A stretch of DNA of 64,000 bases from the NCBI RefSeq assembly GCF_022201045.2, contig NC_068559.1, positions 27,907,501-27,971,500 of the forward strand, written 5' to 3'. This DNA comes from Citrus sinensis. Taxonomy: Eukaryota; Streptophyta; Magnoliopsida; Sapindales; Rutaceae. How positions within the stretch are numbered: the stretch's first letter is position 1; the number at the start of each line of letters is the position of its first letter. The notes beneath the pieces are model-generated. The model worked only from the letters and a program-made list of their open reading frames with translations. It searched no databases and was not told the DNA's origin. Position numbers and translations under genes: made by a program. Positions 1 through 64,000 of the stretch are shown here, piece by piece.

Positions 1-185
1 TCACTTAATTTTGCCACTTAGCACATTAATTTAATTGGATTTGGATCCAATACTTAGTTGATTTGTACTCAACTCTTCATAATCTTCTACTACGCGTACA
101 TGTATAGCAATATACATTTAAGATTTAATTAGTTTTATATTCTTATATAATAACTATCAATTGTATCTTTCAAATATATATATCA

Positions 186-340
186 GAGCAGTTTTCCAAT
201 TAGGAATCTCTGACTTTAATAAAGTCAAGGATTAGCTAAAAGACAAAAAAAATTAAATTTTAATGCACTACATGACAAAATATAGTGCATTGAAATTTGT
301 GTTTATTTTGTTTTTTAGCTACCCTGATTAGAAAACTACT
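186..340. repeat. Fold-back (MITE-like) element
   Basis: The arm GCAGTTTTCCAATTAGG near 188-204 is the imperfect inverse of CCTGATTAGAAAACTAC near 323-339. A second inner stem (AATGCACTA near 262 with TAGTGCATT near 282) closes the hairpin. The flanks are TA-rich, so no target duplication can be read. This is probably an old MITE, with family not assigned. Confidence 0.45.
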
Positions 341-723
341 ATATATATGTATATGTATATGTATATATTGAACTTGGAAAAAATGACAAATCAAATCCAA
401 CCAAACTTTGATATTTCATTTTAAGTCAATTAGGAGCGATACTAATTCCATTCTAAATTTTATAATACTAACACAATATTGAATCAAATGATCACTAAAA
501 CATCAAAATAAATCAAAATTTCAATTGAAATTAATTGTACGGAGACCGTGAACGTATAATTTTGAAAACATAGAACGTAAAGAAGATAAAACCATGCAGT
601 AGTAGAGTTTCCTGAAAATTGGAGAGGTTAGAATGATAACAATAATTTCATATATGGTTGGACCTTTCAGGCTTCAATCTATATGTTGAAAAAAGACAAC
701 ACATAATACACAATCACACACTT

Positions 724-737
724 AAATAAATAAATAA

Positions 738-770
<33 letters not shown>

Positions 771-796
771 TAAATAAATATATATATATATATATT
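724..796. repeat. TAAA/TA microsatellite
   Basis: Alternating runs of TAAA and TA repeats, first TAAA, then TA, then TAAA, then TA again. Simple-sequence DNA. Confidence 0.9.
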
Positions 797-914
797 TACC
801 CATAAAAGCTTAAAAAAAAGAATTATTATTTGTACAAAATTGTTTATGGTTATAATTATTTTTTTAAGAAAGATGTGTGAGCGCCCTATTTTTTTTTAAC
901 GTGGGCACGTCATT

Positions 915-1010
915 AAGCCGTGCGGTTTAATAAAATAATTATTTAATACACTATAAAGTCGTGCGGTTTAATAGTACTAAAATCTAACTCTATTAAGTGG
1001 CACGACTTAA
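915..1010. repeat. Direct plus inverted copies of a GTCGTGCGGTTTA motif
   Basis: The motif occurs as AAGCCGTGCGGTTTAATA (915-932) and AAGTCGTGCGGTTTAATA (956-973). An imperfect inverse, TTAAGTGGCACGACTTAA, lies near 993-1010. The arrangement could fold into a stem. It looks like the remains of a small terminal-inverted-repeat element, but I could not place its ends. Confidence 0.4.
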
Positions 1011-1224
1011 AAATATGTCTGTATGAAAAAATAAAAAAATAAGGACACTAGCCCCAAAAAAAGACTATATCTATCTATCTATTTTAGACAATAGGGTTTT
1101 GAATATTGGTGTTAATTTTATTTTGTAGTTATGGTATTAAAATTAAGATAAGCTGAGAACAAATAAATAATAGCCAGAATTTCATTTCATTTTAGAGATG
1201 AATGCAATGATAATATAACAATAC

Positions 1225-1291
1225 TTCATATGACATTCTGAATAACCAAACTGATTTTTCATATGACATTCTTAATGACCAAACTGATTTT
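1225..1291. repeat. Tandem duplication, about 34 bp x 2
   Basis: Unit TTCATATGACATTC followed by AATAACCAAACTGATTTT is repeated immediately as TCATATGACATTC followed by TTAATGACCAAACTGATTTT, with a few substitutions. Local slippage-type duplication. Confidence 0.7.
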
Positions 1292-2517
1292 CTTGAAATA
1301 TCCTTAATGTGAAAGGAGAAACAATTAAGCACACATATAGCTCGAATAAATTAAACGCACCCACCTCATTTGTTAGAACAAGTAATTAAAAGCTGACAGG
1401 ACTTTGTAATATTGAATCCTCCGATTGTAGTTCTGCAATTTCATCTAATTTTGGGAAGCTAATAAATCAAAACGTGTGGGTCAATTAGCCTCGTAGGTAA
1501 AAATCATTTAACGAAATGATATTTGATCAGGATGTGGGACTTTCTGAAAGTTTTTACTCCCAAGAATAGGATCAGAAAATAATTAGAGTAGTAGAAGTTA
1601 GAAATTTCCTGAATGATAGGCTGGCTTCTCTCTCTAAAGAATCAAAAGCCAATAAGTTAGTTTACTAATAAGGTTGATTAGTGGTCCCTTAATAAGACTT
1701 AAGGGTATCTCTAAATAAACACAAAATCTGACAGAGTCAGTGGAATAGAAGCTCTGGGGAATGGAATAGAAACTGAATTTTCGGATTCTGAGGCACTAAA
1801 ATTACTAAATTAATCTTTAAGTGGGTCTGATCAGAATTTATCATCAGTTGAATATATTTTTGAGCTTGTGTATTGGAAGTTGGTTTAGGGTCCACGTTTC
1901 CAAATATTAATTCAAATAAAGACCACACTTAAAATATTGTTTCTTTGGAAGCTAGCTTTGTCTTGATTTGCAGTGGATAGGGCAAAACGAAAAAACTCAA
2001 ATCTGATGATGGATGAAAAATCAAAGACAGATTCACAAATCCCCACAAGCTGCTGATTTTGTAGTATCCTTGAGATTCCTCAATTTGGATTAATAAACTA
2101 ATTACCTCAAATTACTGGGTTCATTAAGGCACAAGTAAAACAAATCAAGCTACATAAGTAAGAGAAGACTCAGCTAATTAAATTTAACTTCATTAAGTTG
2201 TTTGTTTAATTTCTTGGTAGTTGTTGCATTGCTTTGCTTAATTGGCTTCAGCTTGTGAGTTGTGATTGAGCCAACGCGTTCCTCGCTAAACACACACTTC
2301 TTTAAAAGTCACCAGGAAAGACGGCTGATCCTTCGGAGGCAGAACCCTCCTCAGGAAGCATATATTGCTTTCATATTAACTGAACCCTCCACTTTCAAAA
2401 CAACACAGACAACTTTGTGTTTTAGGGTTTCTTGCTTTCACTTCACTTCTTCTGTGATTGAGTTTAAGGGTTTCTTGCTATTAGCTAGGGCTCTTAATTT
2501 TGAAAGCTAATTAAGCG

Positions 2518-4083
2518 ATGGATGAGAGAAATGAAAATGATAAGCTGGATGAAATCTTGCTACCAGGGTTTAGGTTTCATCCAACTGATGAAGAACTTGT
2601 AGGGTTTTATTTAAAGAGAAAGATTCAGCAAAGGCCTCTCTCTATTGAGCTCATCAAGCAACTTGACATTTATAAATATGATCCGTGGGATCTCCCAAGT
2701 AAGATGATAAATCAAAACTCATGCATATTTTTTTTAAGTGTCTTCATAATCTCTATACATGCATATATATATATACATAGAGAGAGAGAGAGAGAGAGAG
2801 AGAATGAATCTTACAAATTATTTTTTTGTGCTATTTGATCAAACAGAGTTGGCGACTACAGGAGAAAAGGAGTGGTACTTTTACTGCCCCAGGGACAGAA
2901 AATACAGAAACAGTGCAAGGCCAAATAGGGTAACTGGAGCTGGGTTTTGGAAAGCCACAGGAACTGACCGGCCTATCTACTCATCAGAAGGAAACAAGTG
3001 CATTGGCTTGAAAAAATCGCTTGTTTTTTACAAAGGCAAAGCGGCTAAAGGCATCAAAACTGACTGGATGATGCATGAGTTTCGGTTACCTTCTCTAATT
3101 GACTCTGTGCCGCCTAAGAGATTCATGGACAAAACAATTCCTGCCAATGTAAAGTATCCTCAAAATTATCAAACAGCTACCTAGTTCAACAAATGTTCAT
3201 TAATATTATGTCTTGATGTCATCTTAAATATTTTTAGAGCTAGCCAGCACTATAAATAAGTTACTACTGTTTGCTTTTGCAGGACTCTTGGGCTATATGC
3301 AGGATTTTCAAGAAAACAAACTCCACAGCGCAAAGAGCTCTGTCCCAATCCTGGGTCTCTCCATTGCCTGAAACAGCCTCAAGTACTGATGCACATGTTA
3401 AAAGCTCATACAACACTCAGTTCAGTTTAACATCATCAATGGCGCAGTACTTCAACTGCAACAATGATATACAACAACAGCCATCGTCATCTTCTTCTTG
3501 TCTTACTAATACAAGTACGAATAGTACATTTTCGCCTTTCGATTTTGTCCCCTACAAACCCATTAACCCAGTGATCATTAGCAAGCCTCATCACCAGCTT
3601 CCTAATATTTCGTCCGGAGACCTAACTAGCAGTTTCATGTTTTCACCGTTTGAACCAACTATCCCAGCAGCTAAGTGCAATATTAATGATGTTTCATCCG
3701 TTTTATTAAGCATGTCATCTGACTCTATGCTTGGAGACTTTGGCAAGGCCTCAGATCAGTGTATAGATTTTGTCGGATCTCAAGATCAGTACAGTGGCTT
3801 CTCAACAACTGCTTTGCCACATTATGAGATGCAAGCAGCAGTGACAGACATCAGCAACGGAGATCATCATCTTCATCATGAGGATGTTTTGATGAAGAAC
3901 CAACACATGATGAATCATGTTGATGATCAGTGGGAGAGCACCGTTAGACCTATTGGGTTTCCTTTCAGTTTGCCGATGATGAGTTTGGCTGCAGAAACTT
4001 GGAAGCCTAGCTCGCTGTGGGATTGTTCTTCGTGCCCAAGAGAGATATCAACTAGTGTTTCTACAAGCAAGTTCATGTTATAA
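2518..4083 (+). CDS. FEZ: NAC-domain transcription factor, FEZ-like
   Basis: Nuclear DNA-binding transcription factor of the NAC family. The coding exons are 2518-2698, 2847-3148 and 3283-4083 (GT-AG introns; joins restore [16 protein letters not shown] and [16 protein letters not shown]), giving 427 residues. The N-terminal NAC domain (about residues 15-172) shows subdomain A ([15 protein letters not shown]), B, C ([20 protein letters not shown]), D ([33 protein letters not shown]) and E ([11 protein letters not shown]). The C-terminal half is low-complexity, rich in Ser, Gln, Asn and His, as expected of an activation region. The NAC domain resembles Arabidopsis FEZ, which promotes root-cap stem-cell divisions, and an eL34 gene next door matches the Arabidopsis FEZ-RPL34 neighbourhood as I remember it. 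The first intron contains an AG microsatellite. NAC identity is certain. The FEZ versus close-paralogue (ANAC094-type) call is likely but not proven. Confidence 0.9.
2779..2802. repeat. AG microsatellite in NAC intron 1
   Basis: About twelve AG units within the first intron of the NAC gene, just upstream of the exon 2 acceptor at 2845-2846. Confidence 0.9.
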
Positions 4084-5490
4084 TTGGTAGTATTCCATGC
4101 AGTTATTAGTTGAAATTTTTAATTAGCTAACTAGCTGTAGGCAGCAAGTTCATGTTAGGAATTATATTAATTAATTGTTTGCTCTAACATGTACGTAAAA
4201 TCTTAATTAAGTTTTGTAGGCCTTTGAACACTTTTCTAGTTATATTAGATTTGAAAGCCAAATGGTATGTTTATTCTGCAATTTAATGATGATTTAATTT
4301 TTATCATGGACGGCATTTGAAAACAAAAAGAAATTATTAGTTGACATGATGTGAGTATTCTGCGCATTCCTGATTATCACTTTAAAAATAGTTAGACTAT
4401 TACCACCCCTCTAATCTCATCATAAAACCCTTTAGTTATTTTTATTTTTAATTTTTAAAAACGCCCTTTTTTTATGCACTCTTTATTTTTCTAATTTAAT
4501 TTTTTATTGTTAAAATTCAATGAAGTATTCTGTTATTTTTCTTTTCTTTTGTAATCTTGTTGTTATCCTATACATGAATTTAAAGTTTCCTAGATGTTGA
4601 ATTTTTAAATGTCAATCATTAAGTTAAATTATACATATTTTAAATTATAATTTAAAAGCAATATTAGTTATAAAAGTTCTTAATCAATAATAAATAGGAA
4701 AATGATAATAAATTATTCTAAACTTTTAACGATTTATTTTAGTTAGATGGAAGTGACAGGTAGAAAACAAAAAGAAAAAAAAATGGATTGATTATTAATG
4801 TAAGTAATTTGTTTGAAAAATTTATAAGTATGTTTAATTCTTTGTTGTTCTTAAATATAATTTGAGTAATGATATAGCTACAAATTCTTGTACAAACTTA
4901 TTTTGTACAAACTGATGTGGCATGATAAAATTGGTTGAATTAAATATTTTTTGGCCCACATGATTTATTTCTATTATTTTATATTTTCATTCAACTAATG
5001 AATTAATGACATATCAGTTCGTATAAGATAAATTTATACAAAAATTTGTAGTTGTATCATCACTCATATAATTTTATTAGTAGTGGGGTTTTAGAATGAT
5101 AGTGAAGTAGTGCCAATAGCTTCACTTATTTGAAAAGTGAGACCACCATGAGTTAATAGTAGGCCTGTTGAAAAAGCCCACTAAGCCTTAAACCTGATTA
5201 TGTAATGGGCTTAAATGAATGGGCTTTAAATCTGTTTATTTCATGATTCATGATTGGTTGAGCGCCGAGTCGTATCGTGCCCTCATAGATATGATGACCA
5301 TTCATAGCTATGATCTGTTCAACTTGGTTCTCCAAGTATCCGACTTTTGTTTCTAATCAAAACACCCCAAACATTTTTATAGCATTATCATTTCATTGAC
5401 CAATTAGCAGAGAAACAAAAGGTTCCTCTGCCCAACTCTCATAAATAAAAGCATCAAAACCCAGTTCCAGGGCCAAAACAGACCGAGAGA
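4084..5490. other. Intergenic DNA between NAC gene and GST relic
   Basis: Contains the NAC 3' flank, in which GCAGCAAGTTCATGTTA at 4141-4157 echoes the last coding bases, then AT-rich sequence and one complete Mutator-type MITE (4864-5065). I see no gene. Confidence 0.6.
4864..5065. mobile_element. Mutator-like MITE with perfect 9-bp target duplication
   Basis: The 202-bp element begins GAGTAATGATATAGCTACAA and ends TTGTAGTTGTATCATCACTC. The two ends are imperfect inverted repeats for roughly 55 bp. It is flanked by identical 9-bp repeats ATATAATTT (4855-4863 and 5066-5074). A 9-bp duplication with terminal inverted repeats is the signature of Mutator-like elements. It has no coding capacity, so it is non-autonomous. 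Confidence 0.85.
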
Positions 5491-6165
5491 ATGGAGAAGC
5501 AGCAAAGTGAGGTGGTGTTATTTCGGCATTGGGTTTTGGGTAAGAAAGCGCCTTCACCCACAGAGTTGAACTAGCCCCGTAAGCTAAAGGGCAAAGCTTA
5601 CGTGTACGTTGGGGAAGATTTAACAAACAAGAGTGACTTGCTTCTTGACTATAACCCTGTCCACAAGAAAGTACCCGTTCTGGTGTATAGCGGCCAGTCC
5701 ATCGCGGAGTCGCTCATCATCCTTGAATACAGTGATGATTGCTGGAATAATACTGCAAAATTACTGCCTGAGGATCCTCATCAACAAGCCAAATTGCATT
5801 TGGGCAAAGTTCTATTGATCAAAGGTTACTATTACTAGCTTGCTTTACATGCCTAATTGCTTCTCTATCTTTCAAGGCAATTTAGAAGTTACCAAGCACA
5901 TTTCTAATCATATCCTCTGAAGGTGAAGAGCGAGAGATGGCGATGAAGGAGTTCAGTGAGTTGCTGAGCTGTGTTTGAAAGAGGAATTATAAAATAACTT
6001 CCCAAATAATTCTTTCTTTTCCAATGGTTGTCGTCTTGGCGGGTTAAGATTTCTTGACATAGTGGTGGCTGCATTTCCTCAACCAAGCTTTTGAAGAGGC
6101 TTATGCTCTGGGTTTCCTCAACCTTATAAACCGCCAAGGCTTTCTCTCATGGATCACTGCTCTAT
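5491..6165 (+). pseudogene. Tau-class glutathione S-transferase pseudogene
   Basis: The frame from 5491 reads MEKQQSEVVLF, then LKGKAYVYVGEDLTNKSDLLL, YNPVHKKVPVLV, SIAESLIILEY and LLPEDPHQQAK, which is the thioredoxin-fold half of a plant tau GST. The usual segment after the start that carries the catalytic Ser region (WASPYALRVKLAL in intact genes) has been replaced by unrelated sequence ending in an in-frame stop at 5572-5574. After about 5840 the frame is lost. The second half is recognisable only in pieces: SSEGEEREMAMKEFSELL near 5910-5960 with a stop soon after, and RFLDIVVAAFP near 6048-6080. Normal tau GSTs have about 220 residues and one intron near residue 105. The gene is dead by several independent lesions. 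No other GST is present in the window. Confidence 0.85.
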
Positions 6166-6937
6166 AGGGCAACCATTTAGTAAAGGAGACGCTCCTCCAG
6201 GTACCTCCTGTTTAATTATATCTAGGTGTTGCACACTATATTGTTTCAAATAATCTTAGTAATGATGTTGATCGGGAAGACACATCAATGCTGTATCCAT
6301 AGTTGTATTGCACAGTCCCAAGGGATGGCAAATATGATTTATTCCCAGCTCTTTGCTTGGAGAAAGAAAATAAAGTACTACAAAAAATAACACATTCAAT
6401 GCAATCAGATAGTGAGACCTGCAGGACCACCGAACAAGACAAGACCTCCTGGCATTTTTTATTTTTGTCTTTGGATACAACTTCTACATTACAATGGCTT
6501 TAGAGTTCAGTCTCAAAGTCTTTCCATCACCCAATCTCAACAATATAACCAACAATGGGGCGGGAAATGTTGGTGTTGCAGTGGAAAAAGAAACATAGGA
6601 GGAAATTTTGGTTACCCAAGTTAGAAATGAAAGCACAAAGGATTAAGAGCAAATACCACATTAGCCACTTTTGATATCCCAAAAATAAAGGTGGCTGGAA
6701 CCACTGATCTGATATATTTAAAAAGGAACTCTAATGGCATTAAATTGATAAAAGTACACAAAACAGCACCACAATGGTTATCAACTGAGTGCTTTAAGAA
6801 TTTAGTTCATATGAGCAAGTGCGGGATTACAATTTCAAATAAAGAAAAACCTAGATTACTTCTCCATGAGTCAATATCATCATCCAAAACAACAGATATT
6901 CTAAAAGGTAGTTCGAAACTCATTAAATATTTCAGTC
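6166..6937. other. Intergenic / 3' flank of eL34
   Basis: No recognisable gene. Short open stretches exist on both strands, but none has a family signature. The right part is presumably the eL34 3' UTR. Confidence 0.5.
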
Positions 6938-8455
<1,518 letters not shown>

Positions 8456-8470
8456 TTTTCTCTCTCACTC

Positions 8471-8635
8471 TTAGGGTTTTGAAAGACACGGAGCCGAAAC
8501 AGAGGAGGTTTTGCACTCGCTCACGATTGCGGATATAAAGACGGTTTCCAGTTTTAGATGCCCTAGATCCGACGGCTGGTGTTACATCTTCAATTTTGTC
8601 CACGTCGGCCTTTTTGGGCTCAATTTTTTGGCCCA
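8471..8635 (-). promoter_or_regulatory. eL34 promoter: telo-box and site II elements
   Basis: Read on the minus strand, AAACCCTAA (8471-8479, a telo-box) lies just upstream of the start codon. Two TGGGCY-type site II motifs, TGGGCC (8630-8635) and TGGGCT read on the plus strand (8615-8620), lie about 150-180 bp upstream. This pair is the known hallmark of promoters of plant ribosomal-protein and other growth-linked genes bound by Telo-box and TCP factors. No clear TATA box is seen. Confidence 0.75.
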
Positions 8636-8692
8636 GGTGGCTTTCGATTAGTGGCTTGATTTTTCCAGCCTGCAAGACTTTGTTTGGATTTT

Positions 8693-8693
<1 letters not shown>

Positions 8694-8723
<30 letters not shown>
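8694..8723. repeat. Poly-T run of about 30
   Basis: Uninterrupted thymidine tract upstream of the eL34 promoter. It is followed by AT-rich DNA to about 9227, with no gene seen except the 3' flank of the DUF1666 gene and a GA repeat at 9047-9067. Confidence 0.9.
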
Positions 8724-8724
<1 letters not shown>

Positions 8725-9227
8725 GGATCATACTCGTATTTGAAAGGCTTTATTGTGCAAAATTATCACAAGAATAATCAAAATAATGATTTTATCATTT
8801 AAATTTTGTATAGTTTGTTTCACATGTGATTCTTGTTAATAGGGGAGTCAAAGGCTCATTTAAATATGAAACCGTAACGCTATGTATATTGTTATCGTAT
8901 GACTTGTGTTAATCATTCTGATTTAGAGAAAAAAAAAAAGGGGCAGTTCGCGTCACGGGCATGCATTATTATGACAGTATGAATAATAATTTTGTACCGT
9001 GATATTGAGTTTCTTGTGTACAAGAAGGGGAAAATTCAGCAGAAGACGAGAGAGAGAGAGAGAGAGAATAAAACAGTTCCAGTGAATTTATTAATGAGCT
9101 GGTGCCTCCAAATTTATACAACAGAAAACTGACGGGCGTAACCTAAACTGATTCTAAATTTGTATTGTGTTGCATTGTATTTATTTTTCTGTGTGTTCTG
9201 TAAAGTTGTATCTACGGACAAAGAGCT

Positions 9228-12200
9228 CTAAGCTCTTGCCGTGTCAAAAGGGAAGAGCAAAAATGATGGTTCTACGACTAACTTCCTGTTGCAAAAATTA
9301 ATTTTGGCCAGCTTCTCGTGGCACCAAACTAATTGATCGGTTGTTAATTTTGTCATGGAAAGCACCCTCGAAATCAGCTTCAATTCTATCTGGGCAAAGA
9401 ACAAACCACGATTGAATCTATTTCCGTGGTGCTTCTGCAACTTCTTCACTATGCAGCTACCACTTCTCAATATTTCTTTAAGCCTCTTTTCCTTCTGCAT
9501 TTAAGAAGAAGAATTAAGAAAATGGTTATCTAGATGTTAAAAGGAATATGAACCAAAACAGTGCCAAAATATCGTTTGAAGCTAACCTTTTGAAAATCTG
9601 TTCGAATCTCTGACAGAAGTTCGGAATCTACGGAGTCTTGGAGCCCAGGACCCTTTAAGATCATATTATTTTCATCCTTATCGGAGCAGAGAAATTCCCA
9701 GTACACTCGCAAGGATTCTTCAATGATTTCTGTTAACGTTGGAATTGTAATTCCATCTTCCTCGTCTCCTTTTCTTCCTTTTTTATTGTTAAAGCTATCA
9801 TCTGCAATGCAATTGTTTGATGTTATGTGACACGCTAATGGCTTAAAATCATGCAGCAGATTAAACACAATCGTTGGGAAATGCACTTACCTTTGATGAC
9901 AGGAACTTGGAGAAAATTACAATGAGCACACCGGCTATTGACATGGTTTAGGACCCGGGTGCACCCTTGAAATGGTTCATTCTCTATGAATCTTTGCAAG
10001 AGCACTTGAAAAATTTGGAATTCACCTGCAACTTGATTGTACTGACGAAGTTCTTGAGAATCAAATTCCTGCAGCTCAAGGGCTTTCTTATATTGCCAAT
10101 GGAGAATTTCCCAGGAAAGGCAAAGCTGTCCAACATACACCAACTCAAAATCCTTATGCAAATTGTCAATGAACTTAAATGCTGTGTTAGCTCCACGGCT
10201 CCTAGACTTGCATGGCCATAAGTTCTGTGCGAGAAGAGACTTGATTGCAGGAACTGAAGATTTTTGAGTTTTAATCGATTGTCCAGTCTCTTTCAGCTGA
10301 AATAAACCTACAAACGACCACAAAGCGCAAGAACAGGTAACATCATGAACGCGAATTAAAAAGTATCTCTCATAACTTATATAAATTTTAATGTTGACAG
10401 GACGAATTCCATTATTAATGTGCCACCAGACCAAACGATTATGAAGAAAAGTAGGTGGAATAATATTTAAGACCGGGGGTCCACTGATATGGACTTGCTA
10501 TTAAATGTGGCACTATGCATGTACGTGAACTCGAAGACCTGGAAAACAGATGCTCAACTTTGTAGATTCCTTCTCAGCAATTTACGGATGGGAATAAAGA
10601 CGACGGAGACACCGACCCCTAATGAAATATAATTCTTCATAGAGATATCTCAGGAGATAAAAAAATCCACCAGTATGATCACATGGAAAACCAGGAATTT
10701 TATTTTATTATTTGTCACACTATAGAAAAAAGAAACTTAACAGTATATAAAAAGTTAACCACATCTGAACGTAAGGAAATTAATTTATTACTAGCTTATG
10801 GAGTCTAATTAGAGAAAACATTAGACCTTTTGTAAAAGTTCTTTGACTAGGTTGATACTCAAGTCAATAGATTCATTTAATGGTTCAAGGACGCAGCAAA
10901 ATACGTTGAGATTTTTGGACTTGTGTGCATAACATAACTTGAAAACTAAAAAAGGAGTTAAACTTACCAATTGCATGCATGGTCTGGGAGTTCAAGATAT
11001 CCAATTTTCGCATTTTATCCAAGTAGCTCCGGTAAAACTTGTGAATTTCTTTCATATGATCCTTATGCTCGAATTTCTGATCAATCCTCAATGGCTTTAG
11101 TTCCTCGACGGTCTTTGGTGGAGACTCAGACTCTTCCATAATGGTTGGAAGCCCCCCGGTTCTAGCATATTTCAGTTCCATCTTCAACTTTTCTATAAGA
11201 TCATCATCCTCTGATGCAAACTCATCTTCATCTTCATCGTCAGAATCTGAGACTGAGATGAATTCTTTCTCCTCGAAGCTGGATTCTTCAAAATATTCAG
11301 AAGTATGACCTAGATGTGCTGCTTCGTAAACTAAATCTTCCTCATCATCATGACGGTCCTCAGCTTCGTTCAGGTCCTCACTAGACAAAATTCCCTCCTC
11401 CAAAACAGCTGAATTTTCCAACTGGGATTCTTCAGACAATCCATCAGCATCTGCTAGTTCTGCCTCTTCGCGAAACAAATCTTCATCCTCGTGTTTCTCT
11501 TGGACACTGGAACTACTATAAGACTCGGGTTTCAATTCTATATAATCGTCGTCAGAATCAAACGTTACTTCTCTCATAACATATGTTTCCTGATCCCAGA
11601 TGGTTTCAGTACTTTCAACCTCCTCTTCACTTAACGCTTCAAGACTTTCAGTTCCCAATCCATCACTAAAATTTCTTTCAGCCAAAAACTCATAGGAATC
11701 CAACCCAATATCATCATCACTGCATCTTGAGAAAACATCACTTGAACCAATCGTGTCAGATTCTGAATCAACTCGTGATAAGCAATCTCCCACCAGATGG
11801 GGGACTTCATTTGATAAATCATACTTTGGTAGAAATCTAAACTCTGTGAAAACTGTCATTTCATTCTCAGCTACAGCAAACATTACCTCTTCCTGTTTCT
11901 CTACAACCTTGTCAACAAAAACAGAATCCTCTGCTTTCTCTTGCTCAAACACCTTGTCTGTATCGAAAAATGATGTTTCCTTCTCTTCTTTCTTCAGAGA
12001 CTGGTCAAGAAAATCCCCTATTTTCTCATGACCAAAAACCGCGCCCGTATCAAGAAATGATTTTCCCACCCTTTTATTAAAATCATTGTCAACAGAATCC
12101 TCTTGTTTCTTCAGAACCTTGTCAACAGAATCCTCCGCTTTCCTTTGATCAATAACCTCTTCGCCTTCGGTTGCTGGTATTTTATTATCACAATTGGTGG

Positions 12201-12663
12201 AATCATTTGAACTCACATATAATTCTCGCACAGAAAAAATCATACTTTTTTGTTCTTCAATGAACCAGCTGATAACTTTCCCAGACGATAACTCATACTT
12301 GCTAGTGCTTGAAGCCATAACAGAGTTCTCTGTTTCTCCTCCAATTTGATTTACCCGCTCTCCATCATCAACCTCATAACCATTCCCCTTTTGGCCAAAT
12401 TCTTCGATAGTTTCGCCCTTTTTGTAACAATTTGTACCAAATTGATCATTGAAATTATGGATTCCTTCCTTAAAACTGCCAAAAAAGAAAAAAAATCAGT
12501 CCAAATCCACCCAAAATAAACAAAAAAAAGAAGCAAATTCAATAACAAAGAAGGAACTAAATTGAACTGATCATATATACCTGAAAATATATGAGCCAAT
12601 TCCAAGAACAAGAACCCAGCACTGGGAAACAAAAACCCTGAAAGAATCCGCAAAACGAAACAT
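9228..12663 (-). CDS. DUF1666 family protein (often labelled 'ribosomal protein L34Ae')
   Basis: Large plant protein of unknown function. Five coding exons on the minus strand: 12663-12581, 12475-10968, 10307-9891, 9801-9587 and 9494-9228, total 829 residues, in frame across every join. The start is the ATG at 12663 in a small first exon (MFRFADSFRVFVSQCWVLVL, a hydrophobic N-terminus that may be a membrane anchor). An internal ATG at 12318 (residue 81) would miss it. Residues about 100-480 are very acidic and low-complexity (many Glu/Asp/Ser). The conserved DUF1666 region follows: FYRSYLDKMRKLDILN, then NLWPCKSR, FELVYVGQLCLSWEILHWQY, FQVLLQRFIENEPFQG, ESLRVYWEFLCSDK, and a C-terminal part with LKEILRSGSCIVKKLQK and LTTDQLVWCHEKLAKI. 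It shows no similarity to eL34 despite the common database label, which probably comes from its neighbour. Family identity is good; its role is unknown. Confidence 0.9.
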
Positions 12664-15600
12664 ATTTTCATACAGAAATTTGTTGGTACCCATCAACTCA
12701 ATCAAACCTATTTATGTGAGAATTTATTCATTTGTAAGCAAAGTTAATGAAGACGAATGTGACTTCGAAGATGAGAATTTAGAATTAGAATTTTTCTGCC
12801 AAAACACAAGGGAGATAGTGGACTCTCTCCACTTGTGTAGAAAGCGAAATCTTTGGTGACGAAACGCAGCATCTGTATGTCCAAATTGCGCGATTAATGG
12901 GAGAAATTGTGGAGAAAAATATTTAGAAGCATGATTCGTGCGCGGAAGAATTTATCAGTTATTGTCCGTTTCAGTTTTTATCGCAAAGTTTTGGAATATT
13001 CTGTTTGTGGAGGTGACACGTGTCAATGTGTGCGTAATCAAAAGTCAAAATCTAGTTAAAGCCAAGCTGAGACTGTGCTTGGATTTTTGTTCGCACGAAA
13101 GCTTCCTCATCGGACATTTGGAATGGGTCAGTCGGTCGGTGGCGTTTGGATTGGTTACTTGTTTGGTTCTTGTGTGGGCTTATTCTAATCCCGATACTGG
13201 ACGTGTTAGTACCGAGAACCAAACATGATATACGGATTTTTCCTTTTTCCTTTCCATGGAAGAGTCGAGGAACAGGAAAAAAATTGATCTTGATTTGAGT
13301 AGGGCTAATTGGGTAAACGGCTTTCCTAAACTGGAGAAATCATAGACTTATCTGTGGGTTTTTTTTCTTCTTTTTTTTGGGTGGGGGGAAGGTAAAAGGA
13401 CTCTTTTTTCTCATAGTTGATGGATTTCTGGTTTTTTTACTAGTATTTGAGATAGATTTGTAAACTATGCCCCGTAAATTTTGGATTATGTTATATAAAT
13501 GTATGAATTTAAGAAAATGAGTACAGCCTTTTATGAGACTCCTCCTAACCAATAATTTATATAGATTTTTGAGCTATGCTTGATTAACTTTTAAATTATG
13601 TTCTATAAAATGAATGAATCTATAATTTTAATCAACTTCAATTGTGATGTTTGGTGAATTGAAATGTAGAAGTGTTTTTTTTTTAAAAAAAGAGAGAAAT
13701 CGTTCACTTTTTTCTTTAATTCTTTTGCTTTTTCTTTTCTATCTTACAGTTTTATAAAGCATGCTTTTTTTTTTTTGTCAAAGCAAAAATCTATTATATA
13801 ATATAAAAAAGGGGAAAAATATTAGGGGATGCTTATTTTTATTCAAGCGAGAGAGAGAGAGAGAAGAGAGATAAGTGAGTGGGAGAAGTCTAATTAAATT
13901 TTTAACTCTTTTTTTTTTAGGATTTTAATTCAGGTGGTTACTGGTTAGGTAAACAATAAAAAAAAATGAAAAACTTTAAAATTGTTTAATTAAGCACATG
14001 AAAACAAGCGAATAGATATGCTTAATATATCGGATGAACGAAGAGGTAATTGATATGAAAGCGAAGGTATTAAAAGAAAAAAAGAAAAAAAAAATCTTAG
14101 TTTCTTAACAATTATTAATTAAGTTCAAAGCGTGAACAATACGTACTTCCTTCCCATACGGCGACTCGGCATAGTACCTACGCTGCTTTAAAGTACAAAA
14201 TTAATTCTCATCAAAAAAAAAAAAAGTACAAAATTAATTAAAAAAGAAATGGGTTATCATTGCGTTAGCCACGAATGCCGCTGACGGACCCGTTTTTGTC
14301 TGAAGTCAATTATCAAATAATCACACATCAGCCGACTTCATTCATTGGGAATTGGACGGTTTGGATTGATGCTTTGCCAGTCATTTCAGTCTTGCAATCA
14401 TACCTCAAACAATTATAAACCAATAAACAAAGAGAAAACGCAATGAACCATTGGCCGTGACGCTTTTGGCAGTTCTATGCAGAGTTATTCCTACAGACAT
14501 GAACATGAATACATGATGCGGCTACCAATTGGAGTGAGCTTAAGCAAAAACAAAATTATCGTGATTTCCAAAACCCTACGAAGACAGCCATTAAGGAGTA
14601 CTTCTTTGTAGCCAAGCCATTGGATTAAAGGGACCATTTTGTTCTTCACTTTGAAAGTGCAGTGCTTCTTAAGCTAACATACAAAGTTGGCTTCGTTTTT
14701 GGCACCATGTTTGATGTTTCCCACGTACAATTTTAGGGCTTTAATCATCGAAGAGAGGGTAGTGTTAGTTTTTGATCAGGTGACCGAGTCAAATGAGAAA
14801 AAAAATCAAAGTTTCAATTGCAGGCTACTGAGTCAATGAGAAAAAACCAAAGCTTCAATTACGGGGCAAGGTTGAAGAAAAGATTTCTCCAATGACTTTG
14901 TAGAAGCAAAGGAAAAAAGCACTGAGCAAAGCCTACCAATACACACACTTTTCCATTGACACACTTGTAAGGTTGGAGACTAACATATTTATAGAAACTT
15001 GTTAAGCGTGTGAAAATTCTGAATGATGAATTTTGGTTACATGTATTCGAAATACATAACATTATTAAACAAAAGGTCTCAAGTTAAACAAAATTATATA
15101 GTACGGTGCAATGAATTATTGAACCAAATTATATATATATGGCTAACAATATTCTGCTCAATGAGCTATTGAACCATGTGATATCCTAATTAAAAGTTAA
15201 GGATATATTTATTCCATTAATATGTATTTTCTGAGGGAGAATGGGAGATGTCTATATCCCAACCCAATTATGTAAGAGGGGAATAAAGCCCACAACAACA
15301 ACAATTTTCGGACTTACTTTAAGAGTTTGGATTTATTTGTACCAAAAAATAATTTAATAAACATTCTTTTAGAATTAAACTTGAGTTTAGATTATGACAA
15401 AAATTTCAATAATATCTCATAAATAATATGCTAAATGTGATAAGTGATAACGAGTCTAGTACGATAAGGAGTTAAGAGTTCCTTGATATTTTTAATTTCA
15501 TGAAAATAAATAATAGAAGATGCATTTGGCAAGGGTGTTTCCTACTTATAATTAATGGGATTCTATTGATAATGGATTATCTCTATTCTTCATTATTTCT

Positions 15601-17330
15601 TAATAATAAATGAATTTTTCTAATGATCTGAGTTATACTGAACTTTTAAATTTTTTTACTATAGGTCTTTCAATTAGTGATGGCAATGGGGCAGATATGG
15701 GTTGGATCTACTCTGCTCCAGATCCAGATCCATAATAAAAATCAAGATCCGTATATGCTCCAGATCCGTCATGAATTCATATTTTTCGCTCCATATCCAG
15801 ATTCAAAAAAGAAATAAATATCTATATATGCTCCAAATTCGAAAAAAAATTAAAATTCAAATCTGCTCTAAACTTATCATGAATTCTAAAACTCATCAAT
15901 TAAAAAGTAATAATTTTTTAGAATGAAAATTGAAGGCTAAAATGTATTGATAACAAATAAATTATATAATTTTTTCTCAAAAATATAATAAATATTGTAG
16001 CTTATACTTTTATACCAAAACAACAAATAAGATAATAAAATATCATTTAAAAGTAATTGCAGGAGTAAGATCAATCTAATATTCTATTGTCTCCTTCATC
16101 ATTATAATTATCCACGACACACCCACCCTCATTCCTATAACATTAGATAATGACATATAAATTAAATATGATTTATATTCAATCATTTATTATTTTTATT
16201 ATGACCATATTTGACTAAATATATGAATAACTATATTCCTTAAAAATTATTTGGCCAATATAATAAAATAAATTGCTAGGTGGTATTACTTGGATTGTAA
16301 TTTGAATATTGCATGCACATACTTTAGGGCTGGCTGACCTCTTAATTTACAAAATTAACTTTTAAGTTTTAAGAGTTTAAATGCATGGTAAATACCACTA
16401 ATATGCTATGAATAAAGTTTATTATCAGTATAATTGCACAATTGTTAAGAAACTTTTAAAATAAAATTAAATTAAAAGATAGGTGGATATGGATATGGAT
16501 TTAGATATTAAGATAGATCCAGACATGCTCCATCTCCGTCTTAGATCTGCACATCAATATCTAAATCCGATCCAAATTCATTTTAAACTGACCCAAATAT
16601 GATCCAATTGGATTTGGATCACATGGATCTTGGGTCAGATCCAATCCATTGCCATCCCTACTTTCAATAACAATATTTAAAAAAAAATATTATTTTTTTA
16701 ACTTCTTTACTTTATTTATTTACTACCTATAAATCTGCACTTGTTTGCTCATTACATATAAACGCGAAGAAGGCATGCATTGCTTATATGCATTCCCCAA
16801 ATTTTGTTTTTGGCTCTGTAAGAATTCAAAGAGTTATACTGCTACTAGAGTACTAGTGCTATATCAGTTTATGGATTGATTTTTTGTTTTCAAAGTGTAT
16901 TATTAAAATAAAACAATTAATTTTATATAAATATTTATTATTACGTTATTTTATGTGTTTGGTTTTTTTTTTAAATACCTAAAGTAATCAAAAGAAAAGT
17001 AAAAAAAAAGGTTATATCGACTTATTGAAAAACAATTTTCATAAAAATTATACTAAATACAGTTTTATTGTTATAATTTTTAAAATAAACTGCCAAACAT
17101 ATTTTATTTTTTATTTTCAGATATTAATTTACCGACAAATTCTTCTTTATTTTCACTAAGAACTGATCATTCATATTTTATAAACCAAATTAAAAAACGC
17201 AACTTAGAAAAACACCAAACGAGCGCTAAAAATACTCCTTTTGTTTTTCAGGCAGTAGCCAAGCAACCGAACAGCCTCGCCGCCAAAAAGCCGACCGTTA
17301 AAACCTAAGCCCTAAATCCCCGCGAACAGA
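12664..17330. other. Intergenic DNA, repeat-rich
   Basis: Promoter side of two divergent genes (DUF1666 to the left, TAF1B-like to the right). Inside are a GA microsatellite (13848-13864), an imperfect local duplication (GAGTCAAATGAGAAAAAAAA near 14786 and GAGTCAATGAGAAAAAACC near 14830, each followed by a CAAAG-TTCAATT core) and one complete hAT-like element (15675-16660). No gene is supported. Confidence 0.6.
15675..16660. mobile_element. hAT-like non-autonomous transposon with perfect 8-bp target duplication
   Basis: The 986-bp element begins TAGTGATGGCAATGG and ends CCATTGCCATCCCTA, an inverted pair with one mismatch over the first 15 bp. It is bounded by identical 8-bp direct repeats CTTTCAAT (15667-15674 and 16661-16668). 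An 8-bp duplication and TAGGGATGGCAA-type ends are typical of the hAT superfamily. Both subterminal regions are packed with AGATCC/GGATCT hexamers in either orientation, as expected for transposase-binding repeats. There is no transposase frame, so it depends on a partner elsewhere. Confidence 0.85.
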
Positions 17331-17413
17331 ATGAACCAAACAAAACAAGCTCTAATATGACAAATCAATTAACCGATCGATGGCGGACGGCGAGGGCGAT
17401 ATTCGAAGATTGA
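17331..17413 (+). promoter_or_regulatory. Two coupled upstream ORFs before the TAF1B-like start
   Basis: A nine-codon ORF (MNQTKQALI) starts at 17331 and stops with TGA at 17358-17360. Its stop shares bases with the ATG of a second ORF (ATGA at 17357-17360). The second runs 18 codons to TGA at 17411-17413, out of frame with and overlapping the main start at 17380. If the mRNA 5' end lies upstream of 17331, ribosomes would meet both before the main ATG, which usually lowers translation. Whether the transcript includes them is not visible from sequence. Confidence 0.5.
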
Positions 17414-20400
17414 AGTGCAAGAAGTGCGACAACGTTGGATTCGAGTGCGCGTACGACGGCTTTTATTACTGTACGCATTGCAATGCCCTGGACGATGAAA
17501 TCGTCGAAACTGGCGTCGCCGATGAGGACTTCATGGCCACCGGTGCCGGCACCGGCACCGCCCTCTACCAAGCCAGCCACGCCCGCCAAGTCGCCAATTC
17601 CCGTCCTGCCAACCATTTCGTCCCTCTCTCTCAACAATCGTCGTTCTGGTCCCCGCTACTCGACGAACCAAACACCACCACCACCACCACCACCACCACA
17701 GCAAATTACAACGATCTGGATTCGATTATTCATAGAATTAAGAGGGAGGAGGTTAGTTACACGGACATGGTGGGGCCCACGGAGCCGCAAGATTTCGGGT
17801 CGTCGGGTCCGGTTAAGGCGGATTACGAGGATTACCATTTTGAGGTGAGGATGAAGTACGTGATGGGGATGCAGTTGATGATTCAGTTACAGTGTGAGGC
17901 TTTAGTTGACAAGTTTAATGTTTGTCCTTTGATCTGCGGAGTCGCTGCATCAATTTGGTTTAGATTTCTTGCATCAACTGGCCTTCTTAGCCAAGGCTGG
18001 GCTGATGAGGCCATTGTCCAATCTGAGAGTCAAGAACTAGGTACCATACATATTTTACCTTATTATGTTTTTAACCACTGTACTAAAGCTTAACTATATA
18101 TTTAATTTTTTTAAAAAAATAATAATTTAACAGCTAACAACTAATAATTTTATCTATCAACTATCTCTGATTCCATTCCACAAAAACTTTTGGATTAATT
18201 CAAACCTGCCCTTATATTGTTTTTTGCAGCTTACTTGTGTCTAAAATTTTGGTATGATTTTCAAGAATGGTATCTTTGAGTTTGAGAGTGCAATTGGTGG
18301 CTAATTATTCTTTTGTGTTTGACTGAAATAGATAAAAAGTGCCTCTTTAATGTAGACAATACTTCGTATGTTAGTTAATATTGTTCCTTAGAGATTACAA
18401 ACATAGATGAATCTATTCAATTTGGTCATGTAAAGACATAATAATTAAATTGACATATAACATATTTACTTTCTTCCTCTCCTCTCGATGCCAAATGATC
18501 AAGAGTGATATACAATCTGTTTTTTGTTAATTTATGGTAATGTTCTTAATCATTGCATATATTTCATGATTGAATACAGCAGAATCAAAAGATTTTCAGC
18601 CACGTGCTAAGTACAGAGATGAGCCTCACACTTTACATGGTCAGAGAGCAGTAATGATATGGTATAAGTTGTTGAGACAGAAGATACCATTATCCTCCTC
18701 TTTAGCAATATCATTTTTAGCTTGTCATGTTGTGAGGGAAGCAATTTTGCCAACTGACATTGTAAAATGGTCGATTGAAGGGAAAATTCCATATTTTGCT
18801 GCGTTTGTGGAAATTGAAAAACGGTTTGGGCAGACTTCAGTTGCTTGCTCACTGAGTCCGAGTTTTATGTTTAGGCCATCTAAATCTGTTCCTTCACAAA
18901 AATTGGAATCATTTGCAGCCTCCATAGCTGAGTCCATTGGGTTACATTTACCTCCAGTAAACTTCTATGCTCTAGCCTCCCGTTATCTGAAGCAATTATG
19001 TCTTCCTGTTGGGAAGGTTCTTCCACGTGCCTTGAAAATACAAGAGTGGTCAATGCCGCCAGATTTATGGTTATCAACAAATGAGTGTAGGTTTCCTACT
19101 CGTGTCTGTGTAATGTCAATACTGATTGTATCCATTAGAATTCTCTATAACATAAATGGTTTTGGGGCATGGGAAAAAAGTTTGTCCAGTCGCAAATTTT
19201 TCTCATCAACATCCAATATTGGAGGAAAGTTCGACCCTGAGTGTAATTCCAAAATGAGAGATGAGGTTGAGGAGATTTCCTGTTCTCCATCCAGTGTTAT
19301 TGGTGATTCTAATGCAAAATCTAGCAAGAATTCATCACATTTCAAGGAATCTGAACTGGACGCTGAAGCTCTTCTTTATGACCTTGAAGCAAGATACAAT
19401 GATATCCATGACAGTGTCACTTATGGTAACACTTTGGTCATAGTTCTGAGATTTCCGTGCTGTTGATGTCAGCTCATTATCTGTAAGAATAAGCAGTTAT
19501 AGAATTGTTAACTCTTCTTACCCTGCATGTGCAGAGCATTCCAAGGACTTACCAACATATCTAAAGTATTGTAAGGATGTGGTCTTTGCTGGACTAGAAC
19601 CACCACACGATGACCCTGAAGAAGCAATCATGATAGAAAAATTTTGGAAATTCTATCAGAATGAAAAGGTAAATTATAGCTTCAAGCTAGTTTGCATCTT
19701 TTACTTGGCAAATGTATGGTGATGGATTAAGTTCATCTTGGAATATTTTCAAACACAGGTTCATTTAACTGCAGTCTGGATTGATAACATAAAAATTACT
19801 TTCTGGTCTTAAGTTTGTTAAAAAATTAATTTATACCACATTTTCTAGATTTTGAAAAATTAGAAATAGGATTTTTTTTATATCTTTTCTTGAGTTTTTC
19901 TTGTTCAGTGGATGCATTCTGGAATATAATCCTGTCTGAATTTTTTTCTGCTATTTTTTTCTGCCGAATTTTAGAAAAAGTGATCCAACAAGAATGTGAT
20001 ATACAGTTTTGAATTGAATAGATGGCTACGAAATTATTGTTACTCAGTTTTTAAGTACAGAAGTATAAAAGGCATATTTGCTGCTGCTTTAGTATGATCT
20101 TGGAGTGAAATTCTTTAACTTTTAGATTATAAAATAATGATCAGGCTCAATGAAGATATAGCCCGTATCATTGGGACTACTATCCTAATTTTGTTGACAT
20201 GGAAATGCATCTAATGTTATTATTACTTCAGTGCTTTTGTCCGCATGTCATAAATTTACCTGTTTTCTCCCATTTGAATGTAGGTTGGATTTTACATTCA
20301 TATTTCAATTGAATGCTACTTTAAGTTTTCGTCACTTGTTATCCTGTGCCTGACATGTTTTGCGTGTTACGACTTCTGTGTGCTCATGTGCGTGCTCATG

Positions 20401-21202
20401 TGTTGGGTGCAAGACATGAATGATTTCTGCTCATTTAAGAAGTTCTTGAGCTGTGAAAAAAGGAGGGGAAAAAAAGGCACCGTCTAATGTTTGTGTCAAT
20501 TTGGAAACTTTTCAATGATTTCAGGAATCAGAAGCGGCAGAAGACTCTGGAAAGAGATGTGGTATTGCTTCTAAGCGAAAGAGATCAAGGGATGATTTAT
20601 CTCTTGGCAGTCACTACAAGGAAAGTGAAAAAATAAGAGAGAAAGAGTTTACTACTAGGCTGTCTGCGTCTGCTGATTATGAAAGCTTTAGTGGAGATGA
20701 TTATCCCCAGCAGAGTTTGAATGGTGATAATTCTTCTAAAAGTTCAGAGGAATATCCAAATTCAGAAGCCATTGATGAAGCTTCAGCAGAGACAATAATA
20801 GATAGTGCCGTTAAACGGTTGAAATTAGACATGGAGAATAATAGATTCTGTTACATTTCACCTAGGGTGCAAATCAAGAGGCTTGATTATCTTCAGTATG
20901 TGAGAAAGAGCGATGAAGGTGCCTTGACATATGCTGCTCATGCAGATTATTACATATTGCTTCGTGCTTGTGCCACCATTGCCCAGGTTGACATTCGGAG
21001 TATGCATATGGCAGTCTTGAGTTTTGAGAGAAGACTGGCTTGGCTGGAAAAAAGAATTGATCATTGCTTGCACTTGACTCCCCCTAGTGTTACTTGTCGG
21101 TTCTGTAGTGATCCAGTAGAACTGGCTGCAGGCGATCCCATTTGTAATGCAACAGAAGATTCAGCAGATGATCACATCGGGTTGTCAAATTTGAATACAT
21201 GA
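17380..21202 (+). CDS. TAF1B: Rrn7/TAF1B-like RNA polymerase I initiation factor
   Basis: Probable TFIIB-related subunit of the factor that loads RNA polymerase I on rDNA promoters, acting in the nucleolus. Exons: 17380-18040, 18580-19425, 19535-19668 and 20525-21202, giving 772 residues with all joins in frame. The N-terminus has a zinc ribbon, C13-K-K-C16 and C31-T-H-C34. A run of nine Thr (ACC codons, 17674-17700) follows. Residues about 150-450 contain the conserved cyclin-like part of the family (LIQLQCEALVDKFNVCPLICG, SLAISFLACHVVREAILPTDI, VCVMSILIVSIRILYNING). The C-terminus has a basic RKRSRDD-like tract and a helical region (LDYLQYVRKSDEGALTYAAH). From memory the Arabidopsis counterpart is MEE12 (At2g02955). 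That Arabidopsis gene's neighbours match others in this window, which supports the call. The exon 2 acceptor is a tandem ACAGCAG. Upstream ORFs may limit its translation. It looks intact. Confidence 0.85.
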
Positions 21203-22826
21203 GGTTACAAATTATGATACTTATCACAAGGCTCTTTTTCTTTGTTTAGAATATTAGTCTGATTATGACGGTTTGTACCGGCCTCAGTACAGCATTCATT
21301 GGTTAACTATCCAAGCAAGGCAGTCGAAACTTGCCTGCGCCGCAGGTTCTTCGCCGGAGGAAGCCCATATTACGAAACTGGAAAGCAGCAATCCAAAACC
21401 TTTTAACTTGGCCCACCCCGTAGTGGACCTGGTTTGAAAGGTATTGAAAGCAAAGAATGATTTTGTTTAGTATAATCGTTTCTCTATTGAAAAATCTCAA
21501 ATTCTTTCTATTTCTTTTACACTATTTTTCCAATTTTTTGTTCATGGCTCCCCAAGTTATGAGGTATTATTTGTGTACGCAATTGTGAATTTTAGAGTGT
21601 CAAAAAAATAATCTCAAGGACATAACAAAAAATTAGAAATTTCTAAGGAAGAGTAGAGAGCACTGTAACAAACAACATGATAAACACTGTGTGTGTGTGT
21701 GTGTGTGTGTGTAAGTTTTATTTGAAAGCCAATGTGTTCCTTTTTGCTTTTCATGTTATTGTAAATTGTAATATTCGATTCCCGAAGGAAGAAAAAAAAG
21801 AAAAAAGAATGTATTCTTCCGTAAGACAGACCAAGTATCGGCATTAGTGTAAATTTCATCTGAAATCAAAAGACAGAATTTGAGGTTTGGAAGTTTGGAA
21901 CCTTGGATTTTATTATCTTCACGTTAAACATGAAACGACGGTACGTTTGCCACCGCCACAGTTGATAAGTGTTAACCAAGAATGTGTCGTAAGTTTTGGG
22001 TTCTCTTTCTCAGAAAAGCGGCCACATCATAAGAGACGGAAGGCAATAATGTGAACACGTGGCAAATCAATTAGGCCGAAAAGTAGTTTGATGGGGAGAT
22101 CATTATTGAATTTATTAATCCACATGCGTGGCTCTGTTTAGCTTATTATTATTAATTTTAGAAGCTGAAGAAAAACAAAACTTGCCGCTTTGATAAACCG
22201 ACCAAATAAGGAAAGGTGGCAGTATTCAAAAGCACATCCCCTAAGCAAAAACTTGCTTGCCATAAAAGCTCAGATATAAAAAATAAAAAAAAAAAGATAA
22301 CATACAAAAATGCAGACATGTTGTTAATCATTAATCCCAAATCTTTAAACCCAAAACAAATCTTTATGCCTAAGACCTAAAATATAATAAAATATTAAAT
22401 ACAAGAAACTCAAACGGTACGGGAGCCATACTTACACACATCTGCAAAAGTAGAAATGCTTTATAAATGAATAGTCAGAATTCACATGCCCTATCATAAC
22501 AAATCAACCCCAAGATATTGATAAGCTACTGAAAATTGGGACAAAAGAGTATGGAGAATCTTTCATTAAGAGCGGCCACCATTAAGAGAATTAAAAACAC
22601 ACATGGGATAAACACTTGCAAGAAGAAAGCGAGACAAAACCCTAAATCTAATGTAGAAGATGAAGGATATAATTAAGACTAATTAGCATATAATTAAGTT
22701 AAAATTGACAATGATAATTGCGATATCATCTATTCTCTTCTTCACCCACATCAAAATCAAGAAAGGAAAAAAGGTAAAACATCTTCCATTTCCAGTCAAA
22801 GCTAGCAACTTGTTCATTAATTTAAT
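21203..22826. other. Intergenic DNA between convergent TAF1B-like and ZF-HD genes
   Basis: 3' flanks of two convergent genes. A GT microsatellite lies at 21689-21712. No gene, RNA or transposon end is recognised. Confidence 0.6.
21689..21712. repeat. GT microsatellite
   Basis: About twelve GT units in the 3' flank of the TAF1B-like gene. Confidence 0.9.
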
Positions 22827-23771
22827 TTACTCTTCACATTTAGGAGCCACAGCAACACTACCGTTTCCATTTCCGTCATTGTGGTTTTTGCAGTTGCCAT
22901 TGACGTCAAAACTAACCCTGCTGCAACCATTGACAATGTCATTAATGTTCTTGTTATTGATACTCCTCTGATCTTTTCTCCCGGAAGCGTTCTTGTTGTT
23001 ATGCATCCAGACTTTGAACACGCGTCTGCTAACACCAACTTCACTGCAGAAATCTTGGGTCAATTTCTCTTCAGCTCTGTTCATCTTCCAGCCTAGCCTT
23101 TCGGCAAAAGATAACATTTTTTCTTTCTGCTCTTGTGTAAACTTTGTTCTTGATCTCTTCTTTCCATTATCTGATGAATTTGCAGCAAGCACTTGATTGA
23201 AGGGAGGCTGGTGCTGGGGATAATGATGATGACGAGGATGATTATCATCACCATCATCAGGCGGTGCAGAGAAGCCAGTGCTGAGAGCCAGCAGCATGTG
23301 GGGCGCAGATGAGTAGTAAGAGCAAGGAGTTGGTGAGGTAACTGGCTGGTGATGTTGAGGTGAGTTTGTGTTTGTGTCTGGGCTTGGAACCGTGCTGGGG
23401 TCTGTGCTGTGACTTGCTGTTGCTGCTGGAGGCAAACGGTGAGTGGCGGCGGCGTTGGGTTCATAAGGGTCACGGCGGTGGAAGTTGCGGTGACAGCCAC
23501 AGGCGGCGCAGTTGAGGGATGCGGGATCATTAGAGGTTGCTGTGGGGCTAGGCATGAATTCACCACACCCATCCAAGGCATGTCCACCAAGGCTAGCAGC
23601 ATGATTTTTCAGACATTCTTTGTAAGAAACCACCATTTGTAGTGGTGGTACAAATGAGCTGCTGGTGTAAAAAGATTGAGACTTTTTGTTCTTGGGGAGG
23701 ATTATTTTTGGTGGGGACTCTGTTTCTGTATCTGGATTTTTGTTGGTGTTGATGTTGTTAGTTAAGTCCAT
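22827..23771 (-). CDS. ZFHD1: Zinc-finger homeodomain (ZF-HD) transcription factor
   Basis: Intronless gene for a 314-residue nuclear transcription factor. Residues about 46-105 form the ZF-HD dimerisation zinc finger (YKECLKNHAASLGGHALDGC, GEFMP, LNCAACGCHRNFHRRD). Residues about 205-265 form the plant ZF-HD homeodomain (KKRSRTKFTQEQKEKMLSFA, GWKMNR, VGVSRRVFKVWMHNNKN), where the usual helix-3 WFQNR is WMHNNK as in all family members. The linker is rich in Pro, His and Thr. ZF-HD proteins dimerise through the zinc finger and bind ATTA-containing promoters. Lack of introns is normal for the family. Neighbourhood (DUF1666, eL34, CLE45) matches Arabidopsis ZFHD1/ZHD11 (At1g69600) as I recall it, so I favour that orthology over other ZHD paralogues. 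Confidence 0.93.
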   Translation of the reverse strand: MDLTNNINTNKNPDTETESPPKIILPKNKKSQSFYTSSSFVPPLQMVVSYKECLKNHAASLGGHALDGCGEFMPSPTATSNDPASLNCAACGCHRNFHRRDPYEPNAAATHRLPPAATASHSTDPSTVPSPDTNTNSPQHHQPVTSPTPCSYYSSAPHMLLALSTGFSAPPDDGDDNHPRHHHYPQHQPPFNQVLAANSSDNGKKRSRTKFTQEQKEKMLSFAERLGWKMNRAEEKLTQDFCSEVGVSRRVFKVWMHNNKNASGRKDQRSINNKNINDIVNGCSRVSFDVNGNCKNHNDGNGNGSVAVAPKCEE

Positions 23772-26700
23772 GTCTTCTTATAAGATAACTAGCTAGCTGA
23801 GCATTGGGATGTCGATTAGGGTGCGTTAAGTCAAGAGGTTTTTATTTCTATCCTCTAATGGGTGTGATTAGAGATAGCTAGTAGTTTAATGAATTGTGAT
23901 TTGATAATTAAAGAACACGATAACGATGATGATAAAGTGCTTTAGAAACGAAAAAGAAAATTAAAAAAAAAATGATAAATATCTAGGTTAATTGACAAAA
24001 GTGCGTATAAAACAAAATGCACGCCACCTCAAATTGCAACAATTAGTGTAATGTGAAATCTGGAACATGGCTATAACTTAGGATTAGGTTTAGGCTATGT
24101 GTTCAGCAATTTCCTCATCGGGGTTCTTCATTCTCTTTCCCTATATTTCTCTTTAATTAGTTGGTTCTTGGCAGCAAATACTTTTCAACCATTTTGAGTA
24201 CGAACAGAACAGTGACCTGACACATATGTCCTAAACGGGATACGTGGCTCAAGAATATTAGGCAAAGTACCAGGACGGCTGAGAGGTCCTGGCCTTATTC
24301 AGTACTGCAATGAAAATTTGCCGCACAATTATCTTGCTGTATACATGAAAACACAAGAGTTTTTGCTTTTTGTCTGCTGATATAAATTGAAAGTTGCCAA
24401 GTTTTCTTACTCGGATGGCAATAAATTAGCAGTGATTAAAGGAATGCGAACATATATACATGTTAATAAAGATGGCTAAGCTTACATTTTTCTTCACAAA
24501 ATGTGGGGCAAACATGTGCTTAGCATGGGCTGGAACTGTTGTAACTGTCACCATTACGATCAATTCTGAAACCTGTATACAAAATTCGAACCTAATTTTC
24601 CTGTTCAAGGAGTAAACTTGTCTAATTGCCTTGCATGATTGATAAATTGACAAACACCTCAACAAGTTTACTTGATCTTTCAGTAATCTTAACATGTTGC
24701 TTACAGAATCAAAACAGATGTCATTACCAAAACAAAAACAAAAGAATGTTGGTCTGGGGCCACACACATACAAGCAAAGAATCTGGATTAGTATTAAGGA
24801 TTGCCTTTAATCATCATTATCCCTCTGCTTCCACGTGCTCAAGAGTAGACTGTTACACGGCGACTCGCCACGCTTCTTCATCTCTTTGAAAAAAAAAAAA
24901 AAGAAAAGAAGAAGAAATTCCCTAAGTTAGCTTCTTTAATTCCATCAATCTTTTTGATTCAAAAAAATTCATAAGCATGCATTAATTTGTGTTCATTGCA
25001 ACAACTGTCCTTGCTTACTGTAATTTGTTTATGTGATTTTCTGTTAATTTCTCTGTGAAATGGCAAGAGCAAAGCCATTGAATGCGTATAGTAAAATATT
25101 TAACTGGTGTTTTATGGGCAGCAATTACATCAATGAGTGGGAGGGAATGACACGAATTAATTGGAATGAGTGGATTGAAAGAAAAGATTTGACAAAAGGA
25201 AGCAGCTTGAGATCAAAAGTAGTCGTCACTGCAGGTAGCAATGCATTAGGAGAATGCACTGTTTTAATGACGAGATATCAGCGTACTTAAATTTGAAAAC
25301 AAGCTTTACTTTTAAACAAAATTAAATCATTTGCCACTAATGGAATTTTACGTAAGCACGACACTACTATATTAAGCCATTGAACGTGGTCGAGGGATAC
25401 AAAAGTCCAATAAGTTTTTTACCTGCGGTTGGATATCAAATCATGTCACTAAATCAAATCTTAGGACAATAAGATTCATTGCAACTTATGGGAAGAGAGA
25501 GGTTAATGTTTGATGGGCAACAACTAAATATAATGGAGTCGGAGACTAATCCCTAACCAACAGTGCTAGATGTGATATTTCTATCCTTGTATGTTGTTTT
25601 AACTGGGGACTATTCCTCATTCCCCCAAATCACTTTCAATTAGAATCCAAGACCAAAAAGTGTCTTCGAAAATATTATTGCATCTCATGTGGTTTCAAAT
25701 TTCAAATCCCCTTTCGAGTTTGATAAGACATTTTTAAAATTTACAATCTTTGGCACGAGCGATAGCTCTTACTCTAGGGGAGACTCGGGGGTCATGGCAA
25801 TTCCTTTTGAGGGCAAAATGACAGGGGCTAAATGCTGTAGGCCGCAGAAGTTGGTATTAGGAGTCAACAAAATTTTTATTAGATTAGAACGAAGATTCTG
25901 GCATTTGTGTCATTGTCAAGGAAGCATGCGCAATTGACATTAAAAGTAAAATAAAAAATTACAGAGAGAAATGATGAAATTAGATTAGCCAATTGGAGCG
26001 TAGCGTCTTATTGTTCAGCTCAGTTATTATTATCACCGGCCATGTTGCTTGTACAGGGTGTTTTGCTGTTTCTTTACAATTATTTTCATATTATCTCTTT
26101 GTATTTTATTGTCTAATCGGGCACAAGATGCTTGTGATTTACATATTTATCTCTTTGTATTGTATTTATCATTATGAGAGTTGTCTTTGCAATTTTTTGG
26201 CAAAGGATATGCAACAACATTTGAGGCGATATTATTCTAGTAAATAAAGGAGAAATGGTATTATTTAACAATAAAAAATCTGCGAAACTCTATTTTTTTA
26301 AAAATATATCAATAACTAGTTAAGAGTTTTTGGAGTTTTGAGAATCTATTCCATTGAGAAGAAAATAAAGGGAGCTCAAGTTGGCGGGCTAAATATTCAT
26401 TCTGACCTACTAACAACTAATTTTATTATATAAAATAGTTTGGATATCTGATCAATCCATAATGAGTCAAGTTTACGTTATAATTTAGATGAAATTTATT
26501 TTTCGTTAAAAAAAAAAGTTTCGATGAAGGTTCAAAGTTGAAGATAGCTAATCGAATGAAAATATGGATCCAACCATTCAATTAAATCCCTTGTGAGCAC
26601 TGAGCACATAACTCTATAGATTTTTTTTTAAAAAAAAATATTGATATATTACAATAAAAATTTTATTAATATTTATAATCAAATAACAATTGAAACTCTA

Positions 26701-29700
26701 CTTCGCCGTTCTAGCATAACATAACCCTATAGATTAAGTTAACAGAATGGTATGAAAATGGCACAAATATCTTTACCACAATGGTCAAAAGAACAGTAGG
26801 TCGTGTAATAATTGAGGCTATGATGGGGAAGACATGCAGGTCCTCAAAAGGTTACAGCTAAGGTGTTGGGCGAGGGTTGAAAAATCAACCCAAGTACAAC
26901 AACGCTCGACAATTTAAGAAAATGGGGCACTTGTGCTGCGCCTTAAATTTTCTACACCTAACACAACGCCGATATGTCATTAGTCCCTAAATATTTCAGA
27001 ACCAGATTCCGTGATCCAGGTCCACTGCCCCTTTAATTGATTGGGTCCCACTAATTCGAAGGTCACACGACCCCACCCTTTTAATTACTTTCGATTTTCA
27101 AAAAAAAAAATTTTAGGACCGGCGAAGATGATAATATGAAAATCACAAGCATGTTGTGCATTTTGAAAATTGAAATTGTGACGGGATCAGCATCCACCTA
27201 AGAGCATTTATTTTTCCCCTCTGCAATATTACATAAGAAGATAAGATTAACGTGTGTGATAAAATATCTTCTGACCTTCTCAAATAAAGTATGGATAAGA
27301 AAAATCCTCCACCATCAACCATTTATTATTATTATTATTATTATTATTGCAACCTCCTCTCTCTTTATTTATTAACTTATATTTTTTTCTCCCCCGATTC
27401 CTTTCCTATTTAACTATTTTTTTTGCACAATGTTAAAAGTTATTAAAAAATTAAAAAATAAAAAGACAAAATTACCCGATCAGGCCCAATTAACCAAACC
27501 AGCCCATTGAACCACGTGGCTTTTTGTCATATGCAAGCCTTGGAAATTTACTGTAAACCTAAGCCCGAGTTCTACAGAAAAAAAAAAAATCCAAAAAAAA
27601 GGAAGGGAAAATTCAACGGCGTCGTTTAGGAAATGAGTGTAAAAAATTTTCTAAATTTTATTGTAAACGATTTTTGGATTCTCATTCGTTCACACACGCA
27701 GAAGGTAGAAGCTTGCCGTTAATCTATTACTTGACCTTAATCGAACGGTCATTATCTCTCTGCAGATGGATCGCGGCCGTCGATGCCCAAAGTTTGATCT
27801 TTACCGTTGTTTCCCGGACAGTCAGGTATTCAAAAAAAAAAAAAAAAAAAAATACAAAGCTCTCTGCTTTCACATAATTTGGCGCCATAAGCTTTTCATT
27901 TCATAAATGGTTCATTCGAGAGGAATTGAGGAGGAAAGCAGCCTCTTTTATCAATTGACTGTTTATTTATTTATTTTTCCTTGTCCTTGCTGGCTGCTGA
28001 TTTTTTTTTAACATATGCTTATAGATAATCGAATTTATTTCTACATGTTAATGATCAATATTAGCGCAATTTACTGATTGTCTAATTCGGGGTTTCTAAG
28101 TCGTAGCTTACTTTCTAATTTGATTGGATGGATGGCTAGATAAGGTGTTGGATTACTTACTAGTGAAGTAAAACAATACAATAAAAATTTTAACGGTTAG
28201 GTCAGATTGTTCATTTGTTCCAACTTCAATGAATTGGAGAAGCCTGATGGACAGAGATGGGACTCTGGTGATCTTGGAGATTATTAAAATGAAATAGTGG
28301 TCTTGTTTCGCAGTGATTGGTATATGTCACCTTGGCACATAGCATGATTAGAGGGAGACTTTTTTGTTGGATCATGGTTTCCATTCTTTTACAATAATCA
28401 CTCGCATCCATTCCTCAATCCCAAGATCTTTCTTTCTGTGAATATGCATGGGGTGAAAACTTAATATTTAATTTGCTAAAGATGTTATCTTTATTTTACT
28501 TCTAACAGTCATCCGCAGTCATTTTATCATCTGCTTGTTGGCACTTTATTGAAGCAATGAATCCACATTCATCAGCGATTTTGTTCTGTTTTGCCTTAGA
28601 TGGAAAAGGGTGTTTTCTTTTCCTAGGCTTTTTGTCGCAATGGCGCATTAAGATCAACTAAGTTATGCATATTAGAATCAACTTCTTTCTGAGGAGATCT
28701 TGGGCTAGTTAGAGTTTGGTATCTTTGTACTATAACCTTGACTCGGGATTCAAACTATGACGACTATGTTGACAAATTCCTAAAAGTGGGAAAGATAATG
28801 ATGATTCTTCTAGAATTCACGCAATCGTCCATGCTAAGCAGCTATTTCAGTTGGGATGATTCAATATGGTCACCTCACATTGAATATTTTCCACGTAATC
28901 GTCTTCAAAATTTGTGTTGGCATGTAAAATCAGGTCATGACTCGTGAAAAACAGCATATGATGGATTTTTTTGTCTCCCTTAACTATGAGTTCATTCCAT
29001 CTTAAATCATAATTTTGATCTCTGTGGCACAGATACAAGCTAATTTTGTTGAAAGATAAAAGCTGCTCTGTCCCTATCCAATTTATATCTCAGAAGTAGT
29101 TATAAAATAGCAGAGTTTTCCTTTCAGAAGTGGAGTAAGGAAAAGGAGTCATTTATCTTGCAGTCTTTGTGTGTGCTCATATTGAGTAAATAAGTAAGGG
29201 TGAACTTTAGAGGTTGTGTATGTGTCTGTTGTTGTGGTTTTGTTAGTTCAGGGGAGAGCTTAAGATCTTTGTTTGAAATTTGAAACAACATAAGTATAAT
29301 AAAAGAGGCTTGTTACATTGAAGTAACATTTGTAAGAGTGGTAGCAATACAAAAGAATTTTACTATCATCTGTTAGAAGCTTTAGTACTAATGCAGAGAT
29401 ATGTAATTAAAAAAAATAAAAATGAAGAAAATTTAAAATATATGTTGAAAAAAATAAAAAAAGAGAAAAAAATGTAGATGTTTCTTAGTAAAGCCCCGCG
29501 CCATCATCTACACTGCTCTCTATGTCTTTTGATTATGACCTTATCTCGGATATTAGAAATGGCGCTGGTTTACTGAATGGATTCAAAGACCATCTCTAAT
29601 AGCTTCACTATACAAATTTCTTTATAACAAAAACTCTAAAACAAGATAGGTAAAACCAATCAAGCCAACCTCATAAAAGTTCTTTGATAAAACAGATACA

Positions 29701-29798
29701 ACTCACCAACTTCTAGTTTCCTCTGAGTTGCTAGAAACTGTTTCTTTAAATGCTAAATTGCTGCTTATCTCTTTGGTTGAGCAACCAACTTGAACGTA
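23772..29798. other. Six-kilobase gene-poor stretch
   Basis: Begins with the ZF-HD promoter. I find no recognisable protein domain, tRNA, rRNA or complete transposon. Small open frames at 24426-24773 (-), 25060-25290 (+) and 25689-25937 (+) have no family signature. An ATT trinucleotide repeat is at 27321-27348. Around 27680-27825 the sequence is less AT-rich and has CTCTCTGCAG followed by an ATG frame (MDRGRRCPKF) and then a GTATTC; it could be a leader exon of an unidentified or non-coding transcript, but nothing downstream completes it. Confidence 0.5.
27321..27348. repeat. ATT trinucleotide microsatellite
   Basis: About nine ATT/TTA units in otherwise unremarkable intergenic DNA. Confidence 0.9.
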
Positions 29799-30086
29799 TC
29801 ATGATCTGTTGTGGATAGGATCTGACCCTCTTCGCACTCTTCTTTTGCTTGATTGATTTGGGTCAAACTTGTTGTGTATTTTTGTTGATTTCTTCTCTGC
29901 ATTCATTCCCACCATGGTGGTTTCCTTGAGGATACGTTGATTTTGTGGCACCATGCCTTGATTATGTTGGTTCTGTCTGAGGACGAGGTCTATACTTCGC
30001 AAGCCAGAAACTTTATCGGGTTGAACTGATAATAACAACCCCATACAGATAAGAAGGATGAGCACTCTTCGAGCAAAAAACACCAT
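29799..30086 (-). CDS. CLE45: CLE45-type secreted peptide precursor
   Basis: Intronless 95-residue precursor of a CLAVATA3/ESR-related signalling peptide, secreted to the apoplast. An N-terminal signal peptide (VLILLICMGLLLSV, residues about 8-21) is followed by a variable region and, at residues 82-93, the 12-residue CLE motif RRVRRGSDPIHN, then only two more residues. That dodecapeptide is, to my knowledge, identical to mature Arabidopsis CLE45, which acts through the BAM3 receptor kinase to restrain root protophloem differentiation. The motif starts RRVR instead of the commoner RxVPxG, so Arg replaces the usual hydroxyproline at position 4, a feature of the CLE25/26/45 group. Position next to the ZF-HD gene agrees with Arabidopsis gene order. 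It looks intact. Confidence 0.95.
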   Translation of the reverse strand: MVFFARRVLILLICMGLLLSVQPDKVSGLRSIDLVLRQNQHNQGMVPQNQRILKETTMVGMNAEKKSTKIHNKFDPNQSSKRRVRRGSDPIHNRS

Positions 30087-33000
30087 TATTGTCTCTAAAC
30101 GTGGACAAACAAGAAGAATAGAAGTATCTTCTTTTTGTTTAGAGTAATATGAGAATAAGCAAGTTGATGGAGATTGTATTCTTTCTATCCTTATGTTATA
30201 TTCCTGTAGATGTAACCCGTAAGGCCGTTATTTATCTCTTATTGGATTGTAGGGGCTTTAAAGCATAAAGCAGGGAGGGCCCCAGGTCACTCAGAGATAT
30301 TTAGATTCACCCAAATCATAAGACTGCAATCTATGCAAATTAAGGCTGTTGTGGAAGAATCTGACCAGAATAAATAAAGGGGTTGGAACAATACCATTGA
30401 GAAGCCAAGTATCTTTTTTCATTTGTTTCCCTACATCTCTATCATTTGCCCGGCTTTTGTCTACCAAAACATGGCCATCTCAGTCTCTTGAATTCATAAC
30501 CATTTTGCCACGTCACCTGACCATGCTTACCTGGTTAAGCATTAGGGACTGTCACATTCTTTGTTAGTTAATTGTCATACTCAGCTTGATTAAAGCTTGT
30601 TTTAAGATTATTTTATTTTCCCTAAGGTCTATACATCTTGAGCTTCGTTCACTGCAGGATTGATGTATTCAGATGCAAATTTTGCCCACATGGTAATATG
30701 AAATGAAAGTTTCTCTTCTGGGTATTCTAGTAAATTTTCGTTTCTTTGTTATTAAGAAAAGGAAGTTTTTGTTTCTTTTGAATGGTAGTGATGAGGCAGT
30801 CAAAAGCCATGGACTAGGACCACTTGATAACAACTAGATTGCTACAGTGGCAAGCAAGTCATATAAAGAATCAATTTGGGAAGGAAAAGACTAAGTAATA
30901 GATCAGCAGCCCCCAAAAGAAACAAACACTTGCTTTATGCCATTCTAAGATCTCTCCACTTTAGAATTCTAAGCTCTCTTCCCTATGCAACTAAACTAAC
31001 AGCTCTTGGTTTCTTGTGCTAAATGTGTTTCTTTATGCTTTACTCTGCTCTTCTTTGGATTGCCAAACTCTTAATCCCTGTTCAATGATTCAGAGATGGC
31101 CCACTTTCTCTTCTCGTTTGTAATTTTTATTTTTCTCATTTATTGAAGTTCATCTTTTCCTTTATTTCCCTCTCTTTATTTTACTGTTGTTAATATATAA
31201 TATGGTAACATCACATGCAACTAGGAACATTCTAAAGCATATATTCTCACTTTTTTCCCCCCCCCCAAATACTAGATGATGGCATTTGATGGTGCCTTTG
31301 GGTGAAGGTACATGATGACTGGTCACACCCCAAGTAGTAGAACCTTTAGATTGAACATTTAAAATATGCAATTCTCTGCTTTTTATCCTCCATTTGAAGT
31401 ATTAGTGTTACTTGTGTTGCTGCTTTCTATTTGTTAAATTCCAGCTTTGGTTTCATGCCTTGATTTTCTTTTATACATATTATATTTTCTTCTTAAATAC
31501 AAGTTGGATGTGCGCATGTATTCATGTTATGCAGATGCATACGCATTTACGTAGGTACTTTTTTGTGGGCATGACTCCAAAGAACTAAACCTCATACATA
31601 GAAATTTAGATAGTTCAATTTTTTGATGTTGTCGAATTTATTGCCGCTACATAATTAAATCTGTATTCATCCTTAACACCGGATCATATATATTCTAAAG
31701 AATCATAATGAAGTATCTTTCCATCATATCTCAATTATTTCATTCTTGCTTCCAGTCCTCCATTGCCGTACCAGCTTACTGCTCGAAGCCTCTAAAATGT
31801 TGAGACAGGTGAATATAACGTGGGACCTGGTAGGGGATGGTTGCTTAGATTGGTACGGTTCGTACTATTTTAAGGTTAAATTAACTGTACTTGATTAGAT
31901 ACGCCTGCTCCTCTGTCAAAGTTACCATTAGAATCTTAATTGGGCCATACCATACCCAGTACCCACCCTCGTTCTTTATCATTATGAGCACAGAAGCAAG
32001 ACAATAACAAAAACAGAAAATGTAGCAAATTGTATTTTATGGCTTTGTCGATTCTCGAGGTTGGTCTTAAAGTTGTGACTTTTTGGTACTTTCATTTAAA
32101 TCTGCGGCCTCAGAAGTTTTAAGAGTCACAAAGCAAGTTAAAGAAGATAAAGCAATCTGAGTTTGTAATTTTCACAGTTCGTAATTTCGTATACCTGTTT
32201 TTGAAACTATTCTCTGTTTTATTTATTTATTTATTTAAATTGTAGATTTCATTTCCATAAAACCCATATTTTGGTTGGCTTAAAAGTAAATTGTGAAAAT
32301 AACATCATCTGTCGAGATTGCATACTGCATTTTAGGGTATGGGAAAAACCTCTGCATCTAGGCGGCTTGGAAAGTTTTATTCTTCGGCACAAGCTGCTTT
32401 TTTTTTTTAATTTTTTTTGGGCCATAATAAAAAAGAATTTAGGATGACTAATTGACGTTTGTTTTTATACTTTCTTGGTCAAAATAATAACATTTGATTT
32501 GCAGAGGGTCCCTCTTAAAATTGTTAATGCTCCAAAGGGAAGACAAAAGTGAGAGCTGCAATCAGAATGTTACCAAACTTACGTTAAAGGAAGATGCTTA
32601 CCTTGTTCTACTTTAAGATTGTTCTTGTCTTGTAGATCACAACGTAACTATGTGAGAATGAGAATATATGCTTTGCCATTTAATATGCAAATGATCTTCA
32701 CGCTGCAAAGCATCCTCCAACAAATTATTATTATTTTTTAAAAAATTCTGAGGAAGAAATGACTGCTAAATCTTGTCTAGTTGAAAAATTATGGAAACGG
32801 CTCTTCTTCACACATTCAAGGATCAGAACAAATGTTTCTATAAGCAGATGACTAAAGTTGGTCGGGTGGTATCAATTTTCAATTCACTAAAATCGATCTA
32901 AAATCAAAGAGAAATGGGATTATGACGAGACTTCTATTTTGTCAAACAAATTACGAATTCAAAGCTACATTTACTAAAGAACCCAGCATTACAATTCAAT

Positions 33001-33428
33001 GTAATTCGACAGGAGGCAAACAACCTGAAAGCTTTCAGATTACTGAAGCTAAAACATGAACCTGATATCAACATGAAAAAATCGTCAATCACATCACTTA
33101 TTTACATGTACGGCCGACTACAAATATAGAATTTAACAAGGCAACTGAGTTTAGATTTTAACCCTCTTTACTGAACGACTGATATTAAGCATAGAGAACT
33201 TCATTTTCACATGGATAAAACAAATGAAACAAAATGTCTCAAAAGCTGAAGTGCATCATTTGGTTTCTTTGATAGGTCACTAATATAAATTTTAATACAA
33301 ATGTAACCTTGCTCAACTCCTGTTATTTGGTAGCAGATTTCTTTTAAATAATCCTTTTGTTAGCTCGGTCACTTACCCCGTATCTGTTTAAGACAGAATC
33401 AATGAAACAATGTGAATATGCAGGCTTC
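30087..33428. other. Intergenic DNA upstream of CLE45
   Basis: The left part is the CLE45 promoter. The rest (to the RING gene 3' end) shows no domain-bearing frame. Around 30900-31150 the composition is pyrimidine-rich with a tiny ATG frame, which could be an untranslated leader, but no gene can be built from it. Confidence 0.5.
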
Positions 33429-36170
33429 TCAAACAGGTTCCTGAGGCTGAGTTGCGGTAAGGTTAGATCCCGATGCTATGGTAAACTGCAGACCCCTTCG
33501 TTGTCCAGATTGTAGCACAAATGCAACTTGTGTTGCGGCCAATGCAGCAGCCTCCTGTTACACCAAATTATGGTACTAACTTCAGCAAACATCCCCTAAT
33601 GGATCACAAAACAAACTCTATAATGTAATGTTTGCATTTTCTCCCCCAACTTGTTACTTGTTAGTGGTAGCTTAAAGTTCTTTGATGTACACCCAAAAGA
33701 AATGTTAGAATGTAATGTTCTTAAAAGATGTTTATTTATCAGAAAAAGAAAATGAATTTCACCAGAAAAGCCAATGTTGAGAAGAAACCAGTGAAGAGGC
33801 AAGAACAATAAGAAAATAACCTGTCTTTGTCTTCGACGCTGCAAAATATTAATGGCCCAAGCCATGATGTAGCAGGGAAGAAGAAATCCGGCAGCTCGAA
33901 GCAAGAAAAGCTGCAGAGAATCAACAAGATGATGAGCTTGGTTTAACCGTAAGATTAAATACTACAGAATAGCATAGTGATGCTATAGGGTGAAATGAAA
34001 GCCAAATTCTTCTTACAGAGAAAAAAGTAGACACGTCATCTTCTCCATCAGCATCTGGGATGGCCAATGCATGCCGCAAGAGCAAAAGAGCCATTAACTG
34101 TCAAGCAAATTGATGAAGCTTATAATCAGATTTCATTTTCTGTCGTCTGAATGATGGGAATTTATTTATCTTTTTGTTAGAAGGGAAAATTACAATTGAA
34201 TTAACCATACACCTAGTAGCCAAAGGTTCATCCCATCATTGCAATCATGCAACTTTTCTTCTATTTACAAAAGAGAAAATTCCATGAAAAACTATCTTCA
34301 TACAGGGCTTATATTCTCAGCACTTGAGATACCTGAAAACTATGCATTTTTAAGAAACCAAAACACTACACATTTTACTATGTATATGGAATGTGGTTTT
34401 GCACTTGTGGACATAGAGGTGTAGAAGGTTAATGAGTCAAGACATTACAATCAGAGCAGCTGAACGGCAAAATGCAGATCCACTGGCATTTGAAGCATCA
34501 TACTCATCATACTCAGCTTCCAGAAATTGACGTTCTGCCTCAGCAATGGCCAAGAGACGAGGATCACGCAAGTCCAAAGGAGTACCAGAGATTGTCCAGC
34601 CTCCACTGAAAACACGAGCAAATTAACCAAAAGAAATTGTTACAACACTGTGATAATGCCAATTTCAAGTAGATTATCCAGATTATCAACTCTTATTAAT
34701 CTATATCAACTTTTCTCAGGTATATCAAATTTGATAATCAATAATGCATATATCAACACAATGTTCAACAAGTAACAACAACTACTGGCAATAGAAAAAA
34801 CACAATAAACAAAGAAAACTTTCCTTACCCAATTTCAATGGCAGTTTCTTCCAAACGAGGTGGAGGTGGTGCAGTATAATTTGGTTTGTATTGCTACACA
34901 TGCATAAAAAATGCCAAATTTCATGATCAAGTTTCTTTATAAATAATTTCAAAACTCCAACAGAGAATAAACTACAGCAATATGAGTATATATTGACATC
35001 TGGTTTAATTTAAACCATAATCAGAAAAAAAAGATGGGTAAAATCCACTTCTTAAGATTTCATGAGGAGAAGTACATAAGAGCAATGGGAAGGGTACTTA
35101 ATTGATTAGCTAGACTAGTACAACTAGAGTCCATTCAGAGAAGTACTAGGACATAGAAGAGATGTTAAAGTCAACTCAATGCTGCATTGCATCGCATCCT
35201 TATATTATGGCATGTATCAAACCAAGTATTCAAATGGTATTTAGCTGCCAGTGCAATGTAAATTAGAAAGAAGATAAGAAGAAGATGATAAATATTCCCA
35301 TAGTCAAAGTAATATAAAACAACGTCGAAAGTGCATATGAGACATAGGAATATAGGATACAAAGTTGGAACAATGAAAACTGAAACCCATGAGCATACCT
35401 GATGACAAATCTCACAAGTAATGTCTCCTTTCTCATTGCACCAATGCTGAACACACTTTCGATGAGCATACTGGGTAAAATGTACAACCAGTAAATATAT
35501 ATAGGAAGCATATAAAAGAATAAGAGTCTGAATGTTAAAAAAGAACGAGAAACGGAAAGGAAAATTACTTGGGAATCATGGAACCTAAATGTTAGCTTCA
35601 ATAAAAGTCCAGTGTGTATGCAGAACAGCAGGAAGCCGAGAAACAGGATTGTTTATGATGCAAACATTATCAATAATAACAAATCAAACAATTGACAATG
35701 AATTTCACTAGAACAAATAATAAATCACAGGCCTAATAGCACCAATCTATCGATTGCGCAGTTCGACTAATTCCATTCCATCCAAAAGACAAAAGAAAAC
35801 AAGCCAGCGGTTCGGAAGAAAGCATAGAACATCATCGACAAAGAAATAGAAAGATCGAATGTAAAGCAAGAACTCAAACACAGATATGATATACCAATGA
35901 CAATACCTTGAGACTGCCACTACAAGCACAAGGAGTCTCCAAATTATTGATAGAATCCTCCTCTTGGCAAATGCGACATTCACCCACTTGAAGCAACGGT
36001 TCATCCTCGCCAACTTTCTCATCGTCCACGTCATTTCCCGCCGAACACGACGGTCCCGCTTCATCCTCCAACACACCACCACTCGTCTCACGCGCCGCCC
36101 CATCACCCTCCTCTTGCACGCTCTCTGGCCTTATCAGCCGGTCAACGTACAATACCACGTGATCACTCAT
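33429..36170 (-). CDS. RING-CH (MARCH-type) membrane E3 ubiquitin ligase with DUF3675
   Basis: Probable membrane-anchored ubiquitin ligase. Seven minus-strand exons: 36170-35907, 35470-35399, 34893-34829, 34605-34449, 34097-34017, 33910-33821 and 33554-33429, total 284 residues, all in frame. The RING-CH (C4HC3) finger spans residues 65-110: C65-R-I-C68, C81-A-C83, H91, C94, C107-E-I-C110, with the conserved W98 pocket residue. A proline-rich YTAPPPP stretch and the DUF3675 region follow (GGWTISGTPLDLRDPRLLAI, AEAERQFLEAEYDEY). Two hydrophobic helices (LMALLLLRHAL near residue 187 and LLRAAGFLLPCYIMAWAINI near 216) should anchor it in an endomembrane. The closest Arabidopsis relatives I recall are At2g02960 and At1g14260. 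It is well preserved. Substrate unknown. Confidence 0.93.
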
Positions 36171-37370
36171 CCTCTCTCTCTCTCTCCCCCTCTTCTTATT
36201 AAAAAGCCTCTATACAAAAAATTAACAGAACTGAAACTTTAAAAAAAATTTAAAAAAAAACAAAAATAAAAGAAAAACCCAAACGCAAAACGTTAACAAG
36301 AAACAACAATCTGATCAACGTTGCCGGAATTAACGAAAGCGGGGAGGGGGAAGCGAGTAACCGAGAAACGACCGACCAGCGCCGCTTGCGGCAGCGGAGG
36401 ATCGGCGGTTCCGCAGAGAAGGAAAATGAGAGACGGGAAATGCTAAGGACTTAAATGATTGAAAATTAGAATCTTTTAAATGAATTCTTACATTGACAAT
36501 GGCAAAAATTACGGAGGTTCGTTCGTTTGAGCAGAAATTTTAGGAGCCAGCAAATTAAAATTTATCCAAATCCTTTTTACTTTTGTTCCGTTCGATTGAA
36601 ACGCGGTTTCGATCAAACAACGAGTGAATGACCTGGGGGTTGTCGCCTAACCTATATAATTGGTATATTCATTTATTTTTAAATTAATTAATTATGGGAA
36701 AACTTCTCCACCCTCGTCATTGCGCATGCGATCGCTGTCGAGCGTCAACTCTCTGGTCTCGATGGGCCTTCTTCCAAGACAATGGGTTTTAGGGTAATAA
36801 CGTTTATGTCCATAACTTTTAATAAATCATAACTAACGATAATGTATTTTATTTTTGTTATGAGGGATCCGTTCTGTTAAATATCATTAATGAAATCACA
36901 AGGATTTGTTAGCAGTGTACTTAGTATTTTTCAACTCGTATCTCAAGTTCTCTACTCTTAAGTCTATCATAGACAATAAACAAAGTGAGCGTATTATGCA
37001 TAATAATATATCTTTAAATTAACATTTGATGTTGGATTGACATTTAAAGAATTCGATTTGTAAATATTCATTGCATATAGACTTGAAAGTATTGTTAAAT
37101 TTACATATATTTGGTTGAATTTTCAAATTCAAGTATGTTTAGATGATTGGAAGTCCAAGCCAAGATCAAACTTTTAGTATAACTAAATCAACTTAGGCCT
37201 AAGCTAGTCTGTTAGAAGGTTTCCATCCTTCTTAAACAATCAGTATATGATTCAAATATCACACACTGCATCAACTATGAATATACAAAAAAAAATTCCA
37301 AAGATTCAAACTATATGGGTAATGAGGAAATTATATATGATAGTGTTGCTAATATAATATATTTATATAA

Positions 37371-38066
37371 GGTAATTTTTCTTTTACTACTTAAATTATT
37401 GTGAAATGACAATTAGGAATGACAATTAGGTGCAACAAGTATCACACCATAATATTTTAATACTAAAGAGTTACAAAATATTATATTTTACTATCTTTCT
37501 ATTAGAACCATTAGCAGACTTATAAAAAAAAATACCCTTATTTTATGAAAAAAAACACATAAAATTTAATTAAACCTAATAATTTTCAGTAATGCATCCC
37601 AAAATACAAAATAAAAGTTTATATTTACATAAAAATGTAACCTAAAATTTTTTTATTACAATAATTTTTTATTCAATTAAATATCAATTTAATCTAAATT
37701 ATTAATTATCGATAAAAATTAACAAACAAGGATAATTAACAAATAGACATATATGCAAACACACGCATGCATGCATATAAATACATACATTTCAAAGACT
37801 AAATAATAAAGTTTATATTCAATCGATAACATACAAATTTATGATTTTTAATTTTAATTAATAATTAAAAGATAATTAAATATTAATCATTATACCAAAT
37901 AATTTTTCCATAAAGTAAGGGTAAAATTGATATTTTATTTGTCAATTAATAAAAATAATAAAATGTAAGATTTTATAATTTTTTCAGTGGTAAAATGCTA
38001 CAGTATAATACTTGTGGTACGTATTTGTTATTTCACAATAACTTGAGTAATAAAAAGAAAATAACC
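37371..38066. mobile_element. Non-autonomous TIR element, about 700 bp
   Basis: The left end GGTAATTTTTCTTTTACTAC, with AAATTATTGTGAAATGACAA after it, is an imperfect inverse of the right end (TTGTTATTTCACAATAACTT, then GAGTAATAAAAAGAAAATAACC). Similarity continues inward for about 180 bp (TACCCTTATTTTATGAAAAA left versus TTTTTCCATAAAGTAAGGGTA right). No coding capacity. The flanks do not give a clear target duplication, so the superfamily is open; a long TIR of this kind suggests Mutator-like. Divergence between arms suggests an older insertion than the other MITEs here. Confidence 0.7.
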
Positions 38067-39028
38067 TATTTGTTGTTAATTCACTAAGCATTAGATTATA
38101 GGATGAATATCTCCAATTATTTTACAAGGTAAGAAATTTATCTAATACTTACTAAAAACCGTCATTGTTATTGTTAATTTATCTTATTATTTTACAGGGA
38201 AAATAACCTATATATTGTTATCTCATATTAATGAATATCTCTCTATTTAAAAACTGTCATATAACTCTAGTTATTTCAAGAGTTTTGGGAGTGCAACAAT
38301 TGAATCATCAATTGCGTGAATGGATTTTTAACATAATCCAATGGAAACACGGCAGGCGTCTTCAAGAAAATAATGTAAAAATATGTTTCTATTTGTAATT
38401 TCTCTAAACATCTGCGGACCTTAATGTTATTGTTCTTTTTTTTTTTTTCAGTTAGTGAGATTCGTCGTTAGTTGCCGCGTAAATGAGCAGTTCATGTTGG
38501 GGCCCACCAACAAGAAATGGGTTTGAGTTGGCACCGAACTTTTGAACAAATCGATCGATTATCATCGATGTAGCCTTTTTTTTTTAACTTTTAGTAAATT
38601 AACTGTTCTTTTCGATAATAAAATATATGTTTTTTCCCTCCCTCTTGCACCTTTATCACTATTTGCACTTAAATTTAAATCGAATCCCTCTAATTTCTAT
38701 CATCGCTTTATGTCCGTAAAGTATTAGGGAAAAAAATATTTTTACAAATTAATCATTCCAGTGGTTATTGAAGTTTATTTTTATTTTTAGATTTTAATTT
38801 TTACCTTGAGTTTTAGTATGTCGTGTTATATATTGAATACTAATTGTACATTTATATTTTAATTTTAGTTGTTTTTTTATAAGTATTTTAATTTTAGTTG
38901 TAGTACACCTATAATGTTTTAAAAAAATATTATGATAAAATATTTATTTATCTTTAGTTTGGTTCATTTACTCTCCCAAATAATACACACTTATGCATAT
39001 CAGATATATTAGTAGTTTTCTGATCATG

Positions 39029-39132
39029 AATTTTAAAGTGCGGAAAAATCTGAAAAAAATTTAAAATCACAAGGTTTTAAAGGTTTACAGTTTTAAGCCT
39101 GCGGTTTTAAAGTTTTTCCACACTTTAAAATT
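39029..39132. repeat. Inverted repeat / hairpin
   Basis: AATTTTAAAGTGCGGAAAAA (39029-39048) pairs with TTTTTCCACACTTTAAAATT (39113-39132), one mismatch. The loop contains further TTTTAAA copies that could extend the stem. Possibly a small fold-back element. Confidence 0.6.
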
Positions 39133-39916
39133 TCAGAGTAAAACATTCCTATCAGATTTACACTTCGTAGATTTTTTTAGATATTTGATAGATTCAAATA
39201 TCAGAATTCACTTAGTTGGTTCAGCGTACCAACTTCCAAAAACTCATTTTGTAATCATACATTCTAGAATCTTTGACCCATTTTGCAGATTGCAGCTATA
39301 AATTTTGAGGCATTAACATTATTCTATCCAGGGGCGGTTCTCCCTGGCAAATTGCAATCATAAAAATGTCATTTTCCTAATCATAAAGGTCGGCTACAGC
39401 AAGTTTGGCCTTTTTATGTTGTTCAGTCTAATAATCTAAACAACTGGGAGATCCCTAGAAGGCTTACTAATGTTCTAATTTTGGTTCAATTTCATCAGAA
39501 CTAACGGCTGTCAATGACGAAAACTAGCAACACAATCTAAGGCTTGTTGGGTAGAATTCATTTAATGGCCAAATCTATGCCATTGCGTATCTGAAATTTG
39601 TCTTCTAGTGAATTTGCTGTTAGATTTTGGCCAATAAAAGAATTTAATTTTTTATTCATTATGCTAATCTAAACATTTTATATCCTATCCAATAATCCAA
39701 TATTCAATTGGTTGGTCAACACCTCTTCATCTTAACTCTTAAGATAGAGGGCTCCTTACTAGTTATAAGAGTATTTTTTTGATTTCTTATACTGGTATTA
39801 ATGGCTTCAATTCTACACATTAAATTTTGTTTGCGGGACTTTGATTGAACATTTGTAGTTTTGTACTATGTTAGGATTTGATTGTACATATCTGATATTA
39901 AAAAAAAAAAAATAGT

Positions 39917-40185
39917 ATCCTACAATAGATCCTCATAAATAGAAAAATAAAGGTACTTCAATTTATTTTTTTGAAATTTATTATAAGGATCCGACAAGAA
40001 TAACGTGTTGTAATACATCCTCATAAATGTATAAATAAGATATTTTTTAAAAAAAAAAAATTATAGTGACACGATGAGATTCCCATGTTATTGTGGATTC
40101 TCATAAATACAAAATGATGATATTTTATTATTATTTGTAATTAATTTTGATGATCCGACAAGACTGGATCCTCAAAAAATCAAAA
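39917..40185. repeat. Diverged tandem array with ATCCTCATAAAT core
   Basis: Cores TAGATCCTCATAAATAG (near 39927), ACATCCTCATAAATGTA (near 40014), GGATTCTCATAAATAC (near 40095) and GGATCCTCAAAAAATC (near 40165) recur about every 70-90 bp. A second shared motif GATCCGACAAGA occurs at about 39989 and 40153. This is an old, degenerate minisatellite-like array. Confidence 0.55.
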
Positions 40186-40293
40186 AATGAGTGCGTTAAT
40201 TATTATTTTAATTATTATCATGACTCAAATAGATAAAGAATTTTATAATACTTTTGAAGTACTATGTCAGTTATACAACAAGTAAACGATGGT

Positions 40294-40414
40294 ATGACAT
40301 TGTGTGCATTTATTTCAAGCAATTGATGATTATATAAAATTCAACTACATATATCATATATATATATATATATATATTAATTGATTGTACTATCTCTAAT
40401 GTATTTTAGAATTT
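40294..40414 (+). repeat. Dispersed repeat, copy 1
   Basis: Shares about 120 bp with 48184-48302 in opposite orientation. The clearest block is TGATTATATAAAATTCAACT followed by ACATATATCATAT; another is GTATTTTAGAATTTCT. A TA microsatellite has expanded inside this copy (40358-40377). Probably two copies of a MITE family whose ends I could not fix. Confidence 0.6.
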
Positions 40415-40539
40415 CTCTAAATAGACAACTGCATTAGAGATATAAAGTGGATAATCATAAACAAAGAAACGAGAGCACATCACATATTTATTTATTAATT
40501 AAATTTGTACGCAATATTGGTGATGAACATGTTACTTAG

Positions 40540-40680
40540 GTAGTGAGTACCAACTTGTTGAGTTGGTAGAATCTAACATGGCGAATGTGTAAGGTCTGAA
40601 CCTCATTTACATGAGTGAGAAAGGAGTTGAAACGTCGTTAAGGTTATAATATATGTTGCCAGGGCAAACACAAGATGGAG
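40540..40680 (+). mobile_element. Possible tRNA-derived SINE fragment
   Basis: TTGAGTTGGTAGA (about 40558-40570) resembles a tRNA A box. AGGTCTGAACCTC (about 40591-40603) resembles a B box, at tRNA-like spacing. The surrounding sequence is not a foldable tRNA. This pattern fits an old SINE head. No clear 3' tail or target duplication was found, so this is a weak call. Confidence 0.3.
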
Positions 40681-43609
40681 GCAAATGGTCAATTTTGAAC
40701 GTCCGAAACTGATTTTGTTTGTGTAATTGTAAGAAAACCATACATGGTAACATTCAATGCCCATATCTAGAAGACTAAAACCAAGATTTGCACCACTGGT
40801 TTTTCCTCATATTCCAAGGCAGCAGTCAGCCCATAACCGGCAAATTCGGGAAGATAGTAAAATTAAAATCCGTGAGCATGAAAAGAGATAAGATCAAAAG
40901 CATCTTTAAATTTCCTCCCGAATATTCAGAAATTAATTATATTTATTCAAAATGAGACTCCCGAAAATTGTTGAAGCAGTGCAACGGGCCTATAAATATG
41001 GTCAGTGTCAAATGAAATGTGCTCATGTTGAAATCTGAAGGACAGTGGTGTGTGGTTTGTTTATTAAATTGCTGTAAATGGGTCGTGTCCATGGCGATTC
41101 ATCCATTTTTACAGAGGCCAAGTAAGAAAATGGACGAATTGCCATGAACAGCGATCTCTTTATTGGGATGATTTTCTTTTACCAATAGTCTACAGTTGAA
41201 GAATTGGCGATGCAGGTGGCACATTGTACCTCAGAAAATCTCTATAGATAGATCCTGTTCATGGCATTTCTGCTACTATATTTAACGTATCTCGAAGAAA
41301 TATAAATGAACATGATTGAACAACGATCTTTCTATGGATGTGATTTCGCTTACAATACTCTCTTCTTCTCCCCTCGTTTTTTTCATTACTTCATGTGATT
41401 CAATTAGAAACAAACAGTAATTTGACTTTTTTCCTTCTTCTTTATCTGCTACCAGTTTATACATCTGTCAATAAGTCAATAATAAGTTCACATCACACAA
41501 GATATTAATTTGAAAAGTAATGGTGCTTTCCTGTGAAACTAAAAGAACCTTGCACATACAAAACAAAGGCAAAGCTTATCTTACAAATATTGTAATAAAT
41601 AGTCAATAGATATGGATTATTGATTTTTATATTTTTTAAATTTAATGGATGAAAGTAATTTTAACGTAAAACGAGGTACCGGTGCAATAGTAATTTAAAG
41701 AAAATTTTATTTTAATCACATATTTATTTATTTTTTCAAATAATTCCTCATTGATTTTGTATAATTGTATAGTCTTCTATATTTATTTTTAAATTTTTTT
41801 AAAAAGTTTTTACTATATTTTTATAAGGATCTAAATGATTATCATGTTCATAATATATGCACAAATTCTGAATATATATTTGCACATGTATTTATAAAAT
41901 CTTGTCTCTCTTAAGATATAAATTAGATTTTTTTTCTACACACACACACACACACATACCATAAATGCTTTCACATAGATTTTGTAATCTAAATGTAGCA
42001 TCCTAAATTATAAGAGATATTATATATCATAAATATTCTATGAATTATTAGAAAAATGGTACACTGAATAAATTACCCAAATTTCTAATAATTTCACAAA
42101 ATATAAAAACCAATAAGCTACCACATTCTAGCTATGGGCAAAAAGGATTTTCAGATGGAAGATTTCAACTTTTCGATTGGATCAATGATTCAAATATGTG
42201 AGCAAATAATCAATTAAATTGAATTTAGATGTATTTATTAAATTAATTAAGAAACCCAAATTTATCTATAAATTATATAGAAAGTGCAAACAAAATGTTA
42301 GAGATTAATAATTTCAATGAAGAAAATATAAAACAAATTGAAAAGTTATGAGATCAAATGAGCAAAGAATTTTATAAGGTTAAACAATTAATGAAATAAT
42401 TCAACGTTTAAGATCAAGATAAATTAAAGTAAGAGATCATTAATATAACGAATAAAAACTCAATAGATGTAAGATTAAACAAGTTAGAGATTCAATTAGA
42501 TAAAATAGAAAAAAAATTGTTGAGAAACTTAGTACTAAATTTGGTATAAATATAAATAAATTTTTTTTAAAGAAAATTGAAGTTCGAAGATACAGTTACG
42601 ATAAAGAGGGCAATTAGATTGATCTCCAACCAACCATCAATGCAATTTAAATGAAAGATGATGTAGTTTTTATACCGGAGCAGTTCAACAAATTTCATCA
42701 TCTATAAAAATTTCCAAGCAAATAGCAAAGTTACTAGAACTTGATGATGATGTAGTTTTTAACATTTTGTAATTTACAAAATGCGTCATTTTATTCAAGG
42801 TTTGCTCTCTTTGCCTTTCTTTTGAGATTTATAAAAATCTATTTAATATCTCTAATAGTCATAAGTTGGTTTGATGAGACCAAATGCAATCAAAATCAAA
42901 TCTTCTTTGCCAGATGAAAACCAAGCAAAAACCTTATAAAAGAAGATGAAGAGATGCAACCAAAAACGTGATAAGGGAAAATGTGGATAGAATTTTGGGA
43001 TTTGCCATTGACGTTGACTAAAGGGTGGCTAATATCCCTCCTGGGAAATTTCAAAGATTTTTACAGGCATCTTGGGGTTTAAAACAAAATTTTAAAACTC
43101 ATCGACTTTTTTATAATTATAAACTTTACTAAGGATTTTAAATCTTTTAGCTGGTAACGTACAGCTAATGTAACGGAAGTTTTGCCAAAAAGAAATCGGC
43201 AATATCATTCTCATAACGTTAAAAAAAAAAAAAAAAAAAAAAGGGGTCATTGATAGATCATCTGAGCTCTCGCACAAAGTATGACTCCCTGCGTTCAATC
43301 AGCGTAACGAGAAAGCATGTGGTACAATAAATTGGTATTTATGTTTCCACTAAATTACAATATGGGAATCTAAAACTTTCTACCCTAGTTCCCACAAAAA
43401 TAAAAAATGTTACACCATATGTGCTGAAGCCCCACAATATACAATCTCACTTTTAGACAGTGGTAGCCCTGCTGACGAGGGTGATTTTTGCTGCAGACTC
43501 GGGAAGCATAGAAGTTATTTTTAAGGGATTACTGTTACATGGGTGGCTCTCAGCTCCCTCCTGATCTGCAAAACCAATCCGATTGATTCATCTCTTCTCT
43601 ACAATGCTA

Positions 43610-46600
43610 TCACCTATTGACACGACTAATTATATATCGCCCCTTTTCTAGATCATAAATTGTCTTTAACTGGGGTTTCCTCCACTTTGATATGGACCAT
43701 GCTATGACCATCAACATTATTGAAAGGGCAATTAGAGATAGAAGCGTGGGCGAGTCATCACTGATTATGGTAGAAATCCAGCTAGGATGCAGTTCATCCA
43801 AGACAGCCGTGCTCTGCAAAATAAAAGCTCCCAATGCCCAATCAAGAGGGATATTTTCCACCTGGTTTGCAAACCTTATCCTGTTCAAATGTAATTCAAG
43901 TCAATTGGGTTTCACCAATTTACCGGACCAGGAAAAAAGGAAAAAAAATGAAGCTAGGGCCATGTTAATGATTCTCTAGGCCAAACCAAGAGTTTGATTT
44001 GTCTAGGACTAAAATCAAATGTTATGAAATTAATTATGTGTGGTTCATGATGCTACACTAAACAAGTAAATAAAAAAGATATACCTTTCATCATCCAAAG
44101 AAATTCCAAGACTGTCGTGAAGTAAGGCCACAATATATGCTGATGAGAAACAATAGCGCAGCAGATCTTCATCATCAAGTGACTGGTGTTTCTTTTTCAA
44201 CTTTGACCAATCTTCTCCGCAGAATTGTTCTCCAGCCATCAGGAGATGAGAAAGAAATGCCCTCTGGTGCAACCCAAAAAACTAAGCAAGCAGAAGGAGA
44301 AACCAGCATAGACAAAAAGGGTTAATAAATAATGCAAAAAGTGCATCTATATGCACAATATTTGTCATATGGCAGCTCAATCCTTTCTTCCAAATGGTTC
44401 CATATAAGGATAATTCAAACCCGAAATCTAAAGAAGCTAAAAAATGTTCACCTATCAAAATGAGAGATGGATACCTTTGAAGTATGGAAGAAATTTTCTG
44501 TGGCCAAAAATTTTCCCTGAAGCTTGGGCATGAACGTTGAACCCAAATAGCAGCTTTTATAAGAGCATTTCTCTGCAGTGAAAAGAAAAGACGACAATCA
44601 TTACTGCTGCTGAAAAGAACCTGAGCACTGATGATACGATTGCTCTAAGAGAATTTTAACCTTTTTCCTTTTGTAATAGTGTTAATGCAGCAGATCTACA
44701 TTCTGAGAAGTTACCCCCTGCTTGAAGAGTAGATAAATCGATCTTTGCAGCCAAAGAACCTGGTGAGGACTCCACACGATGCAAGTACCCTTTAGGAGAA
44801 CAAGGATCTATATATGTTCCCTTCTGCAGTGACTCTGCAGCTGCATTAACACAATGATCAATGAATATCATATTTCCAGAGACAAAAAAATTGCAGATGT
44901 CCATACTAACTAAATCAAAGAATAAATAAATTCAGTTCGATAGTAGAACAAGAGAAAGATTTTATGCACTAGCAAGCATTTGGGGTCAAAGAAGAATGCA
45001 AAAGAGGTGCTAAGCTCTTATGGTTGCAATAATCACGCCAACCTCCTAATAATTGCAATAGCCACTAAACAAAGAAAGCAGATAAGCAATATATCTAAAC
45101 CTTTTCTTTTCCCAATTTGAGTTGTTGGTTGATTCAGAAATAAGTCTCTAAGTCTTAATAAAAGACAAGACTCGGAAGGATACTTAAATAAAGTTCAGCC
45201 CAAGTCATTTAAGATGCAGAGTTTAAGGCATGGTTTACAAGTTCTAGAATTTATAAAGTCTATACACGGAATCCTAAGGCTTCTATAATTACCTGTGTTA
45301 AAATCTCCTGAAGAAAGTGATTCCCTCAATGTCTCAAATGCAACATTCTGCAAAATGAAACAGGTTACAGAAACTACTAACCAAAAATAGCCAAGTTCAG
45401 AAAGACAATTGAAATATTAGCAGGAAAACTATGAATTTGTATGACTGTTCACAACTGCTAGAGAAGTGGTAACAAGAAATCTAACCGAAATCTGCCTACT
45501 CACCCACTAGACAAGTTCATTCAAGCAGCAAAAGACTAAAATCTGTTCAACTTGAGTAAATGCAGTTTTACATTGGTTCTTTGCAATTCACCGAGGGAAA
45601 AAGAAAATTTCACAGCATCCGCTGAATTAGAAATTACAACAGAGACAAGAGTTATCATGCAATAAGTTTTTTTTTTTTCACAAGCCTGTGGAAAGCCTAA
45701 AACTGGCAGTTCCCTAGCACAAACTAAGAGGTAATGTAAAAAACATCTAAGCCTAATCAGTGGGGCAGTCAAGGCTTCTACGCAACCCATTTTCATGCCA
45801 ACCCACCAATATCTTACCATCAGTAGCATACTTAAAGATCATAAAAGACAATAACCCCTGTGGACCATATATGTTGATCCATGAAAAAGGGTAATAAAGC
45901 GTACTTAACTAAGCTCACCGCTCAGAAACACTTAATAACAATGAAGAAAATGAAAATGATTCTTCCAAAAGAAACAGAAGCAATATAGAAAATGGTTACC
46001 TGGCCAAAATGAAGAAAACTGTGGCTATAGAGATTGTAAGTGACATTCCCAAATTTAAGAGTACGTGAAAACTCCCGAGGCAATGGCTCATCCGAAACAA
46101 ATGTCACCTGAAACAAAAGCACACCAGTTATTGTAACTAACGATTCAGATATCATTTGGCAAGAACGTTGTCCATTCCAAATTATAGAAAGTTCCTAAAG
46201 GAGAAAGAGGGAAAAGGAACCTGAACAGAGGCACCACCAAGTTCAATAATCCCAGTAGTTTCTGAAGGATCACCTCCAAGCGTACCAAGTGCATAGTTGG
46301 CAACAATCCAAGCATATACACCCTCATCAGAACCTAATACATTTGTAAAATCAATCACATTCAGCTTCTAGAATTGTAAGAAACTCAAAAGAACACAAAA
46401 CACGACCACGCTAGTCTGATTTTTCATTATTGATAACGAAGACCTGCTATAATCTTGCTGCTTATATTTACATTTCTAATATGCTAGGATTCCGCGTACA
46501 AACAAAATTCCTCCTCATCCACATTATAACCTAAATATATCATCAACAAATTACAAAAGGTCCGGAACATACCCGTAATCACAGTTGCCCAATCATCTGC

Positions 46601-47161
46601 GAACCTAAACCCAGAGACTCTAAGCACGCGTCGACAAGAATCCAAAATCTTATCCTGAACCACAACATCCACTAACCTCAAGCCGGCAGTGGCCATTAAC
46701 CTAATTTCAGTGTCGGCCCAAAACGCGGGGGGGACTTTCCTCTTGGCAAAATCCAGCAAATCCTTCAAAGAATCCCCCGCATTGGTCGGATTAACCGCAT
46801 AGGACGAGAGACCCGGATTGAGCCTCATGCTGCCCAAATCAAAGTCGAAGTGATTGGTCTCGGTGTCGTAACTGAAGACGTGGATTCTGGTGCCGGTGCT
46901 GCCCCCGTCGAGTAGGACGCCGTATTTGACAGAACTGGGCGGGAACGAGGGTTTAGCGGCGTGGATGAAGACGTAATAGCAGGAGATAAGCGTGATGAGG
47001 GTGGCAGTTAATGCGATGGGGATTGCGAACGAGGAGGGATTCGATTTGGTGGGTTTTGGATTCCGAGAGAAGAGGTTGGTGGATCTCGTAAGGGGTCGGG
47101 TTTGGAGCTTGATTGGATCCATGTTGGAATTGATCCGTGTACGCGCATGCGATCGTCGCAT
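43610..47161 (-). CDS. APY6: GDA1/CD39 apyrase (nucleoside phosphatase), APY6-like
   Basis: Membrane nucleoside tri-/diphosphatase of the GDA1/CD39 family. Eight minus-strand exons: 47161-46573, 46333-46221, 46107-46000, 45347-45293, 44840-44661, 44572-44475, 44281-44085 and 43880-43610, total 536 residues in frame. The start is the ATG at 47161 (MRRSHARTRIN), which matches the MRRSHAR start I recall for Arabidopsis APY6. Transmembrane helices lie at residues about 45-68 and near the C-terminus (LIALSIMLMVIAWSISKW), a two-anchor topology. The apyrase conserved regions are present: DGGSTGTRIHVF (residues 85-96), LMATAGLR, the block ending GSDEGVYAW, IIELGGASVQVTF and PLDWALGAF. Cys and N-glycosylation sites are consistent with a luminal or extracellular catalytic domain. 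A hydrophobic upstream ORF abuts the start. It looks intact. Confidence 0.94.
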
Positions 47162-47223
47162 CAAAGACTGAGCAGGATTGGGAGTAGTAATAATAATCTT
47201 ACTGGTAATGCCGTGAGAATCAT
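47161..47223 (-). promoter_or_regulatory. Upstream ORF whose stop overlaps the APY6 start codon
   Basis: Minus-strand ATG at 47223 opens a 20-codon frame (MILTALPVRLLLLL...) that ends in TGA at 47163-47161. The last base of this stop is the first base of the main ATG (TGATG). Such a layout permits termination-reinitiation. The peptide is very Leu-rich. Whether the mRNA starts upstream of it is unknown. Confidence 0.5.
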
Positions 47224-48183
47224 ATGTTTTTTCTTTTTCTTTTTCCTCTGAGACCCACAAAAAAAAAAAAAAAAAAATGCAAGAAATTTAATTCGTCGAT
47301 GAGTTAAATACAGAGAATTAGAGGGAGAGGGCTTTCGTTACACGGTTTCGCCCTCCCTCTCCGCTTTCAGATCGATCTGGTAATTATGGAGGTAAAATCA
47401 AATCAGACCTAACGATTTTATTTTTATTTTATTTTTAAATTTTTTTTCCCCTTCTATGCCACCACCACCTTCTAAGATTTTGCGTCGCGTTTGCGCAACA
47501 GCGCAAGTGCTTGGAATTTTTTTTTTTTTTTTTTTTTTTCAATCAAATGACACTTTGGATTACATGTTTTCGCAAAGTGAGGCCTGTTCTATTTGTTTTT
47601 GGACTTGTGATTGTGAATTGTGACAACAGAAAATGCCTTCGATCTCCTTGACACGAGACGAAATTAAGAGAGAAATTCTTCTTGCGTTGATTATTGAATT
47701 TGCTTTAGTTTTCTTACAAAGCTATGATGACAAAGTCAAATGCAAATATTTTCTTAAGGTGTTCATGTGTTGGATAGTCAATTGGAAAATGAGAGAAAAT
47801 TAAATTCTGGTATACTTCTTTCTATGGGATGAATAATCCTTATAATTATAAATACAAATTTGCTGGCATGACATAATTATATATTCTTTTTTAGTAGTTA
47901 CACTTTACAAGTTTCCATTTACAAAACTAGGGTATTTAATGCTAATAATGTTTACAGCTGCTTCAACCCACAAAGTCAACCAACAAAACTCTTCATTTTT
48001 TCATCCTTCACCACTAAAATTCAACCACTGCTTCTGACCGGAAAGGTAGCATATTTTTTTTTTTTCATTTTCATTCTTATTTTTTATGTTTCTTTTTTTT
48101 AATTTCTTCTTAAACTCTTTTAAGTTTCACTAGTGTCTGGATGGGGAGAATACACCGTATTGGAGATTCAACTTTAATAATGG

Positions 48184-48302
48184 AAAAATTCTAAAATATC
48201 TCTGATATATTACAATTAATTGATGCACATATGATATATGTAGTTGAATTTAATATAATCACCACTTATATGATAATTTTTCAAAATAAATGTACATGTC
48301 AT
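48184..48302 (-). repeat. Dispersed repeat, copy 2
   Basis: Inverse-orientation relative of 40294-40414. Read on the minus strand it contains TGATTATATTAAATTCAACT and ACATATATCATATG, and ends GATATTTTAGAATTTT. It lacks the TA expansion of copy 1 and so is probably closer to the original. Confidence 0.6.
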
Positions 48303-48692
48303 GTATGCCGTGGTCTTTGTATAGGTTCTATGAATACAAGTTTTCTAGAGGTGACTTGTGGTTTTTGTTTTTTGTATTTTTATTTTCCTTTGTGAATTTT
48401 TTACTTATCTTTTGTGATGACTTTGGGCATTCATAAGGGAAGTTATTTGAATGATATTAATTTTGGCGAAACCATTGCCTATACTTTGGCTTACAACTTA
48501 ATGTTAAGATTGATTTATTTCTATTAATTACCAAGTTAGATTAATTATGCGTAATGCATCAAAACTGGATCTTCAACGCTTCGGGTTGTTTAGATTCTTT
48601 TGTAAGGATGAAAGGTTTGTCATTTCACTTATAATCTTTGAGGTTTTTGATGATATGATTTATAATAGTTTCATTAACAAAAATAATAATAA

Positions 48693-49376
48693 GGGAAAAT
48701 GAGAGTGAGCACCCCAACGTTTGGGAAAATGGACATAAACCTCTTAACATTCCAAAAAATACATATAACCCCTTTTTTATTAGTAAATTTTATTTTTTTA
48801 AATAGTAAATTTATTTCTAATTTACAATTACTATTATATCCCTATAATAAATAAATCAATATATATGACTTCACACAATGAGCCCCCAATTTTACTTTCC
48901 ACTAGCCCAATTTGCCTTTCATCCAATATAAGCCTATTTAATATCTCATTTTGCCTAATTTGCTCTGAAAGAAAATAACTTTGATTTTAAGTTTATCTAT
49001 TATTCATCATTTTTTACCATCCTATGGTTGAGAATGATATATTCATAATTTAGAGTGAATAATTTGGACAAAAGGTAATTATATCTCAATTTTAAGTTTT
49101 AAATAAAAGGTTGTAGATTTTATTATACATGTCATTGATGACATGTCTTAGATCAATATATTGATTTATTTATTATAGGGGTATAGTAGTAATCATAAAT
49201 AAAAAGTGAATTTACTATTAAAACAAATGAAATTTACTATTAAATTAAAAGCAAATTTACTATTAAAACAAATGAAATTTGCTAACAAAAATGGGGGTTG
49301 TATATATATTTTTTGAAATGTAAGAGAATTTTATGTCCTTTTTCCCAAATATTAGAGGGTTCTATGTACTTTTCCC
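48693..49376. mobile_element. Mutator-like non-autonomous element with 9-bp target duplication
   Basis: The 684-bp element begins GGGAAAATGAGAGTGAGCAC and ends GGGTTCTATGTACTTTTCCC. The arms are imperfect inverses for about 170-200 bp, including CCCTATAATAAATAAATCAA on the left and the matching TTGATTTATTTATTATAGGG block on the right (near 49157-49181). Flanking 9-bp repeats TAATAATAA are identical (48684-48692 and 49377-49385), though the simple TAA composition weakens that evidence slightly. No coding capacity. Confidence 0.82.
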
Positions 49377-51504
49377 TAATAATAATGTTTACAAAGCTTG
49401 GAAAATATTTTGATTCAGCGGGTGTTTGACTTGATTGGTCACATTTTCTTTGCTATGACTTGTGTTTGAAGAAACTTTCAATTACTTGGATTGTTGAATT
49501 CTTACTACGTGTATCTTTTACTGAATTACGTAAAAATAATTACTTGGTAGGAATATAGAATCTATAAGATAACGAACCGGCAAAGCTCTACTGTTGAGCA
49601 TTCATGGGTCAAAAAGATCTCAAATATTTCCAGTTACTGTATAAGTAAAACAGAACTCTGTTGGATTGGTACACAAAGCTGATGGCAAAGCGTTGGTGGA
49701 CATTAGATTAGATGGGATCATTTTGTTTGTTGTCAAAAACACAAGTGGCCCAGTCGCCATCATCTAAAATCAATAACACCTTTTTTTAGTACGATTATTT
49801 GCGAAGCTGGGGCCTGCCAAAATATATATATACGCTTGTTACGCGATTTCATATTGACATTCATGATTTAAAAATAAAAAAAATAAAAAAATTTGTTTAC
49901 ATTCATACTTATCAATTGTTGCTTACGAACCCATAATGCTACGACAGTCTATTATCAATCATCTTATCAGATAATGAATGGCAAATGGATGTACAAGTTT
50001 TGATAAAATTAACTAAAGTGCATGATTCTATATTTCTAGTCTGAGAAGCACTTTTTTTTAGAATGACTCTTCCCCTTCCCCTACCGGCCCCTCACCCTCA
50101 GCTATATAAGATGAGGCATGGGCTGTCTATTTAGGATATGAATGTTGACCAAGCATTCCTCACTTACCCAGTGGCAGTCACTACTCAAATGACACCTAAC
50201 TTTTGCCATGAGCTAGAATGGAAATGCTTGAAATGCATCCATGCCACCAACTTTCACAAGCGGAGCAGAAAGAAAGAGACTAGGGGCTAGGGATGCTCTC
50301 GATCATCAGTATTCTTTTTGGAGTGGTGATTACTGTACCTGCACATATATATTTGACAATGTTGATATTTGGAGATCGCTGATTTACTTGGAATGACTAA
50401 ATGCTCTGGAGAGCCAATATGCAAGTTAACTAGCGGCACCAAGAATGAGCCAATATACAAATTAAAGAAGAGAGATGATGAGCCTTGGCGCTAGATGATT
50501 GAGAAGGTCTGATTTGCCCAGCAATGGGATCGCGTCTCCAGTATAATCACAAGCGTCTGAAGGATTTAAACATGCCGTCAGTAATGTTCACGAATGGAGC
50601 TCAACAAATAACGTTAACATTTTGATTATCTTTGTAGTTCATCAACAGTTGTACAATTCTAGGTTGATAAACTGTTCTGCTGATGTACTTAATTATCGCA
50701 CTTTCCCGACCAATCCGTGTTTTGAATAATAAAGATAAAAACTTTAAGAAGAAAAGTGGTCAAAATTATCATAAAATAATAAATTTGATAATATATTTAA
50801 ATTTATCGCAGGAATGAAATTCAAGAGTGTAAAAACTGCAAAAGCGGTTAGTGAGGACTAAAATAATCGGTGATTAAAGCTAAAGGGCTCAGTTAATTTA
50901 GTTCCGTAAGTTTCATTAGAATGAACATGCTGTTATAAGGTAGATTCAGATACTGATAAATCATAAATACTGCAAAAGGGTTGGTCATTTTCCCGCATGA
51001 AGACCTGGTGACGTTGAAACTTTACAGACATGCCAGATCCTTAACAAATACTTTGCTATGTACAAATTTCATTTTCATTTATTGGAGCTGCATAGAAGTT
51101 ACTTTGTAAGAACAACCTCGGCATGCCTGAAAATGGCTGGTGTGCATAAAAAGTTAGATAGCTAGACACATCGCAAATCAAAGCAGAGCAATCAAAATAA
51201 AGGCTCATCACCAAGCATTTGTTTTGGCATGTGAGTGGTTTCCCTTTTGAAAACTGAATTGAAACCATTACAGATAGCTGAGGACACCTACCTAATGCTT
51301 TTTCCTTGGTGATGTTGAATGGAAATCTACTCACCCTCACAATCTTTTTTCCATAATCCATGCATCCTATTTTATTATTAGGATCAATCAATAATAGAGG
51401 TACTTTATCACACAAAAGTATATCCCCTCTGTTTATATATACCGAAGTTTTAGGCGATAGGATTATACTTTTAGGCGATAGGATTATACTTTTAGGCAAC
51501 AAAG

Positions 51505-53417
51505 ATGAAGGATAACACTAATGAAGAGATAATGGAGAGCCAAAACCAGCTCCAACAGCCACAGCAACGGAGCGAAGGCACAACCTTCCTTAGAACATGC
51601 CTCAATGGACTCAATGTTGTATCAGGTCTTTATCCCATACTCTATCTTGGGTAACAAATATATAATCCAATTAGGCCAATTAAATAAACTTCATGTCTAA
51701 GCTTTTAGTAGAATCTTTTCGAAAGCTATCTATCTGTGTCTTCTCCTACAAGCATTTGGGTTGAACTTTCTGTTGTTGCAGTTTCCTCTCATTCATACAT
51801 CAACTCACCGTTAAGGATTTTAAAATAGTGATGCCTCTGTTTTTTTTTTTTTTAATAAATTTGTTTCCATGGTCACGGTAATTCTTTTGCTGGATTATCG
51901 AGTATCTTCCAGTTCCATAAGTCAGAAATTTCTACCTCAAGCAAAAACTTTTTTGATTCGTCAACTGTGTTTTTGGACTCATATTTGTCTTGGTAAAAGT
52001 ACACTGCTTTTGTTGCACGTAGGACATAGTTTTCCTTCTATGCTATAGAATCTAAACAACTGAAATTATTCTTGGTTGATGCTTACTTTCAAGTCCAACA
52101 CCAAGTTGAACAAATAACACCAAAGTGTTGCTTTAAGTTAATCTGCTCAAATATTATCTAGGGAGTTGAATGAAATTCATATTATTTCGTGTTATTGGTT
52201 TCCACATTTATCAGGTGTTGGGATACTATCAATTCCTTATGCACTTTCTCAAGGAGGGTGGCTGAGCTTAATAATTCTTTTTCTAGTAGCTGTTCTTTGT
52301 TGGTACACTGGCTTACTTCTACGGCGCTGTATGGATGCAAATCCACTGATCAAGACATATCCTGACATAGGCGACCTGGCATTTGGATGTAAAGGAAGAG
52401 CTATGGTATCAATCCTCATGTACCTTGAGCTCTATTTCGTTGCTGTAGAATTTCTAATATTAGAAGGTGACAATTTAGAGAAGCTGTTTCCAAACTTTGG
52501 ATTCATAATTAGTGGCCTAAAAATTGGTGGAAAACAAGGATTTGTTCTGCTCACTGCTCTTATTATTTGGCCCACAACATGGTTAAGGAGTCTGGGAATT
52601 CTGGCTTATGTTTCTGCTGGTGGGGTTCTTGCTTCTATAACTCTTGTTGCTTGTGTCTTATGGGTTGGTGCAGTCGATGGTGTTGGTTTCCATGAAAGAG
52701 GCAAGCTCTTGAATTGGGGAGGTTTGCCTACTGCTGTAAGCTTGTACACCTTCTGTTATTGTGGCCATTCTGTTTTTCCCACACTATGCAGCTCCATGAA
52801 AGATAGAAGGCAATTCTCTAAGGTCAAAAAGGGTAACATCCTTGTTAAACTGTTTTACTTTAATAACAAAATCTTAATATTTCTCTTGCTTTGTCTCATT
52901 GCAGGTTTTAGTAGCCTGCTTTATTATAAGCACCGCCAATTATGGATCAATGGCAATATTAGGATACCTGATGTATGGGGATCATTTGAAGTCTCAAGTA
53001 ACATTAAATCTCCCTATAAGAAAAATAAGCTCAAAATTAGCAATTTATACTACTCTAATCAATCCCCTCACTAAGTATGCAGTTATTATCACTCCAATTG
53101 CTACCGCTCTTGAAGACACACCCCATCTCCGCAAGAGCAGGCCTATTAGTATCCTTGTAAGAACTGTACTGGTCATCAGCACTGTCATTGTAGCCATAAC
53201 AATTCCATTTTTTGGCTACGTCCTGGCATTCACGGGCTCGTTCTTGGGTGTCACTGTCTCAATTTTGCTTCCATGTCTATGCTACCTTAGGATTAATAAA
53301 ACAGCTCGGCGTTTTGGACTAGAGCTGATGCTAATTGTTGGGATTTTGTTGATTGGCGCATTAGCTGCTGTTGTCGGCACCTACACTTCCTTGAAACAAA
53401 TTGTAACCCATCTCTGA
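51505..53417 (+). CDS. AVT1-family amino-acid transporter
   Basis: Multi-pass amino-acid/auxin permease family protein, probably a vacuolar (tonoplast) amino-acid transporter of the AVT1 group. Exons: 51505-51625, 52215-52822 and 52905-53417, total 413 residues. Joins restore LNVVS-G-VGILSIPYALSQGGW and RRQFSK-VLVACFII. The short polar N-terminus (Gln-rich) is followed by the family signature TTFLRTCLNGLNVVSGVGIL, then about eleven hydrophobic segments, including LSLIILFLVAVLCWYTGLLL, FVLLTALIIWPTTWL, SVFPTLCSSMKDR, NYGSMAILGYLMYG, and the C-terminal VSILLPCLCYLRI and LIVGILLIGALAAVVGTY. Some AVT1 proteins carry about 100 extra N-terminal residues; this one has a short start like several family members, and an unseen upstream exon cannot be excluded. 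It looks intact. The exact substrate cannot be told from sequence. Confidence 0.9.
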
Positions 53418-54196
53418 AATTTGATCTAAGATGGTGGGGTTAAGTTTATCTCAATCAATAAGATAAGAACTGATATCATCTGGGATTTTTGCGAAAGAAG
53501 GTTACATGGAACTCAGTCAACAGGCCCCAGATTATATGCCATTAGCCCTATCACTGTGACAATTTTAGTTGTTTATAATAAAGTTGTAGTAGAAAAGAGA
53601 TTTATTAAAAGTAGCTAGCAAAGGACCCATTTCTATGATTTAATAAATTAACACTTGAAACTACTTTCTGGGCAAGGCAAGAATATACAGACACCTGACT
53701 TTTTGTTCAATAATTTAATTATCAATAATGTTATTGGGTGCAATTGATTCTTGCCAATAAACAAATGCTATTGTCTTTTCCAATCCGAGCTCCGTTAACA
53801 ATTTCTACTCTGCAGATCTGATCCGAATGGATTCCTGCTCCGCATAGAATATGTCAATTCTAGGCTTAAAGCTCGACCTAGGGGTTACCAAGTATGTCCA
53901 TATGATGATGCTACAGGAATCATGATTTCTCCTCACGTATATTTCCGCCTGTAGAAATACAGTCATTTACACCATTGCTCATCAGCTCTGCAGAGAAAGA
54001 CAAGACGAGAAAATTGGGATAAGTCATTTCAACAGGGGCCGGGGATTTATTTAATGTGAATGGATAATTGGCAGTGCTTATATAATGTAAATGGATAAAC
54101 TATGTTCTTATCTGTAAAAATACAAAACAATAGGGACCTCCATGATACTTAAAAAAAAAGAAAAAAGGAAAAAAGAAACATTTTGATTATTGACAA
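53418..54196. other. Intergenic DNA between AVT1 and PPR genes
   Basis: Transporter 3' flank and PPR promoter. I see no additional gene, repeat end or RNA. Confidence 0.6.
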
Positions 54197-56065
54197 ATGC
54201 TCTTATCCTTGCATTCCCTCCGCCATCTCCAACAAACAAAGCTGTCAATTCAATTTTCAATATCTGCAATGGCTACAACCCCATCTCCACCAATAACCCA
54301 ATCTCCTCCCCCAAAACTTTGTACAAACACTCCAAACGCACTCTCTTTACTACCCAGATGCACTTCTTTCAGAGGGCTCAAGCAAATTCATGCTGTTACC
54401 ATCAAAACCCACCTCCAGAATGATCTCAATGTCCTCACCAAGCTCATCAATTTCTGTACGCAGAACCCCACTACCTCATCGATGGAACACGCCCACCTAC
54501 TGTTCGATAGAATCCCTGAACCAGACATCGTTTTATTTAACACCATGGCTCGTGGTTATTCTCGCTCCAAAACACCAATTCGAGCAATTTTTCTCTTTGT
54601 TGAGCTTCTAAATTCTGGTCTTTTACCAGATGACTATTCATTCCCTTCTCTTCTTAAAGCTTGCGCGTGCGTGGGCGCTGAAGCATTGGAAGAAGGTAAA
54701 CAATTGCATTGCTTTGCTATTAAACTTGGGCTGAATTCTAATCTATATGTGTGTACTACACTTATAAATCTGTATGCTGAGTGTAGCGATGTGGAAGCTG
54801 CTAGGAGGATCTTCGAAAATATATCAGAACCATGTGTTGTTTCTTATAATGCGATCATCACGGCGTATGCTCGAAGTAGCAGGCCAAATGAGGCGTTGTC
54901 ATTGTTTCGTGAATTGCAAGAGAGGAACCTTAAGCCTACTGACGTTACCATGCTTAGTGCTTTATCATCTTGTGCTTTGTTAGGATCACTAGATTTAGGG
55001 AAGTGGATACATGAATATATTAAGAAATATGGACTTGATAAGTATGTAAAAGTGAATACTGCTCTTATAGATATGCATGCCAAGTGCGGGCGCTTGGATG
55101 ATGCTGTTTCTGTCTTTGATAACATGAGTGGCAAAGATACACAGGCTTGGTCAGCAATGATTGTGGCTTATGCAACCCATGGGCAGGGTCATAAATCCAT
55201 CTTGATGTTCGAGGAAATGATGAAGGCACAAGTGAGCCCCGACGAGATTACATTTTTGGGTCTCTTGTATGCTTGCAGCCACACTGGATTAGTGGACGAA
55301 GGTTGGAATTATTTTTACAGTATGAGGGACAAGTATGGGATTGTTCCTGGGATTAAGCATTACGGATGTATGGTGGACTTACTTGGTCGAGCTGGACGCT
55401 TGGATGAGGCTTATAGGTTCATTGATGAATTGCCGATCAAGTCCACCCCAATATTGTGGCGAACCTTGTTATCGTCTTGTAGTAGCCATAACAACCTTGG
55501 ACTTGCAAAGCAGGTTATTGAACGAATTTTTGAGCTAGATGACTCCCATGGTGGTGATTATGTGATCTTATCGAACTTGTGTGCCAGGGCCGGGAGATGG
55601 GAAGATGTGGATTATTTGAGGAAGCTGATGAAAGATAGAGGTGTGTTGAAAGTTCCTGGCTGTAGTTCCATAGAGGTGAACAATGTAGTACGTGAATTTT
55701 TTTCTGGGGATGGAGTGCATTCTTATTCTACTGATCTGCAGAAAGCACTTGATGAGTTGGTTAAGGAATTGAAGATGGTTGGCTATGTACCAGATACTTC
55801 TCTAGTCCATCATGGGGATATGGAAGATGAAGAGAAAGAAATTGCGCTTAGATATCATAGTGAGAAACTAGCCATTACTTTTGGGCTCCTAAACACTCCA
55901 CCTGGAACTACAATTCGTGTGGTGAAGAACCTTCGGGTCTGTGGTGATTGTCATTCTGCGGCTAAAATTATATCACTGATTTTTAATAGGCAGATAGTCC
56001 TTAGAGATGTCCAACGTTTCCATCACTTCAGAGATGGGAAGTGCTCTTGTGGTGATTTCTGGTGA
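54197..56065 (+). CDS. OTP85: Pentatricopeptide repeat protein, PLS-DYW class, OTP85-like
   Basis: Organelle RNA C-to-U editing factor. Intronless, 622 residues from the ATG at 54197; an in-frame ATG at 54269 (MATTPSPPITQ) would give 598. The Ser/Thr/Pro-rich N-terminus fits a chloroplast transit peptide. Residues about 80-470 are P, L and S type PPR repeats (for example PDIVLFNTMARGYSRSKTP, VVSYNAIITAYARSSRPNEA, TQAWSAMIVAYATHGQGHK). The E and E+ motifs follow, then the DYW deaminase domain with the zinc and catalytic HSE (H554, E556) and CGDC (C582, C585) motifs and a final CSCGDFW. The last three residues are DFW instead of the usual DYW. Sequence and neighbourhood point to Arabidopsis OTP85 (At2g02980), reported to edit an ndhD site in chloroplasts. 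It looks intact. Confidence 0.93.
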   Translation: MLLSLHSLRHLQQTKLSIQFSISAMATTPSPPITQSPPPKLCTNTPNALSLLPRCTSFRGLKQIHAVTIKTHLQNDLNVLTKLINFCTQNPTTSSMEHAHLLFDRIPEPDIVLFNTMARGYSRSKTPIRAIFLFVELLNSGLLPDDYSFPSLLKACACVGAEALEEGKQLHCFAIKLGLNSNLYVCTTLINLYAECSDVEAARRIFENISEPCVVSYNAIITAYARSSRPNEALSLFRELQERNLKPTDVTMLSALSSCALLGSLDLGKWIHEYIKKYGLDKYVKVNTALIDMHAKCGRLDDAVSVFDNMSGKDTQAWSAMIVAYATHGQGHKSILMFEEMMKAQVSPDEITFLGLLYACSHTGLVDEGWNYFYSMRDKYGIVPGIKHYGCMVDLLGRAGRLDEAYRFIDELPIKSTPILWRTLLSSCSSHNNLGLAKQVIERIFELDDSHGGDYVILSNLCARAGRWEDVDYLRKLMKDRGVLKVPGCSSIEVNNVVREFFSGDGVHSYSTDLQKALDELVKELKMVGYVPDTSLVHHGDMEDEEKEIALRYHSEKLAITFGLLNTPPGTTIRVVKNLRVCGDCHSAAKIISLIFNRQIVLRDVQRFHHFRDGKCSCGDFW

Positions 56066-56781
56066 TGAAATTGATTTAACCAGTAATCATTTGGAGAAAT
56101 GTATCTTGGCCTTGTCTAGTGTCCATTGTCACCCCAGATATAAGTGAAAAATGCTGTAGTAGTGCTAGTGGGTACTTCATTGCATTGACTACTTAGAGGC
56201 TTTGCTTGTGCCCCATGTCATTTGAGAACGTGGAAGAATGTGCAAATGGAGAACCCACTCAGGATTCCCCACGTAAGTTACTGAGGTAAAGGAAATATTA
56301 AATCATTAAATTCAACAATTGAGAATTTAGATACATTCTCCATGTAAAGAGATTCATTTGAACCAATCAGAAATAATTAAAAAAAATTTGCTATATATGA
56401 CATTATGTTGTGCTGGAATTTTCTCTTCTGGTAAGTATATAAAAGTTTTGTTGATTACAGCACCTCTATCTTTATATTAGAACTGAACTGTTCTCTTGCC
56501 ATGTCTATGACATATCATTGCAAGATCTTGACAGCATCCCGCCATCATTAAAATATACCAAAAACAGACTCAATTTCTGCCAGGCCCTTGGTAGTCAAGA
56601 TTTGGCTATGCTAAGAAAGAATCTCAAATAGCAACCTTGTGCACATGTTTCACAGAACAACAAAATATATCAGCGTGGTGCTTCACAACTTCTTGGTCAC
56701 ATGATAATATTTTTGCCGATAAATCAGCATGGTGCAATCATTTACACCAGTGCATCAACACTTTTCTCTTTAAACAAATCC
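56066..56781. other. 3' flank of the PPR gene
   Basis: No gene or repeat end recognised. The stretch ends at the Mutator-like element, whose left target duplication AACAAATCC is at 56773-56781. Confidence 0.6.
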
Positions 56782-57090
56782 GGGAAATTTACAAAAATAA
56801 CCATGAATATTTTGTTATTTTCACAACTAATCTTCTCAATTTTTTTCTATCAACATTAGCCAAACACAAGCCTTTCTCCCCAAATTACCCTTCTTTACAG
56901 ACCAAAAGCAACAATCTTTCTCCCATATCGTCAAACCAAACGCAGCTTAATCATCAACCAACGGCGACGGCAAAAGACAACGGTAAAAGTGAAATCCGAT
57001 CATAATTTATCCGAATCCAACACTAATCGGCATCACTTAGTGGTATGACTTATTTTCTGAACTTGCTGAACTGAGTCGTGGGTGAATCTG

Positions 57091-57226
57091 GCGACAGGCA
57101 GGCTGTCGCACTAGGCAAGGTGCGACAGGCAACCTGTCGCACTAGGCAAGGTGCGACAGGCAACCTGTCGCACCAAGAGTTGGTGCGACAGGCACCTGTC
57201 GCACCTTGCTTGGTGCGACAGGCACC
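57091..57226. repeat. Cluster of GGTGCGACAGG palindromes
   Basis: Four consecutive near-perfect palindromes of about 20-25 bp: 57091-57110, 57119-57142, 57149-57174 and 57182-57205, followed by a half copy with GGTGCGACAGGCACC at 57212-57226. The core arms are GGTGCGACAGG and CCTGTCGCACC, with two to four bases between them (AA, CA or similar). They are spaced by CTAGGCAA or AAGAGT linkers. A fifth palindrome of the same sequence lies 670 bp away at 57897-57922. GC content is far above the surroundings. Each could extrude a hairpin in DNA or RNA. Confidence 0.9.
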
Positions 57227-57896
57227 AATTTAAAAAAAAAACAAACTTGAGAATTATGTATGACGTGAGCCCATAGCCAGTTGAACCCAATTTTCACTTT
57301 CCAATATTATATGTGTTGAACGAACTTTATGTGTAAGAGGCCCCACGCGATTTCATGTTAGTCTCAGAGGGTTTGAAGGCAAGTGCAATACGTTTTAACT
57401 TGGATTTATTTATTTAAAAAAAAAATGAAAAAGTTCAATGTATCATGACAGAAAATTCATTGCTTTCTAGGTTGCCAAGGGAGAAAGATGATTCCTCCGC
57501 CGTACCAATATATGAAGCCTTGAATTCTTTATAGTTATATACCATGGCTTCTTTATCAATCAACACATGCATGTAAAGAGAGATTTGAAAAAACAAGAGT
57601 CAGTTTGATACAGAGTCTAGTGTTTCTTAAAAATTAGCAAAACAAATGTCAGTTGATAGCCAATGCAACAAAGAAGCCGGAATTTTTGGAAACCGCGTAA
57701 TCATGCACAAATATCTGGAAACGGTGGTTGATTGCATGCATTTTCTGTTGCTGTATAAACTCCAGGGATTACATGCACAAATATCTGGAATAACAAATGC
57801 ATGTTTACAGAGTTGCAGTTGCGCTAAATGATCTCAAAAGGGTTCAGCAATGACAGAAAAGAGGATGCGATACAAGCCGACCTGTTTCCGAAGCTT

Positions 57897-57922
57897 GGTG
57901 CGACAGGCTGCCTGTCGCACCA
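57897..57922. repeat. Outlying copy of the GGTGCGACAGG palindrome
   Basis: TGGTGCGACAGGCTGCCTGTCGCACCA is a perfect palindromic pair around a two-base centre. It lies just left of the captured lectin fragment and is the same motif as the 57.1-kb cluster. Confidence 0.9.
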
Positions 57923-57980
57923 AAAATGGTTGTCCTGTCAGGCAATGTGTACCAGATGCTTAAGGATCACGATCTCCAGG

Positions 57981-58228
57981 TTCAACACTTCAAAACTGTT
58001 GCTTTATGGCAACGCAAAACTGGATTCCGGTGCCATTTCACTCACCCAAGATACCACCTTCTCCATCGGAAGAGCTCTCTAACATGCTAAGATCCCCTTA
58101 AAACATACAAACTCATCAACCGTTGATCATTTGAAACATCTTTCACCTTCTCCATCACCCCATACAAGGGCCAGCGTCCAGACCATGGTCTGGTCTTCAT
58201 CTTCGTGCCTTCCGCAGGCATCCAAGGA
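57981..58228 (+). pseudogene. Legume-lectin-domain gene fragment captured by the MULE
   Basis: One frame reads FNTSKLLLYGNAKLDSGAIS, LTQDTTFSIGRAL, then a stop and HAKIPLK. A shifted frame continues FETSFTFSITPYKGQRPDHG, LVFIFVPSAGIQG. These are the first strands of an L-type (legume) lectin domain as found in plant lectin receptor kinases, where the intact text would read RALYP-KIP at the stop. About 80 of some 250 lectin residues remain. No signal peptide, kinase or rest of the lectin is present. It has a stop and a frameshift, so it makes no functional protein. It is bounded by a 21-bp direct repeat (57962-57982 and 58224-58244). Confidence 0.85.
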
Positions 58229-58705
58229 TCACGATCTCTAGGTTAAGGCCAAGCCTTGTCAGGAAGATCACTGCTGTTGCCCAGCGACGGCCGCCGACGA
58301 TGGGAGGTTCTTCGGTTTGGGAGAGATGGGAGAAAGAGAGATTGTTGGGGGAGAAAGGGGTATTTTGGTCTCAAAGGCTTTTTTATGGCTAATGTTGATA
58401 GAAGTTTATTTGAGTGGTTAAGATGGAAAACGCGTAAATTTTTATGGCTATTGGTGTAAATTTCCCAAGAAATCCAGAAAGCACAGGGGGAGGGAGAGGA
58501 AGATGATGTGGACTTTTCAATCTTCATCAAATACAGTCTCTTATAGTTGTCACGGGACGAGGTTTTGATTTTTCCTAGTCTGTGTAACTGGTGAATAAAC
58601 TTGTTTCAATAGATATATCATCCTTGATTCCTTGTAACTGCAACAGTATTTATACATATGCTTCATTATGAGGGTACTATAATCCATATACTGTTTTCAT
58701 TCCAT

Positions 58706-58845
58706 TGGCCAGGTTCATTATGTGACGGAGATCAAAGTTGCGGCTGTGTGCTACACAGCAACCGGAAAACCTGAACACATTTCAGCATTCGTGGGCTTAG
58801 GCCCAATTCCAATAATGCCTCGTGGCCAGAATCCTGTGTATTTAC
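58706..58845 (+). pseudogene. Decayed RNase T2 exon (third copy of the local cluster)
   Basis: TGGCCAGGTTCATTATGTGA, then AGTTGCGGCTG, CCGGAAAACC and ATTCGTGGGCTTAGGCCCAA align in order with exon 2 of the RNS1-like genes at 60952 and 63495 ([27 protein letters not shown]). The catalytic HGLWP block has become RGLRP, and stops and shifts break the frame. Exons 1, 3 and 4 are not found nearby. It is in the same orientation as the two later genes. Confidence 0.75.
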
Positions 58846-60537
58846 AATAGTACACGTGTGCATTCGGTTTCACATTGTTGCTGGAGGGAGGGAAAACGAA
58901 TGTAAAGAGGCTTTATTGTAGCATCGATGCTTTTCATGGAATGAAAATAAAACAAAAATGCAACGAATGTTTGTTGATGCATGAACCGTTGCTTCTTTAA
59001 CAGTCACATTGAGTGTGTTGAAATAATACTGAGGAAGAAGTTGGCCCGCCCATTTATCAATCTTCAAGCTCTAGCTTAATTCAAATTAAAACTCGAAAAA
59101 ATAAATTGAACATGAACATAGCTTAAAGGATGCATCAATTATTTAGAGTAATGCTTTACAAAGTACGAAACCCCTTATACAGAATGAAGGAGTATAACAA
59201 AAAGCTAATGCAGAAAATGAAAAGTAACACATCAGCTGGACAACCAATATATAGATATTGATAAAAGAGATAGTCATAATAAATATAGTATTAAAAATCT
59301 ATAAACTTATTTTAAAAGTATAAATGTCTACATTAGTTTTAATATTTTTCTTCCGACGTACGTTTTCTATGAATGTTGCACATTGCATATGCAACCCACG
59401 GAATCTTCAACCAATTCAAGTGATACCTTTGCTTCTTCCTCTAGCAAATCAACCATGCCACCCAAAGTTAATAAACGAATTCAATTGAACATAAATACTC
59501 ACGCTGAGTTGTGCAAAATGAAAGGATCAAACACCACCTGAAATCAAAAAGATCTTTTAAAGTGGTTAGAAGATATATATTCGTGGTCTTGAGGTAACAC
59601 AAGCCGCAATTTCTATGACACTCAAAACAATATCTCCTTCAAATTTCTTTTAAGACATACTTTAAAAAGTTATAACTTATTATTACATGAAGTTTATTTT
59701 TAATTACTTGTAATTAGTTTAAATTAGGATTAAATTTTTTAATGATTAGGTTATAAATTTATATGGATGAATTTCGATAAACTAAATAATTAAGAGTGTG
59801 GATAAGTGTGAAAGGAGGACGTGTGTGATGTCAATTATTTCGTGTGAAAACAAATGTAGGTGTGATGTGAATGCAAAGGAGGAGAGTTTCGTTTAGACAA
59901 GTCATCTACTTATTTTTTAATGAGTGAACTAAACAAATGAGAATTCAAACAATTGTGCGTCCCACTTCTATTGCGAGCTTTGGTTGTCCCGTTTCTAAGT
60001 TCCAATTTGACTCGAACGCTCTGACACTGACATTGCCATCTCTCCCAACTTCATATACACTGTCATTTAACTGTAAATACAAAGCTTCAAGAATATTTCA
60101 ACTAAAATTTCATGTGAATGCTACATTATTTAAAATAATTTTTTAAAATAAAAAAATTATGATGTGTAGCACTACTGTTACCTCAAACGTTATTAAATTC
60201 CATTACCCCATTAATAAATTATCCAAATTTGTTTTGATTCTAATATCTACTACCTAATATAGCTCTTCTCTTACTTAAAATGTAGGACTGCAAAATCTGA
60301 AAGAGGGTGTGTGAGATCACGAATGCAAAAGAAATAACTTCTTTCCAAAAAAACAAAAAAGCAAAAGAAAACGACATAAAATTAAAATGATAATATGCCG
60401 ACACAGAGAATAATCATGGTAGTAGCTTTTACACTGTTACACAAGGTTTTTTTTTTTTTTTTTTTTTAAAAAAAAAGAGTCAAAACTTTTCTTCATTCAA
60501 TAATAATTATATTGAAATTGAAAGGGGTAATAGATAG

Positions 60538-60545
60538 GCATATAC
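60538..60545 (+). promoter_or_regulatory. P1BS phosphate-starvation element upstream of RNS1-like gene
   Basis: GCATATAC matches GNATATNC, the palindromic site bound by PHR1-type MYB factors. It lies 49 bp upstream of the TATA box and 188 bp upstream of the ATG. RNS1-type RNases are known to be induced by phosphate starvation, so the placement makes biological sense. An 8-bp degenerate site can occur by chance. Confidence 0.5.
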
Positions 60546-60586
60546 GGATTCTTTTATGATTCTGTCCACAACCTTCCATTTTTGCT

Positions 60587-60594
60587 TATAAATA
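60587..60594 (+). promoter_or_regulatory. TATA box of the RNS1-like gene
   Basis: TATAAATA, 139 bp upstream of the start codon, with an adenine- and cytosine-rich leader behind it. An aligned TATAAG occurs in the promoter of the downstream duplicate at 63168. Confidence 0.6.
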
Positions 60595-60732
60595 CAACAC
60601 AAATATCAACGTCATTTCACACAACCAGTGAAACTCTTACAAGGCTTCTTCTATACATAGATACATTCAAAACCATTGTCGATCTCCCTCCCAAAAATTA
60701 ATATTGATTTTACTATTGGCACTTTGAGAATT

Positions 60733-61757
60733 ATGGAGTCCAAGCGCCAGTTTTCAATAATCTTGATCAAACTTTTCTTCATTCAGTATCTATCAGTTCT
60801 TTGTGCTGCCCGGAACTTCGATTTCTTCTACTTTGTCCTGCAGGTAAGTGATTCATTATATACATGTATGTAGTTCTTTGAATTTGTGTATGTAGCTCTT
60901 TCAATCTATGCTGTGCGTCGTTTATATAATGGATTATGAAATGAAATGTAGTGGCCAGGATCATACTGTGATACAGCGAAGAGTTGCTGCTATCCAACGA
61001 CTGGAAAGCCAGCAGCAGATTTCGGGATTCATGGACTCTGGCCTAATTACAACGATGGCTCCTATCCATCCAACTGTGACCCCACTGCCCCTTTCGATCA
61101 ATCCCAGGTCCGTCCACTCTTTAACCTCCCCTTTTTATTGTTATCATCACACTAGCTACCTGTTACCTGTGTAGTAGATTCCGTTAACTAATTTATATTT
61201 GTTATATTTTGTTTTTTTTTTTCAATTATGGTATATAGATATCAGACCTGCGAAGCAGCATGCAAAAGAACTGGCCAACACTGGCTTGCCCAAGCGGGAA
61301 TGGCATAACATTTTGGTCCCATGAATGGGAGAAACACGGCACTTGCTCTGAGTCTGTGCTTAACCAACATCAGTACTTTCAAACAGCTCTTAACCTGAAA
61401 AATCAAATCAATCTCCTCCAAGCTCTCAGAACCGCAGGTCTCAAATTAATTCATAATAATTTTAATACATTGAATTGAATCCTAATGTGATTAGCTAATT
61501 AGTTAATATATTGATTTTTATTTACTGCAGGAATAGTGCCTGACGGGAGTTCGTACAGCTTGGAAAGCATCAAGGATGCGATAAAAGAAGCAAGTGGGTT
61601 CAGTCCATGGATAGAATGCAATGTTGATGAATCAGGCAACAGCCAGCTTTATCAGATTTACTTGTGTGTCGACACTTCTGCCTCTAATTTCATCAACTGC
61701 CCCGTCTTTCCCAACGGCAAAAAATGTGGATCCCAGATTGAGTTTCCTCCGTTTTAG
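60733..61757 (+). CDS. RNS1: Secreted RNase T2 (S-like ribonuclease), RNS1-like
   Basis: Extracellular endoribonuclease that breaks RNA to 2',3'-cyclic products and recycles phosphate. Exons: 60733-60843, 60952-61107, 61239-61437 and 61531-61757, total 230 residues, the same length as Arabidopsis RNS1. A signal peptide covers about residues 1-25 (IILIKLFFIQYLSVLCAA), followed by FDFFYFVLQWPGSYCD. The active site CAS I is [10 protein letters not shown] (H64) and CAS II is SHEWEKHGTC (H117, E118, K121, H122). Cys residues of the T2 disulfides are in place (C43, C49, C50, C106, C125). The C-terminus is GSQIEFPPF. The first intron follows residue 37 and all joins are in frame. The promoter has a TATA box and a P1BS-like site. 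A tandem duplicate starts 1.5 kb downstream. It looks intact. Confidence 0.96.
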
Positions 61758-63269
61758 TGATCAAGGGATCAATCATCAACGTGTGTGATTAATTTCTTCA
61801 TCATGCTAAGCTGATTCTATTTCAGTCGTTTTTATTCTTGATCAATCTCATATTGTTCTACCAAACTAATTGCTCAAGTAATTATTTCCTAGCCAGTAGC
61901 CGTTAAGGTGGTAATGGCTTCTTTAATTTGATGTTCAAATTGAATTGCTTGTCAAGTTATTGTCTTCTCAAACTAGATATAAAGTTTTATGGATGATCCT
62001 ACGCTCCATAATTACAGCCACTCAAAATTTAATCAATCTCTCGCACACACTTTCCCGCATTATATTAAGTACGAGATTCCCTTATTAGTTACCAGGAGCT
62101 AGCTATATCAAGTCTAAAAAGTGGAAATCCGAATACGATTTCAGTTGGTGAGTCACAGACGTCACCTCCGTGTCCTTATGAAGGTGGATAATCATATGGC
62201 AGCTAGCTCTTGCCAAAGAAACTTTTTAATTCCATGGGTTGCACTTGCAGTCTCCTTGATGTACACGAAACTTGAATCTTAATTGTTTTTCCATGTGAAA
62301 GCAAATTAGCTTTAATGCGCTGCGTGGTAACTTTAGAGGGAAAATGGAAACCGTCCAAACAGTTTTAATATGTCATTGCCACGTTTTATTACAGGAAGAC
62401 ACAAGTTGACTTGCACGCAACTGCATCACCAACTAGTTTGCAGTTTGTTCTCAAATTTGGCAATATAAATTAGTTTCATCAAAACATAATTTCAATAAAC
62501 TATTGGGTTTGTTATTATCTAAAGTTTCTTAGTCATGTTCATGCTAGCTAGTTCCCTGCAAAAAGGACATTATTATTATTATGATTCTTTTTTTTCATGC
62601 AACGATAAATGGATCGATGTTGGAAATTTTCCATTGGAAGAAGTAGTGAAAGAGAAAATAAACGTTATTAAAGTAGGAGACTCATTCCTGTTTTCTTCAT
62701 AAAATAATGAACTAAAAGCGCCTACGGAACGAAATTGCTTCAGGTAAAAGGCATTTTTAAAACTTAAAATCACTTTCAGATGAGGTCTGATTGGGTACTC
62801 AAACATCCAACAACTCTTTTAATTGCTTCTACGATTCAAAAGCTACGTTGAAATTGAAGTTCACAATGCAATACATTTATATTAACGTACAAAGCACAAC
62901 TAACAAATACTTAATATTTTTTTTTTCCAAAGAAATTCTCAACTTCTTCCTAACAAAAGCTGACTATGATCAAAATGATTTTCATGCATAAACCAGCTGG
63001 TGATTCATCAATTAATATAGTTAGACATTTAAAAATAATAATAATAATAAGGGAAAAGAAATACAAAAAGGCAAGCAAAGCCTTAATGACAATGAGAGAA
63101 GACCGTTATATAGGTGGACAAGCATAATGTCCTGGATATTCTGTCCATAAGCTTCCTGTTTTTCGCCTATAAGTTCATATACCCATCAATTGCAAACTTT
63201 GCAATCTTCATTGTTGTAAAGTTGTGGCGAAAAGGAAAGAGCGTGATTAACTTCGCTTGCTGGCTAAAG
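61758..63269. other. Spacer between the two RNS1-like genes
   Basis: 3' flank of the first gene and promoter of the second. An ATA repeat lies at 63034-63049. No other gene. The last 150 bp align with the promoter of the upstream copy (TTCTGTCCA and downstream). Confidence 0.6.
63168..63173 (+). promoter_or_regulatory. TATA box of the second RNS1-like gene
   Basis: TATAAG, 102 bp upstream of the ATG at 63270, at a position aligned with TATAAATA of the upstream duplicate (both preceded by TTCTGTCCA, CTTCC and a T-rich tract). Confidence 0.45.
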
Positions 63270-64000
63270 ATGAAACTCCAGTTTTCAATCTTTACCAAGC
63301 TTTTGATCATACAATATCTTTCAATTCTTTGTGTTTCACAGGATTTCGATTTTTTCTACTTTGTTCAGCAGGTAATTAAATTAAGGATATCAGATTATCA
63401 GCTTTCTCTACAATTTATATTGCTCTTATAATAAATGTTTTTAATTATTTTTGTATGTATGTATATATATATATATATATATATATGCATGTAGTGGCCA
63501 GGATCGTACTGTGATACAAAGCAAAGTTGTTGCTACCCAAAATCAGGGAAGCCGGCAGCTGATTTTGGCATTCACGGGCTTTGGCCTGAATACAAAGACG
63601 GCTCCTATCCATCGAACTGTGACCCTGATAGTGTTTTTGAAAAGTCTCAGGTACCCTTTTTGTTTTTGTTTTGTTTTTTTCCCATAATATATATATCCAT
63701 GGCTCGTGCGGAACACGAATAATTAACTTTGGTTCAATTGGGACTATAATGAAGTAATAAAACACTTAGAAAATCCCAAGTATGAAAAATATAAATTTTA
63801 GCAAACGAGCTAAAGTTAATTTTCTAGAATTTGCTTTTGCATATGTGTATAGATCTCAGATCTGATCAGCGATCTGAGACAGAACTGGCCAACGCTGTCT
63901 TGCCCTAGCAACGACGGTACCAAGTTCTGGACACACGAATGGGTGAAACATGGTACGTGTGCAGAGTCTGAACTTGACCAACGTGAATACTTCGAAGCAG
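63270..64000 (+). CDS. Second RNS1-like RNase T2, truncated by the window end
   Basis: Tandem duplicate of the preceding gene in the same orientation. Exons seen: 63270-63371, 63495-63650 and 63853 to the window edge. The protein begins [20 protein letters not shown] (signal peptide), continues [43 protein letters not shown], then [17 protein letters not shown] and [15 protein letters not shown]. Exon 1 is three codons shorter than in the first copy; exon 2 has the same 52 codons. CAS II has Val in place of the first copy's Glu just before Lys. The catalytic His, Glu and Lys residues remain. Intron 1 ends next to a TA microsatellite. The last exon lies beyond the window. Confidence 0.93.
63462..63486. 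repeat. TA microsatellite in RNase intron 1
   Basis: About twelve TA units directly upstream of the exon 2 acceptor (63493-63494) of the second RNS1-like gene, where the branch-point and pyrimidine tract would normally lie. Confidence 0.9.

Follow-up and report, generated by a model that had tools for sequence, protein, structure and literature searches.

Subterminal arrays of short motifs are already known from CACTA transposons, from VANDALs and from mosquito Mutator-like elements (MULEs), and MULEs containing a ULP protease gene have been described as well. In CACTA elements the subterminal repeats are bound by TNPA-type proteins; soybean Tgmt* carries 28 such repeats, from which 14 palindromes can form (PMC2613891). 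For the VANDAL MULEs of Arabidopsis, VANC anti-silencing proteins are described, which the elements encode and which bind a short motif repeated in non-coding tandem arrays and remove methylation, together with related elements that have changed motifs (PMC5735166, PMC10398659). Among the mosquito MULE families with long terminal inverted repeats (TIRs), such as Muta1, 10 out of 12 possess short subterminal repeats of 9-15 bp (PMC5225508). Finally, KAONASHI and other ULP-containing MULEs combine a transposase gene with a ULP protease gene in opposite orientation, and ULP has been found in melon and grapevine TIR-MULEs too (PMC2528002). The words “subterminal” and “hairpin” are absent from the text of the latter paper, and the word “palindrome” is absent from the main texts of the two VANDAL papers. 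Among the papers listed in a search of titles and abstract beginnings, with incomplete coverage of the literature, none describes a TIR-type ULP-MULE with palindromic arrays on its left as well as its right. The papers listed as full-text matches to 9-mers and 10-mers of the motif reported below are, by their titles, not about plant transposons, and those that also matched transposon terms are not about plant MULEs.

Here, we analysed a group of palindromes in a stretch of 64,000 nucleotides of Citrus sinensis contig NC_068559.1, hereafter the window (Table 1). Judged by its sequence, the element in which they sit is a non-autonomous MULE. It begins with GGGAAATTTAC and ends with GTAAATTTCCC, and it has what is expected of a MULE, imperfect TIRs of about 110 bp (84% identity between 56782-56812 and 58436-58466, 83% between 56845-56890 and 58358-58403) and a 9-bp target-site duplication (TSD) conserved at 8 of 9 positions. 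Neither CACTA termini nor a 3-bp TSD is present, and its clear TIRs separate it from Arabidopsis KAONASHI sensu stricto, a non-TIR element, as well as from VANDALs, which are also MULEs but are described with degenerated TIRs. CitMule from Citrus is likewise a plant MULE with a 9-bp TSD; as described, however, it is of the FAR1/Jittery type without long TIRs and falls in a different MULE group (PMC4334395).

Table 1. Features of the palindrome-bearing element, in window coordinates
Feature	Position	Strand	Remarks
Non-autonomous MULE copy carrying the palindromes	56782..58466	+	1,685 bp; TIR arms, sister copies, L109 matches
TSD, left	56773..56781		AACAAATCC
TSD, right	58467..58475		AAGAAATCC, 8/9 identical to left
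Left TIR, imperfect	56782..56890	+	inverted repeats I1 + I4
Right TIR, imperfect	58358..58466	-	inverted repeats I1 + I4
Left subterminal half-site array	57091..57224		TRF, 31-bp period
Palindrome 1, degenerate	57091..57109		GCGACAG/CTGTCGC
Palindrome 2	57119..57143		outermost pair mismatched, right arm end CACT, spacer CAA
Palindrome 3	57150..57174		perfect 11-bp arms, spacer CAA
Palindrome 4	57182..57205		perfect 11-bp arms, spacer CA
Half-site GGTGCGACAGG	57212..57222	+	inner end of array, without full partner
Fifth palindrome, right part of element	57897..57921		perfect, spacer CTG on + strand

The genome was searched with this element and 40 of 640 candidates were scored, giving 156 matches of which many are pieces of arrays. 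Besides the window copy, at least 38 matches begin no more than 3 bases from the left end and extend over 330-677 bp at 83-96% identity. Positions 1-442 of the element match the left end of a full-length relative, L109, at 90%, and positions 1509-1685 (177 bp) match its right end at 79%; between them, the interior gave no match to L109 at E<=1e-4 apart from pieces of the palindromes. The window copy would be a short derivative devoid of genes, able to move only in trans, in which the sites were retained. An array is likewise present in other short copies that have retained both TIRs, for instance one of 1,088 bp in L002, indicating that gene-less copies keep the sites. L017 and L018, sister copies that exceed the window element in length, have an ORF piece in common with L023. 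In L023 the longer ORF shows similarity, below cut-off, to a plant bHLH ACT-like domain (PF22754, 1.2e-5), and the common piece may be a captured host-gene fragment, as in a Pack-MULE. Elsewhere in the window, a perfect 21-bp tandem repeat of 2.4 units, TTTTAGGCGATAGGATTATAC, lies at 51448-51497.

A sequence-only reading of the window had pointed to five near-identical palindromes, four in a row and one apart, GC-rich within an AT-rich element and too regular for chance. This arrangement is present, with slight corrections of detail: the fifth palindrome lies 675 bp further on, palindromes 3, 4 and 5 are perfect, palindrome 2 has one mismatch, palindrome 1 is degenerate, and the row closes with a half-site. 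The motif counts do exceed chance. Indeed, GGTGCGACAGG at up to 2 mismatches occurs 15 times in the window against 3.2 expected, a number that none of 100 shuffles reached, and exact GTCGCACC occurs 8 times against 0.27 expected, above all 100 shuffles. The contrast in composition is also clear, with 63% G+C in the array and 40% in the remaining element. TRF describes the array as 4.3 copies of a 31-bp unit, within which the orientation alternates from half-site to half-site.

We then characterized L109, a full-length copy of 7.7 kb (115-7848) flanked by a TSD identical at 9 of 9 positions (AAAAAAAAT). Its transposase ORF, from an ATG at 689, matches PF10551 (MULE, 2.9e-20), PF03108 (DBD_Tnp_Mut, 1.9e-9) and SWIM (3.5e-7), while separate ORFs on the minus strand match PF02902 (C48, Ulp1; 1.1e-21) and PF09331 (DUF1985, 2.1e-19), all over cut-off. 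The transposase gene and the Ulp1/DUF1985 gene region are convergent, so that a transposase gene with an oppositely oriented ULP gene is common to L109 and KAONASHI, as described in PMC2528002. DUF1985 was also found in L110 and L111. The half-site GTGNGACAGG was found 28 times in L109 against 0.04 expected. Ten of these half-sites form a left array (435-611) between the left TIR and the transposase ATG, and 18 form a right array (6782-7304) between the DUF1985 ORF start at 6687 and the right end. A splice-acceptor-like TTTCAG lies at 678-683, directly before the ATG, and also occurs in other leaders (clade A below, e.g. L099 and L105); the array may thus fall in a leader exon or in an intron. 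In many copies, an ORF starts inside the arrays with MDSVVLELCYDG.

Arrays on both sides are not specific to L109. Indeed, they were found in all three copies of which both sides were read (L109, L076+L110 and L078+L111). The two sides are not always alike. One copy of clade B2 (defined below) has like motifs in its left (L078) and its right (L111) array, TTTGTGCGAC[A/G]GG. In one copy of clade B1, the left array (L076) is of the A type and the right array (L110) consists of eight GTGCGACAGG half-sites with no other GTGNGACAGG. The two ends therefore need not change together, and the idea we had considered, that the two strictly follow the transposase clade, is unsupported in this copy, the one B1 copy read. 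Besides half-sites, the right subterminal region of this copy (L110, 3264-4064) contains a dense mosaic of GC-rich palindromes of the CTCGCGCGAG type.

To what extent the sites accompany the transposase was assessed in a sample selected blind to the motif. The first 114 transposase residues served as query, 150 of 591 candidates were listed, and the 700 bp upstream, here called leaders, were taken from 20 clade A copies (88-100% identity) and 20 clade B copies (78-82%). This N-terminal protein search did yield transposases near palindrome clusters; matches to the PF10551 profile, of which 150 of 899 candidates were considered, included no transposase less than 7.8 kb from any cluster. Half-sites at up to 1 mismatch are present in 38 of the 40 leaders (18/20 in clade A, 20/20 in clade B), and in none of 200 Markov resamples per clade. 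At up to 2 mismatches the numbers are 19/20 and 20/20, against 3.0% (A) and 4.5% (B) of the resamples; the leader of L092 has one half-site with 2 mismatches, and that of L095 has none, nor an exact TIR start within its 700 bp. Clade B comprises two groups: B1 (14/20 leaders) has GTGAGACAGG in both arms and arrays of GTGAGACAGGCGCCTGTCTCAC or near it, a C-to-A change that is the same in both arms, and B2 (6/20) has arrays that read TTTGTGCGACAGG....

The sites thus recur in both clades. With the half-sites masked, clade A leaders gave no blastn match at E<=1e-3 to B1 or B2 leaders, bearing in mind that the 700-bp B leaders may miss the TIR, whereas B1 and B2 matched in 84 pairs and clade A leaders matched each other in 352 pairs. 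How well the sites are conserved within clade A counts for little, since these copies look young, with 4-9% of TIR positions changed. CpG decay gave no signal of hypomethylation: across the 24 of 25 loci that were aligned, 8.8% of TIR CpG positions were changed and 8.1% of other G/C positions.

The genome-wide motif search that the sequence-only reading had proposed gave many copies. With spacers of 0-12 bases allowed, there are 217 exact copies of the palindrome against 0 for a reversed control, and the 11-bp half-site is present 1,212 times (587+625) against 35 (18+17). We placed 193 of the 217 palindrome sites in 102 clusters, and checked for a TIR all 5 clusters of contig 1 and 20 hand-picked from contigs 2-9. 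At each of these 25 clusters, blastn matched one of the two TIRs of the window MULE family, left or right, within the same stretch; in L064 and L068 this match is partial and close to the stretch end. Among the other 77 clusters, some coincide with matches of the window element. Many copies, each checked cluster being accompanied by the TIR of one MULE family, point to an element-specific part. As a control for other MULEs, eight 1.1-kb stretches selected by PF10551 (16 were first requested) were analysed; because they may not be true leaders, this control is weak. With the same reservation, 7 of these 8 possible leaders had no half-site at up to 1 mismatch, and none of the 8 possible leaders had a GC-rich palindrome with arms of at least 9.

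These data bear on the idea, raised by the sequence-only reading, of a self-propagating hairpin module. Many dispersed copies are what an independent mobile hairpin inserting into many elements would leave, and two near-perfect 1.29-kb foldbacks, L120 and L121, carry sites and do not match the clade A TIR queries. However, the presence of one family's TIR at 25 of 25 checked clusters speaks against it, and one half of the foldback gives matches of 140-260 bp, at 75-85%, to clade B1 leaders. We therefore regard such a mobile hairpin as highly improbable. L120 (1-1285, C2:3538500-3539784) is 98.5% self-complementary over 1,285 bp, has mixed GTGC and GTGG half-sites, and is similar to clade B1 leaders at 75-85% in its left half. 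L121 (C2:2140300-2141400), on the same contig, is 98% identical to it over 1,071 bp. Both, the only foldback copies read, resemble the clade B1 leaders of the same MULE lineage.

The number of units varies freely: some copies have a single palindrome, whereas L061 has 20 exact half-sites and L065 has 12 in one direction. Slippage therefore does occur. The sequence-only reading had held that a motif both unique to this locus and varying freely would indicate simple local tandem slippage; free variation is indeed seen, and uniqueness is contradicted by the 217 palindromes in the genome. One rival explanation is a neutral or selfish minisatellite, in which the leader of an ancestral MULE gave rise, a single time, to a palindromic unit that expands and contracts by slippage and hitchhikes with the element without function. 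The wide range of unit numbers, the 31-bp tandem structure and the variable spacers are consistent with it. It accounts less well for half-sites recognisable between clades whose masked leaders give no mutual match, for left and right arrays in all three copies read at either side and for sites in nearly all motif-blind leaders. Linkers around the anchored core point the same way: most positions in the clade A sets are below 0.7 bit, although some close to the core, for example -5, -4 and +22, are not. In B1, linkers are mostly at 0.3-1 bit, which weighs against the binding-site reading proposed below. We consider a functionless minisatellite unlikely.

Another explanation is that the hairpin itself is functional, either as cruciform DNA aiding synapsis or cleavage, or as a transcribed hairpin that provides a leader RNA structure or a source of siRNA. 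The window array folded alone has a very stable predicted structure (RNA -110.3 kcal/mol, z -13.1; DNA z -12.3; 200 shuffles each). Sites lie upstream of both gene starts, B1 has the same C-to-A change in both arms, and most exact half-sites keep an inverted partner at up to 2 mismatches within 10 bases: 15/21 in the clade A sample, 105/113 in the element-chosen sample, 24/28 in L109 and 120/177 in B1. In B1, 57 of the 177 exact half-sites are nonetheless partnerless, which argues against a hairpin; we dropped the same argument for clade A, where most exact half-sites are partnered. No Rfam family was matched at gathering score.

Compensatory changes, expected of an RNA hairpin selected for its structure, were sought by tallying changes per position between adjacent inverted half-sites whose arms have up to 3 mismatches from the consensus. 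This tally is descriptive: strongly changed arms are under-counted, and inherited changes are counted repeatedly among related copies. Within clades, compensating doubles are rare. In the motif-blind clade A sample (29 pairs, 17/20 loci) there are 70 single changes, 1 paired double and 9 unpaired doubles (1/80 compensating); in the element-chosen sample (93 pairs, 25/25 loci), 147, 3 and 9 (3/159); in B1 (88 pairs), 127, 20 and 1 (20/148); and in B2 (42 pairs), 75, 1 and 19 (1/95). Of the 20 paired doubles in B1, 19 concern the outermost position; the letter chosen there is never common to both arms. Compensation was thus not evident in a tally biased to arms near the consensus. A generalised palindrome, GTGNGACAGGN{0,4}CCTGTCNCAC, occurs 605 times in the genome with C:G at position 4 in 329 cases, A:T in 87 and others in 189; among 50 that were listed, 32 have C:G, 4 have A:T and 14 are unpaired.

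Hairpins that aid transposition, which the sequence-only reading had suggested, thus agree with the retention of inverted partners and lack support from covariation; we hold a functional hairpin to be quite unlikely. The dyad and the sequence are kept and pairing as such is not, so that a dimeric protein fits better than a hairpin. Among the options of that reading, binding sites fit best, given that the half-site sequence persists from clade to clade and that the arms change singly. With moderate confidence, and by analogy with the TNPA sites of CACTA elements and the VANC sites of VANDAL MULEs, we propose that the palindromes form subterminal arrays recognised by a dimeric DNA-binding protein, probably one that the element encodes.

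In such recognition arrays, the short site would be GTGCGACAGG, with GCGACAGG as its most conserved part, usually in inverted pairs every ~31-35 bp. The TIR-type MULE lineage with a Ulp1/DUF1985 region would keep these sites in both subterminal regions, from the terminus to the nearest gene start. The DNA-binding protein, most likely a product of the element itself, would bind the paired half-sites as a dimer or as an array, mark the ends and control the two facing promoters. Its purpose could be end recognition for transposition or a VANC-like anti-silencing; the position of the arrays would serve both a transposition protein and the two promoters.

Compared with what is described of the known systems, the citrus arrays resemble the CACTA/TNPA arrangement in having inverted short-motif arrays inside both ends that are unequal between ends and diverge between subfamilies (PMC2613891); they differ by the MULE transposase, the termini and TSD, and an unrelated motif. 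The VANDAL motifs, YAGTATTAY and AGTTGTCC/AGTTGTAC, also differ from the citrus one (PMC5735166, PMC10398659). Divergence of the motif arrays with lineage, a VANDAL-like trait, is seen in part: arrays are present and the left motif differs in B1, but the right array of L110 does not. Mosquito MULEs are alike in having non-autonomous copies with variable repeat number and foldback character. Muta1, however, is described with 12-bp tandem repeats within the TIR and a 10-bp palindromic terminal motif (PMC5225508), whereas the citrus family has inverted pairs between the TIRs and two gene starts, and a Ulp1/DUF1985 region in addition. A further, tentative idea, which we consider possible rather than probable, is that TIR-type ULP-MULEs evolved palindromic half-site recognition upstream of both genes independently of VANDALs and CACTAs. 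An element protein would then keep the genes unsilenced or define the ends, with a motif that shifts between clades (GTGCGACAGG, GTGAGACAGG, TTGTGCGAC[A/G]GG).

An abundant TIR-type ULP-MULE with palindromic arrays at its left and right would represent a form analogous to the known subterminal arrays. Because sister clades within the same genome differ in their motifs, they provide a natural comparison set for the divergence of transposons and their control sites, and GTGNGACAGG arrays could serve as a simple annotation marker for the ULP-MULEs of this lineage. Finally, the enigmatic Ulp1/DUF1985 gene would gain a concrete role that can be tested.
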